Assembly (NCBI GenBank): GCA_017525015.1
Contig: JAFXUK010000003.1
Location: 1-64,000, forward strand
Direction: 5' to 3'
DNA length: 64,000 nucleotides
Source of the DNA: Bacilli bacterium
GTDB taxonomy: Bacteria; Bacillota; Bacilli; RF39; UBA660
The position numbers were made by a program, and so were the translations under genes. Each line of letters begins with the position of its first letter. Positions within the stretch are counted from its first letter, which is position 1. Below, one piece after another: positions 1 to 64,000 of the stretch. The notes under the pieces are model-generated. The model was not told where the DNA came from. It worked only from the letters and a program-made list of their open reading frames with translations, and did not search any database.

Positions 1-183
1 AAATAACAAACACATAATCCATGGATATGTAAAAACACATATAGTATCAAGTTCTTTAATTCCTTTAACACCAATATTTGAAATTACACCACTTGAATTA
101 AAAATATAAAATACATGATATAAAATTACAACGCATAAAGTTATCCATCTTATGTTATCTAAATAATTCTTTCTTTTATTCAT
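1..183 (-). CDS. Acyltransferase family 3 membrane protein, N-terminal part (cut by window edge)
   Basis: The first 61 codons of a minus-strand gene are visible and run off the left edge of the window. The N-terminus (NYLDNIRWITLCVVILYHV) matches the opening of acyltransferase-3 proteins: a short basic stretch, a Leu-Asp-Asn-Leu/Ile-Arg-Trp motif, then the first membrane helix containing the family His. Such proteins move acyl groups onto surface sugars or cell-wall components at the membrane (family knowledge). The ATG lies 2 bases after the stop of the AbrB-like gene and its ribosome site (TGAGGA) is inside that gene, so the two are translationally coupled. The substrate cannot be deduced. 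Confidence 0.7.
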   Translation of the reverse strand, partial: MNKRKNYLDNIRWITLCVVILYHVFYIFNSSGVISNIGVKGIKELDTICVFTYPWIMCLLF

Positions 184-185
184 AA

Positions 186-386
186 CTATTTATCCTCATT
201 TGGTAATATTTTATCCATAGTATCTTCTAATGCTTCAGACTTAATTATAGCCATGCCTTTCTTTTTATCACATAAAACAACAACTGAATCACCGGGTTTA
301 ATATCAAACATATCTCTTGCTTCTTTAGGAATTACTATTTGACCTTTTTCTCCAACTTTAGCAATACCTACAAACTTGTCTTTCAT
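186..386 (-). CDS. AbrB/SpoVT-type swapped-hairpin transcriptional regulator
   Basis: A 66-residue protein. Residues 8-50 form a SpoVT/AbrB DNA-binding domain with the typical GEKGQIVIPKEARD and IKPGDSVVVL segments; such proteins bind DNA as dimers through swapped hairpins. A strong AGGAGGT site precedes the ATG. Two and a half AGTATGA-like half-sites overlap the region just downstream of its own promoter, which suggests autoregulation (inference). Its only visible partner is the coupled acyltransferase gene, which it may control. It could instead be the antitoxin type of AbrB protein, but no toxin-like gene is adjacent in what is visible. Confidence 0.8.
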   Translation of the reverse strand: MKDKFVGIAKVGEKGQIVIPKEARDMFDIKPGDSVVVLCDKKKGMAIIKSEALEDTMDKILPNEDK

Positions 387-399
387 ATATACCTCCTAA

Positions 400-427
400 A
401 GTATAACTAGTCATACTTTTCATACTT
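400..427. promoter_or_regulatory. Inverted/direct repeat operator upstream of the AbrB-like gene
   Basis: AGTAT and ATACT arms flank a central ACTAGT palindrome (400-417), and a third half-site of the same sequence follows at 421-427, about 10 bp away. The repeats lie between the promoter -10 and the ribosome site, a position suited to autorepression by the encoded AbrB-like protein (inference). Confidence 0.45.
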
Positions 428-428
428 A

Positions 429-457
429 ATTATATATTAAATATAAATTTAACTCAA
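429..457 (-). promoter_or_regulatory. SigA-type promoter of the AbrB-acyltransferase unit
   Basis: On the minus strand, TTGAGT (452-457) is followed after 17 bases by a perfect TATAAT (429-434). The predicted start point falls next to the repeat operator. Confidence 0.65.
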
Positions 458-461
458 TATA

Positions 462-485
462 AAAGACTAGATTTCTCTAGTCTTT
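462..485 (-). terminator. Rho-independent terminator of ppdK
   Basis: A 10-bp perfect stem (AAAGACTAGA paired with TCTAGTCTTT) with a GAAA-type loop lies just after the ppdK stop, followed by a short T-rich tail on the minus strand. Confidence 0.75.
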
Positions 486-491
486 ATTATA

Positions 492-3155
492 TTATTTAGT
501 TTTCTTTGCAGCTTTCTTTTCTGCTTTCTTAGCTTCTTTTTCTTTAATAGCAGCTTGTGCAGCAGCAAGTCTTGCGATTGGAACTCTAAATGGTGAACAA
601 GATACATAAGTTAATCCTGCATTGTGGCAGAACTCAACACTTGATGGATCTCCACCATGCTCTCCACAGATTCCTAATTTAATATTAGGTCTTGTAGATT
701 TACCTAATTCAACAGCCATCTTAACAAGTTTACCAACACCTTTTTGGTCTAACTTAGCAAATGGATCTTGTTCATAAATCTTATTTTCATAGTAACTTCC
801 TAAGAACTTACCAGCATCATCTCTTGAGAAACCAAATGTCATTTGTGTTAAGTCATTTGTTCCGAATGAGAAGAATTCTGCTTCTTTAGCAATTTCATCT
901 GCAGTGATTGCAGCTCTAGGAATTTCAATCATTGTACCGATATGATATTCCATATCAGATTTCTTTTCTTTCTTAACTAGTTCTGCAGTTTCAACTACTA
1001 TATCTTTAACGAATTTTAATTCTTTTACTTCACCAACAAGTGGAATCATAATTTCAGGAACGATATCGTATCCTTTTTCTTTCTTAACTTCGATTGCAGC
1101 TTCCATTAAAGCTCTTGTTTGCATTCTAGCAATTTCTGGGTAAGTTACAGCTAAACGGCAACCTCTGTGTCCCATCATTGGGTTGAATTCATGTAATTCA
1201 TCACAAACTTCTTTAATATGATCAACTGTAATATTCATAGCTTTAGCTAATTCTTTCATCTCAGCTTCAGTCTTTGGAATAAACTCATGTAGAGGTGGGT
1301 CAATGTAACGAACAGTCATAGGTCTTCCTTGTAACTCTTTATACATTGCTTTAAAGTCACTCTTTTGATATGGAATTAATAAGTTAAGATATTTTTCTCT
1401 GTCTTCTACTGTTTCAGATAAAATCATTCTTCTTAAGTTGAAGATTCTTTCTTCATCGAAGAACATATGCTCAGTACGGCATAGACCAATACCTTCAGCA
1501 CCTAACTCAATAGCTTTTGCAGTATCTTTTGGAGTATCAGCATTTGTTCTAACTCCTAACTTACGATACTTATCAGCCCATTCCATAACTCTTCCGAATT
1601 CACCAGCAATTGTAGCATCGACTGTCTTAATTTCTCCATCATAGATATTTCCAGTTGTACCATCGATAGAAATAACGTCTCCTTCTTTGAACTTCTTTCC
1701 ACCTAATTCGAATTCTTTCTTAGCTTCATTCATCTTGATGTCACCACATCCAGATACGCAGCAAGAACCCATACCACGAGCAACAACAGCAGCGTGAGAA
1801 GTCATACCTCCACGAACTGTTAAGATACCTTGAGATACTTTCATACCAGTAATATCTTCTGGAGATGTCTCTAATCTAACTAAGATAACTTTCTTCTTCT
1901 TTGCATGCCATGCTTCAGCATCTTCTGCAGAGAATACGATTTGACCACAAGCAGCACCTGGAGATGCTCCTAAACCTTTACCTATAGGTTTAGCTGCTTT
2001 TAATGCTTTAGCATCAAATTGAGGGTGTAATAATGTATCCAAATTTCTTGGATCAATCATAGCAACTGCCTCTTCTTCAGTACGCATTTTTTCATCAACT
2101 AAATCACAAGCAATCTTTAAAGCTGCTTGAGCAGTTCTCTTACCATTACGAGTTTGTAACATGTATAATTGTCCATGTTCAACAGTAAATTCCATATCTT
2201 GCATATCTCTATAATGCTTTTCTAGAGTCTTACATACTTTTTGGAATTGTTTAAATGCTTCTGGGAATTTTTGTTCCATTTCAGCAATCTTCATTGGAGT
2301 ACGAACTCCAGCAACAACGTCTTCACCTTGAGCGTTAGTTAAGAATTCACCAAATAAACCTTTTTCTCCAGTAGCTGGGTCACGTGTAAATGCAACACCT
2401 GTTCCACAATCATCACCCATATTACCAAAAGCCATTGATTGAACGTTAACAGCAGTTCCCCAAGAATAAGGGATATCGTTATCACGACGATAAACGTTTG
2501 CTCTAGGATTATCCCAAGAACGGAATACTGCTTTAATAGCTCCCATTAATTGTTCTTTTGGATCACTAGGGAATTCGTTTCCAATTTTCTTTTTATATTC
2601 TTTCTTGAATTGATCAGCTAATTCATGTAAATCATCAGCATCTAATTCAACGTCTTGTTTAACACCTTTCTTTTCTTTCATCTTGTCGATTAATTCTTCA
2701 AAGTATTTCTTTCCAACTTCCATAACAACGTCAGAATACATTTGAATGAATCTTCTATAACAATCCCAAGCCCATCTAGGATTATTACTCTTTTCAGCAA
2801 TAACCTTAACAACATCTTCATTTAAACCTAAGTTTAGGATAGTATCCATCATACCAGGCATAGATGCTCTAGCTCCAGATCTTACAGAAACAAGAAGTGG
2901 ATTTTCTTTATCTCCAAATTTCTTTCCTGTAATCTTTTCCATTTTTTCAATGTACTCATTAATTTGTTTTTGGATTTCTTTATTAATTTCTCTTCCATCT
3001 TCATAATATTGAGTACATGCTTCAGTAGTAATAGTGAATCCTTGAGGTACTGGTAAACCAATATTAGTCATTTCTGCTAAGTTAGCTCCTTTACCACCAA
3101 GAAGTTCTCTCATGTTAGCATTACCTTCACTGAATAAATAAACATATTTTTTCAT
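492..3155 (-). CDS. ppdK: Pyruvate, phosphate dikinase
   Basis: An 887-residue enzyme interconverting pyruvate + ATP + Pi and phosphoenolpyruvate + AMP + PPi in the cytoplasm; in anaerobic Firmicutes it often works in the glycolytic direction using PPi. The length fits bacterial PPDK (about 875-890). The N-terminal ATP-grasp part carries GGKGANLAEM (21-30) and SVRSGA with Arg92. The swivelling phospho-His domain has TSHAAV with His454, and the C-terminal PEP/pyruvate barrel has GICGEHGG with the catalytic Cys830; these align with His455 and Cys831 of the Clostridium symbiosum enzyme. The last 20 residues are a Lys/Ala-rich tail. It is monocistronic, with its own promoter, an AGGAGG ribosome site and a terminator. 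Confidence 0.97.
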   Translation of the reverse strand: MKKYVYLFSEGNANMRELLGGKGANLAEMTNIGLPVPQGFTITTEACTQYYEDGREINKEIQKQINEYIEKMEKITGKKFGDKENPLLVSVRSGARASMPGMMDTILNLGLNEDVVKVIAEKSNNPRWAWDCYRRFIQMYSDVVMEVGKKYFEELIDKMKEKKGVKQDVELDADDLHELADQFKKEYKKKIGNEFPSDPKEQLMGAIKAVFRSWDNPRANVYRRDNDIPYSWGTAVNVQSMAFGNMGDDCGTGVAFTRDPATGEKGLFGEFLTNAQGEDVVAGVRTPMKIAEMEQKFPEAFKQFQKVCKTLEKHYRDMQDMEFTVEHGQLYMLQTRNGKRTAQAALKIACDLVDEKMRTEEEAVAMIDPRNLDTLLHPQFDAKALKAAKPIGKGLGASPGAACGQIVFSAEDAEAWHAKKKKVILVRLETSPEDITGMKVSQGILTVRGGMTSHAAVVARGMGSCCVSGCGDIKMNEAKKEFELGGKKFKEGDVISIDGTTGNIYDGEIKTVDATIAGEFGRVMEWADKYRKLGVRTNADTPKDTAKAIELGAEGIGLCRTEHMFFDEERIFNLRRMILSETVEDREKYLNLLIPYQKSDFKAMYKELQGRPMTVRYIDPPLHEFIPKTEAEMKELAKAMNITVDHIKEVCDELHEFNPMMGHRGCRLAVTYPEIARMQTRALMEAAIEVKKEKGYDIVPEIMIPLVGEVKELKFVKDIVVETAELVKKEKKSDMEYHIGTMIEIPRAAITADEIAKEAEFFSFGTNDLTQMTFGFSRDDAGKFLGSYYENKIYEQDPFAKLDQKGVGKLVKMAVELGKSTRPNIKLGICGEHGGDPSSVEFCHNAGLTYVSCSPFRVPIARLAAAQAAIKEKEAKKAEKKAAKKTK

Positions 3156-3180
3156 TATGATTCCTCCTCACACAATTCCT

Positions 3181-3209
3181 AGTATATCAAAAATTACTTT
3201 TACAAACAA
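3181..3209 (-). promoter_or_regulatory. SigA-type promoter of ppdK
   Basis: On the minus strand, TTGTTT (3204-3209) and TATACT (3181-3186) are separated by 17 bases, about 25 bases upstream of the ppdK start codon. Confidence 0.55.
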
Positions 3210-3248
3210 GGAAAATGCTTTGATTTTACATTAAAATATTTTATAGAC

Positions 3249-3273
3249 AAAAAAAGAAGGATTATATCCTTCT
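3249..3273 (-). terminator. Terminator overlapping the stop codon of the 3262-4029 gene
   Basis: An 8-bp stem (AGAAGGAT with ATCCTTCT) and a 3-base loop are followed by six T on the minus strand. The stop codon lies inside the hairpin. Confidence 0.8.
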
Positions 3274-4029
3274 CTTTTGTCTTTCATAATCATATTCTTC
3301 GAATCTGTCTAAACCTCTCATGTAAGCATCTACTGCTGCTTCATCTTCAATTGAATATGATTTTGTATTAGTAGGTTCTTCTACTACAACTTTTTTAGTA
3401 GTTGTTGTTTGTTGCTTATTCTTTTGATTTAATACTTTTCCAGCAACATTGTAATCATTAATTACATTGTTCATTTTCATTACAGTTTCTTCTAATTCTT
3501 TATTAGCAGATACTACTTTGTCATCTTTTTTCTTTTGAATATAAAGTAATACAGCTGAAGCAACTGGAACTAAAGTACTAGTTACAAATCCTCCAACTAC
3601 AGCAGCACCAGCAACTAATGCACTAGCAAATCTATGTGATGATAAAGCATTTAAGAAATTAGATTCTTGTTCTTTTCTAGTTAATTCTTTTTGATTGATT
3701 AAATCTTTACGATTTTTCATTGTTTCACTCTTAATATCAATACCATCTTTTAACATATTATTTAAGTGTTCAGCTTGACCTACTAAACTATTATAAGAAT
3801 CTTTTGATGCATCTTCTTTCATTTTCTTAGTAAATTGAAGTGATACAGCAAAACCAATTACTGGTAATCCAAAATATGGATTAGCTGCTAAATATGAAGC
3901 ACCACAAACTCCAGTTACAATAGTTCCTAAGTTATACCAAAACTTCATTTTTCTACGATCTGCTAAATTTGTATCCATTTGACCTTTTAATTCTTTTGTT
4001 AAATTTTCGACATATTGTTTTGTAGTCAT
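3262..4029 (-). CDS. Uncharacterised membrane protein with two hydrophobic hairpins
   Basis: A 255-residue protein I do not recognise. There is no signal peptide. After a basic N-terminus there are two hydrophobic stretches, about residues 30-65 and 128-163, each long enough for a membrane hairpin and rich in Gly, Ala and Val. They are separated by a charged, Lys/Asn-rich helical linker (about 66-127). The C-terminal third is hydrophilic, with a Gln/Thr stretch, and ends in an acidic/aromatic tail with a final KRRI. The gene stands alone with its own promoter and terminator. Two membrane hairpins with large cytosolic parts would suit a membrane scaffold, but no function can be assigned. Confidence 0.6.
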   Translation of the reverse strand: MTTKQYVENLTKELKGQMDTNLADRRKMKFWYNLGTIVTGVCGASYLAANPYFGLPVIGFAVSLQFTKKMKEDASKDSYNSLVGQAEHLNNMLKDGIDIKSETMKNRKDLINQKELTRKEQESNFLNALSSHRFASALVAGAAVVGGFVTSTLVPVASAVLLYIQKKKDDKVVSANKELEETVMKMNNVINDYNVAGKVLNQKNKQQTTTTKKVVVEEPTNTKSYSIEDEAAVDAYMRGLDRFEEYDYERQKRRI

Positions 4030-4094
4030 TTAAACCAACTCCCTATAATTGACTAAAAACTTAACGCGGATATTATTCCTCATTAATGGCTATT

Positions 4095-4123
4095 ATTATA
4101 CCATAAAAGTGCCTTAAAGTCAA
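4095..4123 (-). promoter_or_regulatory. SigA-type promoter of the 3262-4029 gene
   Basis: On the minus strand, TTGACT (4118-4123), a 17-base spacer and a perfect TATAAT (4095-4100), about 65 bases before the start codon. Confidence 0.7.
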
Positions 4124-4125
4124 TT

Positions 4126-4147
4126 AAAAAGAATGATTGCTCATTCT
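4126..4147 (-). terminator. Terminator of the cvpA-trxA-zinc-ribbon operon
   Basis: A 7-bp stem (AGAATGA with TCATTCT) and GCAA loop, followed by T5 on the minus strand, overlapping the stop codon of the second zinc-ribbon gene. Confidence 0.8.
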
Positions 4148-4988
4148 ATTTAAAGGTATATTTAAAGGCTTTTAAACCGCCATTATCATAGACAATTAAG
4201 TCTAAATACTTATGATCTAAATAATTATAATGATATGTTGTAGACATTGATACTTCATTTCTTATTTTAAATGTATCATCTAATTTACCATAGATTGACT
4301 CTATTTCTAGTTCTTTACTTCCTACTGTTATATTTCCAGGTAAAGTAAAGTCTATTCCTACTTCATTTTTAGTATTATCTACTTCTACATCATATACTAT
4401 ACTTTCATTTATTTTTATATCTTTAGAAGTCTTATTTTTTAGAGATACTTTAATATTTAAATCTTTATTAAATGAGTTATATAATTCTATATCTTCTAGT
4501 TCTTCATGAGAAGATAATCTAGAATTTACTCCATCAAAACTCCAACCTTTATTAAAATATTTAGAGAATGAATCATTTAGAGAATAGAATTCTTCTCCTA
4601 ACATAAATTCTCCACTCTTCCAATCTTCTGTTGTGAAAGTTTCTTCTTCTAAGACATTATTTTCTTTATTATTACTGATATTTGGTAATACTACAAAAGT
4701 AACTACAAAACCAATAATTATTACAACAAATAAAACAAAGAATACTTTATATATTTTATTAAATGTTTCTTTTTCTTCTTGTTCTGCCTTCGCTTCATTT
4801 ACTTTTTTAGCAAAACTTTCTTCATCGATAAAAGTATGCGCTTCTATTATTACTGGAGGATCGACTATTTCTTCTTGTTCATCATCAAATGTTATTTTTA
4901 TTTCTTCAGTGTCAGAAATAGATAAACCGCAAGATGAACATACTTTATCTCCTTTTTCTAACTCCATCCCACAATTTTTACACTTCAT
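4146..4988 (-). CDS. Zinc-ribbon protein with single membrane segment and extracellular domain
   Basis: A 280-residue protein. Residues 1-20 form a zinc ribbon with two CxxC pairs (MKCKNCGMEL, then CSSCG). An acidic linker follows, one membrane helix at about 83-105, and an outward-facing C-terminal domain of about 170 residues, rich in Asn, Asp and beta-type sequence, that I do not recognise. The start is placed at ATG 4988, which puts the ribbon at the very N-terminus; a GTG 12 bases upstream is the alternative. It is the last gene of the cvpA-trxA operon and the second of two adjacent membrane-anchored zinc ribbons. Proteins of this layout are common in Firmicutes and mostly uncharacterised. 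Confidence 0.7.
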   Translation of the reverse strand: MKCKNCGMELEKGDKVCSSCGLSISDTEEIKITFDDEQEEIVDPPVIIEAHTFIDEESFAKKVNEAKAEQEEKETFNKIYKVFFVLFVVIIIGFVVTFVVLPNISNNKENNVLEEETFTTEDWKSGEFMLGEEFYSLNDSFSKYFNKGWSFDGVNSRLSSHEELEDIELYNSFNKDLNIKVSLKNKTSKDIKINESIVYDVEVDNTKNEVGIDFTLPGNITVGSKELEIESIYGKLDDTFKIRNEVSMSTTYHYNYLDHKYLDLIVYDNGGLKAFKYTFK

Positions 4989-5011
4989 ACTAACAAACAC
5001 CCTATTCTATA

Positions 5012-5278
5012 TTAATATAAATAGTTAGTAGTAATGTTATAACTTAAATGTTTTGTTTCAGGAATATCTTTTGTTATTACTGATGTAACTATAATTGTTG
5101 CGATAGCTAGTACTAAAACTGTTATAGTTAGAGCAACTACACCTGTATTACTTATAATAGGTTCTAGTTGTTGTTCTTCTTGATAAATTACTTCTTCTTT
5201 TACTTCTCTAGCTCTTCCACATTTACCACAAAAATTTTCATCTTTTCCTAATTTGTTCCCGCAATTACCACAATACAT
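5012..5278 (-). CDS. Small zinc-ribbon membrane protein
   Basis: An 88-residue protein: an N-terminal zinc ribbon (CGNCGNK and CGKCGR, two CxxC pairs), an acidic stretch, one membrane helix at about 48-68, and a short tail of about 18 residues outside. The start is set at ATG 5278 because AAAGGTGA sits 5 bases upstream; the GTG at 5287 would overlap that ribosome site. It lies 11 bases after trxA and 23 bases before the larger zinc-ribbon gene, in one operon. The role is unknown; the pairing with thioredoxin could mean that the ribbon cysteines are redox-active (inference). Confidence 0.65.
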   Translation of the reverse strand: MYCGNCGNKLGKDENFCGKCGRAREVKEEVIYQEEQQLEPIISNTGVVALTITVLVLAIATIIVTSVITKDIPETKHLSYNITTNYLY

Positions 5279-5289
5279 ATAAATCACCT

Positions 5290-5592
5290 TTACTTACCAA
5301 TAAAATCTAATAATTCTTCTTTTCTCATTAATCCGCTTCTTTGTCTTACTACTTTTCCATTTGAAAATATTGCTACTACTGGAACTGATAAGACATGATA
5401 ATCTTTTGCAATACTTCTAAAACGATCAGCGTCTACTTTAACGAAAGTTATATCTGGATTTTCTTCTGCTACTTCTTCTATTACAATATCAAGCATTTTA
5501 CAAGGACCACACCAATCTGCATAGAAATCAACTACAACTAATTCACCTTTAATTAATTCATCAAACTCATAAGGCATTTTAAGTGAAACCAT
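5290..5592 (-). CDS. trxA: Thioredoxin
   Basis: A 100-residue single-domain thioredoxin, a cytoplasmic dithiol reductant for enzymes such as ribonucleotide reductase and peroxidases. The active site WCGPC is at about residues 27-31, and the cis-Pro segment (SVPVV) at about 69-73 is in place. No signal peptide is present. An AGGAGGT ribosome site precedes it. It sits between a CvpA-like membrane protein (9 bases upstream) and two zinc-ribbon proteins. A trxA next to cvpA is seen in other low-GC bacteria, often with mutS2. Whether this is the only thioredoxin of the cell cannot be judged here. Confidence 0.93.
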   Translation of the reverse strand: MVSLKMPYEFDELIKGELVVVDFYADWCGPCKMLDIVIEEVAEENPDITFVKVDADRFRSIAKDYHVLSVPVVAIFSNGKVVRQRSGLMRKEELLDFIGK

Positions 5593-5601
5593 AAATACCT
5601 C

Positions 5602-6303
5602 CTAATAATTAACTAGTACAGATTCAATATTTTCTACTGTACTTAATTTTTCTACTTCAATTAAGTTTTCTACTGTATGTTTATCTACTACTTTATATTT
5701 TAGCATTATATCTAATGCTTGTAGATTTGCATCATTAACACCAATTTTTTGATTAATAATCTTTTCATTTAATGAAATAACTTCTTGGAATGGTTTTACA
5801 AAGTTATTTGCATAGCCTGATAGTACTGGTGATTTATTAAGCATGTATTGAACACAAACACTATTTTTAAATATATCCATATTACCAAAAGGTATCATTA
5901 AAAACATAAATACAATAAATAGAATTAAATATCCTTTTAATAGAGATACAATTCCTCCTAAGATCTTAGATGGTAACCATAAAATAATAGTTGCATTAAC
6001 AACTTTTTGTAAGAATTTTGATACTCTTAATGAGAATTCATAAATACTCATCATTACAGCAAATACTATAATAAATGCTAAAAATTGATATATAAAAATA
6101 TTCATTGTAACAAATCCATCTAAATCAAAGAATGGTAAAAACATACAAAGAATATTACCTATAATTCCTTTTAATGAGAAGGATAATACAAAGACTAAAA
6201 TAATCGCTACTAAACTAACTGCCTCTTTGATAACTCCCCTTTTTAATCCTACAATTAGAAACATTATTAATACTAGAATAATTCCAATATCAAATATATT
6301 CAT
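5602..6303 (-). CDS. CvpA family membrane protein
   Basis: A 233-residue protein with four predicted membrane helices in the first 165 residues, then a cytosolic helical tail. The start (MNIFDIGIILVLIMFLIVG) and the following Lys-Arg-Gly-turn before the second helix are typical of the CvpA/colicin V production family. These proteins are widespread in Bacilli and their role is unsettled; links to purine regulation, envelope stress and DNA repair have been proposed. It is the first gene of an operon with trxA and two zinc-ribbon genes. A TATAAT at 6328-6333 on the minus strand is the likely promoter, back to back with the promoter of the plus-strand operon. Confidence 0.7.
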   Translation of the reverse strand: MNIFDIGIILVLIMFLIVGLKRGVIKEAVSLVAIILVFVLSFSLKGIIGNILCMFLPFFDLDGFVTMNIFIYQFLAFIIVFAVMMSIYEFSLRVSKFLQKVVNATIILWLPSKILGGIVSLLKGYLILFIVFMFLMIPFGNMDIFKNSVCVQYMLNKSPVLSGYANNFVKPFQEVISLNEKIINQKIGVNDANLQALDIMLKYKVVDKHTVENLIEVEKLSTVENIESVLVNY

Positions 6304-6351
6304 AAAATCACTCCTATTCTTATATTCATTATAAACTATTTATAAAAAATA

Positions 6352-6360
6352 TGCTATAAT
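6352..6360 (+). promoter_or_regulatory. Extended -10 promoter of the mTERF-like operon
   Basis: TGC-TATAAT is an extended -10 element; no good -35 is visible. It lies 18 bases before the chosen ATG, so the leader is very short but contains the TAGGTGAT ribosome site. Confidence 0.55.
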
Positions 6361-6378
6361 ATTTTGTAGGTGATAGCT

Positions 6379-7539
6379 ATGTTAGATGAATATATGAAAA
6401 ACTTAGGTTATCAAGAAGAAGAAATGGAGTTTATTTTATCTTCTTATCAGTTGAGTAAAGAAACAGAATCTACTCTTCTATATAAGATAAAATCTCTAGT
6501 TAATTATCTTCATAGAAATGGTCTTGATAATGCTGCTATTATTAATATAACTACTACTATTCCAAATATAATTGTTGAAAGTATAGAAAACATTAAAGTA
6601 AGAATTAATGAATTATTAGGATTTGGTTTTAATAAATTAGAAGTATTTAAAATGATTGAGAATTATCCTTATATTTTAGAGATGTCTAATCAAAGAATTA
6701 ATAATAAATATCAAGTGCTTGAAGAGATTGGTTTTAGTAAAGATGATTGTAATGAATTATTTGTTAAGAAAACTGATATTTTAAATAAAGATCCTTCTTC
6801 TATAAAGAAAAAAATAGAGTTCTTTTTAGAATATGGATATGATAAAAATGATATTATTACGATACTTAGAGAAATACCAATATTATTTGATATGACTCAA
6901 TTACAAATAACTAAGAAATTAGAAGAATATAAAGAATTTGGTTTTACTGAAGATGAGATTATTAAGATTACTACATATCTTCCTGATTTATATATTTATA
7001 ATAAAGAAGATATTACTTCTAAGACTAAATATTTAACTGAGAATGGTTATACTACTAAAAATATTATTAATGCTATTAAGAAATTACCTATTATTTTAAA
7101 ACATAATAATTTATCTAAAATTGAAGAAAATATTGAGAATTTAGAAAACTTAGGCTTTGGTATATCAGAAATAGTTCCTTTAACTGAAAAGAATCCTTAT
7201 ATTCTACTCTATTCTAAAGATATGATTTCTGATAATTTTAAATGTTGTATTAAATATAATTTATTTAATAATGAAGTTATTAAGATGATGAATGAAACTC
7301 CTTTATTACTTACTTATAATAAAAAAGAATTAGATAAGAGATTACATTATTATAAAGATAAAAATTTAATTGATATTATTAAAAATAATAGTAATTATTT
7401 ACTTATAAGTTTAGAGTTAATTGAAAATAGAGAGAAATATATTAAAACTAAAAATAAAGCAGATGTTTTCTTATCTGATAAAGAGTTTTATAATAAATAT
7501 AAAGTAAATAGAGATGATATTTTAAAGGGGGTTAAATAA
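6379..7539 (+). CDS. mTERF-like helical-repeat protein (about 8 repeats of 35 residues)
   Basis: A 386-residue, strongly helical protein made of tandem repeats. The pattern is a helix starting with Ile/Lys, a Gly-Phe/Tyr turn, then D/E-E-I-I and a short segment with a Pro followed by aliphatic residues. The key Pro is at residues 62, 97, 167, 202, 237, 273 and 308 (Thr at 132), giving near-perfect 35-residue phasing. This matches the mTERF repeat known mainly from nucleic-acid-binding proteins of mitochondria and chloroplasts. The last 60 residues diverge. The start is ATG 6379, with TAGGTGAT 5 bases upstream. Its stop overlaps the next start (TAATG), and RNase HIII follows. Nucleic-acid binding is inferred from the fold resemblance only. 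Confidence 0.7.
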   Translation: MLDEYMKNLGYQEEEMEFILSSYQLSKETESTLLYKIKSLVNYLHRNGLDNAAIINITTTIPNIIVESIENIKVRINELLGFGFNKLEVFKMIENYPYILEMSNQRINNKYQVLEEIGFSKDDCNELFVKKTDILNKDPSSIKKKIEFFLEYGYDKNDIITILREIPILFDMTQLQITKKLEEYKEFGFTEDEIIKITTYLPDLYIYNKEDITSKTKYLTENGYTTKNIINAIKKLPIILKHNNLSKIEENIENLENLGFGISEIVPLTEKNPYILLYSKDMISDNFKCCIKYNLFNNEVIKMMNETPLLLTYNKKELDKRLHYYKDKNLIDIIKNNSNYLLISLELIENREKYIKTKNKADVFLSDKEFYNKYKVNRDDILKGVK

Positions 7540-7928
7540 TGGATGTCTTAATTAGATATGGGTTTTCTATGGAAGAGATTAAAAACATGATGGAGAATAA
7601 CGAAGAAATAGAAGGTATAGAAGATAACTCTATCTATGAAATAATTGATATTTTAGGAAGTGTTGGTTGTTTAAGTAATCATATTAAGAATATCTTTTAT
7701 TCAAACCCTTATGTATTATCTAGAAATCCAAAAGATATAAAGAAATTAATTGATTCTTTAAAATCTATTGGACTTACTCATTTAGAAGTATTATTTGATA
7801 GTAATCCATATTTATTAAATATTGGAGAAAAAGAAATTAAAAGAATAAAAAAACAAAAAGAAAAAGAAGGATTAGATGAGTGTGATATAAAAGACTACTT
7901 TTATTATAATTCTCACGAGATCTTTTAG
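7539..7928 (+). CDS. Short mTERF-like repeat protein
   Basis: A 129-residue protein with about three of the same repeats as the preceding gene: an RYGFSMEEI segment at 6-14, then two full units with SNPYVL (Pro57) and SNPYLL (Pro90), followed by a charged Lys/Glu tail. The ATG overlaps the upstream TAA by one base, so translation is coupled. It could be a split-off C-terminal piece of a longer ancestral repeat protein, or a partner that extends the repeat solenoid. The AGGAGGA before rnhC begins right at its stop. Confidence 0.6.
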   Translation: MDVLIRYGFSMEEIKNMMENNEEIEGIEDNSIYEIIDILGSVGCLSNHIKNIFYSNPYVLSRNPKDIKKLIDSLKSIGLTHLEVLFDSNPYLLNIGEKEIKRIKKQKEKEGLDECDIKDYFYYNSHEIF

Positions 7929-7937
7929 GAGGATAAC

Positions 7938-8849
7938 ATGAACGTAGTTATAAAAGTTAATGATGAAATTAAAGAAAAAATGATTGAATACTACAAAGAT
8001 AAAATGAGAGATAAAGTGATTCCTTATGTAGTATTTCAAGCACAAGAAGAAGATACTGTAATTACTCTATATGAGTCAGGTAAATGTATGTTTCAAGGAA
8101 CTAGTGCTGATGTAGATGCTGCTATGTGGGGTACTGCATTAGAGAATACTAAACAGAGACAAGAAGAAAAGAAAAAAGAAGATGAAAAGTATTTTAATGC
8201 TAGTGCTGTTGGATCAGATGAAGTTGGGACTGGAGATTACTTTGGACCTATTGTTGTTACGGCATGTTTTGTTCCTAAAGAAGATATTGAATTCTTAAAG
8301 AGCTTAGGAGTTGGAGATTCTAAGAAAATAGAAGATGATAAAATCTTAAAAATTGCTCCTCAAATTGCTAAAAGAGTTAAATATAAAAGTGTTATTTTAA
8401 CTAATAAAGAATATAATGAAAAATATAATAAAGATGTTAATATGAATAAGATTAAAGCTATTATGCATAATAAGGTTTTATATCAATTAATACAAGAAGA
8501 AAAACCTAAATTTAATTATATTATTGTTGATGAATTTGCTAGAGAAGCTAGATATTATGAATATTTATCTGATCAACCTGCTATACAAAAAGGTATTACT
8601 TTCTTAACTAAAGCTGAAGATAAGAATCTTGCTGTTGGATGTGCATCTATTATTAGTAGATACTTATTCTTAAAAGAATTTGATAAGATGTGTGATTCTA
8701 TTCATATTCCTCTTCCTAAGGGAGCTGGAAAAGATGTGGATGAGATTGGTGAAGAAGTAGTTGAAAAGTTTGGAGAAGAAAAACTACAGGAAATTGCTAA
8801 AGTAAACTTTAAAAATACTGATAGAATATTACATACTATGATTTATTAA
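7938..8849 (+). CDS. rnhC: Ribonuclease HIII
   Basis: A 303-residue enzyme that cleaves the RNA strand of RNA:DNA hybrids such as R-loops and Okazaki primers. Residues 1-70 form the TBP-like N-terminal substrate-binding domain typical of RNase HIII. The catalytic domain opens with GSDEVGTGDYFGP, giving Asp94 and Glu95, and continues with IIVDEF (Asp198) and KAEDKN (Asp228), the full metal-binding set. The length matches the Firmicutes family. It is the last gene of the operon with the two mTERF-like genes, preceded by AGGAGG and followed by a strong terminator. Confidence 0.95.
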   Translation: MNVVIKVNDEIKEKMIEYYKDKMRDKVIPYVVFQAQEEDTVITLYESGKCMFQGTSADVDAAMWGTALENTKQRQEEKKKEDEKYFNASAVGSDEVGTGDYFGPIVVTACFVPKEDIEFLKSLGVGDSKKIEDDKILKIAPQIAKRVKYKSVILTNKEYNEKYNKDVNMNKIKAIMHNKVLYQLIQEEKPKFNYIIVDEFAREARYYEYLSDQPAIQKGITFLTKAEDKNLAVGCASIISRYLFLKEFDKMCDSIHIPLPKGAGKDVDEIGEEVVEKFGEEKLQEIAKVNFKNTDRILHTMIY

Positions 8850-8869
8850 AAAGACGAAAGTCTTTTTTT
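8848..8869 (+). terminator. Terminator after rnhC
   Basis: A stem of AAAAGAC with GTCTTTT, GAAA loop and a T-run immediately after the rnhC stop codon. Confidence 0.8.
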
Positions 8870-8870
8870 C

Positions 8871-8899
8871 TTGTATTTATTTGTACTCAGTATTATAAT
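8871..8899 (+). promoter_or_regulatory. SigA-type promoter of the 8926-9540 gene
   Basis: TTGTAT (8871-8876), a 17-base spacer and TATAAT (8894-8899), starting directly after the rnhC terminator. Confidence 0.65.
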
Positions 8900-8925
8900 A
8901 ATAAGCATATTTTTGGAGGGATTTT

Positions 8926-9540
8926 ATGAAAATCGAAAACGTTTATGCAGTGTTAGATGAACTTGAAATACTTCATCCTAGAAAAGCTAAAAGATTACAT
9001 ACTTTAATTGAGAACTATGAATTAGAAGAAGACGAAGATAAAAAGAAAAAAAGATGGAATAGAATTCGTAATTACATCTATGGAATATTTAGAAGTTGCT
9101 TAACTAGAGAATGTAGAAAAGAACTTGAAAATACTAGTATTCTTATTAGTGAAGAGTCTTATACTTTAGAAGAACAAGTTAAGAACGGATGGTTAATCTT
9201 TACTGATGGTGCTAGAAGACTTTCTAGTGAACCTAATGAAACATATTCTAATTTTATTCCTAGAGAATATAAGAAAGGATTCTATCTACAAAAACATGAT
9301 TATTCTAATGAGAATGAAAAGCAAAAATTCTTAGATGAATTAAAGTTCTTAACTAATAATAAGATTATGTTAGGATATCTTTCTGATTTAATGGATAGAA
9401 AACAAGAAATAATTACTTATGATTTTGAAGTTAATAATGAAGCTATTCCTAGAAAATTTGTTGAATTATTAATTACTACTTTAGGATATGTAAGAATACC
9501 AAATAAAGAAAAAGAAGAAAATAATAATAAAGCAAAATAA
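8926..9540 (+). CDS. Uncharacterised soluble protein
   Basis: A 204-residue protein I do not recognise. It has no signal peptide or membrane segment. Residues 1-75 look helical and highly charged, with a KKKKRW basic patch at about 39-44 and two Cys near 59-64. The middle (about 75-125) has a mixed alpha/beta character with several aromatic residues, and the C-terminal part is helical with a Lys/Glu/Asn-rich tail. A GGAGGG ribosome site precedes the ATG, and the gene is monocistronic. The basic patch could contact nucleic acid, but that is speculation. Confidence 0.55.
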   Translation: MKIENVYAVLDELEILHPRKAKRLHTLIENYELEEDEDKKKKRWNRIRNYIYGIFRSCLTRECRKELENTSILISEESYTLEEQVKNGWLIFTDGARRLSSEPNETYSNFIPREYKKGFYLQKHDYSNENEKQKFLDELKFLTNNKIMLGYLSDLMDRKQEIITYDFEVNNEAIPRKFVELLITTLGYVRIPNKEKEENNNKAK

Positions 9541-9568
9541 AAAGTTAGGTTTTTACCTAACTTTTTTT
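9541..9568. terminator. Bidirectional terminator between convergent genes
   Basis: A 10-bp perfect stem (AAAGTTAGGT with ACCTAACTTT) and T4 loop with a T-run on both strands serves the plus-strand 8926 gene and the minus-strand folA, whose last codons lie inside it. Confidence 0.85.
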
Positions 9569-10038
9569 CTTGTATAAACTAATCTTTTATAAGATATATT
9601 ATTTTCCTCATATTCCCCTATTGTTTTAGATTCCCAATCTTCTTTATTAAATTCTGGAAAGTAGGCATCTGCTTCGCTTTCAGCATCTATTTCAGTTAAA
9701 ATCATTTTATTTGAATAATCAATTAATTCTTTATAGACACTTGCTCCACCTATTACATATACTTCAGGATACTCTTTTATTCTTTCTAATAATTCATCAA
9801 TACTATGTACTACTAGAACTGTAGGATCTAACTCTATATTTCTTCTTGTTAGAACTATATGTTGTCTTCCTGGTAAAAGGCCTGGAAGTGAGTCATATGT
9901 CTTCATTCCCATTATTATAGGTTTACCCATAGTTTCATTCTTAAAGAAGCTCATATCCTCTTTAAAATGCCAAATAAGCTTGTTATCTTTACCTAGCTCT
10001 AAGTTTTTGCCTATGGCTGCGATCATTGTCATATTCAT
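9553..10038 (-). CDS. folA: Dihydrofolate reductase
   Basis: A 161-residue enzyme reducing dihydrofolate to tetrahydrofolate with NADPH, which recycles the folate oxidised by ThyA. Typical segments are visible: IAAIGKNLELGKDNKLIW at the N-terminus, a helix with the substrate-binding acidic residue (KEDMSFF), MGMKTYDSL, and YVIGGASVY for NADPH binding. The length is normal. The ATG lies 1 base after the thyA stop, so thyA-folA is a coupled operon. Two in-frame Met codons follow within five residues, so the exact start is uncertain by a few codons. Confidence 0.95.
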   Translation of the reverse strand: MNMTMIAAIGKNLELGKDNKLIWHFKEDMSFFKNETMGKPIIMGMKTYDSLPGLLPGRQHIVLTRRNIELDPTVLVVHSIDELLERIKEYPEVYVIGGASVYKELIDYSNKMILTEIDAESEADAYFPEFNKEDWESKTIGEYEENNISYKRLVYTRKKVR

Positions 10039-10039
10039 C

Positions 10040-11218
10040 TTATATACCTAATGGGAATTTGAATTGAGGATTCTTTGTTTTTACTTTTTCTCTTGGATAA
10101 TCTTCTATAGTAATGTCGTCTGGTTCAAAATCATCGAAATGTTTCTTTTTAGGATTTAATGTAATTTCGGCCTTACATGTAACTGGTTCTCTATTTAACA
10201 TTTCAATTGCTTGATCTATATGTCTATCATATAATTGAACATTTACTGGTCTCCATGTAAATACTCCAGCTTCTAATTTTAATTCTTTGGCGACTAATTT
10301 TAGAAGTGTTGCATACTGTACTTGATTTATACATCCTGCGGTTGCGAAATCTGATGATCTTTGTACCATTGTCATATCTAAATAATCTTTACCATCCCAA
10401 GCGTGTCTTACATTCCAAATTGTAAGAAAGGCACATGGTTTAAGACCGTGTGGTTCATTAAAATCATCTTGCTGCCACAAACAAGTAATATTACGTCTTC
10501 CATCTGGATTATTTCTAATTGCTTCAATTACTTCTTTTCTTAACATATGACGTCTATTAACTGTCTCTCCATAACAAGCACCAATTGTTGGATGACCTTC
10601 TTTATTTAAAATATATTTTCCATTTTTATCTCTTAGTGCCCAATCATTCCACCAATTATTTACTTTTTTATCTTCATCCCATGTACATCTACCTAATAAC
10701 TTATCAAATAATACTAAGTCATTACTTTCTTGTTGGTAAATCCATAAAATTTCTGCGATAGCTGCTTTTGTTGCGATTGGTCTTAGTGTAATCATTGGAC
10801 TTTCTCCCTTAGATAAGTCGTATGTACACTCTACTCCTTGATTAATAGAAATAGTATGAGCAGGTACCCAAATCCATACTCCTCCTTCTTCTACTTTAAC
10901 TTCTTCATTTTTTCCAACTTTAATTTCATTTCCTTCTTTTGTAGTTACAATTCGTTTTTTCTCATTCCAACTAGCTTCAGGATAATAGTCCTCATAATGA
11001 GGTCTTGGATTATGGTCTAAGCATCCTTCTTGAAGAATCTTATCCATAATAACTTTTGCGTACATATCTCCTTTTGTACCAATTTTCTTTCCGTCTTTGT
11101 CAACTAAAGAGCCATCCTTAACTTTCGGCTTAGTGTAAGTAACTCTCTTTAATTTGACTTCTTTCTCTCCTAGTTTAACTTTCTCAAGATTAAACCTATC
11201 AAGATCAAATCTACTCAT
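10040..11218 (-). CDS. thyA: Thymidylate synthase, long divergent form
   Basis: A 392-residue enzyme making dTMP from dUMP and methylene-tetrahydrofolate. It is longer than classical ThyA (264-316) because of an extended N-terminal region, about 50 residues rich in Lys and Asp plus insertions up to about residue 130. The active-site Cys262 sits in HGLKPCAFLTIWNV rather than the usual PCH context. The dUMP-binding QRSSD (286-290) and Asn298 (AGCINQVQYA) are kept. Similar long ThyA proteins occur in Clostridia, so this is a known divergent branch and not a pseudogene. It has its own promoter and an AGGGAGG ribosome site and is coupled to folA. Confidence 0.9.
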   Translation of the reverse strand: MSRFDLDRFNLEKVKLGEKEVKLKRVTYTKPKVKDGSLVDKDGKKIGTKGDMYAKVIMDKILQEGCLDHNPRPHYEDYYPEASWNEKKRIVTTKEGNEIKVGKNEEVKVEEGGVWIWVPAHTISINQGVECTYDLSKGESPMITLRPIATKAAIAEILWIYQQESNDLVLFDKLLGRCTWDEDKKVNNWWNDWALRDKNGKYILNKEGHPTIGACYGETVNRRHMLRKEVIEAIRNNPDGRRNITCLWQQDDFNEPHGLKPCAFLTIWNVRHAWDGKDYLDMTMVQRSSDFATAGCINQVQYATLLKLVAKELKLEAGVFTWRPVNVQLYDRHIDQAIEMLNREPVTCKAEITLNPKKKHFDDFEPDDITIEDYPREKVKTKNPQFKFPLGI

Positions 11219-11244
11219 AACATATCCTCCCTTATACTAAAAAC

Positions 11245-11273
11245 ATTATATTATTTATTTTTTTTAGAAACAA
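11245..11273 (-). promoter_or_regulatory. SigA-type promoter of thyA-folA
   Basis: On the minus strand, TTGTTT (11268-11273), 17 bases, then TATAAT (11245-11250). Confidence 0.6.
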
Positions 11274-11344
11274 GGGACAATTCTTTTACTTTTTTTGTAT
11301 TCTTTTAATATCAATGAAAAAAAGTATGTAAAGTAAATAGTAAA

Positions 11345-11371
11345 CAAAAAAGAGAATTATTTATTCTCTTT
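11345..11371 (-). terminator. Terminator of the hrcA-dnaJ operon
   Basis: AGAGAAT pairs with ATTCTCT and is extended by A/T pairs, with a T-run on the minus strand. It overlaps the dnaJ stop codon. Confidence 0.8.
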
Positions 11372-12526
11372 TGTGAATTTATTAAATCTTGAAATTTCAT
11401 CTGAATCAAGATCTGTTTTATTTAATTTATCTAATAAATCTTTTTGTTCTCTAGATAATTTCTTTGGAGCATATACTTTAAATATTACATACATATCTCC
11501 TTTATGACGACGATATGTATTATCTACTCCTTTACCTTTAATTCGCTCTTTATCTCCAGAGTTTGTTCCTGCACTTACATTTAGTTTTACATTACCATAT
11601 AGTGTAGGAATATCTTTCTTACAACCTAATATTGCTTCTGTCATAGTTAGAGGTACTTCTAGATAGATATCATCATTATCTCTCATGAAATAATCATGTT
11701 CATCTACAACGTATTCAATATATAAATCTCCGTTTTCTCCTCCGTTAGTTCCAGGATTTCCTTTACCAGATACTCTTTGTCTATCTCCAGTATTTACCCC
11801 AGCAGGAATATTAATTGTAAGTTTCTTATTATTTTTAACTTTTCCTTTACCGCCACACTCACTACATTTTTTCTTAAATGTATGACCTGTTCCATGACAA
11901 TCAGGACATGTTGTGGTTGAAGTAAAGGCTCCTAATATTGTTCTTTGTTGTGTAGTTATTGTTCCTCTACCCTTACATGTTGAACATGTTTCTTTATCGA
12001 AACCTCCATCACCATGACACTTTGAACAATCTTCTACAACATCAATATTAAATTTCTTTTCGCATCCAAAAATGGCATCTTCAAAAGATAGACGCATATG
12101 CATTAAGATATCGCTACCTCTTGTGACTCTAGGGCCAGAATTTCTTCCTCCAAAATCAGAGAAGCCTCCAAATCCTGAACCGCCTGCTCCACCAAAGATG
12201 GAATCAAATATATCTTCAAAGCCAAATCCTGCTCCTCCACCGAAATCAGAGAATCCTCCAAATCCTGGGCCACCTGCACCTTGACTAGGTCCGTGACCGG
12301 AAACTCCAGCATGACCATATTGATCATACATTTTTCTTTGATTTTCATCTGATAGTACTGAATAAGCTTCTTGTACTTCTTTAAATTTTTCTTCAGCATG
12401 AGGATCATCTTTGTGTAAGTCAGGGTGTAATTCTTTGGCTTTCTTACGGAAAGCACTTTTGATATCTGCCTCACTTGCACCTTTAGAAATACCTAATACT
12501 TCATAGAAATCACGTTTTTCTGCCAA
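11357..12526 (-). CDS. dnaJ: Chaperone protein DnaJ (Hsp40)
   Basis: A 389-residue type I DnaJ that delivers unfolded clients to DnaK and stimulates its ATPase. It has an N-terminal J domain with the HPD motif (about 34-36), a long Gly/Phe-rich linker (about 76-135), four CxxCxGxG zinc-finger repeats (about 167-235) and a C-terminal substrate-binding region. The start is a TTG at 12524-12526: the J domain begins there, GAGGTGA lies 6 bases upstream, and no upstream ATG is in frame. It is the last gene of the heat-shock operon, 12 bases after pepF. Confidence 0.95.
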   Translation of the reverse strand: MAEKRDFYEVLGISKGASEADIKSAFRKKAKELHPDLHKDDPHAEEKFKEVQEAYSVLSDENQRKMYDQYGHAGVSGHGPSQGAGGPGFGGFSDFGGGAGFGFEDIFDSIFGGAGGSGFGGFSDFGGRNSGPRVTRGSDILMHMRLSFEDAIFGCEKKFNIDVVEDCSKCHGDGGFDKETCSTCKGRGTITTQQRTILGAFTSTTTCPDCHGTGHTFKKKCSECGGKGKVKNNKKLTINIPAGVNTGDRQRVSGKGNPGTNGGENGDLYIEYVVDEHDYFMRDNDDIYLEVPLTMTEAILGCKKDIPTLYGNVKLNVSAGTNSGDKERIKGKGVDNTYRRHKGDMYVIFKVYAPKKLSREQKDLLDKLNKTDLDSDEISRFNKFTKENK

Positions 12527-12538
12527 AACTCCTCACCT

Positions 12539-14326
12539 CTATTCATTATAGATTTTTTCAAATAAATCTACTAAAGAATCAAAGTATTTAATTGCATCAA
12601 CATATACTTTTTCATCTTCTAAATTAATACCTAATACTTTATAGGCTTCTACTGGATATTTATCACTACCAGTTTTTAAGAATTCTATATATTTATTTAA
12701 TGTATCTTTATCTCCTTCTAGTATTTTAGATGCGACAGAACAAGCAACTGAGATACATATTGCATAACTATATAGATAGAAGTTCATATAATAATGACTT
12801 CTTGTAATCCAACTATTCTTTAAGTAATCATCTAACTCAACACTATCTCCATAATACTTAGCAAGAGATTTATAACTTAAATCATCTAAATATTCTCTTG
12901 TAAGCATTCCACCATCATGAACATATTTATACATATCTTCTTCTAATTTACCTTCACGAACTGCGCCAAATAAATTAGATACAATAACATCTAAGATATT
13001 AGCTATTCCTGCGAGACGTTCTTCTTTATCTCTACCGTTCTTAGCTAAATAACTTGATAGTAAACATTCATTTGTTAGAGATGCTACTTCTGCTTCTATA
13101 GATGGAGTATCACGATACTCTAATGGATTATTTTCTTTTACAAATTGGTGATTAACATTATGTCCTCCTTCATGAGCTATAGTAGAAACTGATTCTAATC
13201 CTCCATTAAAGCTCATTAGGATTCTTGAATTATTTCTCATTGTAGAGAAACTATATCCACCACCACATTTTCCTTTATATTGACAATAATCGATATAACG
13301 ATTATCAATTATTTTCTTAAATTTTTCTTGGTATTCTTCTCCTAATGGACTAACTGCTTTTAAAATTATGTTTTGAGCTTCATGAATTTTATATTCTCTT
13401 TCACTCTTAGATAATTCTAATGATAAATCATATGAAGTTAGTTTTTTAAGATTAAATACTTTTCTTTTTAATTCATAATATTTTTGTAGAGAATCTAAAT
13501 GTTCTTCTGTTACTTTTACTAAAGTATGAAAAACATTAGAATTTAAATTTAGATGGAACATCTTTGCATCCCAAGATGAATCAAAGTTTCTTATCTTTGA
13601 TACAGTATCTTGCATTGAAACATAACTAGATAAAAGCATTGCATTAATAGGAGCATATTCTCCTAATTTTTCTTGAAATTGATCACGAACTTTATGTCTT
13701 ATTTTAGAATCACTATTATGCATTAAATGACGATAATTATTGGCTGCTACTTCTACTTCTTCATCATCAATTTTAACTTTACCATAGTTATGCAAACTAT
13801 TAATTAAAGTAGATGACATATCATCAAAATGATTCATAGAATTTACTAAACTCGAAATAATTACTTCTTCTTTTTCATTTAAGACATGACCTTTTTCACG
13901 ATATGTTTGATCAAGCATTGGTTTATACTCCATTAACTTATCATATTTAAATAATTCATCGTAGTCTTTTTTACTTAATTTTAATAATTCTGGAGCAAAG
14001 AAAGAAATTGCTTTTTCTAGTTCTAAGTTTAATAATTCTGTCTTATTTTTTCTTTCAATTGATTCGCTATTTCCTAATTCTTGATCATTTATTAAATAAG
14101 AATATACATATAAGTCTTCCCAAATAGCAATAGTTTCTATTTCTAATTTTAAGAATTCATATAACTTTTTAGGATCTTTAGTACAACCTATATACTTATT
14201 TAATTCTTCAATATTTTTCTTACATAATTTTAGAGATTTATTAAATTCTTCTTCATTTTTAAAGAATTCTGTTAAATCCCATTTATATTCTTCTTCAACG
14301 CTTTCCCTATTTTTATATTTCTTCAT
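12539..14326 (-). CDS. pepF: Oligoendopeptidase F, M3 family metallopeptidase
   Basis: A 595-residue cytoplasmic zinc peptidase that degrades oligopeptides. The zinc motif HEGGH is at residues 385-389 (His385, Glu386, His389), preceded by the typical SVSTIA strand, and the downstream helix with SIEAEVASL supplies the third ligand. Length and helical architecture are normal for PepF. The gene is inserted between dnaK and dnaJ and ends 12 bases before the dnaJ start, so it is cotranscribed with chaperones and probably HrcA-controlled. Placing a peptidase in this operon fits degradation of peptides from misfolded proteins (inference). Confidence 0.93.
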   Translation of the reverse strand: MKKYKNRESVEEEYKWDLTEFFKNEEEFNKSLKLCKKNIEELNKYIGCTKDPKKLYEFLKLEIETIAIWEDLYVYSYLINDQELGNSESIERKNKTELLNLELEKAISFFAPELLKLSKKDYDELFKYDKLMEYKPMLDQTYREKGHVLNEKEEVIISSLVNSMNHFDDMSSTLINSLHNYGKVKIDDEEVEVAANNYRHLMHNSDSKIRHKVRDQFQEKLGEYAPINAMLLSSYVSMQDTVSKIRNFDSSWDAKMFHLNLNSNVFHTLVKVTEEHLDSLQKYYELKRKVFNLKKLTSYDLSLELSKSEREYKIHEAQNIILKAVSPLGEEYQEKFKKIIDNRYIDYCQYKGKCGGGYSFSTMRNNSRILMSFNGGLESVSTIAHEGGHNVNHQFVKENNPLEYRDTPSIEAEVASLTNECLLSSYLAKNGRDKEERLAGIANILDVIVSNLFGAVREGKLEEDMYKYVHDGGMLTREYLDDLSYKSLAKYYGDSVELDDYLKNSWITRSHYYMNFYLYSYAICISVACSVASKILEGDKDTLNKYIEFLKTGSDKYPVEAYKVLGINLEDEKVYVDAIKYFDSLVDLFEKIYNE

Positions 14327-14347
14327 AGATGTTCCTTTCTATATATC

Positions 14348-14382
14348 AGTGAAAAGTTCTAGCAAAAACTAGAACTTTCACT
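14348..14382 (-). terminator. Intra-operon hairpin between dnaK and pepF
   Basis: A strong stem (CTAGAACTTT with AAAGTTCTAG, extended by AGTG/CACT) lies in the 66-base gap after dnaK. The minus-strand T-run is only four bases, so it more likely attenuates readthrough or stabilises the dnaK message 3' end than fully stops transcription. Confidence 0.6.
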
Positions 14383-14392
14383 AATTAATTTA

Positions 14393-16246
14393 TTATTCTT
14401 CTTCAATATCTGCTTCTTCTACGTCGTCATCTTTTTTCTTTTTCTTTTTGTCTTTTTTCTCTTCTTTTTCTTCATCTTCTGAAGATTCAGATTCTGCTTG
14501 ACGTTTCTTAGCTTCTTCTTCGTAAACTTTCTTAGATAAGTTCATTGCTTTTTCTTCAAGTTCTTCTTTTGCTTTCTTAATCTTATCAATATCTCCATCT
14601 TCTAGAGCATCTTTAAGATCTTTAATCATATCTTCAGCAGCTTCAACATCTTTCTTATCTGCTTTATCACCTAAATCTTTAATAGCTTTTTCAGTTTGAT
14701 ATACGATTTGTTCTGCTTGGTTTCTAATTTCTTGTTCTTCTTTACGTTTATCATCTGCTTCTTTGTTTTCTTCAGCTTCTTTTCTCATTCTTTCTACTTC
14801 TTCATCTGAAAGATTAGTTGAAGATGTAATTGTGATTGATTGTTCTTTGTTTGTTCCTAAATCTTTTGCAGATACATTTACAATACCGTTTGAGTCAATG
14901 TTAAATGTAACTTCAATTTGTGGAACTCCTCTAGGTGCAGGTGGAATATTATTTAATTGGAAACGACCTAAAGTCTTATTGTCGTCTGCCATACTTCTTT
15001 CACCTTGTAAGATGTGAATATCTACTCCAGGTTGATTATCTGTTGCAGTTGAGAATATTTCTGTCTTAGATGTAGGAATTGGAGTATTTCTTGGAATTAA
15101 TGTAGTCATAACTCCACCTAATGTTTCTAGACCTAATGATAATGGAGTAACATCTACTAATACGATATCATTGAAGTCTCCTGCTAAAACTCCTCCTTGA
15201 ATAGCAGCTCCTAAAGCAACTGCTTCATCTGGGTTAACTTCTCTTGATGGCTCTTTACCTAATTCTTTAGTAACCATATCATATACTAAAGGTACACGAG
15301 TAGATCCACCAACAAATAATACTTTATCAATATCTTTCTTAGTAATCTTAGCATCTTTAATTGCTTTTCTTACTGGGTCAATAGTTGACTCTACTAAATC
15401 AGAAATTAAATCTTCAAATTTAGCTCTTGTTAATGTCATATCTAAGTGGATTGGTTCTCCATCATCACCTTTAGCAATAAATGGTGCTGATACTTGAGTT
15501 GAAACCATTCCAGATAAATCTTTCTTAGCTTTTTCAGCAACTTCTTTTAGACGTTGCATAGCCATATCGTCTTCTGTTAAGTCAATATCATTTTCTTTCT
15601 TGAATTCTTCTACTAAGTAATCAATAATACGGTTATCGAAATCATCTCCACCTAAATGGTTGTTACCATTAGTAGATTTAACTTCAAATACACCATCACC
15701 TAACTCAAGAATAGATACATCGAAAGTACCTCCTCCTAAGTCATATACAAGGATTGTTTGTCCTTCATCTTTTTCAAGTCCATAAGATAGTGCTGCAGCT
15801 GTTGGTTCATTGATAATTCTTTCTACTTCTAAACCAGCGATTTTACCAGCATTCTTAGTAGCTTGTCTTTGACTATCTGTGAAGTATGCAGGAACTGTAA
15901 TAACTGCTTTATTAACTTTTTCTCCTAAGTATGCTTCACAATAATCTTTAATATAAGATAGGATCATTGCAGAAATCTCTTCTGGAGTATATTTCTTTCC
16001 TTCAAGTTCTACTTTTTCACTTGATCCCATTTTTCTTTTAATTGAACTTACTGTATTTGGATTAGTAAGTGCTTGTCTTTTTGCAGATTCACCTACTATT
16101 TTTTCTCCTTTTTTAAATGCTACAACTGATGGAGTTGTTCTTCCTCCTTCTGGGTTAGGAATTACTTTTGGAACTCCTGCCTCTAGAATCGCAGCACATG
16201 AATTTGTTGTACCTAAATCGATACCAATAATTTTTTCTTTTGCCAT
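14393..16246 (-). CDS. dnaK: Chaperone protein DnaK (Hsp70)
   Basis: A 617-residue ATP-dependent chaperone. The nucleotide-binding domain (about 1-365) starts with GIDLGTTNS and has the phosphate-binding [10 protein letters not shown] and VGGSTRVP motifs. The substrate-binding domain follows (about 370-490, with the PLSLG segment of the linker), then the helical lid (about 490-580). The last 35 residues form a Lys/Glu-rich acidic tail. An AGGAGA ribosome site precedes it. It is the third gene of the HrcA operon, 15 bases after grpE, with a hairpin in its downstream gap. Confidence 0.98.
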
Positions 16247-16261
16247 AATATATCTCTCCTT

Positions 16262-16831
16262 TTATAATTGATTTATTTTAACTGATGCAGGTCTAATTAC
16301 TCGATCCTTTAATTTATATCCTTTTTGTAATACTTCTAGAACTACTTCATCTGGATAATCTGGATTAGATTCAGCTACCATAGCTTGTTCTAGTTTAGAA
16401 TCAAATACTTCTCCTACACGATTTATTTCTTCTACACCATATTTCTTTAAAATATCTACATAAGATGTATACATCATTTGGAAGCCTGTTAGATATTTAG
16501 AAACTTCCTCATTATTACTACTGCTAGCAAGTTTAATAGCTCTTTCAAAATTATCAATTAATGGAATTAACTCACTAATTAAATCTTGAGAAGCATATTT
16601 TAGTAAGTTTTGAGTTTCTTCATCTTTTCTCATTCTATAACTAACAAGTTCTGCTTGAGAATATTTAATTTGTTCAATTAACTCTTCTTTTTCTTTTTGT
16701 AATTTATTTACTTGTTCAGTTAATGCTTGAACGGGATCTATTTCTGGAGTAGTTGGTGCCTCACCATTCTCCATTTTAATTTCCTGTTCTGGTACTTGCT
16801 CTGTTGTAATATTTTCTTCTTTTTTCTTCAT
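16262..16831 (-). CDS. grpE: Nucleotide exchange factor GrpE
   Basis: A 189-residue protein that releases ADP from DnaK. The first 35 residues are Glu-rich and disordered, then comes a long coiled coil (about 35-95) that forms the dimer stalk, and a C-terminal beta-wing domain with NRVGEVFDSKLEQAM and the VLQKGYKLKDRVIRPA signature. It lies 6 bases after hrcA and 15 before dnaK. Confidence 0.96.
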   Translation of the reverse strand: MKKKEENITTEQVPEQEIKMENGEAPTTPEIDPVQALTEQVNKLQKEKEELIEQIKYSQAELVSYRMRKDEETQNLLKYASQDLISELIPLIDNFERAIKLASSSNNEEVSKYLTGFQMMYTSYVDILKKYGVEEINRVGEVFDSKLEQAMVAESNPDYPDEVVLEVLQKGYKLKDRVIRPASVKINQL

Positions 16832-16837
16832 AAAAGC

Positions 16838-17827
16838 CTACCTTTCTATATTCTCTTTAATGTATTCTAGCATTCCAACGACTCTATCATATTCCATTCG
16901 TTTAGGCCCAATTATTGCAATTGTTCCTTCTTGTCCATTTTGCTTATATTTAGTTTGAATTACAGTAACATCATTATCTATATTATTTTCTTTACCAATA
17001 TAAATCTTGATATTCTTATCATCATCTTCTGTAATATTTTGAACTAATTCTGGACTTTCTAACTTATTGAATACATTTTTTACTTTATCAATGTTTGAGG
17101 AAAATTCTGGTTGTTCTAACATTTTGCTTCGACCCATAACATTAACTTCTTGATTCGTAAAGTCACTAAATACATGATAGAAAGCATTATAAAGTTGTTC
17201 ATGTTGTTTTACATAATTTCCTATAATAGGTTTTATTTCAAATTCCAACTTACGACTTACTTCATCAATTGGAGTACCTGAGATTAAGTTATTAATAAGC
17301 CCAACAGTCTTTTTAACTTCGTCCATAGAAACATCTTCTAATCTTATGTTTTTATGTTCTACATGACCTTTATCAGTAACAATAATAACAATCATACTTG
17401 CTTCATCAATCGGAACTACTTCTATTTGTTTAAGAAGATTCTCATGAGATGTACTACCTAGTACTACAGCAGTATAGTTTGTCATATCAGAGATTACTTG
17501 TAATGACTTAGTAATTACATCTGATATAGCTAGTTGCTGATTCTTAAAGACAATTTGTAACTTTAACATATCTTCAGCATTCATTTGTTTTAGTTCCATT
17601 AAGTTATCTACATAGTATCTGTATCCAGCTTCACTAGGAACTCTTCCTGAAGATGTATGAGTTTTCTCTAATAATCCTTGATTTTCAAGTTCACCCATCT
17701 CATTTCTAACCGTAGCACTAGAGCAATTTAATTCTTTAGAAATTACCTTAGAGCCAACGGGAATTGGATCCTTGATATATCTTTCAACGATTAATTTTAA
17801 GATTTTGTTTTGTCTTTCAGAGAGCAT
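16838..17827 (-). CDS. hrcA: Heat-inducible transcription repressor HrcA
   Basis: A 329-residue repressor that binds CIRCE operators and is kept active by GroEL. The winged-helix N-terminus (about 1-75) includes SSATVRNEMGELENQGLL and HTSSGRVPSEAGYRYYV, and a GAF-like dimerisation region follows. It is the first gene of hrcA-grpE-dnaK-pepF-dnaJ and has two CIRCE elements in its own promoter region, so it represses itself. The AGGAGGTTGATG start region is directly next to one of them. Confidence 0.97.
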   Translation of the reverse strand: MLSERQNKILKLIVERYIKDPIPVGSKVISKELNCSSATVRNEMGELENQGLLEKTHTSSGRVPSEAGYRYYVDNLMELKQMNAEDMLKLQIVFKNQQLAISDVITKSLQVISDMTNYTAVVLGSTSHENLLKQIEVVPIDEASMIVIIVTDKGHVEHKNIRLEDVSMDEVKKTVGLINNLISGTPIDEVSRKLEFEIKPIIGNYVKQHEQLYNAFYHVFSDFTNQEVNVMGRSKMLEQPEFSSNIDKVKNVFNKLESPELVQNITEDDDKNIKIYIGKENNIDNDVTVIQTKYKQNGQEGTIAIIGPKRMEYDRVVGMLEYIKENIER

Positions 17828-17839
17828 AACATCAACCTC

Positions 17840-17866
17840 CTAGCACTTATTTATTTATAGTGCTAA
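17840..17866. promoter_or_regulatory. CIRCE operator, proximal copy
   Basis: On the minus strand, TTAGCACTA-N9-AAGTGCTAG: a 9-9-9 arrangement with 8-bp core arms matching the CIRCE consensus. It overlaps the region between the -10 element and the hrcA ribosome site and would also lie in the mRNA leader. Confidence 0.9.
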
Positions 17867-17870
17867 TAAT

Positions 17871-17899
17871 AATATACGCTTTATTTTAGCACTTGTCAA
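17871..17899 (-). promoter_or_regulatory. SigA-type promoter of the heat-shock operon
   Basis: On the minus strand, a perfect TTGACA (17894-17899), 17 bases, then TATATT (17871-17876). The -35 element lies partly in the spacer of the distal CIRCE and the -10 is between the two CIRCE copies. Confidence 0.8.
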
Positions 17900-17912
17900 C
17901 AAAAAGTGCTAA
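17886..17912. promoter_or_regulatory. CIRCE operator, distal copy
   Basis: A perfect inverted repeat, TTAGCACTT-N9-AAGTGCTAA. It covers the promoter -35 hexamer, so HrcA bound here would directly block RNA polymerase. Confidence 0.92.
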
Positions 17913-17942
17913 AAATAAAAAAGTAGTAAAATTTACTACTTT
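17911..17942 (-). terminator. Terminator of the ylbD-prepilin operon
   Basis: An 11-bp stem (AAAGTAGTAAA with TTTACTACTTT) and T-rich minus-strand tail, after the 17952 stop codon and directly upstream of the distal CIRCE. Confidence 0.75.
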
Positions 17943-17951
17943 TTGTTTACA

Positions 17952-19571
17952 CTATTTACTGAAATCTAGTGAGTATAAATAGAATCTTTCGACGTTTGTT
18001 GGAGTTGTATTTTTCTCTTGTACATCTTGTTCTTTAGTAAGTCCAATCATTACATCGTTTTGGTTATTTGGTCCTTCTCCAGAAGGTTTTGCAAATAAGA
18101 AACCACTAAGCTCATTTTTCAAGTATGATGGAACTACTGTCTTAATTGCATATGTTCCATCTTTCATTGGAAAGATATTCCAAATTTGCGGATCGTTTCG
18201 AGATAGAGAGTTAAATGTCTCTGATGCTGAAACGAAATTTAATTTATAATTTTCATCATAATAGATGTTTAATGCTTTAAATCTTGTAAGTTCCATTATA
18301 CGATATTCTTTTCTTCCTGATGTATTTGGAATATTTGCAAAGTTTGTTAATACTTCTCCTGGACCATTAATCTTATCAATTGCCCATTTTTGTCTTGCTT
18401 CACCAGTTATATGTTCTATTTGTAATTTATTAGCATCATCTGCTCCATTTGATACACCAGACACTATCAAACTATCTGAATTTACTGGAATTATATAATA
18501 GTTTCCATGATCTGGAAAACTATTACTAGCACCTAATATATCACTTGTATAATGATCTTGTTGATAGGCTGAGAAATGTAGACCATTTCCACCTATTGTT
18601 ACTCCATAATCATCTCCTGCTTGATATATTATATTACTATTTAATTTAACTGTTGTATTAGTTGCATTTTTCTTTTCATTTCCTGATGCAAATTTAACTG
18701 TTATCTCATCTATAATTGGTACTCCTCCAACATTACAAGGATTATTACATGATACTATATGTGTTTTATATGATCTATCTTCTTCAGTTCCAACTTTTTC
18801 TGTATATGAATACCATATTTTATCTACTGTTAGAGATGATGTTACTGTGATATTTGTAACATTTTTAAATTTTTCATTTTTTATTGGAGCATCTTTTATA
18901 AAATGTCCATCTCTTTCTGCTACTCTTTGTATTATTACTTTTCCTTCTTTTGATCCAGAAGCTCCGGCTAGGATTAATCCATCAAAGAAGAATTTATCAT
19001 ATGTACCTGCTGCATGTGATCCTGGATATCCGATTATAAATGATCCATCACAAGCAGTATCTAATGTTATGGAATCAATTCCATTATATGTTGTTGAAGA
19101 ACTTGCAAAAGTTGTCATATTTACATTTCCACCTGGAGTTGAACCATGATAACACATTATATTTCCTCCAGCATTAGAACCGTTAGATGCCATTGCTCTC
19201 ATAAGTACAGTTGAGTTTGAGGAAACTGTTGTTTTTTGATTAGATATTTCTAGATTAAAAACACTACCTTCTTTAGCAAATATAATACCTGTTGTATATG
19301 CTCCTGCAGCACTATCTGTACTTTTACCAAATGCTTCAAATCTATACCAACCAGTCTCACCATTAGGTATTTTATAGGAATAATTACCTACACCTCTATA
19401 AGTAACTTCAGTTTGGTTATAATTAATTAGGAATTCTTCTACCATTTTTGCTTCTTCTGAAACATTATGTCTTGTAGAAGATAAAGTACTCATAAGTATT
19501 GCTACTACCATAATACCTAAGATTGATAAACCATAAATAACTGAAGTAATCGCAAACCCTTTTTGATTCAT
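17952..19571 (-). CDS. Prepilin-like surface protein with glycine-rich and lectin-like regions
   Basis: A 539-residue protein. It begins MNQKGFAIT: a short basic leader, Gly-Phe and a hydrophobic helix (about 6-27), as in type IV prepilins and pseudopilins processed by prepilin peptidase, but without the usual Glu at mature position 5. Residues about 50-230 resemble a glycine-rich receptor-type domain (a GWYRFEAFG opening, AGAYTTG, and LILAGASGSKEGKV near its end). The C-terminal 220 residues contain QKWAIDKI and PQIWNIFPMKDGTYAI, reminiscent of beta-trefoil (ricin-type) QxW repeats. The start is set at ATG 19571 with AGGTGAAG upstream. It is the last gene of the ylb-rsmD operon. Surface display and carbohydrate binding are inferred. 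Confidence 0.6.
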   Translation of the reverse strand: MNQKGFAITSVIYGLSILGIMVVAILMSTLSSTRHNVSEEAKMVEEFLINYNQTEVTYRGVGNYSYKIPNGETGWYRFEAFGKSTDSAAGAYTTGIIFAKEGSVFNLEISNQKTTVSSNSTVLMRAMASNGSNAGGNIMCYHGSTPGGNVNMTTFASSSTTYNGIDSITLDTACDGSFIIGYPGSHAAGTYDKFFFDGLILAGASGSKEGKVIIQRVAERDGHFIKDAPIKNEKFKNVTNITVTSSLTVDKIWYSYTEKVGTEEDRSYKTHIVSCNNPCNVGGVPIIDEITVKFASGNEKKNATNTTVKLNSNIIYQAGDDYGVTIGGNGLHFSAYQQDHYTSDILGASNSFPDHGNYYIIPVNSDSLIVSGVSNGADDANKLQIEHITGEARQKWAIDKINGPGEVLTNFANIPNTSGRKEYRIMELTRFKALNIYYDENYKLNFVSASETFNSLSRNDPQIWNIFPMKDGTYAIKTVVPSYLKNELSGFLFAKPSGEGPNNQNDVMIGLTKEQDVQEKNTTPTNVERFYLYSLDFSK

Positions 19572-19600
19572 ATCTTCACCTACTATTCTCTTATATAATA

Positions 19601-20146
19601 TCACATTTTATGTAGGATAACCACAAATTTATCACCATATTGTCTATCTTTAACACAAATAAAATTATCTGGATAAACTATTTTATCTATTGAATCACTT
19701 TCACAGACAATTATTCCGTTATCTTTTAATAAATTTAATTCATTTATTTTATTTAAAGCTTTTTCAATATAATTTGTTTTGTATGGAGGATCTAAAAAAA
19801 TAATATCAAAGTTTCTATCTTCTTCACGTAAATAATTTAGACATTTCATATAATCCATACAAAGTACTTTAGCATCTTCAATACCAATATTTTCTAGATT
19901 AGAATTAATTGTTTGATATGCTTTATGATTACTATCACAGAAATAACAAAAACTTGCTCCTTCTGATAATGCTTCTATGCCTAAGTTTCCAGAACCTGCA
20001 AATAAATCTAAACAAATACTATTAGGTATATTATTTTGAATCATTCCAAAAAGCGACTCTTTTACTCTATCCATTGTTGGACGAGTACCATCTAGATCAA
20101 AACCTAAAATATTTCTGCCTTTATAAATACCACTAATTACTTTCAT
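19601..20146 (-). CDS. rsmD: 16S rRNA (guanine966-N2)-methyltransferase RsmD
   Basis: A 181-residue SAM-dependent methyltransferase of the 30S subunit. The N-terminal GIYKGRNI and RPTMDRVKESLF segments, the SAM-binding LDLFAGSGNLGIEAL motif and the catalytic DPPY are all present. Its start overlaps the end of the ylbF-like gene by 14 bases, the same order as ylbF-ylbG-ylbH in Bacillus but without ylbG. It ends in TGA, which is evidence against a code in which TGA means Trp. Confidence 0.94.
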   Translation of the reverse strand: MKVISGIYKGRNILGFDLDGTRPTMDRVKESLFGMIQNNIPNSICLDLFAGSGNLGIEALSEGASFCYFCDSNHKAYQTINSNLENIGIEDAKVLCMDYMKCLNYLREEDRNFDIIFLDPPYKTNYIEKALNKINELNLLKDNGIIVCESDSIDKIVYPDNFICVKDRQYGDKFVVILHKM

Positions 20147-20426
20147 GTTTACAGCTTCCTTTCTTAGAAATAGTTTTTAATTTTTGATTTATTTCCATGA
20201 TAAAAAGATTAAGTTCTGTTTCCTTAATTTTAAATTCTTGAAAAGTTTTATTCTTTATAATTTCATTCTTAATATTTTCTTTTGGATATGTATTATATTC
20301 TTCAAGTAATTTTACTAATTTTTTATCTTCTTTTACTTTATTTAATACTTCTTTTAAATCAAGAACTAAACTACTAGAATCTAACTCATTTAAAAAATTG
20401 TCTACACTATTCATTAATTCATTCAT
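20133..20426 (-). CDS. ylbF: YlbF/YmcA family protein
   Basis: A 97-residue, all-helical protein. The pattern of a helical N-terminus, LVKLLEEYN in the middle and FQEFKIKETELNLFIMEINQ near the end fits the YlbF/YmcA (DUF964) family. In Bacillus, YlbF, YmcA and YaaT form a complex that affects RNase Y cleavage and phosphorelay signalling. A CxH near the C-terminus (GSCKHESN) could be part of the conserved Cys cluster of that complex, but this is uncertain. The neighbourhood (ylbD and ylbE upstream, rsmD downstream) is the best evidence. Confidence 0.75.
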   Translation of the reverse strand: MNELMNSVDNFLNELDSSSLVLDLKEVLNKVKEDKKLVKLLEEYNTYPKENIKNEIIKNKTFQEFKIKETELNLFIMEINQKLKTISKKGSCKHESN

Positions 20427-20444
20427 GAGATAATTGTATCATAT

Positions 20445-20666
20445 TTATTTAAAGATATCTAAAAAAGAAGATAGAAGATTTAGTTTGTTTGATAAATTAT
20501 CTATCTTATCAATAAATCTTGTTCCATATTTTTCTTTTGCTAGTTTTTGTAATTCATACACATAATCATTATTCTTGTATATTTCTTCATATAGAGATGA
20601 ATCTTCTCTTAATAAATCATATAATTCTTTATGAGTTCTAATATATTTTAATGTTTCTTCTTTCAT
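20445..20666 (-). CDS. ylbE: YlbE-like protein
   Basis: A 73-residue helical protein resembling YlbE: LKYIRTHKELYDLLREDSSL followed by YGTRF. YlbE-like proteins are of unknown function. The start codon overlaps the stop of the ylbD-like gene (TAATG), so translation is coupled. Its position between ylbD-like and ylbF-like genes supports the call more than the short sequence does. Confidence 0.65.
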   Translation of the reverse strand: MKEETLKYIRTHKELYDLLREDSSLYEEIYKNNDYVYELQKLAKEKYGTRFIDKIDNLSNKLNLLSSFLDIFK

Positions 20667-20953
20667 TATCTTCTACCTTTAAAACCTATATCTTGTAGTA
20701 GTCCAATAGTTTTTTGGACATTTTCTATTCCACTTTGAACTTGATTTAGATCTACTTTTTTTATTATTTCAAATAAATCTTTAAATTGATTTAGATCAAT
20801 ATCTTTCTTTAAATAATTATCCCATACAGTATTTTTTTCTCCATATATTTCATATAACTCATAGAGTTGTTGCCATGAAGCATCTCCTCTTAAAACTACT
20901 TTTGCTAGTTCTGGTTTATTCCTTGCGAAAGTAATAAATGACTCTTTACTCAT
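20666..20953 (-). CDS. ylbD: YlbD-like protein
   Basis: A 95-residue protein whose first half (FITFARNKPELAKVVLRGDA, then WQQLYELYEIYGE) matches the start of the YlbD family, annotated in Bacillus as a putative spore-coat protein. The C-terminal half is a helix with a Gln/Lys-rich end. It is shorter than the Bacillus protein (about 130). It is the first gene of the ylbD-ylbE-ylbF-rsmD-prepilin operon, with GTGGTGAT as ribosome site. A coat role should not be assumed here, since no sporulation locus is visible. Confidence 0.65.
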   Translation of the reverse strand: MSKESFITFARNKPELAKVVLRGDASWQQLYELYEIYGEKNTVWDNYLKKDIDLNQFKDLFEIIKKVDLNQVQSGIENVQKTIGLLQDIGFKGRR

Positions 20954-20984
20954 ATAATCACCACTATAGTATATGAATAAAAAT

Positions 20985-21008
20985 AAAAAAGAAGATTAAA
21001 TCTTCTTT
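20985..21008 (-). terminator. Terminator of parE-parC
   Basis: A 9-bp stem (AAAGAAGAT with ATCTTCTTT), a 3-base loop and a minus-strand T-run after the parC stop. Confidence 0.8.
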
Positions 21009-21010
21009 TA

Positions 21011-23575
21011 TTATTTTAGAAAGTCATCAATTGTCATTAATCTGTCGTCTATTTCTTCAAGAGATACTCTTTCTTTTTTAGGAACTGGTTTTTCTTCTTC
21101 TACAATTTGTTCTTCTACTGGGGTTTCTACTAGAGTTTCTTGTTCCATATTAGGTTTTACTAGAGTCGCAACTACAAATGAGTCATTTAATCTCTTTTTA
21201 GTTATTTGACTACCAGTTGAGTATCTATCTACTATTGGTAATTCTGTTACTTTAACTATATCTATTTCACCATTCTTGATACCTAAATGACATCTTGAAT
21301 CACAAATAAATGTTTTTAAGACAATGTATGGTTTAGATTTAACTTCTCTTATTACTTGAACTCCTCTTCTTGTACGAGTTGATAATTCAAATTCAGTTAA
21401 TCTTACTCTCTTACCAGTACCATTTTCTGTAATAATACTTATAAATTCATGGGCATTATATGAGAAATTATTTACTGATACGATATAATCATCTTTTAAT
21501 TTCATACCTTTAACGCCTGATGCTTTAACTCCTACTAGAGGTATTTCATCAGTTTTGAAACTTAATCCATAACCAGTATTTGTTGTCATAAATACTGTAT
21601 CATAATCTTCTGTCATTACTGAGATTACTTCATCATTATCTTTTAAGTTCATACAACTACTTGCTTTATTGTATCTTTGTAATTTAAATTCTTTTAATTT
21701 AGAACGTTTAATCATACTATTCTTTGTAGTAATTATTACATTCTTATCACTTGAGAAGTCATATGCTGGAATACATCCAACTACACGTTCTTCTGCTGGT
21801 ACTTCTATTAAGTTAGATACATGTTTTGGCATATCTTTCCATTTTAGATCAGGAATCATATGAACTGGAATATGTAGGTAATTTCCTCCATTTGTAAATA
21901 CAAGTAATGTATCTGTTGTATTCATTTCATATAAACCAATAATATAATCATTTTCTTTTAATGTTAAATCATCCATGTTAGATGCAGTATAACTACGATA
22001 TGATGTACGTTTAATATAACCATCATTTGTAACTAATACGACAACATCTTCTTTTGGAATCATTGCAGTTTCATCTATCTTAATGTCTGTTATTTCTTCT
22101 TTAATATCAGTAAGTCTTGGAGTAACATACTCTTTACCAATATTTTGTAATTCTTTTTTCATTACATGTTTTAGAGCTGCTTCATTATTTAAGATTTGTT
22201 CCCAAATAGATATTTTTTTCTCTAAATCTGCCATTTCTTCTTCTAATAAAACTACATCTGTATTAGTTAATCTATATAATTGTAATGTAACAATAGCTTC
22301 TGCTTGTTCCAAAGTAAATTCAAATTCTTTTACTAGGTTTTCTTTAGCATCTTGTTTATTTTTAGAAGCTCTAATTACTTTAATTACTTCATCTAGAATA
22401 GATATACATTTAATTAAACCTTCTAAGATATGATATCTTGCTTTAGCATGAGCTAGATCAAATTCTGTTCTACGTCTTACAACTTCTTTTTGATGAGCAA
22501 TAAAGGCATCTAATGCTTCTTTTAAACCTAATAGTTTTGGTCTTCTATTTACGATAGATACCATATTAAAGTTATAAGATATTTGCATATCAGTATTCTT
22601 TAAAAAATAATTTATTATTAAATCGGCATTTGCATTTTTCTTTAAATCTACTACAATTCTTACATCTTGAGCAGATTCATCTCTTACTTCTACTATACCA
22701 TCTACTTTTTTATCTATACGGATCTCATCCATTTTCTTTACCATTAAGGCTTTATTTACTTCAAATGGTATTTCAGTAATTACTATTTGAGGTCCATTTT
22801 TTGTTTCTTCGATAGTATATCTACTTTTTATTACAATTCTTCCTCTACCTGTTTCATAAGCTTCTCTAATTCCATCTATTCCTTCTACAATACCTCCTGT
22901 AGGGAAATCTGGTCCTTTAACTATTTTCATTAGAGTATCTAACTGACAGTTAGGATTATCTATTCTATGAATTGTTGCATCTATTACTTCTCCTAAATTA
23001 TGAGGAGGAATATTTGTTGCATATCCTGCAGAAATACCTTGAGCACCATATACTAGTAATGCTGGAAATCTTGCGGGTAAAACTGTAGGTTCTACTGTTG
23101 TATCATCAAAGTTAGGAGCAAACTCTACTGTATCTTTATCGATATCTCTAAGCATTTCATTACTTATTTTAGATAGTCTTGCTTCAGTATAACGATAAGC
23201 TGCAGGTGAATCTCCATCAATTGATCCATTATTACCATGCATATCAATATAAGGTAATCTTGTTTTCCATGGTTGTGACATTCTCACCATTGCATCATAG
23301 ATTGATGTATCTCCATGAGGATGGTAATTACCTATAACGTCTCCAACGGTCTTAGCACTCTTTCTATAGCCTTTATCATATGTATTATGTTCTTTATACA
23401 TTGAGTATAGAATACGTCTCTGAACAGGCTTTAAACCATCTCTAGCGTCAGGTATAGCACGATCTTGAATAATGTATTTAGAATAACTTCCAAATCTTTC
23501 ACCCATTAAGTCTTCTAAGGTATAATCAAAGATCTTTTCAATTACCTCTTGTGTATCAAGTTTTTTCTTAGGCAT
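21011..23575 (-). CDS. parC: DNA topoisomerase IV subunit A
   Basis: An 854-residue DNA-cleaving subunit that with ParE separates linked daughter chromosomes. The winged-helix/tower region shows ERFGSYSKYIIQDRAIPDARDGLKP, and the catalytic Tyr129 lies in AAYRYTEARLS. The C-terminal half has six-bladed propeller repeats (for example GVKGMKLKDD). The GyrA-box (QRRGGKG) is absent and RRGVQVIRE appears instead, which argues for ParC over GyrA. In the region corresponding to the quinolone pocket, Thr90 and Asp94 replace the usual Ser80 and Glu84 (E. coli ParC numbering). It is coupled to parE 26 bases upstream. Confidence 0.94.
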   Translation of the reverse strand: MPKKKLDTQEVIEKIFDYTLEDLMGERFGSYSKYIIQDRAIPDARDGLKPVQRRILYSMYKEHNTYDKGYRKSAKTVGDVIGNYHPHGDTSIYDAMVRMSQPWKTRLPYIDMHGNNGSIDGDSPAAYRYTEARLSKISNEMLRDIDKDTVEFAPNFDDTTVEPTVLPARFPALLVYGAQGISAGYATNIPPHNLGEVIDATIHRIDNPNCQLDTLMKIVKGPDFPTGGIVEGIDGIREAYETGRGRIVIKSRYTIEETKNGPQIVITEIPFEVNKALMVKKMDEIRIDKKVDGIVEVRDESAQDVRIVVDLKKNANADLIINYFLKNTDMQISYNFNMVSIVNRRPKLLGLKEALDAFIAHQKEVVRRRTEFDLAHAKARYHILEGLIKCISILDEVIKVIRASKNKQDAKENLVKEFEFTLEQAEAIVTLQLYRLTNTDVVLLEEEMADLEKKISIWEQILNNEAALKHVMKKELQNIGKEYVTPRLTDIKEEITDIKIDETAMIPKEDVVVLVTNDGYIKRTSYRSYTASNMDDLTLKENDYIIGLYEMNTTDTLLVFTNGGNYLHIPVHMIPDLKWKDMPKHVSNLIEVPAEERVVGCIPAYDFSSDKNVIITTKNSMIKRSKLKEFKLQRYNKASSCMNLKDNDEVISVMTEDYDTVFMTTNTGYGLSFKTDEIPLVGVKASGVKGMKLKDDYIVSVNNFSYNAHEFISIITENGTGKRVRLTEFELSTRTRRGVQVIREVKSKPYIVLKTFICDSRCHLGIKNGEIDIVKVTELPIVDRYSTGSQITKKRLNDSFVVATLVKPNMEQETLVETPVEEQIVEEEKPVPKKERVSLEEIDDRLMTIDDFLK

Positions 23576-23601
23576 ATAATCACTCTTTCTAAATATTTTA
23601 A

Positions 23602-25509
23602 TTAACTAGCAATTTTATAATCGTCTTCAAGAGAGAACTCTACATTCTCTTCAATCCATTCTTTTCTAGGAGGTACATCGTCTCCCATAAGAATAGAAAC
23701 TCTCTTCTCAGCAAGTTGTGCATCTTCAATGTTTACTCTTATTAAAGTTCTACTTCCAGGTTTCATAGTAGTATCAGCTAACTGATCTGCATTCATTTCA
23801 CCTAAACCTTTATATCTTTGAATTTCACATTTCTTACCTTTACTTTTTTGTTGCATCTCTTCTACTGTATAAGCATATTCTACTTCTTTACCACTTTGGA
23901 TTTTAAATAATGGTGGTAGAGCAACAAATAATCTACCATCTTCAATTAATGGTTTCATGTAACGATAGAAGAATGTTAGTAATAGACATTGAATATGTCC
24001 TCCATCTTCATCAGCATCGCTCATGATTATTACTTTATTATATTGACAATCATCTATATCAAAGTTAGAACCATATCCAGCTCCTATTGTATAAATAATT
24101 GTATTTATTTCTTCGTTCTTTAAAATGTCATCTTCTTTAGTCTTTTCAGTATTTAATACTTTACCTCTTAAAGGAAGTATAGCTTGATATTTTCTATCTC
24201 TTCCACCTTTAGCAGAACCTCCAGCAGAATCTCCCTCGACTAAGAATAATTCATTCTTTGTTTTATCTTTACTTTGAGCTGGAGCAAGTTTACCAGAAAG
24301 CGATCTTTCTTCTTTCTTTTTAGAAGTTCCTTTACGAGCTTCTTCTCGAGCTTTTCTTGCGGCTTCACGAGCAATCTTACTCTTTAAACTCTTATTAATA
24401 ATATCTGTTGCGATAGCTTTATTTTCTTCTAAATAAGTTTGTAAGTTTTGAGTTACAATTTGCTCAACAGCATTTTTTGCTTGAGGAGTTCCTAATTTAC
24501 CTTTAGTTTGTCCTTCAAATTGGAGAATTCCTTCTGGAATTTTTAAACTGATAATAGCGGTAAGTCCTTCTCTTACATCACTACCTTCAAATGCTTTATC
24601 ATTACCTTTAACAAAGCCATTGTTTTTAGCATAATCATTAAATACACGAGTTAAAGCAGTTTTAAATCCTACTTCGTGAGAACCACCATCGACAGTTTTA
24701 ACATTATTTACGAAACTTACAATTTTTTCATTATAAGTATCTGTGTATTGCATTGATATTTCTACTTCAATTTTATCTTTATTTCCTTCGAAAGTAAGAA
24801 TCTTATGAAGAGTATTTTCTCCTTTATTTAATTCTTCAACATACTCTTCAATTCCTCTTTCATAATGGAATTTATTATCTCTTCCATCTTCTTCATCTAA
24901 TACTTCAATTGTAATACCTTTAAGCAAGAAAGCAGATTCTTGCATTCTTTCACAAATGGTAGTATATGAAAAACTTGTTGTAGAGAAAATTTCTGGATCA
25001 GGCATAAAACGAACAGTAGTACCTGTTTTGTTAGTAGTTCCTATTACTTTTAGAGGAACTGCTACATGACCACCGTTCTCAAATCTAATATATGATTCTT
25101 CTTTATCTCTTTTAATGGTTACTTCCATCCACTTAGATAAAGCATTAACTACAGAAGAACCTACTCCATGTAGACCTCCTGATACTTTATAGCCATCTTG
25201 TTCAAATTTACCACCAGCATGTAGAATTGTATAAATTACTTCAGGAGTAGATTTACCAGATTCATGCATCCCTGTAGGTACACCTCTACCATGATCTTCT
25301 ATTGATACAGAACCATCTTTATGTAGAGTTATCTTAATGTAGTCTCCATATCCATTGATAGCTTCATCAACACTGTTATCGACAATTTCCCATACTAAAT
25401 GATGTAATCCTCTTTTATCAGTAGATCCTATATACATTCCAGGCCTTTTTCTAACTGCTTCTAGTCCTTCAAGGATCTTAATCGACTTTGCATCATATTT
25501 ATCTGACAT
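23602..25509 (-). CDS. parE: DNA topoisomerase IV subunit B
   Basis: A 635-residue ATPase subunit. The GHKL ATP site shows EIVDNSVDEA, DHGRGVPTGMH and GGLHGVGSSVVNALS. The opening GSTDKRGLHHLVWE favours ParE over GyrB (usually GSTSxxGLHH). The TOPRIM domain has LVEGDSAGGSAKGGRD and SDADEDGGHI, and QRYKGLGEMNADQL is conserved near the C-terminus. It is the first gene of parE-parC, with a clear promoter and an AGGAGTGAG ribosome site. Confidence 0.94.
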   Translation of the reverse strand: MSDKYDAKSIKILEGLEAVRKRPGMYIGSTDKRGLHHLVWEIVDNSVDEAINGYGDYIKITLHKDGSVSIEDHGRGVPTGMHESGKSTPEVIYTILHAGGKFEQDGYKVSGGLHGVGSSVVNALSKWMEVTIKRDKEESYIRFENGGHVAVPLKVIGTTNKTGTTVRFMPDPEIFSTTSFSYTTICERMQESAFLLKGITIEVLDEEDGRDNKFHYERGIEEYVEELNKGENTLHKILTFEGNKDKIEVEISMQYTDTYNEKIVSFVNNVKTVDGGSHEVGFKTALTRVFNDYAKNNGFVKGNDKAFEGSDVREGLTAIISLKIPEGILQFEGQTKGKLGTPQAKNAVEQIVTQNLQTYLEENKAIATDIINKSLKSKIAREAARKAREEARKGTSKKKEERSLSGKLAPAQSKDKTKNELFLVEGDSAGGSAKGGRDRKYQAILPLRGKVLNTEKTKEDDILKNEEINTIIYTIGAGYGSNFDIDDCQYNKVIIMSDADEDGGHIQCLLLTFFYRYMKPLIEDGRLFVALPPLFKIQSGKEVEYAYTVEEMQQKSKGKKCEIQRYKGLGEMNADQLADTTMKPGSRTLIRVNIEDAQLAEKRVSILMGDDVPPRKEWIEENVEFSLEDDYKIAS

Positions 25510-25539
25510 ATTCTCACTCCTAATATTGAACTCTATTTT

Positions 25540-25568
25540 ATTATACCTAAGATTTTGTTTTATTTCAA
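25540..25568 (-). promoter_or_regulatory. SigA-type promoter of parE-parC
   Basis: On the minus strand, TTGAAA (25563-25568), 17 bases, then TATAAT (25540-25545). Confidence 0.65.
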
Positions 25569-25611
25569 CGAAACTTTACACTTTTGACACTTAAAACCTT
25601 TTAATATCAAC

Positions 25612-25637
25612 AAAAAAGGAAGGTTTTGTCTTCCTTT
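25612..25637 (-). terminator. Terminator of the 25659-27143 gene
   Basis: AAAGGAAG pairs with CTTCCTTT around a 7-base loop, followed by a T-run on the minus strand. Confidence 0.75.
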
Positions 25638-25658
25638 TTTATCCTTCTTTTTTATAGT

Positions 25659-27143
25659 TTATTGTTCAAAGCATCCTTTAGTATATAATTCATCTAAATA
25701 ATCGATAAATACACCATTCTTATTAGTATTATTAATTTGATAATAACTACCTTTGAATAGCATTTCACTTGTATTTAATGTAAGAATAGTTTGTCCATTC
25801 TTAACAATTTCTACTGAAGTAATAACATCACTATCTATATCAGGTAATGATTCAGAATCATTATCTTTGAAATATGATATTTCAATTGTATCTGCAGCAG
25901 TATTTACAAATGCAGTATTATATCCATTAAATAATGACATATAATCATCTGAATATAGCATTTCTGATCCTTCATAACAAGAATCAACTGTACCTAAGAA
26001 TAAATCTCCATTAATGTAAATACCATCTGGTTTATTATTCCAACAAATGTAATATACTTCTCTAAATTCATCTTCTCTAAAGTGTAGGTCATTATTTGGA
26101 TCATTTAGAGAACCATCTTTCTTATAATGAGAACAATTTGCGTTATTATCAACACCTACATAATACATTCCTGTATTTTTGAAATCTCTAACAGAATCTG
26201 TACTAAACATTTCTTTATAGAATGCTACATCATGTAATTTCTTTCCATAAAAATCTATTGTTCCACCATTTCCATGAATCATTACTACATCAGCATTTTC
26301 TGATTCAACCCAACCTAATCTTAATACTGATCCATTATTTAATACTTCTGGAATTTCTGGATAAATCATATTGTAACCATTACGATATGCATTATACATA
26401 TTATCTGTAAAATAATCATAATCTGCATCACTTAATGATTCAGTAAACTCTTCCATACTGCAATTAGCTTTTGGTAATCTAAAGTACATTGATGTAGATC
26501 CATCAAAGAATGTACCACCATTGGCATCAATCTTAACAGCTAATGCTGGATCTATTACTGGTTCACCATATACAAGTACATGTACATTACTTAAAGGATT
26601 TCCTTTTCCATCATTTACTGAAATAATAAATGACTTGCTCCACGCATTTGCATGATATACTCCAAACATTACTAATAGAATTGGTACTATTACTAATGAT
26701 TTCTTTTTATCTTTACTAATAACTAAGAAACTTATTCCTAATACTAATAATACAATAGCAACAATAATTACGGATCTACTAGTTTGAGGATTACTTAGTC
26801 CTTTATAATTTACAAAGCTAAAATTATTAGCTTTTGATAAATCTACTCTTGCTTCTCTTAAATTAGTAGAATATCCATCTGGTACTTCTTGTAATATTCT
26901 TAGTTTTCCTTGTTCTGCCCATCCAGTTAAATATACTTTTCCTTCACTATCTGTATAACCGTCATACAATAATTTTTCTTTAATATCCTTTAACATTGAG
27001 TATGATTCAACTACATCTTCATCTCCATTAGGATATGTTAAGAAATATGTAACACCCTCTGTTGGAATTTCTTCGGCATGTACAAATGGCATAACGAAAA
27101 ATCCAAATAAAAAAACAAACATAATTAGAAAATATTTTTTCAT
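25659..27143 (-). CDS. Secreted/membrane protein with InlB-type beta-grasp-like segments
   Basis: A 494-residue protein. Residues 1-23 are a signal peptide ending in VHA-EE. An outside region of about 95 residues includes VYLTGWAEQGK, then come two closely spaced membrane helices (about 125-143 and 151-168), then a large outward C-terminal part. That part contains two segments of the type IDANGGTF and MIHGNGGTIDFYG, reminiscent of InlB B-repeats (Listeria-Bacteroides repeat family), which begin with a similar vDxNGGt motif. Three Cys in the last 250 residues may form disulfides. It has its own promoter and terminator. Host or surface interaction is inferred only from repeat resemblance. Confidence 0.5.
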   Translation of the reverse strand: MKKYFLIMFVFLFGFFVMPFVHAEEIPTEGVTYFLTYPNGDEDVVESYSMLKDIKEKLLYDGYTDSEGKVYLTGWAEQGKLRILQEVPDGYSTNLREARVDLSKANNFSFVNYKGLSNPQTSRSVIIVAIVLLVLGISFLVISKDKKKSLVIVPILLVMFGVYHANAWSKSFIISVNDGKGNPLSNVHVLVYGEPVIDPALAVKIDANGGTFFDGSTSMYFRLPKANCSMEEFTESLSDADYDYFTDNMYNAYRNGYNMIYPEIPEVLNNGSVLRLGWVESENADVVMIHGNGGTIDFYGKKLHDVAFYKEMFSTDSVRDFKNTGMYYVGVDNNANCSHYKKDGSLNDPNNDLHFREDEFREVYYICWNNKPDGIYINGDLFLGTVDSCYEGSEMLYSDDYMSLFNGYNTAFVNTAADTIEISYFKDNDSESLPDIDSDVITSVEIVKNGQTILTLNTSEMLFKGSYYQINNTNKNGVFIDYLDELYTKGCFEQ

Positions 27144-27167
27144 AACGCACTTCCTATCCTATATATA

Positions 27168-27196
27168 ATTATAAGGCCTTTAAAAGTTGTAGTCAA
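27168..27196 (-). promoter_or_regulatory. SigA-type promoter of the 25659-27143 gene
   Basis: On the minus strand, TTGACT (27191-27196), 17 bases, then TATAAT (27168-27173). Confidence 0.7.
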
Positions 27197-27199
27197 ACA

Positions 27200-27225
27200 A
27201 AAAAAGAAGATTTCTATCTTCTTTT
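27200..27225 (-). terminator. Terminator of the 27225-28022 gene
   Basis: AAAAAGAAGAT pairs with ATCTTCTTTTT around a 4-base loop, with a minus-strand T-run; the hairpin touches the stop codon. Confidence 0.8.
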
Positions 27226-28022
27226 TAATCAAATTTAAAATCGAAATCAAATGGATCTTCTTCTTCTGGTTCTGTTTCGTCTAGTGACATATCATTGAAT
27301 TTCTTAGCATTTATTTCTCTTTCACGACTAACGCCATTACTCATTAGAATAGATTCTTCTACTTCTTCAATTGCGAATGTAGTTTTCTTTTCATCTTTAC
27401 CTTTCATTACTAAACTTGATTTAACTGTTGTGACAAAACTTTCTGCATCAATATAATTAATTAAATCTAGGAGTGCTTGATTAAACTGAAAATCAAGAAT
27501 ACCTTTTTCTTCTGATATATGTTTAATCTTCTTAGCTAATTCTACTATCTTTTTATCTGTAGATAATTGAGCTAACATCATCTTATTCTTATTATTATTT
27601 GATTCTAATTCTAGTTTCTTTAAATTTGCTTGATAAATAACATTTTTATAAGCTTGAGTAAAGAATGATAAAGCAAATGCTAAAAATATAATAAAGTTAC
27701 GTAATGATTCATTTAATAATAGATTTACTACAGGAATCTTTTCAATAAATCCTCCAAAGAATCCAAATGCTAACATTGTAAATATTGGTAGAATATTTAG
27801 CATTGTATTACCATTACTAAAACATTGAATTAAAGTTAATAATAATGTAGATAAAGCTATACCTATTAATAGTCCATTACCTGTTTCATAAAAGCATGAT
27901 ATAAATCCAATTACAATAATTGCAAATGCAAATGATAAAACTATACTATTATTTGTAAGTTCTCTCTTTATTTCCTCTTTATGTTCTTCCATAAAAATAT
28001 CTTTTTTAGATTTCTTAACCAT
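27225..28022 (-). CDS. Uncharacterised multi-pass membrane protein with cytosolic tail
   Basis: A 265-residue protein. A basic cytosolic N-terminus is followed by four to five hydrophobic helices between about residues 28 and 125, then a long helical cytosolic domain (about 130-215) and an acidic tail ending in DPFDFDFKFD. The start is set at ATG 28022 because GAGGTGGG lies just upstream; an in-frame codon 21 bases earlier precedes that ribosome site. It may be cotranscribed with the upstream 28076-28840 gene (53-base gap). I do not recognise the family. Confidence 0.55.
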   Translation of the reverse strand: MVKKSKKDIFMEEHKEEIKRELTNNSIVLSFAFAIIVIGFISCFYETGNGLLIGIALSTLLLTLIQCFSNGNTMLNILPIFTMLAFGFFGGFIEKIPVVNLLLNESLRNFIIFLAFALSFFTQAYKNVIYQANLKKLELESNNNKNKMMLAQLSTDKKIVELAKKIKHISEEKGILDFQFNQALLDLINYIDAESFVTTVKSSLVMKGKDEKKTTFAIEEVEESILMSNGVSREREINAKKFNDMSLDETEPEEEDPFDFDFKFD

Positions 28023-28075
28023 AAACCCACCTCTAATTGCCATTTATTATAATTCCAAACAAAAAGAAAAGCAAG

Positions 28076-28840
28076 TTATTCTGCTTTTACTTCATCTCTA
28101 AATTCATATATTGCTTTACTTTTTACTAAATAAATGATCATTTCTAAACAATAATCATAATATTTCTTTAATTTATAAGTACTTAAACTTTTATATTTCT
28201 TATCAATATCCCCTATTATACCCATTTTTGTAATTATAGTTTTAATACTTGAATATACTGAAGGATTATATACTTTATATTTATCATTAATTATATTATA
28301 GATTTTATTTAGAATTATTCTTTTCATCTTAATACCTTTATTTGAAGGTAGATTATAACTCATAATTAGAGGATATAAATCATTTGGTACTAGTTCCATT
28401 AAATTATCATATTCTATATCCTTATTTAATATATAAATCTTATCATCTATATCATAGATAGAATATCCTAGATTATCTATAATTATTGGAATGTTATGAA
28501 ATAGAATACTACTAGCTTTATCACTAAATGTTATACTCTTATACTTTTTAGATTCTAATAATAAATTTATATTTAAAATAAACTCTAAAAATGATAAGAA
28601 GTTTTCTTCATGAATCTTTTTATTATTTAGATTTATTCCGATACTTTCTAAATAACTATATACATCTAAATATGTCCCTCTATATTCCCAATTATGAAAT
28701 AGATAAGAATTAATGAACTCAAAATAAGAATAACTATTCTTTTCATATATTAAACATTTACTTGATAATACTTTAATTATTTGTAAATACTCGTCTTTAT
28801 AAGTATTTTTATTTTCTTTTAAAAAGATTGGTATTCTCAT
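28076..28840 (-). CDS. Uncharacterised soluble protein
   Basis: A 254-residue protein with no signal peptide or membrane helix, unusually rich in Ile, Tyr, Lys, Asn and Leu, as expected of a fast-evolving gene in an A+T-rich genome. It looks predominantly helical. No motif I recognise is present. The start at ATG 28840 has AGGTGA 5 bases upstream; an ATG two codons before overlaps that site. It has a promoter of its own and probably leads an operon with the membrane protein gene downstream. Confidence 0.5.
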   Translation of the reverse strand: MRIPIFLKENKNTYKDEYLQIIKVLSSKCLIYEKNSYSYFEFINSYLFHNWEYRGTYLDVYSYLESIGINLNNKKIHEENFLSFLEFILNINLLLESKKYKSITFSDKASSILFHNIPIIIDNLGYSIYDIDDKIYILNKDIEYDNLMELVPNDLYPLIMSYNLPSNKGIKMKRIILNKIYNIINDKYKVYNPSVYSSIKTIITKMGIIGDIDKKYKSLSTYKLKKYYDYCLEMIIYLVKSKAIYEFRDEVKAE

Positions 28841-28857
28841 ATTCATCACCTAGAATC

Positions 28858-28886
28858 ATATTAATCTTTATCGAAATAAAAATCAA
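28858..28886 (-). promoter_or_regulatory. SigA-type promoter of the 28076-28840 gene
   Basis: On the minus strand, TTGATT (28881-28886), 17 bases, then TAATAT (28858-28863). Confidence 0.5.
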
Positions 28887-28959
28887 TCGAACATTTTATT
28901 TTTTTCTATAAGATTTTTTAATATAGTAGTATAATTAATAATAAGAAAGGAGAATAATA

Positions 28960-29613
28960 ATGAAAAAGAAAGGAAATAAGTTATTCCCTATATTAGGAAT
29001 CGTTGGTTTTGCGTTATATATTTTATTATATTTAATAATTCTTATTTATAACTTCTCTGTTGGTAACTATTTTGTTGATAATATTCCAGATATGATATTT
29101 AGATTCTTATCTACTTTAGTATTAGATGGAATTATAATTGTATTCTTAATTGTTAGTATGACAAAATATAGAACTACTACTATTACAAATATACTTTCAT
29201 TAATTGCAATTGTATTATTGCTTATTTTAAATGTTAAAGATCTTGTATCACAAATAATGTTTATGTCTAAGACTGCAGAGCATATGTTTAGTTATCCTGC
29301 TTATCTTATTCAAGAAATAAGTTATCTAATGCAAGACATTACAACTTTATTATTCCATGTATGGGTAGGATTAAGTATTTTAGGATTAACAATAAAGAAA
29401 CATTTCCCATATAAAATATTTACTATTCTTGCATTTGTTGCGATTGGATTTATTGCTTTATCAATGATGGGTATGCATATTGGAAGTATAATGATTTATT
29501 TAAATATTAGAGTGGTATTCTCTGAAACTTTATATTTCTTAAGAAATATAGATATATTATTATTCCTAATAGCTTTAACAATTACAATATATAAGAATTC
29601 AAAAGAGATCTAA
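28960..29613 (+). CDS. Uncharacterised polytopic membrane protein
   Basis: A 217-residue protein with about six hydrophobic helices (near residues 8-30, 40-62, 70-90, 110-135, 140-165 and 190-210) joined by short loops, and a basic N-terminus (MKKKGNK). No catalytic motif is visible. The ribosome site AAAGGAGA is strong, and a TATAAT lies at 28930-28935 without a clear -35. It is transcribed divergently from the 28076-28840 gene and ends in its own terminator. Confidence 0.55.
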   Translation: MKKKGNKLFPILGIVGFALYILLYLIILIYNFSVGNYFVDNIPDMIFRFLSTLVLDGIIIVFLIVSMTKYRTTTITNILSLIAIVLLLILNVKDLVSQIMFMSKTAEHMFSYPAYLIQEISYLMQDITTLLFHVWVGLSILGLTIKKHFPYKIFTILAFVAIGFIALSMMGMHIGSIMIYLNIRVVFSETLYFLRNIDILLFLIALTITIYKNSKEI

Positions 29614-29624
29614 GATCTCTTTTT
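29602..29624 (+). terminator. Terminator containing the stop codon of the 28960-29613 gene
   Basis: AAAGAGATC pairs with GATCTCTTT; the loop is the TAA stop codon itself, followed by T-rich sequence. Confidence 0.8.
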
Positions 29625-29703
29625 CTTATACAAAAAAAGAGGCCGTTAAGTCTCTTTCCTGTTTTAAAAAGTAAATTCTAATAAATCGAACTACTCATAA
29701 AGA

Positions 29704-29734
29704 AAAGAAATTAATCTGTCAAATTAATTTCTTT
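29704..29734 (-). terminator. Terminator-like hairpin at the end of the coding remnant
   Basis: A perfect 12-bp stem (AAAGAAATTAAT with ATTAATTTCTTT) and 7-base loop, followed on the minus strand by a T-rich tail. It contains the TAA of the remnant reading frame, the same layout as the terminators of intact genes in this window. Confidence 0.55.
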
Positions 29735-29940
29735 CTGCAAACGACCATTAATAAAATATCTATGCATCGATAAATTATTAATATATCCACTTAAATAAGT
29801 TTTGACTTTCTTACTCTCATTTACTTTACTGTTTGCTGTAATGATAATAGAAGGTGAATGAGATAATATATACAGGTATTACTATATCATAAATAACTTT
29901 ATCTATAGTTAATAGATTATTAATTATGTACTTTATTATT
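29711..29940 (-). pseudogene. Probable remnant of a minus-strand coding gene (C-terminal end)
   Basis: A 55-codon open stretch (29711-29878) has no usable start but reads like real protein, for example SKKVKTYLSGYINN and MHRYFINGRLQKEINLTD at its end. It closes with a stop inside a terminator hairpin. Just upstream a different frame is open back to about 29940 with similarly protein-like residues (NNLLTIDKVIYDIVIPVY), so one frameshift would join them. Further upstream the sequence dissolves into A/T repeats. The original gene cannot be identified; it could also be a chance open frame. Confidence 0.35.
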
Positions 29941-30192
29941 ATATTGGGTAATTATTATATTAGATAATTATTATATTTGTAGTTATTATATTTGAATTAT
30001 TATTTTTTTAAATTATTATTTTTTATTATATTTTTATTTATTATGTTACCATAATACATTATTTTATATAATAATTTGATATTTAATAATAATTTGTTTT
30101 TTTAATAATAATTTTGTTTTTAATATAATAGTTTGTTAAATATAATAGTTATTTTTATTAATATAATAGTTATTTGTTAATATAATAATATT
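29933..30192. repeat. Inverted array of 11-bp A/T iterons
   Basis: Left half: ATTATTATATT-like units at 29935, 29951, 29967 and 29982, spaced about 16 bp. Right half: the opposite orientation, AATATAATAGT/AAT at 30122, 30139, 30160 and 30179. The centre near 30050 is the least repetitive part. The whole forms a large imperfect inverted repeat. It could be a protein-binding array, a DNA-unwinding or curved element, or a slippage product. Confidence 0.55.
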
Positions 30193-30281
30193 TCTATATT
30201 TAATAATTTATGTTAGTACATAAAATTATAAAATATAGCTGTTAACATACTTATATATATTAATAAGTGTAACCTATGTGT

Positions 30282-30325
30282 GATAATATTCCTTTTATTG
30301 AAATATTATCGGGTTAGATAATATT
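30282..30325. repeat. Three-arm repeat with two mutually exclusive hairpins
   Basis: GATAATATT (30282-30290), AATATTATC (30302-30310) and GATAATATT (30317-30325). The middle arm can pair perfectly with either neighbour over 9 bp. A fourth partial copy follows near 30341. It suits either a repeated operator or an alternative RNA fold. Confidence 0.5.
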
Positions 30326-30559
30326 ATGTTTTTTTATTTTTTATAATATTACCTATACTATTATTGATTACAGGTATTCGATAAATATACTTGTATCTTT
30401 AATAGTAATTTAAGTATACTACACATTTATAAAAATGCAATAGTTTTTTAAAAATTTGTCGAGTGGTGCTGTAAAGTGAAATTTGTAAATGTATAATCTT
30501 ACACTATTTTCCCTTTATATATCAACAAAGTTATATTTTTTACTATGTGTAAATATTAA

Positions 30560-30587
30560 TTGACAAATTATAAAAAATTTATATAAT
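30560..30587 (+). promoter_or_regulatory. Consensus SigA promoter of the 30612-30887 gene
   Basis: A perfect TTGACA (30560-30565), a 16-base spacer and a perfect TATAAT (30582-30587). The GTG at 30591 would fall at the transcription start, which supports the later ATG. Confidence 0.85.
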
Positions 30588-30611
30588 AATGTGTCGATGG
30601 GAGGTAAATAT

Positions 30612-30887
30612 ATGGGATTTACTATAGAAGACTTATTAACTGCTATATTAAATGCAGAATTAGATACTGATGAAAAAACTCAACTACTTACAAATATATT
30701 TAAAAATGGTCAAACTGAACCTGAAGTATTTATTATAAAGAACGAAACAAAAGATCTATTTGAATGTTGGAGAAGAGTTTGGGATGCAGATAATGGTAGA
30801 TATGAAGTAGTACCTGCTTATGATAATGCATTAGATACAGTTAATGCTTATACAGAGTCAGTTAGAGAAAATAAAAGAGCTAAATAA
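30612..30887 (+). CDS. Small acidic protein of unknown function (91 residues)
   Basis: A soluble 91-residue protein I do not recognise. It starts MGFTIEDLLTAILNAEL, continues with a helix-rich first half (residues 1-35), then FIIKNETKDLFECWRRVWDAD, and ends in a basic RENKRAK. It has one Cys and two Trp. The ATG at 30612 is chosen because GGGAGGT lies 6 bases upstream; the GTG 21 bases earlier lies at the predicted transcription start. It has the strongest promoter in the window, a very short leader, its own terminator and no operon partner, so it is probably highly expressed. Confidence 0.7.
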   Translation: MGFTIEDLLTAILNAELDTDEKTQLLTNIFKNGQTEPEVFIIKNETKDLFECWRRVWDADNGRYEVVPAYDNALDTVNAYTESVRENKRAK

Positions 30888-30900
30888 TAGCTCTTTTTTT
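30874..30900 (+). terminator. Terminator of the 30612-30887 gene
   Basis: AAAGAGCTA pairs with TAGCTCTTT around a 5-base loop containing the stop codon, followed by a T-run. Confidence 0.85.
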
Positions 30901-31324
30901 ATATTCTTTTTACATAGTATCCTTTAGTTTGTTCTTGATAGCCTATTTCTTTATACATTTCAGTTAGTTTAGTACATGTTGGATGAAGAGATGAATACTC
31001 ATAATTATGTTTTAATATTAGTTCTATTGCTTTCTTATGATTAAATATTTCTAGTAAGAATCTTCTACCTATTCCTTTACCACTTCTTTGATATGACTCT
31101 TTTAAAAACAAATAATAGACATATAAAGTATTATTGTATTCTCCTAGATAACATCCACCTATTTTTTCGTCTTCTGTTTCTAGAGAAAACGCAATCATCT
31201 TACCATTTTCAATATGTTTTTTAAAAGTATTAATGGCATTTTCTTTTAGATGAAATGCTTCTTTTCTAATTTGTTCTACTTCATCTAAATCAGAGTCATT
31301 ACAAACTATTCTTATTTTATACAT
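30899..31324 (-). CDS. GNAT family N-acetyltransferase
   Basis: A 141-residue protein with the GNAT fold. A beta strand (YVYYLFLKESYQ) is followed by the acetyl-CoA pyrophosphate loop RSGKGIGRRFL at about residues 83-93, the R/Q-x-x-G-x-G/A motif, then a helix and the C-terminal strands. It transfers an acetyl group from acetyl-CoA to an amine; the substrate is not predictable. The start is set at ATG 31324, since GAGGGGAT lies just upstream. Its 3' end is back to back with the terminator of the 30612 gene. Confidence 0.85.
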   Translation of the reverse strand: MYKIRIVCNDSDLDEVEQIRKEAFHLKENAINTFKKHIENGKMIAFSLETEDEKIGGCYLGEYNNTLYVYYLFLKESYQRSGKGIGRRFLLEIFNHKKAIELILKHNYEYSSLHPTCTKLTEMYKEIGYQEQTKGYYVKRI

Positions 31325-31370
31325 AGTATCCCCTCTTTTGGAAAGCAATATTATAACACATTACTATAAA

Positions 31371-31396
31371 TAAAAAAAGAGAATTATAAATTCTCT
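31371..31396 (-). terminator. Terminator of the DUF1846 gene
   Basis: AGAGAATT pairs with AATTCTCT, with a minus-strand T7 tail, overlapping the last codons and the stop. Confidence 0.75.
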
Positions 31397-32844
31397 TCTA
31401 AAAAGTCATTTTCACAAGTAAGATTTATCTTTAATTCTTTTAATGTTTTTCTATCACTACCTGTTACTATATATGTTGAATGAGCTTCTAATCCTTGAAG
31501 CTTTTTAATATTCTTTAATGCTTTATAAGCTACTGGGTTTGTTACTGAACAAATACTTAAAGCAGTTAATACTTCTGATAAAGTTAATCTTTCATTATTA
31601 CCCATATCTTTCTTTAATTTTAGAATTGGTTCTAGAACTGTTGGAGATAATAAATAGATATCTGGAATTCTACTTATATGCTTTAGAGCATTTAATACTG
31701 CAGTACCTGCTGGGGTCATTAAATCAGTTTGTTTTCCAGTAATAATTCTATTTCCTGTATCGATTGCAATTACTGGTAATCCATTTTCTTTTTCTTTCTT
31801 TTCTAAAGCAGGTTTTATAACATCAAGATAGTTTTCATCTATCTTTAATTCATTCATTAATAATTTAATCTTTTTATATGTATCTTCATCACAAAGACCC
31901 ATTTTATAATTATTTAATTCATTATAGTATCTTCTTACTATTTCTTTTTTAGATGCTTCTTCTACTACACTTTCATTTGTAATACAGAAACCTACCATAT
32001 TTACTCCCATATCTGTTGGTGAATTATAAATATCTTTTTTAGATACTTTACTTAAAATATTTTTTAGAATTGGGAATGTTTCTACATCTCTATTATAGTT
32101 AACTGCAATTGTTCCATATTTTTCTAAATGGAATGGATCAATCATATTTACATCTTTTAAATCTGCTGTTGCAGCTTCATAAGCTAAGTTTACTGGATGT
32201 TTTAGAGGTAAGTTCCATACTGGGAATGTTTCAAATTTAGCATAACCAGCATTAACTCCTCTTTTATTTTCATGATAGATTTGAGATAGACAAGTTGCTA
32301 GTTTACCAGAGCCTGGTCCTGGAGCATTTACTAATATTAATTTTTTAGTTGTTTCAATGTATGGATTTGCTCCATAGCCTTCTTCTGAAACGATTGTATC
32401 TACATCTGTTGGATACCCTTTAGTGAATGTATGAATATAGGTTTTAATGCCATTACGATTAAGTTTCTTAATAAATTTATCGACACTTACTTGGTTCTTA
32501 TAGAGAGTCACTACGACACTATTTACAGAAAATCCCATTTTCTTAGAATTATTAATTAACTTTAATATTTCTTGATCATAAGTAATGCCATATTCTCCTC
32601 TTGTTTTATTTTTTTCAATATCTCCGGCATTAATACAAAAGATTATTTCTAGATCTTTTTTTAATTCTTTAAACATTGATATTTTTACATCGTTTTTAAA
32701 GCCTGGAAGAATTCTTGCGGCATGAGAGTCATCAAACAATTTACCTCCTACTTCTAGATATAACTTATCAAATAATGTGAATCTTTCTTTAATTTTTTCA
32801 CTTTGAATTTTTACATATTTTTTATTATCAAAACCTATTTCCAT
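31384..32844 (-). CDS. DUF1846 (UPF0371) family protein
   Basis: A 486-residue cytosolic protein of the DUF1846/UPF0371 family, whose length is about 490-500. Family features visible are the N-terminal GFDNKKYVKIQSEKI, a loop GPGSGKLATCLSQ at about residues 176-188 that resembles a nucleotide-binding P-loop, and NPYIETTKKLILVNAPG just before it. A C-terminal half with VIAIDTGNRIITGKQTDLM follows. Structures exist for the family but no settled biochemical role. It appears monocistronic, with GAGAAGGTGA upstream. Confidence 0.88.
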   Translation of the reverse strand: MEIGFDNKKYVKIQSEKIKERFTLFDKLYLEVGGKLFDDSHAARILPGFKNDVKISMFKELKKDLEIIFCINAGDIEKNKTRGEYGITYDQEILKLINNSKKMGFSVNSVVVTLYKNQVSVDKFIKKLNRNGIKTYIHTFTKGYPTDVDTIVSEEGYGANPYIETTKKLILVNAPGPGSGKLATCLSQIYHENKRGVNAGYAKFETFPVWNLPLKHPVNLAYEAATADLKDVNMIDPFHLEKYGTIAVNYNRDVETFPILKNILSKVSKKDIYNSPTDMGVNMVGFCITNESVVEEASKKEIVRRYYNELNNYKMGLCDEDTYKKIKLLMNELKIDENYLDVIKPALEKKEKENGLPVIAIDTGNRIITGKQTDLMTPAGTAVLNALKHISRIPDIYLLSPTVLEPILKLKKDMGNNERLTLSEVLTALSICSVTNPVAYKALKNIKKLQGLEAHSTYIVTGSDRKTLKELKINLTCENDFLEENL

Positions 32845-32898
32845 TTTTTCACCTTCTCATTAATCATACAACATTTTTTAAAACAAAAAAAGAGAAAA

Positions 32899-33678
32899 TT
32901 ATTCTCTTTCACGTTTTTTTAATAATACTTTTTTTAGAACTTTTTCTTCATGTTCTTGATATGTAATTGGAAGACCATAAGTTATTCTTGTTTCAAATGA
33001 ATAATCTTTTTTATCTACCCTATTCTTTAACCAATGATAATTATGATACATTCCTGTTTTTCTTAAAAATTCATATGTTGGAGCATCTAAATAATATCTA
33101 TTATTTAAGTATCCTCTAATATATGCATAATATAAATTAGATCTTGCGGTTAATAAATCATCTGTTTTTCTTTGATTCTTTAAAAAGTTTACCATATACT
33201 TCCAAGCTTTTATTTCGGCTAATCTTTCTCCTGGATCAATTTCATAGTTTTCTTTCTTATTAAACTTTAAATAAGGCCAACTAAGATTATCTAGATTTGG
33301 AAATCTATCCATTCCCATCATCATTGCATAATCTCTTAGAGAGTAATTTATTATTAGAGATTCTATATCATCTCTTCCTTCATAAAACTTTTTTAGGGCT
33401 CTGGCATGTTCCATTTCATGTCTTATTACTTCTAGAGCATTTAATTGTTCATTGCCACCTTGTCTTTCAATATTTTTTTGATTTATTCTAATTACTCTAT
33501 TTTCATTTGAATATGTTCCAAGATTCTTTTCACTCGCCCTAACCACTCTAAAATCATTTATAAAAGGTTCTAATTCAGGTTCTTCTCTTATCATAATATT
33601 GAAACTATCTTCTATAAATCTTTTTGTTAGAGGAGTATTCTTTTCTTCCATAAACTTTTCATATAATGGCTTAGACAT
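32899..33678 (-). CDS. Putative cytosolic zincin-type metallopeptidase
   Basis: A 259-residue protein with no signal peptide. VIRHEMEHARALKKF carries an HExxH zinc motif (His87, Glu88, His91). About 60 residues later comes DPGERLAEIKAW, where Glu151 or Glu155 could be the third zinc ligand of a gluzincin; the P-x-E-x-x-A type motif is common at that position. The preceding helix and the strand RVIRINQKNI fit the usual zincin fold. The rest has no family I recognise. It lies 11 bases after the DUF1003 gene and is probably cotranscribed with it. Peptidase activity is inferred from the motif. Confidence 0.6.
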   Translation of the reverse strand: MSKPLYEKFMEEKNTPLTKRFIEDSFNIMIREEPELEPFINDFRVVRASEKNLGTYSNENRVIRINQKNIERQGGNEQLNALEVIRHEMEHARALKKFYEGRDDIESLIINYSLRDYAMMMGMDRFPNLDNLSWPYLKFNKKENYEIDPGERLAEIKAWKYMVNFLKNQRKTDDLLTARSNLYYAYIRGYLNNRYYLDAPTYEFLRKTGMYHNYHWLKNRVDKKDYSFETRITYGLPITYQEHEEKVLKKVLLKKRERE

Positions 33679-33689
33679 AAATACACCTA

Positions 33690-34217
33690 CTATTTTTTAT
33701 CTTCTTCTTCGTCGGAATCAATTATTCTTAATATTTTTCTTTGATTCTTTAAGATTTCTTCCATTTTATGATGAAGATCTTCTAGTATAAGTTCACTTTT
33801 CAAATCTGTACGATAATCATTTTGGTTTCTTAAACTGTCTTTAGCTGCTTGTCTATTTTGACTCATCATAATTACTGGTGCTTGTAGTGCAGCAATACAA
33901 GATAATACTAAATTAAGTAAGATAAATGGATATGGATCTACTTCTGAACCATTTGTTAATACATATGAATTAATAACAACCCAAAGAATTAAAAATCCAG
34001 AAAAGCAAATAATGAATTCCCATGATCCGGCAATTTCACTTAGTTTATCTGCTAGACGATCTCCATTAGTCATCTTTGCTTCTTCTTGTTTATCTACATC
34101 AATACTAATTGGTTGATCTACTAATAAATCTAATAATTCTTCTTCATCTTGTGCTTCTAATTCATTGTTCTTTAATAGCATTTTAACTATTTCTTTTTTT
34201 GTTAGTCTCTTTTCCAT
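33690..34217 (-). CDS. DUF1003 family membrane protein
   Basis: A 175-residue protein. After a cytosolic N-terminus come GDRLADKLSEIAGSWEFI, two membrane helices (about 70-90 and 100-120), the conserved DPYPFILLNL between them and APVIMMSQNRQ after the second, then a coiled cytosolic helix with DYRTDLKSELILEDLH. These are hallmark segments of DUF1003, a widespread family without known function. An acidic/Lys-rich tail ends the protein. It leads a two-gene unit with the putative metallopeptidase. Confidence 0.9.
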   Translation of the reverse strand: MEKRLTKKEIVKMLLKNNELEAQDEEELLDLLVDQPISIDVDKQEEAKMTNGDRLADKLSEIAGSWEFIICFSGFLILWVVINSYVLTNGSEVDPYPFILLNLVLSCIAALQAPVIMMSQNRQAAKDSLRNQNDYRTDLKSELILEDLHHKMEEILKNQRKILRIIDSDEEEDKK

Positions 34218-34240
34218 ATTATCACCATAATCAGTATAAC

Positions 34241-34263
34241 AAAAAAAAGAATGAATTTCATTC
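34241..34263 (-). terminator. Terminator of the DUF362 gene
   Basis: GAATGA pairs with TCATTC around a 3-base loop and is followed by T8 on the minus strand. Confidence 0.75.
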
Positions 34264-34277
34264 CTTTTTTTATTTTT

Positions 34278-35159
34278 TTAGATTTCTATTAATTCGTATT
34301 CTTTTGAGCCTAATCCTAAAGATTCAGCATATTCTGTAATATGTCTTCCACATCTTGTATCGATTCTCTCTTCAATATCTTTTGTTCCTTCTTCATGAGT
34401 TGCCCAAATAGCATCAATAAATGCTTGATCATTAGCAACTGGATCTAAGCTTCCAAATATTCCAATGTCTCCAATTACTGGATCTCCTTGATGAGCATCG
34501 CAATCACAATCTACTGAGATAGCATTAGCAACTGTAATATAAACAATTGGCTTATTGTTTTCTTTTAGGTAGTCTGCAACTGCAGTAGCAGCTTCTGCCA
34601 TTGATTCAATAAAGTCTTCTTGTTCATACTTAGCACTCCAGCATAGATCTGGATCTTCTGTTTGACCACAACTGTGAATATATGCTTTTCCATTACGTGA
34701 AGCGATACCAATTGATTGATTTTTTAAGTTTGCTCCAAAACCTCCCATTGCATGACCTTTTCCATGAGCTAGGTTTAATATAGAATCATAGTTTTTAAAG
34801 TTTTCTCCAACTATATCATATTTTAGATGTTTTCCATTATGTACTGGTATTTTAAATTCTCCATCTCCATCCATAATGTCTACATCAGCAAATGAAGTAA
34901 ATCCATGTTCTTCTGCTACTTTTAAATGATCTTCTTTAGTGTTTCTTGCACCTGGATATGCAGTATTACATTCAATAATAGTACCATTTAGTTTTTTTAC
35001 TAACGGAGCAATTAAATCAGCTTTTAAATATCCTTTTGCTCCTTTTTCTCCGGTAGATACTTTTACTCCTACTTTTCCAGTTAATTCTACTCCTAATGCT
35101 TCATAGATTTTGATTAAGCTTTCAGGTGTAATATCTTTTGTGAAAAAAACTTTTGACAT
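34278..35159 (-). CDS. DUF362 domain-containing protein
   Basis: A 293-residue protein with the DUF362 layout: VGVKVSTGEKGAKGYLKADL near residue 30, IIECNTAYPGARNTKEDHLKVAEEHGF at about 61-87, DSILNLAHGKGHAMGGFGANLKN in the middle, and a Cys cluster VDCDCDAHQGDPVIGDIGI at about 220-238. DUF362 proteins occur alone or fused to ferredoxin domains and may bind metal or an iron-sulfur cluster through the C-terminal cysteines; no reaction is established. It sits 13 bases after the GT10 gene and ends the 38321-34278 gene string. Confidence 0.85.
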   Translation of the reverse strand: MSKVFFTKDITPESLIKIYEALGVELTGKVGVKVSTGEKGAKGYLKADLIAPLVKKLNGTIIECNTAYPGARNTKEDHLKVAEEHGFTSFADVDIMDGDGEFKIPVHNGKHLKYDIVGENFKNYDSILNLAHGKGHAMGGFGANLKNQSIGIASRNGKAYIHSCGQTEDPDLCWSAKYEQEDFIESMAEAATAVADYLKENNKPIVYITVANAISVDCDCDAHQGDPVIGDIGIFGSLDPVANDQAFIDAIWATHEEGTKDIEERIDTRCGRHITEYAESLGLGSKEYELIEI

Positions 35160-35172
35160 ATAATCCTCCTTA

Positions 35173-36672
35173 TTACAATTGTCTTTTTATTCTTTTTAAT
35201 AAAGTTCTTTTGTTATGTAATAATACATAAAGTAACTTTTTAATACCTTTTGCTTCTGAATAGTTATAGTAAATTAATGTTTTACTTGTTTTTGGTAATA
35301 GACCAAATTCTCTATCGTTTTCTTCATTCATACTTATAAAGTTAAAATATTCATCTGCATTTATATTATAAACTTTTATAAAGAAGTCTTTTACTGAGTA
35401 ATCAAATTTAACACTAAAACTATCTGTATAATCTAATCTTATATCTTTTGGTTCTACAAGACCATTTGATTCTATTCTAATATTAGATCCTCTTCTTACT
35501 TTAAAATTAACTTCTATTTTATGTTCTTTATGATAAATATGTCTTAATGTATAATACATTATTTTTTTCTTATGTACTTTTCTTCTTCTATTTTCAAAAT
35601 ACATTAAACTATTATAAGCTTTTAAATAATTAATTTTATTACTTGTCATTAAAGCTGTTTTTATTCTTTTTGCTGATTGTTCACTTGAAAAGTATTCTTT
35701 ATATTTACTTGAATTTAAAAACTTTTCAATATTCTTTATATAATGTTCATATGTTTTTTCATCCATATTTACTAAATAATTATATAAATCATCGTATGTT
35801 TTAAAGTCTCTTTTATCAATAAAGCATTCTTTTGGAATATAATCTGTTACATTATCTGCACCTAAATAGATTGGAACTGTTTTTGCTTTAAAACAGTCAA
35901 ATATTTTTTCTGAGATATATCCATTTTGATTTGTATATGAATCGTAACTAAAAGCAAATTTATATTTACTTAGAATATCTAATTTCTCTTCTCTTTCTAC
36001 ATAGCCTTTATGAATCTTATTATATTTTTTACTCCATAAACCACCATATAAATCAAAATCATCTTTATGTTTTTTTAAGAAATAATTTGCTACTTTTACT
36101 CTTTCTAGGTAGATTGAATGTTCATCTTCTTTAATATTTGATCTATTAAAATATTTTGTGTAATTATAATAATTTAATAGTTTTATTACACTATCTTTAG
36201 TTGTATTATTAGAAATCATTGTGATTAGTCTTCTATCTTTAAAATCATGTTTATATTCTTTTTCTTTACTATAGAAGTTTGCAATATTTCCTTTAATAAA
36301 CTTTTTGTTATCTACTATATCATCATCAAATGTAATTATTTTACTAAATATATTAGCAAGATTTTCCATACCTTTGGCATCATGATTTTTAGCATGACCT
36401 GTTACTGGCTCATAATTTATATAGACACTTTTTTCTAGAAGCTTTTTATTATATAACTTCCACATTATATCTAGATTTTGATAAAAGATATTATCAAAGA
36501 ATAAAACATAATCTACATTATCTAAATCTACTCTGTCATATGTATGAATTTCTATATCATCTTTTTCTAATAAACATTTTAAATAGTATTCCCATGATGC
36601 AGTATTTTTAAACATACTATCATTTAATTCTGTACCTAAAAATGGATAGTAACATACTATTTTCTTTTTCAT
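35173..36672 (-). CDS. Glycosyltransferase family 10 (fucosyltransferase-like)
   Basis: A 499-residue cytosolic enzyme. The C-terminal catalytic half carries the GT10 donor-binding signature: FAFSYDSYTNQNGYISEKIF (about 241-260), then KAKTVPIYLGADNVTDYIP and CFIDKRDF. GT10 enzymes are mostly alpha-1,3/1,4-fucosyltransferases using GDP-fucose, acting on oligosaccharide acceptors of LPS or capsule. The N-terminal half is the acceptor domain. The last 130 residues, basic and rich in Lys and Tyr, are extra compared with the minimal enzyme. It lies in one string with a membrane protein upstream and DUF362 downstream; no GDP-fucose synthesis genes are visible here. Confidence 0.8.
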   Translation of the reverse strand: MKKKIVCYYPFLGTELNDSMFKNTASWEYYLKCLLEKDDIEIHTYDRVDLDNVDYVLFFDNIFYQNLDIMWKLYNKKLLEKSVYINYEPVTGHAKNHDAKGMENLANIFSKIITFDDDIVDNKKFIKGNIANFYSKEKEYKHDFKDRRLITMISNNTTKDSVIKLLNYYNYTKYFNRSNIKEDEHSIYLERVKVANYFLKKHKDDFDLYGGLWSKKYNKIHKGYVEREEKLDILSKYKFAFSYDSYTNQNGYISEKIFDCFKAKTVPIYLGADNVTDYIPKECFIDKRDFKTYDDLYNYLVNMDEKTYEHYIKNIEKFLNSSKYKEYFSSEQSAKRIKTALMTSNKINYLKAYNSLMYFENRRRKVHKKKIMYYTLRHIYHKEHKIEVNFKVRRGSNIRIESNGLVEPKDIRLDYTDSFSVKFDYSVKDFFIKVYNINADEYFNFISMNEENDREFGLLPKTSKTLIYYNYSEAKGIKKLLYVLLHNKRTLLKRIKRQL

Positions 36673-36695
36673 CTACTTCACCCCAAACCTACATG

Positions 36696-38321
36696 TTATT
36701 TAAGTTCTGTAATATTAATTACTTCTTGTTCTTTATTATATTCGATTTCTACTTGTTCTCCTTCTTTTAAGAATGGTAATCTGTTTTTATTTACTTTAAT
36801 TGATACTTTATATTTTTGATTATTTTGATCTGTGAAATAGTAAACTGTATTACCATCAATTATTACTTCTTTGATACCATAAACATTAATTGTCTTAGTA
36901 TTTTTACTTGTTCCTGATTCTTCTCCCATTTGAGTTAAATAAGCATCAGCTGCTGCTTCTATTCCTTTAGAGGCATCAGTTACTACTACTTTTTGATAGT
37001 CTACTACATCTACAAAGGCATACATTTTAACTAGTCCAGCATTATCTTTTAGACTTATTAAATATGTTGGCTGTCCATTTAAATTAATTAATAATGGGAA
37101 TGTTGATGTATACTTCATTTGTTGTACTTGACCTTTTGCAGAGTCCATTGCAGAGTACTCTTCTGCTCCAGCAACACTATAGAAGTTTGTTTCTTTAGTT
37201 CTCATATTTGTAAGAATAAATCCAATATTTGATTCATCTGCTAAAACTGATGTAATACCAGTATAAAGATATACATCATCATTAAATGCTAGATAGTTAT
37301 ATCCTGTAGTAGTTGCGACTACATCTCTTTGAGTAAATACTGAGTTTAAATATCCATTTTTATATGCTCCCCAGTCATTTACTTGTTCTAGAATTAATTC
37401 TGCTTCATATACATGATCTACCCATGAAGGTACATCTTTTAATTTATAATATTTTGATTCTCCATTAATTGGATTAAATATTACTACTCCAGTTACTTCT
37501 CTTCTTTGATTAATTCCATGATATTTAACTACACTTGCAACCCAATATGGATTACCAGAATTATCTATTTCAAAGTTAATTGCATCAAAGTTTTTAGTTG
37601 GATAACTAAATTGTAATTTACGATATAGGTTTTCATTAAATAATGCTGAAGGTGCATATTTTAATCCTTTATCTAATTTAATTAGTTTTGCTTTACCTGT
37701 TGTAGAATTAACTGTAATATAGCCTGTAATACCTTTATCACGGTTTGTAAACCATTTTATTGTTCCATTATATTCTAGAGGTGTAACTCTTATAATTTCG
37801 TCGTTATAATTGATTTGAGTGTACTCATCTGATACATCATACTGTGATACTAATTCACTCATACCACCCATTACACGATCTCCTAATTTAGATGATGATT
37901 TTTTATCTAGTAATGGTAATTTATTAAAGTCTACTTCTGGTAGATCTTCTTGGAATGTTTTAGTTGTATCTATTTCAATTCTCTTATAATACTTTTTGGC
38001 ATTTAACATTGCAGAGTTAAGTATTGCGACTAAAACTAAAATAATTATAATTGCTGGTACTGCTAACCATAATTTCATTATCTTATGATTTTGTACTGAT
38101 ATTTTTCCTGTTTGTAAATCTTCTATTACTAATCCTGTATGGAATACTGTTTGACATATTAAAAATACTACTAATACTGAAATAATATATACCCACAAAC
38201 CTAGATTATGAATATCTAATGCAGGATAAGAAATATAGTAATAAATACCTGCGAATAAAAGTGAAATAATTATACTTTTTAATAAACCGTGTTTCTTAAA
38301 ATCTTTCTTTTTTCTTTTCAT
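36696..38321 (-). CDS. Uncharacterised membrane protein with large repeated extracellular region
   Basis: A 541-residue protein. A basic N-terminus is followed by three membrane helices (about 13-30, 42-60 and 83-105). Residues 110-480 are outside or membrane-proximal and show repeated strand-loop units with Asn-Gly/Asp-Gly turns (TGYITVNSTTGKAKLIKL, TGVVIFNPINGESKYYKL), a PepSY-like look. The last 60 residues (INVYGIKEVIIDGNTVYYF and onward) resemble a small OB-like beta barrel. I do not recognise the family. It is the first gene of the string leading to GT10 and DUF362, with AAGGAGTTG upstream. Confidence 0.5.
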   Translation of the reverse strand: MKRKKKDFKKHGLLKSIIISLLFAGIYYYISYPALDIHNLGLWVYIISVLVVFLICQTVFHTGLVIEDLQTGKISVQNHKIMKLWLAVPAIIIILVLVAILNSAMLNAKKYYKRIEIDTTKTFQEDLPEVDFNKLPLLDKKSSSKLGDRVMGGMSELVSQYDVSDEYTQINYNDEIIRVTPLEYNGTIKWFTNRDKGITGYITVNSTTGKAKLIKLDKGLKYAPSALFNENLYRKLQFSYPTKNFDAINFEIDNSGNPYWVASVVKYHGINQRREVTGVVIFNPINGESKYYKLKDVPSWVDHVYEAELILEQVNDWGAYKNGYLNSVFTQRDVVATTTGYNYLAFNDDVYLYTGITSVLADESNIGFILTNMRTKETNFYSVAGAEEYSAMDSAKGQVQQMKYTSTFPLLINLNGQPTYLISLKDNAGLVKMYAFVDVVDYQKVVVTDASKGIEAAADAYLTQMGEESGTSKNTKTINVYGIKEVIIDGNTVYYFTDQNNQKYKVSIKVNKNRLPFLKEGEQVEIEYNKEQEVINITELK

Positions 38322-38348
38322 AGTATCAACTCCTTAATCTATTATAAC

Positions 38349-38377
38349 AAAAAAAGCGAGTAAAACCTACCCACTTT
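38349..38377 (-). terminator. Terminator of the thioredoxin-fold gene
   Basis: A 10-bp stem with two G-T pairs (AAAGTGGGTA with TACTCGCTTT), followed by T7 on the minus strand. Confidence 0.7.
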
Positions 38378-38383
38378 ACTTAA

Positions 38384-39025
38384 TTATTTCTTCTTTCTAG
38401 TTACTAATACTATTATTAAGACTGTTATTCCTACTACAAATAGTATTCCAACTACTCCTACTCCAATTAGTATGGGTAGTATTTTCTTTAATGGTTTTAG
38501 ATTATCTTTTTCTACTACATAGTCATCTAATGAATCATTATAAGCATCGTCTGCATATGAATCATCTGAATTATTCTCCGGTATATTAAAATCATATATT
38601 GAGTTTTCATTATTTTTTTCTCTTTCATATATTTTTAATACATCATATCTATCTGCTGCTTTTTCTTTATATAGTTTTTCTATTTGAGTTTCAAAGTCTT
38701 TATTATAGCTATCTAGATAGCCAATCCAAGATTTATCTCCAATAACTATGTATGGAACTCCAGTTGCTTCATCTTCTTCTCCATTTATTACAGCGAAAGC
38801 ATACATTAGTCTTGCGTTACTTTCATCATTCCATACTTCATATGGTTTAATCTCAAACATATTTCCATATTCAGTAGACTCTAGAGAGTCAAAAAACATT
38901 TTTGCTTCGGCACAATGTGGACATCCATCTCCATGAAAGAAGTATACTGGTACTTTTTCTTCTGCGAATACTCCAAATGGTAAAATAAATAATCCTAATA
39001 ATAATGTTAATAATAATTTCTTCAT
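38384..39025 (-). CDS. Membrane-anchored extracytoplasmic thioredoxin-fold protein
   Basis: A 213-residue protein. Residues 1-22 are a signal peptide ending FGVFA-EE. A thioredoxin-like domain follows with the active site DGCPHCAEA (CPHC, at about 36-39) and a cis-Pro segment TGVPYIVIG. Then come an acidic, Asn/Asp-rich linker, a C-terminal membrane helix (about 185-208) and the basic end RKKK. CPHC is typical of DsbA/DsbC-like oxidases and isomerases, so a role in disulfide formation outside the cell is likely. The start at ATG 39025 fits AAGGAG 7 bases upstream; the ATG two codons before is too close. It is divergent from a TetR-type regulator. Confidence 0.8.
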   Translation of the reverse strand: MKKLLLTLLLGLFILPFGVFAEEKVPVYFFHGDGCPHCAEAKMFFDSLESTEYGNMFEIKPYEVWNDESNARLMYAFAVINGEEDEATGVPYIVIGDKSWIGYLDSYNKDFETQIEKLYKEKAADRYDVLKIYEREKNNENSIYDFNIPENNSDDSYADDAYNDSLDDYVVEKDNLKPLKKILPILIGVGVVGILFVVGITVLIIVLVTRKKK

Positions 39026-39097
39026 AATCATTCTCCTTACTCTTTTTATATTATATCAATAATAAATTATTTTATAAAGATTTATATTTATAAGTTA

Positions 39098-39110
39098 AAC
39101 AAATTTTGTT
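39098..39110. promoter_or_regulatory. Candidate operator between the thioredoxin-fold and TetR genes
   Basis: AACAAA-T-TTTGTT is a perfect 6-bp inverted repeat just upstream of the TetR promoter. A TTTGTTGG direct repeat recurs at 39105 and 39124, the second copy inside the promoter spacer. Binding by the neighbouring TetR-type protein is inferred. Confidence 0.35.
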
Positions 39111-39117
39111 GGTTATC

Positions 39118-39145
39118 TTTACATTTGTTGGGAAACTGATATAAT
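39118..39145 (+). promoter_or_regulatory. SigA-type promoter of the TetR-family gene
   Basis: TTTACA (39118-39123), 16 bases, TATAAT (39140-39145). Confidence 0.6.
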
Positions 39146-39164
39146 AAAGCTAGGTGGTGTTCTT

Positions 39165-39731
39165 ATGGATAATAAAAAAGAAGATTTAAGAATTGTAAAA
39201 ACAAAAGCTAGTTTATATAGAGGTCTTATGGCTCTTATGAAAGAAAAACCTTTTGAGCAAATAAAAGTATCTGAAATATGTTCTTCTTCATATGTTAATA
39301 GATCTACATTTTATGATCATTTTAATGATAAGTTTGAGTTATTACAATCATTATTACTTGATCTTAGTTCAGAACTAACTAATACTATGGTTATTACTAA
39401 TCCTACAAATAATCCTCAAGAATATTTTAAGGAGATGCTTACAATACTTTTAAATCATGTTAGTGAGAATCTTGAAATATATTCTGCTGTTGCAAAAATA
39501 AATGGTAATTCTATTGCGATAGATATGACAATGGATACTATTGTTAATCTAACTATAAAAGATATTGAAAAGAATAATATTAATAATACTGATTTACCTA
39601 CAAGAACTTTTGTCTTATTCTATACTTCTGGATTTATAAGTGTAATTGCAGACTCAGTTAAAGATCCTAAGACATTTGATCCTGATAAGATATTAAAAAC
39701 ATTATTAATGTTTATTCCAGATAATAAATAA
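39165..39731 (+). CDS. TetR/AcrR family transcriptional regulator
   Basis: A 188-residue regulator. The N-terminal helix-turn-helix domain (about 10-60) shows FEQIKVSEICSSSYVNRSTFYDHFNDKFELLQ, the standard TetR DNA-binding pattern. The C-terminal ligand domain is helical, with the TetR_C-type FVLFYTSGFISVIADSV near residue 155, seen in DhaS-like regulators. It is divergent from the extracytoplasmic thioredoxin-fold gene, and repeated TTTGTTGG elements lie between them. The inducer is unknown. An AGGTGGTG ribosome site precedes the ATG. Confidence 0.88.
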   Translation: MDNKKEDLRIVKTKASLYRGLMALMKEKPFEQIKVSEICSSSYVNRSTFYDHFNDKFELLQSLLLDLSSELTNTMVITNPTNNPQEYFKEMLTILLNHVSENLEIYSAVAKINGNSIAIDMTMDTIVNLTIKDIEKNNINNTDLPTRTFVLFYTSGFISVIADSVKDPKTFDPDKILKTLLMFIPDNK

Positions 39732-39753
39732 AAAAAGACCAATTGGTCTTTTT
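39732..39753. terminator. Bidirectional terminator between convergent genes
   Basis: A palindromic hairpin (AAAAAGACC, AATT loop, GGTCTTTTT) with T-runs on both strands. Confidence 0.85.
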
Positions 39754-40525
39754 ATTTTTCTATTTCTAGTGATCTTAATATATCTAAGATCATATCATCT
39801 GTAAAATAATCTAATTTATAGAATGTTAAACAATATAGTTTATCATTTTTTATTATACATACTTGTTTATATGTATCAGTTTCATACATATATCCAGTTA
39901 AATCTCCTTCAATATAAGTTACATTATCAAGACTAGGAAGATTAGTCTCCACAAAGTTAAAGAAATAATTTTCTTTAATTTTTATTATTGGAGTAGTAAA
40001 TTTACCATCTTCTTTTTCTCTTTCTCTAATAAACTTAATTAATTCTACATCGTTTGTAATATTATTTTTATTTAAATAATATTCTCTTAATAAATTAGAT
40101 ATATATAATGGGAAATGATTAAATTCATAATAATAACTTGATTCATCATAATTCTTTATACTATGAATTTGTGTTTCAAATTGACCCATCATAAATGCTG
40201 CATTAATTTGATTTTCTGCATCATATAATAAATAATATTCATAATTTGAATCAGAGTCTCCTGCTTCAAATTCAGTAAAATAATTCTTTATTTTCATTTT
40301 ATAAGAATCTGAATATGATTCAAAATATTCAGTATTTGCTTTTTCTTCTTCAGTATATGAATTAACTGTTAAGACTTTACCAATATTATACTGTTTACTA
40401 TATACATCATTATCCATAAATAAATCTTGAGTATATACAATAAATAGTTTTACTACGATATAAATAATTATATAGAATATAGCGGTTAGAGCAATAAATT
40501 TTGTACGTGACATTTTATTTTCCAT
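39752..40525 (-). CDS. Uncharacterised protein with one N-terminal membrane helix
   Basis: A 257-residue protein. One membrane helix (about 9-30) after a short basic cytosolic end places about 225 residues outside. The outer part is rich in Tyr, Asn, Glu and Ser, shows no repeats, and has two Cys in the last 30 residues. No family is recognised. It lies 12 bases downstream of uppP and is probably cotranscribed with it. Confidence 0.55.
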   Translation of the reverse strand: MENKMSRTKFIALTAIFYIIIYIVVKLFIVYTQDLFMDNDVYSKQYNIGKVLTVNSYTEEEKANTEYFESYSDSYKMKIKNYFTEFEAGDSDSNYEYYLLYDAENQINAAFMMGQFETQIHSIKNYDESSYYYEFNHFPLYISNLLREYYLNKNNITNDVELIKFIREREKEDGKFTTPIIKIKENYFFNFVETNLPSLDNVTYIEGDLTGYMYETDTYKQVCIIKNDKLYCLTFYKLDYFTDDMILDILRSLEIEK

Positions 40526-40537
40526 AATCTAACCCCC

Positions 40538-41347
40538 TTATATAAATAGCATAACTGTGAAGATTGCAATAGCAAATAAGTATATTGAGAATCTCCATAA
40601 TTTGCCTCTTTCTACTATCTTTGTTAACCAATTATATGAAATATATGTTAATAATCCTGCAGCTATCATTCCAATTAAATAATATAGGATCATATTAATA
40701 TCAGCACTTTGTGCTTTAAATTCAGTAAATCCTGAAATCATTGTTCCTAAACTAACTGGTAAATATAACATGAAAGAATATTTTAAAGCCGTTTTATTAT
40801 CGAAACCATTTAATAAACATCCTACTAGAGTCATACCACTTCTTGAGATTCCTGGTACTATAGCAACTGCTTGATAAATACCAATTAAAATTGCATCTTT
40901 AATAGTAATATCTTTATCTTGTTTTTCTCCTTCAGAGTCCATTGCAAGTAATAAAGCTACTCCTGTTACAAAGAATCCTAATCCAACTAAGAAAATATTT
41001 CTAGCTAGAACTCCTTCTAAGATATCTTTTGTAAAGAATCCTAATACTGCTACTGGAATAGTTCCAATTACTAATAACCAACAATATTTAAATTCTTCTT
41101 TGCATTCTTCTCCTTTAGTTTTAATGTACTTAAAGAATCCTTTAATCAATTTAATTACATCTTTTTTAAAGATTAATAGTATTGCAATAAAAGATGCAAA
41201 GTTTAAGAATATTTCTAGACTTAAATCATTAAAGATAGTTGTATTAATAATAGCTTTAATAATATAGATATGACCACTACTAGAGATTGGTAATGGTTCT
41301 GTAATACCTTGTAAAATTCCTAAAATTATGTATTTAATTATGTCCAT
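40538..41347 (-). CDS. uppP: Undecaprenyl-diphosphatase
   Basis: A 269-residue polytopic membrane phosphatase (BacA/UppP) that recycles the lipid carrier for peptidoglycan and other wall polymers, and confers basal bacitracin tolerance. It has the two signature regions: GITEPLPISSSGH at about 14-26 (Pro in place of the usual Phe) and PGISRSGMTLVGCLLNG at about 165-181. Seven to eight membrane helices are predicted. Clear AGGAGG is present upstream. Confidence 0.95.
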   Translation of the reverse strand: MDIIKYIILGILQGITEPLPISSSGHIYIIKAIINTTIFNDLSLEIFLNFASFIAILLIFKKDVIKLIKGFFKYIKTKGEECKEEFKYCWLLVIGTIPVAVLGFFTKDILEGVLARNIFLVGLGFFVTGVALLLAMDSEGEKQDKDITIKDAILIGIYQAVAIVPGISRSGMTLVGCLLNGFDNKTALKYSFMLYLPVSLGTMISGFTEFKAQSADINMILYYLIGMIAAGLLTYISYNWLTKIVERGKLWRFSIYLFAIAIFTVMLFI

Positions 41348-41383
41348 ATTCTTCCTCCTACTATGTATTATAACATAAACTTC

Positions 41384-41956
41384 TTATATTAATATTAAAA
41401 ATATACCAAATATTATAATTGAGGTCAAATCAAATGATAATATTAATTTATTTTGTAATAATCTTCCTAATAAATGATTAATATAAAATCCTATTATTGA
41501 TACTATTCCTAAACCTAATACTACTGATATTGGGTATAAATATAATAAGATAAATATTAATGTTATTACTTTAGATGCTGATAATAAATATTTTATTTCT
41601 ATTACTTTATCTAATGAATCTATTATTATTTCTAAGATACATTCAAATATTAATAATCCAAATAATATCCATTTAAAACTATTAGGTAATAATAAACAAA
41701 AATTAATTATTACTAATAGAGATACTACATCAAATATAGAATTTGATAATCTATCTAATACTATTTTAGATGTAGATTCATCTTTATGATACATAATACT
41801 TTTTAAAATATAATAAGTTATTCCTAATCCCCCATAAATACTTAATAATACTCTTGTTAGTGTATTATTTTGAAATATTAATGATAAAACCATTATTGGG
41901 ACTATAAGTACTGCGGTAATAATTGAAATAACCATATTGTAATTACTTTGTTCCAT
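41384..41956 (-). CDS. Uncharacterised polytopic membrane protein
   Basis: A 190-residue, very hydrophobic protein with about six membrane helices and only short charged loops (YHKDESTSK at about 56-64, and a DSLDKVIEIK loop in the middle). No enzymatic motif, such as the CDP-alcohol phosphotransferase pattern, is present. It lies 10 bases after rdgB and 36 bases before uppP, in one probable operon, so an envelope role is possible but unproven. Confidence 0.5.
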   Translation of the reverse strand: MEQSNYNMVISIITAVLIVPIMVLSLIFQNNTLTRVLLSIYGGLGITYYILKSIMYHKDESTSKIVLDRLSNSIFDVVSLLVIINFCLLLPNSFKWILFGLLIFECILEIIIDSLDKVIEIKYLLSASKVITLIFILLYLYPISVVLGLGIVSIIGFYINHLLGRLLQNKLILSFDLTSIIIFGIFLILI

Positions 41957-41966
41957 AATAATTCTC

Positions 41967-42545
41967 CTATAATACTTCTTTTAATTTTTCTATTGCTCTA
42001 CTTCTATGAGATACACTATTTTTTTCTTCTTCAGTAGACTCTCCAAATGTTTTATCTAAATCATCTGAATGGAACATACAATCAAAACAGAAATCTTTGT
42101 TTCCTAATTCTTCATCTATAATAGTTCCATACGTCTTTCCAACAAATATTTGCTCTTTGCCTTCTTCATCAATAAAAGCAATTGTACAGATGAAGTATGC
42201 AGTTCTATCTTTTCCTTGTAAATCTTCTCTTAATTTTGCTCTATTCTTTTCATTATCATGATCACCAGCATATCTTGCACTATATATTCCTGGAGCACCA
42301 TTTAGTGCTTCACAACATAGACCTGAATCATCAGCAACTACTGCATAATCTAAATTCTTGTCATTTAAATACTCTTTAATTGTTCTAGCTTTGATCAATG
42401 CATTTTCTTCAAATGTTTTACCAGTTTCTTCAATATCTTCTGTAAAACCGATACTTTCTAATGTTAGTATTTCTACATTACCTAACATTTCTTTAAATTC
42501 TTTTACTTTATGCTTATTATTAGAAGCAAGTACTATTTTTCTCAT
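41967..42545 (-). CDS. rdgB: Non-canonical purine NTP pyrophosphatase, RdgB/HAM1
   Basis: A 192-residue enzyme that hydrolyses ITP, dITP and XTP to keep deaminated purines out of nucleic acids. Family segments are KIVLASNNKHKVKEF at the N-terminus, TGKTFEENALIKA at about 48-60, VVADDSGLCCEALNGAPGIYSARYAG at about 73-98, and the C-terminal SHRSRAI. The start at ATG 42545 has GAGGTG 6 bases upstream; an in-frame codon three residues earlier overlaps that site. Confidence 0.94.
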   Translation of the reverse strand: MRKIVLASNNKHKVKEFKEMLGNVEILTLESIGFTEDIEETGKTFEENALIKARTIKEYLNDKNLDYAVVADDSGLCCEALNGAPGIYSARYAGDHDNEKNRAKLREDLQGKDRTAYFICTIAFIDEEGKEQIFVGKTYGTIIDEELGNKDFCFDCMFHSDDLDKTFGESTEEEKNSVSHRSRAIEKLKEVL

Positions 42546-42573
42546 AGAAAACACCTCAATTATTATTTTAACA

Positions 42574-42600
42574 TAAAAAAATACAAATCTCTTTGTATTT
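42574..42600 (-). terminator. Terminator of the 42602-44047 gene
   Basis: AAAATACAAA pairs with TTTGTATTTT around a GAGA-type loop, with a minus-strand T-run. Confidence 0.75.
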
Positions 42601-42601
42601 T

Positions 42602-44047
42602 TTATTTAAATGCTTTTATTAAGTTATTTATTAAACCTTTTTGTTTTACTAATGTATATAAATTAGGATCATCTATTACACATCTTAGAGCTGATGATAA
42701 GATATCGTTTGTTTCTCCTGGGGCTAAATAGAATTTTCCTTTAGGATATGTATAATCAAAGAAGAATATTGGTATTTGCATTTCATAGTCTATTGTAACT
42801 AATTCTGAATTATAATCTGCTAAAGGTATATCTTTTTTTAGTCCATATAGAGATGTTATAAAGAATGAGTGTTTATTTTCAGAAACATCTGCAATTAGTC
42901 CAATAATTGGATCCATCTTTTGTAATCCTTCTTTTAATTTATTAATATTACTTGATACATCCATATGATAATCAAAAATTATTAAATCATATGGTGTAGT
43001 ATTAATTAATTGTTCAATAAATTCTTTTTGATATAATCTATCATCTTTTAAGATAAAACTTATATTAGGATTATTTACACTATTCATTCCATTAGCATAT
43101 AAATTAACTAAATTTATATTTTTTTGATCTGTAATAATTAGAGCTTTTTTATTATATTTTTCTAAAGTCTTTGCTAAAGAATTAGTATACTCAATACTTT
43201 CTAAGAATGATGGAATATTGTATTTAGTATCTAATTTTAATAATGAATATATTGGTAATGTTACTTCTGTTTTATATACTTCTGGAGCCATTTGATATAT
43301 TCCTGTAATTAAATTATCATAATTATTCTTTCTTGTATTAAAGAATAAAATTGTATCTCCATTGGAAATAAAACATTCATTAGTTGCACAGAAACCTTCT
43401 ACTTCACAAGGTCTTATTTTAGCATCTCTCAAATTTTGTAATTTTTTTTCTGTTTCAGTCCATCTTTCACAAGAACAATAGAATAATAATCTTTTTAAAT
43501 AATCTGTTTCTTTTTTAGTTAATTCATCTGGTAAATATTCTTTACCCATAATAAATCCTACAGTCATATGATTATGTAAATGGAACTTAATATAATTTAT
43601 AATTTGTGTTAAATTATCATATTCTGAAACTGTTTGTTGGGATAGAACTAAATGTAAGAATATTTGTTGATTAGCTCCAATAGTTAATGTATTAACTAAG
43701 TTATTAATCTCTTCTATTACTCTATCATTAGTTGGTTCTAAGAAAATATGAATCTTAGAGTTTTGTCTTTTAATTGATTCTCCAAATTGTTGATATGTTG
43801 GATTAGTTAAAATATTTTGATTCATAACATTATTATGAACAAATTCTAATTCATATTTATATGTTTCTCCTAAGAAGAATCTTTGATATGCATCTTTATA
43901 TTCTAGAGAACTTGTTATAGCAGTAGTAAAATATGATGTTTCTTTTACTCTACCTAATTGTGGCATAAGTTGATCTAAATCTATACTATAACTTCCTGGT
44001 TTCTCTATACCTAATCCATTAATTAAAAATATGATACTTTTCTTCAT
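42602..44047 (-). CDS. iPGM-like protein of the alkaline phosphatase superfamily, probably inactive
   Basis: A 481-residue cytosolic protein. Its order of segments follows cofactor-independent phosphoglycerate mutase: an N-terminal strand IIFLINGLGIE (iPGM has an Asp where Asn10 stands), a central TILFFNTRKNNYDNLITGIY like the iPGM FFNFRPDR region, YDLIIFDYHMD like the DxxGH helix, and ITSLYGLKKD where iPGM has the ADHGN metal motif. The catalytic Ser segment and the Asp/His metal ligands therefore appear to be lost. It may be a pseudoenzyme or a diverged phosphotransferase. It is monocistronic, with its own terminator, and intact over its length. The assignment is by pattern only. Confidence 0.45.
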   Translation of the reverse strand: MKKSIIFLINGLGIEKPGSYSIDLDQLMPQLGRVKETSYFTTAITSSLEYKDAYQRFFLGETYKYELEFVHNNVMNQNILTNPTYQQFGESIKRQNSKIHIFLEPTNDRVIEEINNLVNTLTIGANQQIFLHLVLSQQTVSEYDNLTQIINYIKFHLHNHMTVGFIMGKEYLPDELTKKETDYLKRLLFYCSCERWTETEKKLQNLRDAKIRPCEVEGFCATNECFISNGDTILFFNTRKNNYDNLITGIYQMAPEVYKTEVTLPIYSLLKLDTKYNIPSFLESIEYTNSLAKTLEKYNKKALIITDQKNINLVNLYANGMNSVNNPNISFILKDDRLYQKEFIEQLINTTPYDLIIFDYHMDVSSNINKLKEGLQKMDPIIGLIADVSENKHSFFITSLYGLKKDIPLADYNSELVTIDYEMQIPIFFFDYTYPKGKFYLAPGETNDILSSALRCVIDDPNLYTLVKQKGLINNLIKAFK

Positions 44048-44093
44048 ATTATCACCTTATTCTTATTATATCTTTTTTTATATATAATTGTAA

Positions 44094-44126
44094 TAAAAAA
44101 ACGTAAAAACTATTTGCTTTTACGTT
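44094..44126 (-). terminator. Terminator of map
   Basis: AACGTAAAA pairs with TTTTACGTT around a loop of about 8 bases, followed by T7 on the minus strand; it touches the map stop codon. Confidence 0.8.
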
Positions 44127-44883
44127 AATCATCTAATCTTGGAGTTAATATTTCATATCCATCTTCTGTTACTAATATAGTATGTTCATAGTGAGCAGCT
44201 GGAGAATGATCTTGTGTTCTTACTGTCCAACCATCATCTTCTTGATAAATAAATCTATGACCATATGTTAACATTGGCTCAATACAAATTACCATTCCTG
44301 GTTTTAACATTGGACCAGTATTTGGAATACCAAAGTTTGGTACTTCTGGCTCTTCATGCATATCAGAACCAATTCCATGTCCACAAAGTTCTCTTACTAC
44401 TCCAAGGTTATGTTCTTCTGCATATTTTTGTACTGCATAAGAAATATCTCCTATTCTGTTTCCTGGCTTTACTTGTTTTACTCCTTCATATAGAGCTTTT
44501 TCAGTATGTTCCATTAAGTATTTCTTTTCATCACTTACTTCACCTACTGTATATGTCCATGCTGCATCTCCTTGATATCCTTTATAACCAATTACAACAT
44601 CTATTGTAATTATATCTCCATCTTGTAATACATCTTTTTTATATGGAATTCCATGAACTACTACATCATTAATACTTGTACATAATGTAGCTGGAAAACC
44701 TTCAAATCCTTTACATGTAGGTACTGCATCATGATCTCTAATAAATTTTTCACATAAAGCATCTAATTCATAAGTAGAAATTCCTGCCTTGATATATGGT
44801 TTAATAAATTTATGCATTTCTGATACAAGCATTCCTGCATGTCTCATTAATTCTATTTCTCTTTCACTTTTAATTGTAATCAT
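44125..44883 (-). CDS. map: Methionine aminopeptidase, type I
   Basis: A 252-residue enzyme that removes the initiator Met from new proteins. The five metal ligands can be placed: Asp in ITIDVVIGYKGYQGDAA (two Asp), His in ELCGHGIGSDMHEEP, Glu in CIEPMLTYG and Glu in YEHTILVTEDG. The length is normal for type Ia. It lies downstream of a small membrane protein gene with a hairpin between them, and GGTGAT precedes the ATG. In many Firmicutes map sits by secY/adk/infA; here it does not. Confidence 0.96.
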   Translation of the reverse strand: MITIKSEREIELMRHAGMLVSEMHKFIKPYIKAGISTYELDALCEKFIRDHDAVPTCKGFEGFPATLCTSINDVVVHGIPYKKDVLQDGDIITIDVVIGYKGYQGDAAWTYTVGEVSDEKKYLMEHTEKALYEGVKQVKPGNRIGDISYAVQKYAEEHNLGVVRELCGHGIGSDMHEEPEVPNFGIPNTGPMLKPGMVICIEPMLTYGHRFIYQEDDGWTVRTQDHSPAAHYEHTILVTEDGYEILTPRLDD

Positions 44884-44907
44884 AAAATCACCGAAATAAT
44901 TGTATCA

Positions 44908-44935
44908 CAAAAAGAAGACTATTTCTAGCCTTCTT
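44908..44935 (-). terminator. Terminator of the 52-residue membrane protein gene
   Basis: AAGAAGGCTA pairs with TAGTCTTCTT (one G-T) around a GAAA loop, followed by T5 on the minus strand. The stop codon is in the hairpin. Confidence 0.7.
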
Positions 44936-45083
44936 GTTTTTTATTGTCACATATCATATTACTCATATCATTTACTTGTTTTTTCATTTTTTTAAGTTCT
45001 TCTGGATGATCTTTAAAATAGAGACAACCAATGACTGTTAGTCCTACTCCTAATCCTAACATCTCTAACATGAGCATTTTCAT
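44925..45083 (-). CDS. Small single-pass membrane protein, 52 residues
   Basis: A short gene of 52 codons. The protein starts MKMLMLEMLGLGVGL, with one membrane helix at about residues 4-23, followed by a basic/amphipathic tail (YFKDHPEELKKMKKQVND). GAGGTGAT lies 4 bases before the ATG, the stop is inside a terminator hairpin, and the codon use matches the neighbours, so it is probably real. Its function is unknown; it resembles small membrane proteins that act as subunits or regulators. It sits between recD2 and map on the same strand. Confidence 0.65.
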   Translation of the reverse strand: MKMLMLEMLGLGVGLTVIGCLYFKDHPEELKKMKKQVNDMSNMICDNKKQEG

Positions 45084-45117
45084 TTAATCACCTCAGTATT
45101 AGTATGAGTAATTATTT

Positions 45118-47310
45118 CTAAATTATACCATTTATTAAATAATCTTTAATTGTTGTCCTACGAATATCTACTTCAGTGTTTTTAGAGGCATATTTTAAAG
45201 CATTAATATCTCCTATTAGATATAGCTTCTTTTTAGCTCTTGTTACTGCAGTATAAATTAATTTTTGATAAAGCATTCTTTGATATCCTTTAACTAATGG
45301 TAAGACTACTACATCAAATTCTGATCCTTGAGACTTATGAATACTAATTGCATAAGCTAATCTAAAATTATCAAAATTAGCTGGAGTATATTTAACTACA
45401 TTACCATCAAAATCTATTCTTATTTCTTTTTTAGTATTTGTAGTTATTTCATCAATTATACCTATATCTCCATTATAAACGTTATCATCTGGCATATTAG
45501 TCAATTGGATTACTTTATCATTTTCTCTTAGGACTACGTCACTTTGTTTTAATTCTTTTAATACTTTACTTTTAGGATTATCTATTTCTTGGACTTGTTT
45601 ATTTATTTCATCTATTCCATTTAATCCTTTATACATAGGTGCTAGAATTTGAAATTTCTTATAATTTAAATCTTTATATGTAGTCGCAATCTCAGATATA
45701 TAATTCATTACTTCACTATCTAAACATTTAATAAATGTTAAATCTTCATCTACGTTAAATCTTGATTCATCTATTTCTTTTCTTCTTATATCATAAGCTA
45801 AATTAATAATATTTGATTCTTTGTTTTGGCGATATAGCTCTTTTAACTCTACTACATCTAAGGCATTACTTTCTATTAAATCATGTAGAACTTGTCCTGG
45901 ACCAACGCTAGGCAATTGATGATCATCTCCTACAATTACTATTCTACAATTGCTTGATAATCCTTTTAATAGATTAGCAAATAAATATGTATCTATCATA
46001 CTAGATTCATCTATTATTACTAATTCTACTTTAGATTTATTATACTGATTTACTTGAAATCTATTTGTTTCTTTAGACCATTTTAAAAATCTATGAATTG
46101 TTGATGCTGGAAGAGAAGTTGCTTCACTCATTCTTTTTGCTGCTCTACCTGTAGGAGCTAGTAAAGCAATATTTGATATTAGTTTTTCATATGATAGTTT
46201 ATTCATCATACGATATAGTTCACATATTCCTTGAAGAATAGTTGTTTTTCCTGTACCTGGGCCTCCAGTAATAATAACTAGATCTTTAGTAATACTTTTC
46301 TTTATTGCTTCTAATTGTTCATTATTATACTTAATTCCAAATACATCTTCTAATGCATTTAGATTATCATCTAACTTCTTTTCTACTCTTTCTTTATTAT
46401 TATTTAGCATTCTTAATCTTTTTACTATTAGAGTTTCTGCTTCATACATTTCTTTTAGATAATATCTATTCTCTTTATGCATAATTAATAAATCTAACTC
46501 TAATTCTTTTAGACATTCTTCTACTCTAGACTCTTCTGGAATAACTCCTAAAACTCTAGGAAGGTATGATACTAACTCATCATAGAAATAATAACTGTGT
46601 CCATAAGTATTACTTACTTCATCCATTATATAAAGAAGAGCTGCTTTAACTCTTTTTTTATCATCTTTTGCAATACCACTTTTTAATGCAACTATATCTA
46701 TCTTCTTAAATGTTATTTCATGAATATCTAATATTATTTTATAAATATCTTCTTCAATTATTTCTTTTGTTTTCTTTTTGTATGTATTATAGACAATCAT
46801 TGAATCTTTTGTATTAAATCCTAAATCTTGAAGATAAAGAATCGTTTCATAACTTTCTTCATATTCTTTTAATTTATTGTGAAGAGTATCTATATCTTTT
46901 TTAGTTACACTAGGAATTAATATTAAATTATTTGGTTCATCTAGAATTATTTTTAATGTATCCTTACCTAAAGCTTCTACTATTCTTGTTGCTTTTTTTT
47001 CACCTATTCCTTTAAATAGTCCACTTGTTAGAAAGTCAATAATTGAATCTTTTTCTTCTGGCTTACATCTTTCATATGATTCTACTTGAAATTGTTCTCC
47101 ATATTTTTCATGATTTATCTTTTTACCATAGAACATATATGTATCTATATTATTTAGTTCATGAAAGTATCCAGTGAAGGTAATTGTTCTACCAATAAAA
47201 TCACTTAATGATTCATCGTTTGTATCTATTACTCTCATAATACCAATATGATATCCAGCACTTGATTCATATATTGATTTTGAGTATGTTCCTTTTATAT
47301 AAGTAGCCAT
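45118..47310 (-). CDS. recD2: ATP-dependent DNA helicase RecD2
   Basis: A 730-residue 5'-3' SF1B helicase of the stand-alone RecD2 type, used in replication-fork and repair work where RecBC is absent. The N-terminal OB and helix-hairpin-helix region (about 1-200, including GLFKGIGEKKATRI) is typical. Walker A GGPGTGKTT is at 349-357, followed by LLAPTGRAAKRM, IDESSMID (Walker B), VGDDHQLPSVGPG, and AYAISIHKSQGSEFD with a C-terminal VTRAKKKLYLIGD. The start at ATG 47310 has AAAGGAG 8 bases upstream; the GTG 9 bases before is less likely. It is probably monocistronic. Confidence 0.94.
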   Translation of the reverse strand: MATYIKGTYSKSIYESSAGYHIGIMRVIDTNDESLSDFIGRTITFTGYFHELNNIDTYMFYGKKINHEKYGEQFQVESYERCKPEEKDSIIDFLTSGLFKGIGEKKATRIVEALGKDTLKIILDEPNNLILIPSVTKKDIDTLHNKLKEYEESYETILYLQDLGFNTKDSMIVYNTYKKKTKEIIEEDIYKIILDIHEITFKKIDIVALKSGIAKDDKKRVKAALLYIMDEVSNTYGHSYYFYDELVSYLPRVLGVIPEESRVEECLKELELDLLIMHKENRYYLKEMYEAETLIVKRLRMLNNNKERVEKKLDDNLNALEDVFGIKYNNEQLEAIKKSITKDLVIITGGPGTGKTTILQGICELYRMMNKLSYEKLISNIALLAPTGRAAKRMSEATSLPASTIHRFLKWSKETNRFQVNQYNKSKVELVIIDESSMIDTYLFANLLKGLSSNCRIVIVGDDHQLPSVGPGQVLHDLIESNALDVVELKELYRQNKESNIINLAYDIRRKEIDESRFNVDEDLTFIKCLDSEVMNYISEIATTYKDLNYKKFQILAPMYKGLNGIDEINKQVQEIDNPKSKVLKELKQSDVVLRENDKVIQLTNMPDDNVYNGDIGIIDEITTNTKKEIRIDFDGNVVKYTPANFDNFRLAYAISIHKSQGSEFDVVVLPLVKGYQRMLYQKLIYTAVTRAKKKLYLIGDINALKYASKNTEVDIRRTTIKDYLINGII

Positions 47311-47355
47311 TATCTTCACTCCTTTCTAGACTATTATAACATTTTTTATAGTTCA

Positions 47356-47379
47356 TAAAAAGCAAGATTTCTCTTGCTT
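47356..47379 (-). terminator. Terminator of the radical SAM gene
   Basis: AAGCAAGA pairs with TCTTGCTT around a GAAA loop, then T5 on the minus strand; it overlaps the gene's stop. Confidence 0.75.
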
Positions 47380-48466
47380 AAATTTCATCAAAAATTGATT
47401 TTAGACAAATATTTGGTTTATTTTCATCAAAATTCCATGTATGGAACGAATCACCTAAACAATATTCCCAATGCTTACATTTTTTACATTTAGAATTTGA
47501 TGTTCTATTCTCATTTCTAAATTCTTTATATCTAGTTTCCCAAACATCTACAAAACTATCTTTTTTAATATTTCCTTGAATTAGTTCTTTTCTTCTTGGA
47601 ACATTTGGACATACAAAGATATCTCCATTACTTAGAATACTTCCTACTGTTAAGCCTGTAGTACAAATAAAATAGAAGTTTCTATATTTATTTTCTCCAT
47701 TTATTCCTAAGTAATGACTACATCCATAAGTAATTTCTTTCATTTTGCCTTCTTTTTGTTTTTCTTCTATAAAATGAAATAAATATTTATAATCATCCAT
47801 ATCTAAGAAAATATCTTTATTATCATTAGCTCGACCTATTGGATCACAATTAACTACTCTCCAATATTTAACATTATGTTTTAAAAGTAATTGATATAAA
47901 TCTTCTAACTCATTAATATTATTTTTATTTGCTACTGTTGTGACTTGAACTATTTTAAATACAGGAGATGCTTGCATCATATCTATACCTTTTAAAATAT
48001 TTTCATAACAATTAGGTACTTTTCTAAATTTCTCGTGAGTTTCTTTTAATCCGTCAATACTAATAGAAACTGTTGTCATCTTTGCTTTTTCAAGTTTTTT
48101 TATCATTGTTTCATTTATTATCATTCCATTAGATGTCATACTCCATTTAAAACCTAGATTTGTTGCATATTCCATTATATCGAATAAATCTTTTCTCATT
48201 AATGGTTCTCCACCAGTAACATTTAAGAATACTTTTTTAGGATCATAACACTCTGAAATCTCTTTGAGTGTTTTCTTTAAATATTTTGCTTCTATTTCTT
48301 TTCCTTGTTCATTACCATCACATCTACTTCCACAGTGTTCACACCTTGCATTGCATCTTGATGTAACTTCTAGGAATAAAAATCTTAATACAGGATGATC
48401 ATAAAGATATTTTCTTTGCATAGATAAATTCTTTAAATCATTCTCTTTTTCTAAATTGGTTGTCAT
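47378..48466 (-). CDS. Radical SAM protein with SPASM domain
   Basis: A 362-residue iron-sulfur enzyme. The SAM-binding cluster motif CNARCEHC gives Cys38, Cys42 and Cys45, followed by NVTGGEPLM, SMTSNG and VSISIDG of the barrel. The C-terminal SPASM region has the full Cys pattern: Cys268, Cys286 in NGDIFVC, Cys327-xx-Cys330-x5-Cys336, and Cys354, for one or two auxiliary clusters. Such proteins modify peptides (RiPPs), enzymes or cofactors. No precursor peptide gene is visible nearby. It is divergent from the coupled pair at 48585-50463, with a 118-base promoter region between. A role in modifying those proteins is possible but only inferred from position. Confidence 0.88.
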   Translation of the reverse strand: MTTNLEKENDLKNLSMQRKYLYDHPVLRFLFLEVTSRCNARCEHCGSRCDGNEQGKEIEAKYLKKTLKEISECYDPKKVFLNVTGGEPLMRKDLFDIMEYATNLGFKWSMTSNGMIINETMIKKLEKAKMTTVSISIDGLKETHEKFRKVPNCYENILKGIDMMQASPVFKIVQVTTVANKNNINELEDLYQLLLKHNVKYWRVVNCDPIGRANDNKDIFLDMDDYKYLFHFIEEKQKEGKMKEITYGCSHYLGINGENKYRNFYFICTTGLTVGSILSNGDIFVCPNVPRRKELIQGNIKKDSFVDVWETRYKEFRNENRTSNSKCKKCKHWEYCLGDSFHTWNFDENKPNICLKSIFDEI

Positions 48467-48584
48467 CTTAACACCTCTAGTTTAGTATATCATAACTTAT
48501 TTGAATTACTTCTCTTTTTGTCGAAAAATCTATACAAATCACTCTTTTAATATGATACAATTATATATATTAGGAGGCTAAATT

Positions 48585-49004
48585 ATGGCTATAGAAAAAT
48601 ATCAAGGAAAATATGTTATTGCTGAAGATGCTTTAAAAGTAATTGATATGCCAACTATTAATAATGGATGTCGTATGTTAAAAGATGCATCAGAAAAATT
48701 AGAAAATTTATCTAAGAAAATTGAAGTATTAAAAGATTTAATTAATCGTGATAGTTTATCTGTTTCTGATTCAAATATGGAAGCAATAATTGAAGAATAT
48801 GAAAAGAGAACTAGAGATTTTTCATTATATATAAATGATTTATCTGAAACAGTTAATACTACAACTCAAAGAGTTGTTAATCGTAAACAAGTAATATTTA
48901 ATGAAGAAGCTAAAAGATTAGATGAGCAAGAAGCTCTTCTTCATCTTGATACAACTCCACAACAAACTACTGATATGGGAGGTGTTTTAAATGAAGGGGA
49001 ATAA
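48585..49004 (+). CDS. Small helical protein coupled to the repeat-rich surface-type protein
   Basis: A 139-residue protein, predicted almost entirely as long charged helices (about 25-115) with a Thr/Gln-rich tail. It has no Trp, no signal peptide and no membrane helix. The size and helical-hairpin look recall small secreted partners of type VII systems (ESAT-6-like), but the WxG motif is missing. AGGAGG precedes the ATG, and its last 14 bases overlap the next gene, so the two products are made together. The function is unknown. Confidence 0.55.
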   Translation: MAIEKYQGKYVIAEDALKVIDMPTINNGCRMLKDASEKLENLSKKIEVLKDLINRDSLSVSDSNMEAIIEEYEKRTRDFSLYINDLSETVNTTTQRVVNRKQVIFNEEAKRLDEQEALLHLDTTPQQTTDMGGVLNEGE

Positions 49005-50463
49005 TGCTAATGCTACAATAAAATATGATGAGGCTAAGGTTTCTGAAGCTCAAGCTTTACTTAATGAAATTAAAAATGATTTATCTGAGGTAGATAATAC
49101 TTTATATGATGCAGTTATGAAGATATCTAATGCTAATGGTATTGAATTTGTTGAAGTTGATGATTCTGCTATTGATATGAGAATGCCTGAGAGACTTATG
49201 ACTCAGTGTAGAGAAGATACTAAAAATATTTCTGATACAATTAATAATCAAGTTCGTGCAATTGAATCTTTCATGAATGAAAACAGTGTTAGTGCTGGCG
49301 GAGATACTTCTAGTAATGTTCAAACAGGAAATGAAAATGTATCTGGTGTTACTGCTGAACAAGGTGAAAGTAAAATGATGATTAAGGGCCCTGATGGTAA
49401 GTTAATTGAAGTTAGTGAAGATGATTTAAAGAGAATGACTTCTAACGGTGGGGGTCTTAATATTAATACAACTCAAGATACTACTCCTCAAACATCAAGC
49501 GTAACTACTCCATCACCTACAACTGCTCCATTACCTACAACTACTGCTCCATCTGCACCTGCGCCTACAACTGCTCCAAGAACATTCCCAACAAATCCGC
49601 AAACTAGTGCGCCTACAACTGCTCCAAGAACATTCCCAACAAATCCGCAAACTAGTGCGCCTGCAAGCACAGCTCCTATTACAGAAGCTCCTTCTAACAA
49701 TAAGGATAATCTTCCTAGGGCAAATACTATACCTAAACCAAATCAAGTTGTATATGCAGGACCTAGCTACTTTGAGGATACTAATCCAGTAAATCCTAGT
49801 GATCATTTAGCTGATATTAAAGTTCCTACTAATCAAGTAGTATATGCTGGACCTAGCTATTTTAATGATACTAATCCAGTAAATCCTAATGGTCATTTAG
49901 CTGATATTAAAGTTCCTACTAATCAAGTAGTATATGCTGGACCTAGTTATTTTGAGAATCAAACAACACCTGTTACTATTGCACCACCAGCTTCTGTACC
50001 TAAAATTCAGGTTTTATATGCTGGACCTCCAGATTCTATAACTAATCCACCTACTACACCTACTGTTCCAATATTTGATAATAAAAAGGGTGATGATTTA
50101 GGAACTATAATTATTAATAATGATACTATTAATAATACTCAACCTATTTCTAATAATCCAATTACTAATACAGATATTGTTAATACAACATCTGCTATTC
50201 AAGAAAGAGTTAGTGATAATGCTTTATCACAACATGCATCACCTATTTTTTCTAATTTAGATAATAGTGTTGATAGTGGTTCTTCTACAGGTTATACTGA
50301 TTCAACTCCTCAATATTCATCTATTCCTGAAACTGGAGTTGGAATGAAAGATTCATTTGGAGATTATATTACTCCAGCAGCAATTGGTGCTGCAGCAGGT
50401 ATTGCTGGTATGATAGCAGCAAAAGCTATGAGAAAAGATAAAGAAGAAGAAACTGAAGAATAA
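48991..50463 (+). CDS. Repeat-rich protein with IPETG-type tail
   Basis: A 490-residue protein. Residues about 8-100 form helices like those of the preceding protein. Then comes a long low-complexity region rich in Thr, Pro, Asn and Ser with 16-residue repeats (TTAPRTFPTNPQTSAP, twice) and 30-residue repeats starting NQVVYAGPSYF (three, plus a degenerate fourth, QVLYAGPPDS). The end has IPETG, a hydrophobic helix (AAIGAAAGIAGMIAAKAM) and RKDK plus an acidic tail, which is the layout of a sortase anchor. No Sec signal peptide is visible, so export would need another route, or the tail is simply a membrane anchor. Surface location is inferred. Confidence 0.55.
   Translation: MKGNNANATIKYDEAKVSEAQALLNEIKNDLSEVDNTLYDAVMKISNANGIEFVEVDDSAIDMRMPERLMTQCREDTKNISDTINNQVRAIESFMNENSVSAGGDTSSNVQTGNENVSGVTAEQGESKMMIKGPDGKLIEVSEDDLKRMTSNGGGLNINTTQDTTPQTSSVTTPSPTTAPLPTTTAPSAPAPTTAPRTFPTNPQTSAPTTAPRTFPTNPQTSAPASTAPITEAPSNNKDNLPRANTIPKPNQVVYAGPSYFEDTNPVNPSDHLADIKVPTNQVVYAGPSYFNDTNPVNPNGHLADIKVPTNQVVYAGPSYFENQTTPVTIAPPASVPKIQVLYAGPPDSITNPPTTPTVPIFDNKKGDDLGTIIINNDTINNTQPISNNPITNTDIVNTTSAIQERVSDNALSQHASPIFSNLDNSVDSGSSTGYTDSTPQYSSIPETGVGMKDSFGDYITPAAIGAAAGIAGMIAAKAMRKDKEEETEE
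49561..49656 (+). repeat. Two exact 48-bp tandem repeats
   Basis: Positions 49561-49608 and 49609-49656 are identical and encode the 16-residue Thr/Pro repeat. The units contain GCG and CCG codons that are rare in this window, and their identity suggests a recent duplication. Confidence 0.9.
49741..49956 (+). repeat. 90-bp tandem repeats encoding the NQVVYAGPSYF units
   Basis: Units start at 49741, 49831 and 49921; the third is partial, and a degenerate fourth begins near 50007. The first two differ at several third positions, so this array is older than the 48-bp one. Confidence 0.9.
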
Positions 50464-50467
50464 ATAA

Positions 50468-50494
50468 AAAATAGGACTTAGTCCTATTTTTTTT
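50468..50494. terminator. Terminator between convergent genes
   Basis: AAAATAGGAC pairs with GTCCTATTTT around a TTA loop, with T8 on the plus strand and A-rich flanks that also serve mtaB on the minus strand. Confidence 0.85.
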
Positions 50495-51761
50495 ATGCAA
50501 TACAATATGGATATTTAATATCTTTTATTCTTACTTTTACTATTTCGTTATGAGGATATTCTCCCTTTATTTTTACATGTAAGTAATTTCCAGTATGTCC
50601 ATATGAATATCCATCAATTGTTTCTTCTATTAATACTTCTACATCTTTATTTAGATAGTTTCTCATATAATTCTCTTCTAATTCTTCTGATACTTCAATT
50701 AATTTTCTTGCCCTATCTTTTTTTATCTTATTATCTAATTTACCATCCATTTTAGATGAAGCAGTACCTTTTCTTTCACTATATGGGAAAACATGTAATT
50801 TAGAGAATTTTATATTTTTACATGTTTCTATTGTCTTACTAAATAATTCTTCTGTCTCTCCTGGAAATCCAACAATAACATCAGTAGATATTGCGATTTC
50901 TGGTCTAATTGATCTTATTTCTTCAATCTTTCTAATAAATTCATTTAAATTATATTTACGATTCATTCTCTTTAATATTTCATCAGATCCTGCTTGAATA
51001 GGAATATGAAGATGATCTACTAGTACTTTAGAGTTTCTTAATACATCTAAAACATCTTCATTTAACTCTGTACATTCTATTGATGATATTCTTAATCTTT
51101 CTAAACCTTTAATACAAACTAGTTTATTTAATAAATCTGCGAAAGATGATTCTAGATCTACTCCATAACTTCCAGTATGAATTCCAGTTAAAACAACTTC
51201 TTTATAACCATTTTTAACTAATCCTTCAATCTCTTCTATTACTTTTCTTTCATCTTTACTACGACATTTTCCTCTTACATAAGGAATAATACAATATGTA
51301 CAGAAATTATCACAACCATCTTGGATCTTAACAAAAGCTCTTGTTCTACCTGGAAAATCTTTTATATACATATCTTCAAAGTCTTTTATACGATCTTTAT
51401 ATTGTACTTTTATTATTTCTTTTGTTTTAAAATATTCATTTAATAATTCTAATATTTTAGATTTATCTTTATTACCTATTAATATATCTATACCAGTTTC
51501 ATTATATTCTGGATTAGCTGCGATGAAACATCCCATTGCGACTATACAAGCATTTGGATTTTTCTTTATTGCTTGTCTTATTATTTTTCTTGATTTACTA
51601 TCACTATTATTTGTGACTGTACAAGTATTAATAATATAGACATCACAAATATCATCAAAGTCTTTAATAATATATCCATTATCTTTTAATAGACTCATTA
51701 TATACTCTGATTCATAGGTATTTACTTTACAACCTAAGGTATATATTCCAACACTTTTCAT
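50493..51761 (-). CDS. mtaB: tRNA t6A37 methylthiotransferase MtaB
   Basis: A 422-residue radical SAM enzyme that converts t6A to ms2t6A at position 37 of ANN-decoding tRNAs. The N-terminal UPF0004 domain has Cys in TLGCKVNTYES, INTCTVTN and AMGCF for the auxiliary cluster. The radical SAM motif DGCDNFCTYCIIPYVRG is in the middle, and a C-terminal TRAM domain ends the protein. The opening LGCKVNTYES is typical of MtaB rather than MiaB or RimO. AAGGAG lies about 13 bases from the ATG, longer than usual. It is monocistronic. Confidence 0.93.
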   Translation of the reverse strand: MKSVGIYTLGCKVNTYESEYIMSLLKDNGYIIKDFDDICDVYIINTCTVTNNSDSKSRKIIRQAIKKNPNACIVAMGCFIAANPEYNETGIDILIGNKDKSKILELLNEYFKTKEIIKVQYKDRIKDFEDMYIKDFPGRTRAFVKIQDGCDNFCTYCIIPYVRGKCRSKDERKVIEEIEGLVKNGYKEVVLTGIHTGSYGVDLESSFADLLNKLVCIKGLERLRISSIECTELNEDVLDVLRNSKVLVDHLHIPIQAGSDEILKRMNRKYNLNEFIRKIEEIRSIRPEIAISTDVIVGFPGETEELFSKTIETCKNIKFSKLHVFPYSERKGTASSKMDGKLDNKIKKDRARKLIEVSEELEENYMRNYLNKDVEVLIEETIDGYSYGHTGNYLHVKIKGEYPHNEIVKVRIKDIKYPYCIA

Positions 51762-51823
51762 AAAATACGTCTTTTCTCCTTTTTTGTCTTACATATTATA
51801 ACATATATATTAATAATATTAAA

Positions 51824-51847
51824 TAAAAAAACTCGATTTCTCGAGTT
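51824..51847 (-). terminator. Terminator of the 51846-52898 gene
   Basis: AACTCGA pairs with TCGAGTT around a GAAA loop, followed by T7 on the minus strand; it overlaps the stop. Confidence 0.85.
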
Positions 51848-52898
51848 ATTCTGTTTTTCCTTGTAATTCAGAGATCGACATATAGAATTCATTATTCTTA
51901 CGCATAGCTGCATCTAATTTATCATAATTAGCAGTATTCTCTAACGATAATGCATTATCCTTTGAAGTATCTCTTTCTATTCCAAAGATTGGAGAAATAA
52001 TTGGGCTTGCTTGAAACTTTCTTACTTCTTCTTTTACTACTGGATTAACAGTTTCTTCAGAAATTGTATTCATATCATCAACATGTAATACTTCTTTTTC
52101 TTCTTGAACGATTTGCTCAAATGCTTCATTAATTCCTTCTTGTAATTCTTCTTCTGGTACAACATTAGCTATAATAAATGGTTCGTCATATGTAGCAGCT
52201 TGTCTTTGTACTTGAATCTCTAAATCTTGAATTGATATAGGTTCATTACCTTCATCTTTATATTGAGTTAACTCATTAGCTTCATACATTTCTTTGCTTT
52301 TTGCTAATAATTCTTCTAATGAGATGATTGCTGTCTTTTCTTGTTCTTCTTCATATTCATTTACTGTTTCAATTGCTTCTATTTGAGGTTCAGTTGTTTG
52401 TACTGGTTGTACTTCAACTGGTGTAGGTTCAACTACTTCTTCTTGGTCTCTTAATTCTTCTCTTTCTAGTTGTTCTTTAAGTCTTTCTAATTCTAATCTT
52501 GCAGTTTCTTGATCTGGTTCAATTGAAGTATATTCTAATTCATCTTCAGGTTCTTCTTCAATTACTTCGTCTTCATATTTTTTTACTTCTTCTACAACTT
52601 CAGATAAATCTACAGTTTCTTCTACATTAATTGGTCCAATTACCATAGGTTTTTCTGGTTGTTCAATAATATTTTCAAGTACAGGAGTATCATATACTTC
52701 TTCTTTTGCTTCTTCTGGAGTCAATGCTTTAATCTCCTCTACTAATTTATTTAATTCTCTAGTATTGTGTCTAAGTCTTAATTTCTCGTTATTCTTCTCT
52801 ACTAAATATACAATAAAACAGATAAGGCAAGCCAAAGCTGCTATTATATAAACAATTATTATTTCTTGTGATGTTAAAAAATCTAATAAATCGTTCAT
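51846..52898 (-). CDS. Acidic protein with an N-terminal membrane helix
   Basis: A 350-residue protein. Starting at ATG 52898 (GAGGTGA upstream), it begins MNDLLDFLTSQEIIIVYIIAALA, one membrane helix (about 12-33), then a coiled-coil-like stretch (NEKLRLRHNTRELNKLVEEI). A very Glu-rich disordered region and a C-terminal part with SPIISPIFGI and an ELQGKTE end follow. The topology (short outside, long inside) and acidic coiled coil recall membrane scaffold or division-associated proteins of Bacilli, but no family is recognised. Upstream in-frame start codons lack a ribosome site. Confidence 0.6.
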   Translation of the reverse strand: MNDLLDFLTSQEIIIVYIIAALACLICFIVYLVEKNNEKLRLRHNTRELNKLVEEIKALTPEEAKEEVYDTPVLENIIEQPEKPMVIGPINVEETVDLSEVVEEVKKYEDEVIEEEPEDELEYTSIEPDQETARLELERLKEQLEREELRDQEEVVEPTPVEVQPVQTTEPQIEAIETVNEYEEEQEKTAIISLEELLAKSKEMYEANELTQYKDEGNEPISIQDLEIQVQRQAATYDEPFIIANVVPEEELQEGINEAFEQIVQEEKEVLHVDDMNTISEETVNPVVKEEVRKFQASPIISPIFGIERDTSKDNALSLENTANYDKLDAAMRKNNEFYMSISELQGKTE

Positions 52899-53076
52899 TT
52901 GTGTCACCTCTATCATATTCATTTTATCATAACTTCCTATTTTGTAGGGGATTAAATTCGACAAATTTCTACTCTTTGACAATACTTTACCTTCGGGTTA
53001 TCTCATCTTTATTTAACTATACCATAAATTCAAAAACATTGATATATTTTTTTTACTTTTTTCATAAAAATTTACT

Positions 53077-54336
53077 ATGAAAAAGAAATTTATTACTTCT
53101 AGTTTTTTACTACTTATTGGTGGGCTTATTACAAAGCTTTTAGGAATGATTATAAAGATTATAATTAGTAGTAGAATTGGGATTAATGGTCTTGCTTTAT
53201 ATATGCTTGTTCTTCCTACATTTTCATTACTAATTACTGTTTCTCAAGCTGGAGTTCCTTTAGCTTTATCTAAGTTAGTCGCATCTTCTAATAAAAGACC
53301 CCATGAATTATATTCTACCCTACTTTTATTTTTAGGTGTATATAATATTATTTTATTGTTTTTAGTTTTAATATCAGCAAATTTTATTAGTACTAATTTA
53401 CTGCATAATAATAGTTGTTATTTACCTGTTATTGGTATAGCTTTTGTTATACCTTTTACTACTTTATCTAGTATTATTAGAAGTTACTTTATAGGTATAG
53501 GAAATATGCTTCCTCCAGTGATTTCTAATTTAATAGAGAATTTCATTAGATTTATATTTGCTTATTACCTTTTAGGTTTCTTTACTGATTACTCTACTTC
53601 GATAATTGTTTTTATAATTATTATTTTTAATATAGTTAGTGAACTTATTTCTACTTTATTTCTTTTAATATTTATTCCTAAAAGAAAGAGAAGAATTACA
53701 TTTAATAATTCTTATTTAAAAGAAGTAATGTGTTTAGCTATACCTAATTTATTTAGTAGTTTTATTGGTAGTTTTACTTATTTTTTAGAACCTATTATTT
53801 TACTATTACTATCTAGTTCTAATAATATTTCTATAGATTATGGAATTCTTACTGGATATGTTTATCCATTATTATTACTTCCAACTTTTTTTGTTAATGC
53901 TACTGCTCAAGCTTTACTTCCAATTCTTTCTAATAGTAATAATAAAAACACAAATAAATTATTAAGATTTATCATTTTTATAATACTTTTATTTAGTATT
54001 GGTACTACTTTTGTATTTCTATTATTTGGCGATAAGTTATTACTTTTTATTTATCATAATTATTTTGGATTTAAATATCTTAGAATTCTTTCTTTATTTT
54101 CTTTCTTTTTATATATTCAACCAATTTTTTCTATTATATTTTTATCTATTGGAAAGACTAAATATATTTTTTATACTACTCTTGTTAGTTCATTTATAAG
54201 ACTTAGTACTATGATTATATTTTTATTATTTGATTTTGAAATATATAGTTTAATCTATTCTTTTTTAATAAATGTTTTTTGTACTTTTATATATCAAATT
54301 TATTTAATAAAAAAAGAGGATATACTCCTCTTTTAA
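53077..54336 (+). CDS. SpoVB-like polysaccharide/lipid-linked precursor flippase
   Basis: A 419-residue membrane protein of the MOP exporter superfamily. About 12 hydrophobic helices are visible. The opening (KKKFITSSFLLLIGGLITKLLGMI, then SSRIGINGLALYM) and SQAGVPLALSKLVA are typical of the SpoVB/PST branch, whose members move lipid-linked precursors for wall or capsule polymers. It is shorter than Bacillus SpoVB (about 518). No ribosome site is visible before the ATG, which directly follows a possible promoter, so it may be leaderless. Its stop codon overlaps that of the opposite gene. Confidence 0.8.
   Translation: MKKKFITSSFLLLIGGLITKLLGMIIKIIISSRIGINGLALYMLVLPTFSLLITVSQAGVPLALSKLVASSNKRPHELYSTLLLFLGVYNIILLFLVLISANFISTNLLHNNSCYLPVIGIAFVIPFTTLSSIIRSYFIGIGNMLPPVISNLIENFIRFIFAYYLLGFFTDYSTSIIVFIIIIFNIVSELISTLFLLIFIPKRKRRITFNNSYLKEVMCLAIPNLFSSFIGSFTYFLEPIILLLLSSSNNISIDYGILTGYVYPLLLLPTFFVNATAQALLPILSNSNNKNTNKLLRFIIFIILLFSIGTTFVFLLFGDKLLLFIYHNYFGFKYLRILSLFSFFLYIQPIFSIIFLSIGKTKYIFYTTLVSSFIRLSTMIIFLLFDFEIYSLIYSFLINVFCTFIYQIYLIKKEDILLF
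54309..54334. terminator. Terminator hairpin inside the end of the flippase gene
   Basis: AAAAGAGGA pairs with TCCTCTTTT around a 5-base loop within the last codons of the plus-strand gene. On the minus strand it lies directly after the stop of the 54333 gene and is followed by T7. Confidence 0.8.
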
Positions 54337-55730
54337 TAATTTACTACTTGATCTTCTTCCTCTTCTTCTTTTTTCTTCTTACCAAATAAGAATCCAAAGA
54401 TTGATCTTCTATTACTATGATATTTTTTATCATCTATATTTCTTACATTTACATCTAAACTTACGATATTACTCATTGTTTCTTTCTTTAAATCTTCTAG
54501 TAAATATAAATTACAACCATAGTTATTTTTATCTATACCATTTTCTTCACAAGTACTTAGTATTTCATTTTTTAAATTATATCTAAAGTCTTCATTCTCA
54601 GAATAAATATATTTTATTTCTTTTTTTCTTGCCATATTCAAAATATCTTTATCTATTTTTAGATATCCATCTACAAATGGAATTGTTCTTTTAAAATCAT
54701 CATTTCCTGTTTTATAGTAGTCCATTATATTATCTATATGATCATGCATGTATTCGTTTACTGCATCATAGAATTCTTCTGTATCAAGATCTTCTTTTGT
54801 ATAACCTCTAAATCCTTTATAAGTACTACTGCTTCCAATATAGTTTTTTATTTCATCTTTGGCAGAATGAATTAAAGTATTAATTAAATGTTCTTTACCT
54901 CTATTTTCTATCCATTTATAGAATGTATTATTAAAACATTTTTCTAAATGATCACTTCTATTTTGATTGAATGATTCTACATCTCCTCCAATTTCTGGAT
55001 CTGAACCATATCCTAATTGATCATCAATAGTACTAGTACAGATTGGTGGTCTATGAATATTGGATGCTAGATGTTCTTCTTTAATTACTCTTTTTAATAT
55101 CATTACATATTTTTCTAAGTTTTCTGAATCTGAGTAAATTACAAAATTATCATCTCTTTTACCAAAATCATCAAATTTAAAATAATATGTTAAATCTTCA
55201 TCATTACATTTCTCTACAAATAGTCTTGCAAGTTTATGAGTTATTGTAGAGTCACAATTTATATATATTCTATGACATGGAGATGGAGCTTTATGTGTAC
55301 CAAATTTTACTTTAGATGATGCTATATGATTCCAACCTGTATCTTCTCCTAAATTATTCCATCTAAATATATTTAATATTTCATTTAACTCTTCATCATC
55401 TTTATCTTCAGATAAGATATCTATTACATCTTCTTTTGTACTTGGAACTTTATTATTTAAATAATTAATTAGTTTATCTAATATTTCTTTATATTCTTGT
55501 TTTACACCTTTCCTATTTGCACAAGACAACAAATTATTATACCAGTCATAATATAATCTTAAATAAAACTGGTTTGATTCATTTTCATTATACTTTCCAT
55601 AGATTTTATCTTTACAATTTGCTCTTACAATAGATTTATACATAGAATAATTTTTAGAATTTTCATCTACTATTTTATCTAAATTATAAAAACTATCTAA
55701 TGGACTTTGTAACATATTATATACTGACAT
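54333..55730 (-). CDS. Uncharacterised protein with HopA1-like pattern
   Basis: A 465-residue soluble protein. Residues about 150-285 show HRIYINCDSTI, YYFKFDD, KRDDNFVIYSD, RPPICTSTIDD, GYGSDPEIGG and ESFNQNRSDH. This order (IYxN, Lys-Phe, Arg-Asp with VIY, PPxT, GxGxDP, SFxxxR) resembles the HopA1 effector-type domain found also in bacterial tailoring and toxin-related proteins. The resemblance is by eye and tentative. The C-terminus ends in a basic stretch and an acidic run. It follows helD by 13 bases and is probably cotranscribed with it. Function is unknown. Confidence 0.4.
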   Translation of the reverse strand: MSVYNMLQSPLDSFYNLDKIVDENSKNYSMYKSIVRANCKDKIYGKYNENESNQFYLRLYYDWYNNLLSCANRKGVKQEYKEILDKLINYLNNKVPSTKEDVIDILSEDKDDEELNEILNIFRWNNLGEDTGWNHIASSKVKFGTHKAPSPCHRIYINCDSTITHKLARLFVEKCNDEDLTYYFKFDDFGKRDDNFVIYSDSENLEKYVMILKRVIKEEHLASNIHRPPICTSTIDDQLGYGSDPEIGGDVESFNQNRSDHLEKCFNNTFYKWIENRGKEHLINTLIHSAKDEIKNYIGSSSTYKGFRGYTKEDLDTEEFYDAVNEYMHDHIDNIMDYYKTGNDDFKRTIPFVDGYLKIDKDILNMARKKEIKYIYSENEDFRYNLKNEILSTCEENGIDKNNYGCNLYLLEDLKKETMSNIVSLDVNVRNIDDKKYHSNRRSIFGFLFGKKKKEEEEEDQVVNY

Positions 55731-55743
55731 AATATTCTCCTTC

Positions 55744-57774
55744 CTAATTATAAATTATTAGTTCATGTTGACATCTTGTACAAGCAACATACAATAAATT
55801 TCTTTCATTTCTTCGATAAGAATTATCTCGATCATTATAAATAATTACACTATCAAACTCTAAGCCTTTTGCGGCATATGCAGGTATAACGATCGAATCT
55901 TTTTTAAATTTCTTTGAATCTGCATCAACTAAAGATATTTGTGTATCATCTTTTATTAAATCATAAATCTTTTCTGCTTCTTTATCATCTTTTGTAATGA
56001 TTGCGAGAGATTTATATTGATCTTTTAAATAAGCAATATCTTCTATCATTTTATCTTTAATATTATCTAAATCTTTTCTAATAATTACTGGTTTATTATT
56101 ATCTTTTCTAATTGCATTAACGTGTCTTAATCCTAATATCTTATTTGTATAATCTATTATTTCTGGACTAGAACGATATGTTTTTAATAATTCAATATAT
56201 TTAGTATCTTCTCTAAATAAATCTTTTAAATCTTCTAGGGAATTATAATGATAATATGGATTAATATTTTGATTAATATCTCCTAAAATAGTAAAATCTG
56301 CTTTTTTAAAGATATTATTTATAATTATATATTGTAATCTATTATAATCTTGAGCTTCATCTATTACTACTTGTTTAATAGTAGATTCATATAAGAATCC
56401 TTCTAATGTACCTTTTAAATAAGCAAAGATTAAAGCATCTTCATAATGAAGATTATCTGTATAGATAAATTTATCTATTTCGACATCTGATACTCTATAT
56501 CTACAAAATTCACTTTTATAGAATTCTCTCATTATTTCTTTATAGTCTTTTTTAAAGTTAGCATTTTGATATAAAAGTTTTTGAAATGTAGCTTTCTTTT
56601 TCATTGAACCTTTATAATAGTTTGAACTTAGTTTTTCTGACATTTCTTCTATTCTTTCAAATAAAGGTAATCTTTCATATCTATCATGAAGCATTTCATT
56701 TAAATCATCTTTTAAAATATAATTAGCTTCTCCTTCTTTAAAATCATTAATGAATTTACAATTATCAATATAATTTTCACAAAAAGCATCTAAATCATCA
56801 ATAATCTTATCACTTTGTTTATATTCAACAAGTTCTGGATTAGTTTCTTCATAAGAATAATATCTTCTTACAAAGTCTGAGAAGTTTTCGACATTTTTAT
56901 ATTCTTTTATAAAACTATATAAGTAATCAGCAAATGTTGTTTGAAGAGTATTATCTTCTCCTAAAGATGGTAATACATCTGAAATGTATTCAGTAAAAAT
57001 ATTATTTGGTGAAAATACTAATATATTATTACTATTTAAATTTTTTAATCTATAAAGTAAGAATGCAATACGGTGAAGAGCAACTGTTGTTTTACCTGAT
57101 CCAGCAATTCCTTGTACTATTAAGTTATGATCTTCTAAGTTTCTTATAACTTGATTTTGTTCTTGTTGAATAGTATTTACAACATTTTTCATTCTATCAC
57201 TAGATTCTGTTGCGAGTACTTCTTGTAGTATTTCATCATCAATATTTAAACTATTATCAAATACTCCTAAGAGTTTTTTCTTTTCTATTTTATATTGTCT
57301 TTTTCTTTTTAGTTCTCCTGTGTAAGTACCTCCTGGAGCTTTATATGAAGCTGGTCCTGTTTCATAATCATAGAACAAACTACAGATAGGACTTCTCCAG
57401 TCATATAAAATATTATTTGCATTATCATCTTTTAAATATGTTAAAGACATATAAATATTATAGATTTCACCTTTATCGTCTTTAAAAACGATACTTGCGA
57501 AATATGGTTTATCTTTTATACTACAAAGTCTTTTAAAATATTGTTGTTTCTGGTAGGCTTTATCTGCTTCTAATGCAGTTGCATACATTGCTTGATGAGC
57601 TTCTGCTGCATCAAAGTTATTGGCATTTTCCCACATCATCTTTTTAAACTCTACTAAGTTATCTTCACTTTCAATTACTTCTTCTCCAAGCTCAGATAAA
57701 GTATTTCCTAATAGTTTATTAATCTTATGTAGTATTTTCTTTTCTTTTTGAAATTCTTCTTCTGAAATTGCCAT
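55744..57774 (-). CDS. helD: RNA polymerase recycling helicase HelD
   Basis: A 676-residue UvrD-like motor that removes stalled RNA polymerase from DNA. The N-terminal coiled coil (about 1-80) that enters the secondary channel is followed by NILYDWRSPICSLFYDYETG, a HelD hallmark, and Walker A GIAGSGKTT at 222-230 with VALHRIAFLLYR. Later motifs are VIDEAQDYNRLQY, LGDINQNI and AYAAKGLEFDSVII, with ACTRCQHEL at the C-terminus. Length and layout fit Firmicutes HelD. It leads a two-gene operon with the 54333 gene; GGAGGAC is the ribosome site. Confidence 0.92.
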   Translation of the reverse strand: MAISEEEFQKEKKILHKINKLLGNTLSELGEEVIESEDNLVEFKKMMWENANNFDAAEAHQAMYATALEADKAYQKQQYFKRLCSIKDKPYFASIVFKDDKGEIYNIYMSLTYLKDDNANNILYDWRSPICSLFYDYETGPASYKAPGGTYTGELKRKRQYKIEKKKLLGVFDNSLNIDDEILQEVLATESSDRMKNVVNTIQQEQNQVIRNLEDHNLIVQGIAGSGKTTVALHRIAFLLYRLKNLNSNNILVFSPNNIFTEYISDVLPSLGEDNTLQTTFADYLYSFIKEYKNVENFSDFVRRYYSYEETNPELVEYKQSDKIIDDLDAFCENYIDNCKFINDFKEGEANYILKDDLNEMLHDRYERLPLFERIEEMSEKLSSNYYKGSMKKKATFQKLLYQNANFKKDYKEIMREFYKSEFCRYRVSDVEIDKFIYTDNLHYEDALIFAYLKGTLEGFLYESTIKQVVIDEAQDYNRLQYIIINNIFKKADFTILGDINQNINPYYHYNSLEDLKDLFREDTKYIELLKTYRSSPEIIDYTNKILGLRHVNAIRKDNNKPVIIRKDLDNIKDKMIEDIAYLKDQYKSLAIITKDDKEAEKIYDLIKDDTQISLVDADSKKFKKDSIVIPAYAAKGLEFDSVIIYNDRDNSYRRNERNLLYVACTRCQHELIIYN

Positions 57775-57857
57775 AAAAAGTCCTCCAGTCTAATCTTATT
57801 TAATCATATCATACTTTACTTTTTTTGACTCTTCCTTTAACATAACTTTACACTAAA

Positions 57858-57885
57858 ATAAAAAAGAGTTTTGTAAACTCTTTTT
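57858..57885 (-). terminator. Terminator of the phosphohexomutase gene
   Basis: AAAGAGTTT pairs with AAACTCTTT around a 3-base loop, followed by a minus-strand T-run. Confidence 0.8.
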
Positions 57886-59257
57886 ATTGATTTAATTTTT
57901 CTATTAGATCAGTATATTCTTTCTGAATCTCTTCTAATCTTTCTTTTGTGCTTGCTTCAAATCTAGCTGTTATATTAGGACCTGTATTACTTGCACGAAC
58001 TAGTGCCCAACCATCATCATATAATACTTTAATTCCATCAATATCTATGAATTTTAATCCTTTTGTTCTTACATATTCTCCTATTTCATCTATTACTTCA
58101 AATTTTATATTATCAGGAGATGCAAACTTTAATTCTTCTGTAGAATAATATTCATTAATTCCATCTAGAAGATCTTCAACATTCTTATCAGTATTAGACA
58201 TTATTTCTAATAGTCTTAAACCAGCATATAATCCACTATCAAATCCAGGCCAACGATCTCTAAAATATACATGTCCTGATAATTCTCCTCCAAATGGTAA
58301 ATTATCTTCTCTTACTTTAGCTTTTGTATAAGAGTTACCTGTACGATAAGTAAATGGTGTTCCACCTAACTTTTCTACTTCATCAGTAAAGCTCTTAGAA
58401 CATTTAACATCACATAGGAATGTTTTCTTTTCAACTTTATTAATTATATCTCTTACGATAATAATCATATATTTATCTGTTGGGATAAACTTAGCATTTT
58501 CTGATACCATTCCCATACGGTCTCCATCACCATCGAATGATAGACCAACATCTGCATTAATTTCTAATACTTTTGCTTTCAATTGATCTAAATTCTTTTC
58601 TACGCATGGATCTGGATGGTGATTTGGGAAGTTACCATCAGACTCTTCATTTATGAATGTTAAATCTATTGGGAATAGTTCATATATCTTTCTAGCAATA
58701 ATACCTGTAGTACCATTTCCAGGGTCAATAACAGCTTTTACTCTTCTTGGACCAAAATGAAGATTTTCTTTAAATAGATTAATATAATCTTCAGTAATAT
58801 CATAGTTTTCTACTGTACCATTTCCTTGTTCAAAATTTCCTTCTTGGATTTCTGCTAAAAAGTCTTGAATTTCTTGACCTTTACAATTACCTGATTCATC
58901 AAAAGCAAATTTAAATCCATTATCATCTTTTGGATTATGAGATGCTGTTACCATTACTCCACTATATACTTGTAATTTTATACAAGCATAATAATACATT
59001 GGTGTAGTACATAAATCTAGGTATATTACATCTATCCCTGTTTCAGTAATACCTTTAATTAAAGCATTTGTTAAAACTTCTCTACTTAATCTATTATCAT
59101 GACCAATAACACATTTTGTTTTACCCATTCTTTTGATATGGGTACCAAAACCTAATCCTATTGTGTATGCAGTATCTTCATCTATTTCTGTAGGATATAT
59201 TCCTCTAATATCATATCCTCTAAATATATTTGTATTAATATCTTTTTTATATTCCAT
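57884..59257 (-). CDS. Phosphomannomutase/phosphoglucomutase
   Basis: A 457-residue alpha-D-phosphohexomutase interconverting hexose 1- and 6-phosphates for sugar-nucleotide and envelope synthesis. The phospho-Ser motif is TASHNPKDDNG (about 102-112), the metal loop DGDGDRMG (about 246-253), the sugar-binding GGELSGH (about 330-336), and the phosphate-binding RASNTGPNITARFEA near the C-terminus. The GGELSGH form and length match AlgC/ManB-type enzymes with dual specificity. It could feed GDP-mannose and, further, GDP-fucose for the GT10 enzyme (inference). It is monocistronic, with AGGAGGAA upstream. Confidence 0.9.
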   Translation of the reverse strand: MEYKKDINTNIFRGYDIRGIYPTEIDEDTAYTIGLGFGTHIKRMGKTKCVIGHDNRLSREVLTNALIKGITETGIDVIYLDLCTTPMYYYACIKLQVYSGVMVTASHNPKDDNGFKFAFDESGNCKGQEIQDFLAEIQEGNFEQGNGTVENYDITEDYINLFKENLHFGPRRVKAVIDPGNGTTGIIARKIYELFPIDLTFINEESDGNFPNHHPDPCVEKNLDQLKAKVLEINADVGLSFDGDGDRMGMVSENAKFIPTDKYMIIIVRDIINKVEKKTFLCDVKCSKSFTDEVEKLGGTPFTYRTGNSYTKAKVREDNLPFGGELSGHVYFRDRWPGFDSGLYAGLRLLEIMSNTDKNVEDLLDGINEYYSTEELKFASPDNIKFEVIDEIGEYVRTKGLKFIDIDGIKVLYDDGWALVRASNTGPNITARFEASTKERLEEIQKEYTDLIEKLNQ

Positions 59258-59294
59258 ATTATTCCTCCTATTTTTATTTTAACATATTACTTAT

Positions 59295-59323
59295 TAAAAA
59301 AAAAGAATAGATAAATCTACTCT
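59295..59323 (-). terminator. Terminator of the pilin gene
   Basis: AGAGTAGA pairs with TCTATTCT (one G-T) around a TTTA loop, followed by T9 on the minus strand. Confidence 0.75.
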
Positions 59324-59825
59324 ATTTTAGTTTGCATGCATTATAGTCTTTTTCATTTAAATGTTGTTCTTGTGGAAGGGTATAAAATATTTCTCCTGAG
59401 GCATTTGTAAGCATAGAATTATCATCATGTACGTATCCACAGCCTAAGTAGTATTCATATGAATATCTATCTCTTTTTCTAATTACTTTTATAAATGTGC
59501 TTTCAGTATTACATGTAATACCATTTTTTGAATAATCTTTTATTAATTGATGCTCTGCTAGATCTGCATAACTTATATAGGCACATTGTCCTGCTTCTTG
59601 TTGTGCTGGAGTTAAGTCATCTTCATAATAGAAAACATCTTCTTCATAAGCATCTACATAAAGTTTTGCACCTGCTACAAGGGACTCTCCATATTTTTTA
59701 TAATTTGATAGTTCATTGTTTTCTTGAACCTTTGTAAGAATAGGCCAACTCATACCGGCAATTACACCGATAACTACAATAACTACTAATAATTCAATTA
59801 GAGTGAAACCATATCTATTTTTCAT
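59322..59825 (-). CDS. Type IV pilin-like protein
   Basis: A 167-residue protein with a classical prepilin N-terminus: a short basic leader (MKNRYG) and mature FTLIELLVVIVVIGVIAG, with the conserved Glu at mature position 5. The globular part has four Cys, which could form two disulfides, and a Tyr/Asp/Glu-rich middle. Such proteins are processed by prepilin peptidase and assembled into pili or competence pseudopili. No assembly ATPase, platform protein or peptidase gene is adjacent, so the machinery must be encoded elsewhere. It has its own promoter and GAGGTGAGAG ribosome site. Confidence 0.88.
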   Translation of the reverse strand: MKNRYGFTLIELLVVIVVIGVIAGMSWPILTKVQENNELSNYKKYGESLVAGAKLYVDAYEEDVFYYEDDLTPAQQEAGQCAYISYADLAEHQLIKDYSKNGITCNTESTFIKVIRKRDRYSYEYYLGCGYVHDDNSMLTNASGEIFYTLPQEQHLNEKDYNACKLK

Positions 59826-59844
59826 ACTCTCACCTCTATTATTA

Positions 59845-59873
59845 ATTATATATAATTATTTAATTTTTGTAAA
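59845..59873 (-). promoter_or_regulatory. SigA-type promoter of the pilin gene
   Basis: On the minus strand, TTTACA (59868-59873), 17 bases, then TATAAT (59845-59850). Confidence 0.65.
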
Positions 59874-59876
59874 AGA

Positions 59877-59902
59877 AAAAATAGGAAAATATCCTATTTT
59901 AA
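59877..59902 (-). terminator. Terminator of the COG2426 gene
   Basis: AAATAGGA pairs with TCCTATTT around a short loop, with T-rich minus-strand sequence after it; it overlaps the gene's stop. Confidence 0.7.
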
Positions 59903-60411
59903 ATTACATTTGATAGTACTCCAAATGATAGTATCATCATTATAATACTTGCGATGAATATACCTATCATTGCGGCTAGAAATGCTTTTTTTCTATCCAT
60001 TTCTAATACTGCTGCGACTAAGCATCCTGTCCATGCTCCTGTTCCTGGAAGAGGTGTACCTACAAATAATACTAATCCCCAGAATCCATATTTCTCTATC
60101 TTTTTTCTATTCTTCTCTACTTTTTTATCTAACCATTTAGCAATCTTAGATAAATGTTTTCTAGTTCTCATCCATTCTAATATTTTATTTATAAACCATA
60201 AAATAAATGGTACTGGAAGAATATTTCCAATAATAGAAATTATATAACTTTCTACTGGATTTAGTTTTAATAAAGCAGCAGCTATTAATCCTCCTCTAAG
60301 CTCTAAGATTGGCATTAGAGAAATAATAAATACCATAAGTTGTTTTCCAAATGCTAGTCCTCCTAGACCACTTAATAGTCCTAGAAGTCCTTCTACTATT
60401 TTTTCTACCAT
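59899..60411 (-). CDS. Small multidrug export family (COG2426) membrane protein
   Basis: A 170-residue membrane protein. Features of the family are MPILELRGGLIAAALL at about 32-47, a basic loop with EWMRTRKHLSKIAKWLDKKV, and GFWGLVLFVGTPLPGTGAWTG at about 108-128. The name is historical and transport of drugs is not demonstrated for most members; the fold is related to DedA/SNARE-associated membrane proteins. It lies 8 bases after the CBS-DHH pyrophosphatase gene, in one operon. Confidence 0.82.
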   Translation of the reverse strand: MVEKIVEGLLGLLSGLGGLAFGKQLMVFIISLMPILELRGGLIAAALLKLNPVESYIISIIGNILPVPFILWFINKILEWMRTRKHLSKIAKWLDKKVEKNRKKIEKYGFWGLVLFVGTPLPGTGAWTGCLVAAVLEMDRKKAFLAAMIGIFIASIIMMILSFGVLSNVI

Positions 60412-60419
60412 TTTATCTC

Positions 60420-62036
60420 CTAATTCTCAACTATTTGCATAATGATTGGAACGACGTGTTTCTTTCTTGATACACATCCTTCAATGAACTCTCCTTCATG
60501 AATTTCTTCATCATATGCTAAGTCCATAATATTTTGGGCTTTTCTATTATATATGACATAACTACCATTTTTAATAATATCTGTTACATATAATGCGACT
60601 AAAGTATAATTATTACCTTCTGCAGTATTATCTAAGATATTAATATATTCATCTAATTCTTTTTCTATTTCTTCAAAGTTCATAGTAAAGAATTGTCCGA
60701 TACCAATTGTCTTATCATTAACTGTGAATAATTTATAATCATTATATAATACGTCTTCTTTAGATAATCCTTCTAGAGATGTACCTGATTTTAATAATTC
60801 CATACCATAAGACATGTAATCTATTCCTAAAATACTTGATAATTCTTCTATTGCTTTTCTATCTCTTTCAGTAGCAGTAGGACTCTTTAAGATTAATGTG
60901 TCTGAAAGAATTCCTGATAACATCATTCCAGCCATATCTTTTGGAATTTCTGTTTTAGTTTCTTTATATAATGTATAAACTATTGTAGATGTTGATCCTA
61001 CTACCATATTACGATAATTAATTGGATTATTTGTTGTGATACTACCTAAAGCATGGTGATCGAAGATTTCTTGAATTTCTGCTTCTTCTAAACCATCTAC
61101 ACTTTGTAATTTTTCATTATGATCTACAAGTATTACTTTCTTAGGATTCTTTTCTGATAAATCTGTTATTTTTAATAAACCTAAACATCTATTATTTTTA
61201 TCTACTACAGGATAATTTGTATGTTTTTGTTTATTATTAATATCGATAATATCTTGAACATAATCTTTTTCATTAAATGTAATTGGTTCTTTTAATTTAA
61301 TCATTGTTTTAATGTAATTAGATAAAGCTACTAGTCTTGATACTCGATAAGTATCATATGGAGTACGAATTATATTTACTCCATTTTTCTTAGCAATCTC
61401 TATATGTTCATCTTTAATATAAGAATCTCCTGATAGAATTATTAATTTAACTCCAGCATTTACTGCATACTCAATAACACTATGTCTATCTCCGACGATT
61501 AATATATTATTCTTTTCTAATTTAACATTACTAATAAATGTAGTAGAACGATATGCTGCGACAACTAATTTACCAATGATATCTTCACTTACTCTTACTA
61601 TTTCTTCACCTTTTAATACTCTTAAAATATTATCATATGAAGTATATAAGTCTTCGACATTTTCATTTACTAAGTTATATGATAAATCTTTTAATGTTAC
61701 TAAGCCTGAAAAATCTCCATTTTTCTTGCATACTGGAATTCCAGTTAACTCTGCTTGTAGCATTTCTTGATATCCATCATAAATACTCTTAGTATCTTCA
61801 ATCATAAATCCTTTATGATAATTAATATCTTTTAATTGTAGTTTTACATCATTTAAGTACTTAGGTTCTTTGACATTAAAATAATTCAATGCGAATGTTG
61901 TTTCTTTATTTAAATTACCTAAGACTCTAGCCTCTGTATTATCCCCTAATTGATTCTTTAAGTAAGAAAGAGCTATGGCTGATGTAACGGAATCTGTATC
62001 TGGTTTTTTATGACCAAATATATATGTTTTTTTCAT
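60420..62036 (-). CDS. Manganese-dependent inorganic pyrophosphatase with CBS and DRTGG domains
   Basis: A 538-residue cytosolic DHH-family pyrophosphatase with regulatory insert. The N-terminal metal motif is FGHKKPDTDS. Two CBS regions (about 60-125 and 245-300) flank a DRTGG-like part containing ILIVGDRHSVIEYAV. The DHH core follows with ILVDHNEK and IFDHHALG, and the DHHA2 domain ends the protein with GCVSRKKHVVP. In characterised relatives adenine nucleotides bind the CBS domains and regulate hydrolysis of PPi to phosphate. The start at ATG 62036 fits the family N-terminus; the ATG three codons before touches the AAGAAG site. PPi hydrolysis here sits in a genome that also uses PPi in PPDK. 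Confidence 0.88.
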   Translation of the reverse strand: MKKTYIFGHKKPDTDSVTSAIALSYLKNQLGDNTEARVLGNLNKETTFALNYFNVKEPKYLNDVKLQLKDINYHKGFMIEDTKSIYDGYQEMLQAELTGIPVCKKNGDFSGLVTLKDLSYNLVNENVEDLYTSYDNILRVLKGEEIVRVSEDIIGKLVVAAYRSTTFISNVKLEKNNILIVGDRHSVIEYAVNAGVKLIILSGDSYIKDEHIEIAKKNGVNIIRTPYDTYRVSRLVALSNYIKTMIKLKEPITFNEKDYVQDIIDINNKQKHTNYPVVDKNNRCLGLLKITDLSEKNPKKVILVDHNEKLQSVDGLEEAEIQEIFDHHALGSITTNNPINYRNMVVGSTSTIVYTLYKETKTEIPKDMAGMMLSGILSDTLILKSPTATERDRKAIEELSSILGIDYMSYGMELLKSGTSLEGLSKEDVLYNDYKLFTVNDKTIGIGQFFTMNFEEIEKELDEYINILDNTAEGNNYTLVALYVTDIIKNGSYVIYNRKAQNIMDLAYDEEIHEGEFIEGCVSRKKHVVPIIMQIVEN

Positions 62037-62081
62037 AATATCCATCTTCTTTCTAGTACATTATAACATAATATTTTGAAA

Positions 62082-62103
62082 TAAAAAAGAGCTTACGCTC
62101 TAT
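62082..62103 (-). terminator. Terminator of the HD-domain gene
   Basis: AGAGC pairs with GCTCT (extended by A-T pairs) around GTAA, followed by T6 on the minus strand; it contains the stop codon. Confidence 0.75.
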
Positions 62104-62594
62104 CTTAATAATCCTAAAAATATAAGTGCTAAGATGTTAGCAACACTGTGTTCATTTCTGGTAATAGAATATGCTCTTTCATAAACTGATACTACATCAT
62201 CTACTATATCTACTATCCAACTTTCTAAATATTTAGGTGGAGTAAATGTTACTGGGAACATATGAGTCTTAATAATATCTTCTTCCATTGGAGTTAAAGT
62301 AAAATACTTTTTAGAGTTTTCTACTGCAACGTTTGGATGAAGTCTAAGACTTCTTACCATTTTTCTATCTTTTAACTCATCTGTAAAGAAATCATGTAAC
62401 ATTGCTGCTTTAGTAGCAGAATAAACATTTAAATGTAATTTCTTAGTAATGATATATGTAAAATATGCTACTCTTTTAGAATGATCAAATCTATCTATTC
62501 CATGATGTGTACAATTTTTTAATTCTTGTACTTTAGGATGATTAGCATATTCATTAATTATATTATAAAATTCGTTGTCATTATACTTTGTCAT
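62100..62594 (-). CDS. HD domain phosphohydrolase
   Basis: A 164-residue protein of the HD superfamily. Metal ligands are visible in HGIDRFDHSKRVAY (first His), AAMLHDFF (His-Asp pair at about 84-85) and the later RLHPNVA and IIKTHMFP histidines. The short single-domain form with DHSKRVAY is common in Firmicutes and annotated as a putative hydrolase of nucleotides or phosphodiesters; the substrate is unknown. It lies 122 bases downstream of dnaB, separated by a terminator, so it is probably its own unit. Confidence 0.8.
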   Translation of the reverse strand: MTKYNDNEFYNIINEYANHPKVQELKNCTHHGIDRFDHSKRVAYFTYIITKKLHLNVYSATKAAMLHDFFTDELKDRKMVRSLRLHPNVAVENSKKYFTLTPMEEDIIKTHMFPVTFTPPKYLESWIVDIVDDVVSVYERAYSITRNEHSVANILALIFLGLLR

Positions 62595-62706
62595 AGGCTT
62601 TTTCCTTCCTCTAATAGGATAACATAAAAAACTCTTACATTATTAATATATGAGAAATTAAGCCTTTTTTTTACATTTTTTTACAAATATATTTACTTTT
62701 ATTTAC

Positions 62707-62727
62707 AAAAAAAGAATTAGACTAATT
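62707..62727 (-). terminator. Terminator of dnaB
   Basis: AAGAATTA pairs with TAATTCTT around a 3-base loop, followed by T7 on the minus strand; the stop codon is inside. Confidence 0.75.
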
Positions 62728-64000
62728 CTTTTAAAATCTTATCTAATTCTTCTACTTCTTCATCTGTAGTATCTGTAATATCTTGATCAGTTTCAAACCA
62801 TACTGGTAATTGTTCTTCTTTTACTGGTTTTTTCTTAATATCTTTTTCTTTTACCATTTCTTTCTTCATACGTTTATGGTATTTCTCAGCTATTTTCATT
62901 GCTTCTTCTACTGTTTCAACATTAGATCTTTTCCATTGACCAGCAATTGTTTCTACATAGCTTTTCTTTAATTGTTCGTTATTAGTTTTTAAAACATAAC
63001 TTATTAAGACATTTACTACTCCTGGATTTAGTTTTTGATCTATAAGTAGGCTTTCTACTAATCTTTTATCTCTATCAGTTGGTTCTGCTCCTTTATATTT
63101 TGCTTTTAATAACTGATATGGAGTTATATTTTCAAATGTATAGATCATTTTTGCTAATTTAGAGTTGTCTCCTTCAGGTTTCTTTAAGAAGTCTGGTTGC
63201 TTATTATAAATAAGTGATGGAAGATTACCTCCATTTTCAAATTGATAATAATCTCTACAACTTTTTCTTAAAATAGTTTTATCCATATAACCTTTTTCAT
63301 TTAGTGAATTTCTTATTATTTCTTGCATATCTAATGTTGATAATTCATAGATATAACTTAATTGATTTATTAATTCTTTTATTTCTGTATTAAAACACTT
63401 ATCACTAATTTGTGTCTTTGGAATACTTTGTTCTATTAAATCAAAATCAATACTCTTTTTAATTCCTAATTTATTAGAATTCTTTTTGATTAAATCTTCT
63501 TCTATTTCTAAAGTTGATCCTTTAACACTTTTAAATACTTCATCAAATGATGATGTAATATCTTCATAATCTCTTAATGTAATAGTTGGTATTTTAAAAG
63601 AATTTAATACTTTTTCATATTCTTTTTTACCAATATTATTATATAAAACTATATTTAATACTGGGTGATTGAAGAAGTCTGATGCTTGTAATGGAGAATA
63701 TACACAATAAACATATTGATTAATATTATCTTTTTTCATATATGTTTTTAAGAGCCCTATTGCTTCTAATTTTTCTCTAGCAATTACTATATCTTCTAAT
63801 TTTAATTGCATATTAGACATTAAATGATGATGAGTTAAATCTTCGCTCATTAAGTCTTTTTCATTTAGAGAATCTATTAATGTGAAATATAGAGATGTTG
63901 CAGTATAACCAATAATTGGTTGATATAGAATTGATACAATTCTTCTATCTTGTTCAGTGATAATACTTTTATTGATTACTGTATATGTATCTGCTGGAAC
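62717..64000 (-). CDS. dnaB: Replication initiation/primosome protein DnaB (Bacilli type), N-terminus beyond window
   Basis: The reading frame is open through the right edge, giving at least 427 codons. The edge portion reads VPADTYTVINKSIIT, then ILYQPIIGYTATSLY, which is the start region of Bacilli DnaB, so the Met at 63850 is internal and the true start lies outside. This protein, with DnaD and DnaI, loads the replicative helicase (called DnaC in Bacillus). Two winged-helix-like DnaB/DnaD domains are followed by a region with LLIDQKLNPGVVNVLISYVLK (the DDBH2 domain, at about 310-370), and a Lys/Glu-rich acidic tail. No dnaI follows, unlike in Bacillus. Confidence 0.88.
   Translation of the reverse strand, partial: VPADTYTVINKSIITEQDRRIVSILYQPIIGYTATSLYFTLIDSLNEKDLMSEDLTHHHLMSNMQLKLEDIVIAREKLEAIGLLKTYMKKDNINQYVYCVYSPLQASDFFNHPVLNIVLYNNIGKKEYEKVLNSFKIPTITLRDYEDITSSFDEVFKSVKGSTLEIEEDLIKKNSNKLGIKKSIDFDLIEQSIPKTQISDKCFNTEIKELINQLSYIYELSTLDMQEIIRNSLNEKGYMDKTILRKSCRDYYQFENGGNLPSLIYNKQPDFLKKPEGDNSKLAKMIYTFENITPYQLLKAKYKGAEPTDRDKRLVESLLIDQKLNPGVVNVLISYVLKTNNEQLKKSYVETIAGQWKRSNVETVEEAMKIAEKYHKRMKKEMVKEKDIKKKPVKEEQLPVWFETDQDITDTTDEEVEELDKILKELV

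What the first reader, a model, noticed from the sequence alone, without database searches (positions are those of the whole stretch)
6379..7928. Two bacterial mTERF-like repeat proteins
The first protein has a Pro at residues 62, 97, 167, 202, 237, 273 and 308, an almost exact 35-residue phasing, within a helix-turn-helix repeat that looks like the mTERF unit. mTERF proteins are known mainly from eukaryotic organelles, where they bind nucleic acid and affect transcription or translation. A long and a short copy are encoded in a coupled pair here.
Basis: partly seen in the sequence, partly recalled or inferred. Interest (0 to 1): 0.72.

Follow-up and report, generated by a model that had tools for sequence, protein, structure and literature searches.

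The report
Bacterial mTERF pair in rnhC operon
An uncultured bacterium with gut relatives carries true kin of the mTERF proteins known from mitochondria and chloroplasts, one long and one short and acidic, built into the operon of an enzyme that removes RNA-DNA hybrids, which offers a simple setting to ask what this fold does in bacteria.

Summary
L (6379-7539, 386 aa) and S (7539-7928, 129 aa) both match PF02536 (3.1e-36 and 3.5e-8). The confident AlphaFold2 model of L matches human MTERF1 and MTERF3 best. L-S-rnhC (RNase HIII) is one tightly packed unit. In the window's genus 32 of 39 genomes carry L, and in all 32 loci S and rnhC follow. The 30 L sequences compared from this locus fall together (100/100). 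One species has cleanly lost L-S while keeping promoter and rnhC. L tends to bear K/R at one helix-3 position of each repeat, as does the wider bacterial family; S lacks it (1 of 93) and is acidic. S is therefore not a short copy but a different, probably protein-binding, partner. Best reading: L is a nucleic-acid-binding, probably dsDNA-binding, solenoid tuned by S and co-expressed with RNase HIII; the roadblock/R-loop role is inference. Prokaryotic mTERF-like proteins (pTERF) were published in 2024 (PMC11417379), so this is a new variant of a known kind.

The parts
6379..7539 (+). L: long mTERF protein, 386 aa; N-cap (about res. 1-50), eight repeats of about 35 residues, C-cap (res. 314-386, nt 7318-7536)
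   Evidence: PF02536 3.1e-36; AF2 pLDDT 92.7, pTM 0.76; PDB matches
7539..7928 (+). S: short acidic mTERF-fold protein, 129 aa, about 3.5 repeats
7938..8849 (+). rnhC: RNase HIII (RNase_HII domain + DUF3378), next gene of the same unit
   Evidence: PF01351 4.2e-41, PF11858 1.1e-19; follows S in 32 of 32 loci of the genus (some cut by contig edges, and in L059 a short frame of 180 aa)
6352..6360 (+). extended -10 promoter element TGCTATAAT ahead of L
   Evidence: found in 30 of 32 loci of the genus, the other two (L055, L058) being cut by a contig edge; directly ahead of rnhC in G016, which lacks L-S. Promoter function is inferred from the sequence
6328..6333 (-). -10 box (TATAAT on the minus strand) of the divergent cvpA gene, next to the promoter of L
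   Evidence: read from the sequence; seen in the slices
6368..6373 (+). ribosome-binding site AGGTGA of L
   Evidence: sequence
5602..6303 (-). cvpA-like gene, divergent neighbour that marks the insertion site (neighbour, not part of the system)
   Evidence: PF02674 4e-16; present in 29 of 32 loci, the other 3 (L052, L055, L058) ending at a contig edge

Best explanation
L is a genuine bacterial member of the mTERF superfamily: a superhelix of three-helix, proline-capped repeats, with an N-cap and a C-cap, that binds nucleic acid (most likely double-stranded DNA) in its concave face. S is a short, acidic protein of the same fold that lacks the basic ladder; it most likely binds L (or its groove) and tunes or releases it. 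The L-S module was inserted once, in the ancestor of this genus, between the rnhC promoter and rnhC, and has since been inherited with it. Shown: family, predicted fold, gene order, conservation, common descent of the L proteins of this locus, ladder in L, its absence in S. Inferred: co-transcription, DNA binding by L, binding of S to L, and the cellular role. Proposed role: L parks on specific chromosomal sites as a roadblock for RNA polymerase or the replication fork (as MTERF1 does in mitochondria), and co-expressed RNase HIII removes the RNA-DNA hybrids that form at stalled complexes.
For: Family and fold: (A1 profile vs MTERF3 9.1e-21, MTERF1 1.1e-17); profile-profile match to 25 plant mTERFs, E 5.5e-20 over 311 columns. 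C-cap: L vs plant C-terminus scores 25.8 (E 1.5e-4, probability 52%), 100 column shuffles reached at most 15.4. Ladder: 71% K/R at P+13 over 8 repeats x 30 L proteins against 12.8% overall; 0 of 2,000 column shuffles reached it; 87% of 91 proline-bearing repeats in 19 other bacterial family members. S: K/R at P+13 in 1 of 93. Operon: 32 of 32. The 30 L rows fall together, 100/100, against 18 other bacterial and 6 plant rows. G016's rnhC lies inside the group of L-S-bearing genomes (95/95; its own fork 86/84), so its lack of L-S is a loss. In 7 of 9 genomes of other genera read, rnhC faces cvpA directly, and none of the 9 has L-S there. Published pTERF1 and pTERF2 bind DNA; pTERF1 Kd 1.87 nM (PMC11417379).
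Against: No binding data for L or S. L as a whole is not basic (mean net charge -1.7, range -14 to +17). The ladder fails in repeats 6 and 7 of the window's L (E and N), and in repeat 6 only 10% of the 30 rows have K/R. No such ladder was found at that offset in plant repeats (2% of 83). L-S was lost in G016 with rnhC kept, so RNase HIII does not need it. Other L/S modules of the family lie near unrelated core genes (era, recO, pheS, ssb, xseB, relA), so the rnhC link may be hitch-hiking on a good promoter. MTERF4 and ciliate mS93, parts of mitoribosome entries, show that the fold also serves outside DNA binding.
Confidence: 0.6

Rival explanations
1. L binds RNA, not DNA: a ribosome-assembly or RNA-stabilising factor like MTERF4 or the plant mTERFs that act on introns and transcripts; S is a cofactor.
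For: MTERF4 and mitoribosomal mS93 are among the sequence and fold matches; other family members sit by era, pheS and relA, genes of translation or its control.
Against: The published bacterial relatives, the pTERFs, bind dsDNA with nM affinity; the best PDB matches of L by fold are DNA-bound MTERF1 entries; the neighbours include at least as many DNA genes (rnhC, ssb, xseB, recO).
Confidence: 0.25
2. L-S are sequence-specific regulators of ordinary promoters (local repressor or activator), placed by rnhC only because they were inserted behind a good promoter.
For: L/S modules appear at many unrelated sites in the family; G016 lost L-S but kept promoter and rnhC.
Against: The position ahead of rnhC was kept in 32 of 32 genomes although the L proteins have drifted to as little as 31% identity to the window's, which passive hitch-hiking explains less well.
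Confidence: 0.3
3. The bacterial mTERFs came from a eukaryote by gene transfer and were re-expanded in this bacterial lineage (a question of origin, compatible with any of the functions).
For: Patchy in bacteria: 9 of 392 genomes of the phylum, only 2 over the cut-off, one of them the window's nearest genome and the other of its family; 0 of 14 control genomes. PF02536 is wide in eukaryotes (recalled).
Against: The tree cannot be rooted: plant branch 2.24 changes per column; many bacterial repeats are more regular than the eukaryotic ones; other bacterial phyla were not sampled.
Confidence: 0.35
4. Chance repeat resemblance or eukaryotic contamination of the assemblies.
For: The named relatives are metagenome assemblies, and G001 is given 8% contamination.
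Against: Gene order with bacterial promoter-like and ribosome-binding sites and rnhC in 32 genomes; purifying selection; E 3.1e-36 to Pfam.
Confidence: 0.01

Closest known systems
pTERF, prokaryotic mTERF-like proteins (PMC11417379, NAR 2024)
   Same: Repeat proteins from bacterial MAGs, most of them Bacillota, with annotated mTERF motifs, three-helix units and a predicted alpha solenoid
   Different: pTERF1 is said to lack the conserved proline and hydrophobic heptads and to be 9-18% identical to eukaryotic mTERFs; L keeps the proline in 7 of 8 repeats and finds PDB mTERFs by plain sequence search. The section read mentions no short partner and no operon.
Human MTERF1 / MTERF3 (PF02536)
   Same: Repeat unit, proline cap, fold; K/R at P+13 in 3 of the 6 MTERF1 repeats that I could read by eye
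   Different: No organelle; more regular spacing of repeats; separate short acidic partner; arginine is the commonest residue of L at none of the offsets P-2, P+1 and P+9 where, by my count, four of MTERF1's five base-reading arginines sit (R162, R202, R251, R350; the fifth, R387, was not placed; PMC4705650, passages)
Plant organellar mTERFs
   Same: Profile match over 311 columns including the C-terminal segment, where the window and P0028 share the letters SDKEF
   Different: Spacing of repeats and loops; no K/R ladder at P+13; many plant members act on RNA (titles and abstract starts)
TALE / BurrH DNA-binding repeat proteins
   Different: Two-helix repeats with a base-specifying loop (recalled); lower Z than every listed chain of MTERF1, 3 and 4

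Membership tests
mTERF (PF02536) | Pfam gathering score | tested here: met
   L 125.3 bits, S 33.2 bits, cut-off 23.1
mTERF (PF02536) | Three-helix repeat with a conserved proline | tested here: met
   proline in 65-100% of 29 rows in each of 8 repeats of L; helix order H1-Pro-H2-H3 in the model
mTERF (PF02536) | Superhelix like MTERF1/3/4 | tested here: met
   top matches are mTERF chains; for S Foldseek alone is weak (best E 4.5e-3)
mTERF (PF02536) | Basic nucleic-acid-binding concave groove | tested here: inconclusive
   K/R ladder at P+13 in L, not in S; no coordinates or electrostatics available
mTERF (PF02536) | Binds DNA or RNA | not testable with these tools
   needs a binding assay
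pTERF (Bacillota mTERF-like DNA-binding proteins) | Sequence homology to pTERF1/2 | not testable with these tools
TALE-like repeat proteins | Two-helix repeat with base-specifying loop (recalled) | tested here: not met
   Predicted units of L have three helices and a proline cap

The most novel reading that the evidence does not exclude
A bacterial chromosome-barrier system of three parts: L is a site-specific mTERF clamp, S an acidic mTERF-fold anti-clamp that mimics nucleic acid or caps L, and RNase HIII the clean-up enzyme, together controlling transcription or replication stalling; and this bacterial family is the source, or an acquired offshoot, of the organellar mTERFs.
Probability: 0.15. 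Interest if true: 0.85.

Novelty: new variant of a known kind. Interest (0 to 1): 0.6.

Why it matters
mTERFs are described mainly as organelle proteins, and the 2024 pTERF paper says that no evidence of a prokaryotic homologue was known before it. Here is a bacterial clade whose kinship to organellar mTERFs shows in plain sequence search, kept across a genus in one unit with RNase HIII and with an acidic partner of the same fold. That gives a small system in which the job of mTERFs (roadblock, R-loop control, RNA binding) can be tested in E. coli or B. subtilis, and a way to ask the direction of transfer between bacteria and eukaryotes.

Tried and rejected
Single-protein scan of genome contigs found no relative; with the tighter alignment A2 it found 4 named MAGs. 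No relative in viral contigs (A2), in phages for L or in plasmids for P0027; S was not searched there. PADLOC gave no family for L or S at E <= 1 and only weak ones for P0027 and the 8926 protein (E 0.1 or more), so a known defence role is not supported. NCBIfam gave no family for L and only a sub-threshold DfrA8 match for S (12.6 bits, cut-off 325). The P+13 ladder was not found at that offset in plant repeats (2% of 83; nearby offsets 9 and 16 have 47-49%). No natural L+S fusion was seen in the loci read; the 606-aa frame listed for G033 C11 corresponds to two genes, S and L. Looking at the intergenic region for an L-binding motif showed only conserved overlapping promoters, kept also in G016 without L-S. 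Co-absence of L-S and rnhC in six genomes of the genus (G015, G017, G018, G026, G035, G039) was considered as a functional link and set aside: cvpA was not found in those genomes either (G026 and G016 also show a weak rnhC-like match elsewhere, E 1.9e-4 and 3.6e-4), and four of the six are under 90% complete. Rows dropped: partial L of G027 and G030 and the S fragment of G030; G001, identical to the window, is represented by it; P0017 and paralogues from other loci (L050, L061, L068) were left out of the charge counts. Literature searches; pTERF together with mTERF (from 2023) gave one paper.

Full report
Observation. L (6379-7539) and S (7539-7928) are intact overlapping ORFs. Both genes are under purifying selection.

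Relation to eukaryotic mTERFs. Searching the large protein set with A1 listed 14 proteins, one of them from a plant (P0028, E 1.6e-19, 98% coverage). A profile of 25 plant mTERFs, picked from the 120 listed relatives of P0028, aligns with A1 over 311 columns, E 5.5e-20. The C-terminal caps alone align with score 25.8 (E 1.5e-4, probability 52%), while 100 column-shuffled controls stayed at or below 15.4. Shared descent of the architecture is thus likely but rests on profiles. The direction of transfer is open: in the tree the plant branch is very long and the root is only a midpoint.

Setting. L, S and rnhC overlap or nearly touch; a promoter-like extended -10 element (TGCTATAAT, 6352-6360) lies ahead of L, facing the cvpA promoter. 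In the genus the A1 profile finds L in 32 of 39 genomes; in all 32 loci S and rnhC follow (L is cut by a contig edge in G027 and G030; L059's rnhC is a short frame), cvpA lies upstream in 29, the other 3 ending at contig edges, and the -10 element is there in 30, the other 2 being cut. The 30 complete L proteins compared fall together with support 100/100 against 18 other bacterial and 6 plant rows. In seven of nine genomes of other genera whose rnhC was read, rnhC faces cvpA directly (L111-L117); of the other two, G043 has cvpA with a further gene between and G047 shows none nearby; none of the nine has L-S there. In G016, of the same genus, cvpA and rnhC are neighbours with the promoter kept and no L-S, and its rnhC lies inside the group of L-S-bearing genomes (group 95/95, its own fork 86/84, bootstrap not fully settled). 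So L-S probably entered the rnhC unit once and was lost at least once. The other six genomes of the genus without L gave no rnhC ortholog and no cvpA match; I draw nothing from them.

The wider family. Of 196 relatives 41 match PF02536; in the order 53 of 385 genomes match (41 over the cut-off); in the phylum sample 9 of 392, 2 over the cut-off, one of them G001 itself and the other in its family; 0 of 14 control genomes. I read loci outside the rnhC site that I chose from these hits. 21 had an ORF matching my L or S profile; leaving out three with 95-aa frames at 18-21 bits (L125, L127, L129) and one 1138-aa frame (L137), 17 remain, of which 8 hold an S-like gene, 7 of them with L-like genes in the same row and one (L130) alone on a short contig. 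Four further chosen loci (L124, L126, L128, L138) gave no match with my profiles. Neighbours confirmed by Pfam include SSB, exonuclease VII small subunit, RelA/SpoT, a phenylalanyl-tRNA synthetase subunit, an Era-like GTPase with KH domain, and RecO. P0019 is a natural fusion of cytidylate kinase with a mTERF solenoid.

Anatomy and mechanism. In human MTERF1 the conserved prolines line the major groove, and the base-reading arginines R162, R202, R251, R350 and R387 are named in PMC4705650 (passages read); counting by eye in the alignment puts the first four at P-2, P+1, P+9 and P+1 of their repeats. In L the residues at P-3 to P+1 differ from repeat to repeat, and some are kept across the genus (K-K at P-3/P-2 of repeat 6, Y at P+1 of repeats 2 and 7), as a conserved target would want; arginine is not the commonest residue at P-2, P+1 or P+9 in any repeat. 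Many repeats also carry K/R at P+13: 71% over 8 repeats and 30 proteins, against 12.8% overall, never reached in 2,000 column shuffles, and 87% of 91 repeats in the wider bacterial family; repeat 6 is an exception (10%). S has K/R there in 1 of 93 cells, acidic residues at P+9 (58-97%) and at P-3 of two of its three repeats, and a mean net charge of -9.4 over 31 sequences. I therefore read L as the nucleic-acid-binding member and S as a protein partner that may cap L or mimic its ligand. Published pTERF1 and pTERF2 bind dsDNA (pTERF1 Kd 1.87 nM; section 53 of PMC11417379 read), which favours DNA. The step from there to a roadblock with RNase HIII as clean-up is inference from MTERF1 (roadblock termination is mentioned in PMC4705650) and from the gene order; that RnhC removes hybrids in B. 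subtilis I take from abstract starts in the listing.

Prior work. Among the papers listed I saw no other title or abstract start that reports bacterial mTERF-like proteins besides the pTERF paper. It states that pTERF1 lacks the conserved proline and hydrophobic pattern; L has the proline. I could not compare sequences. Host: four named relatives are MAGs titled Bacilli or Bacillales, two of them from sheep ileum and goat duodenum and one with the isolate name Lapin; no finer name was established for the window.

Verdict. A real, strongly supported bacterial mTERF pair; the family claim is settled, nucleic-acid binding likely, cellular role open. New variant of a known kind.

Noticed in passing
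P0019 (588 aa): Natural fusion of cytidylate kinase (PF02224, 3e-71) with a mTERF solenoid (PF02536, 1.1e-38); its C-terminus is nearly that of P0027.
   Followed up: partly
L135:4529-9389: mTERF array (L, S, L, L) lodged between an era-like gene and recO; other arrays or single genes beside pheS (L133), ssb (L050), xseB (L070) and relA/spoT (L132).
   Followed up: partly
L137:346-3762 (G394) and G466 C62: Very long frames (1138 aa; 746 aa) with weak mTERF matches, perhaps large repeat proteins of a related kind.
   Followed up: no
window 6328-6360: Closely spaced divergent promoter elements of cvpA and of the L-S-rnhC unit; TGCTATAAT was found in 30 of 32 loci of the genus.
   Followed up: partly
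window 8926-9540: Unknown 204-aa protein after rnhC, found in 6 of 32 loci of the genus and in G016, fast evolving, no Pfam family.
   Followed up: no
window 6001-10000: GC skew flips sign over the L-S-rnhC-8926 block, which lies on the strand opposite to the other listed genes of 1-14 kb, so it may be transcribed head-on to replication.
   Followed up: no
[not shown]
   Followed up: no
L131: Single mTERF gene two genes away from a C5 cytosine DNA methylase (PF00145), in what looks like an accessory region.
   Followed up: no
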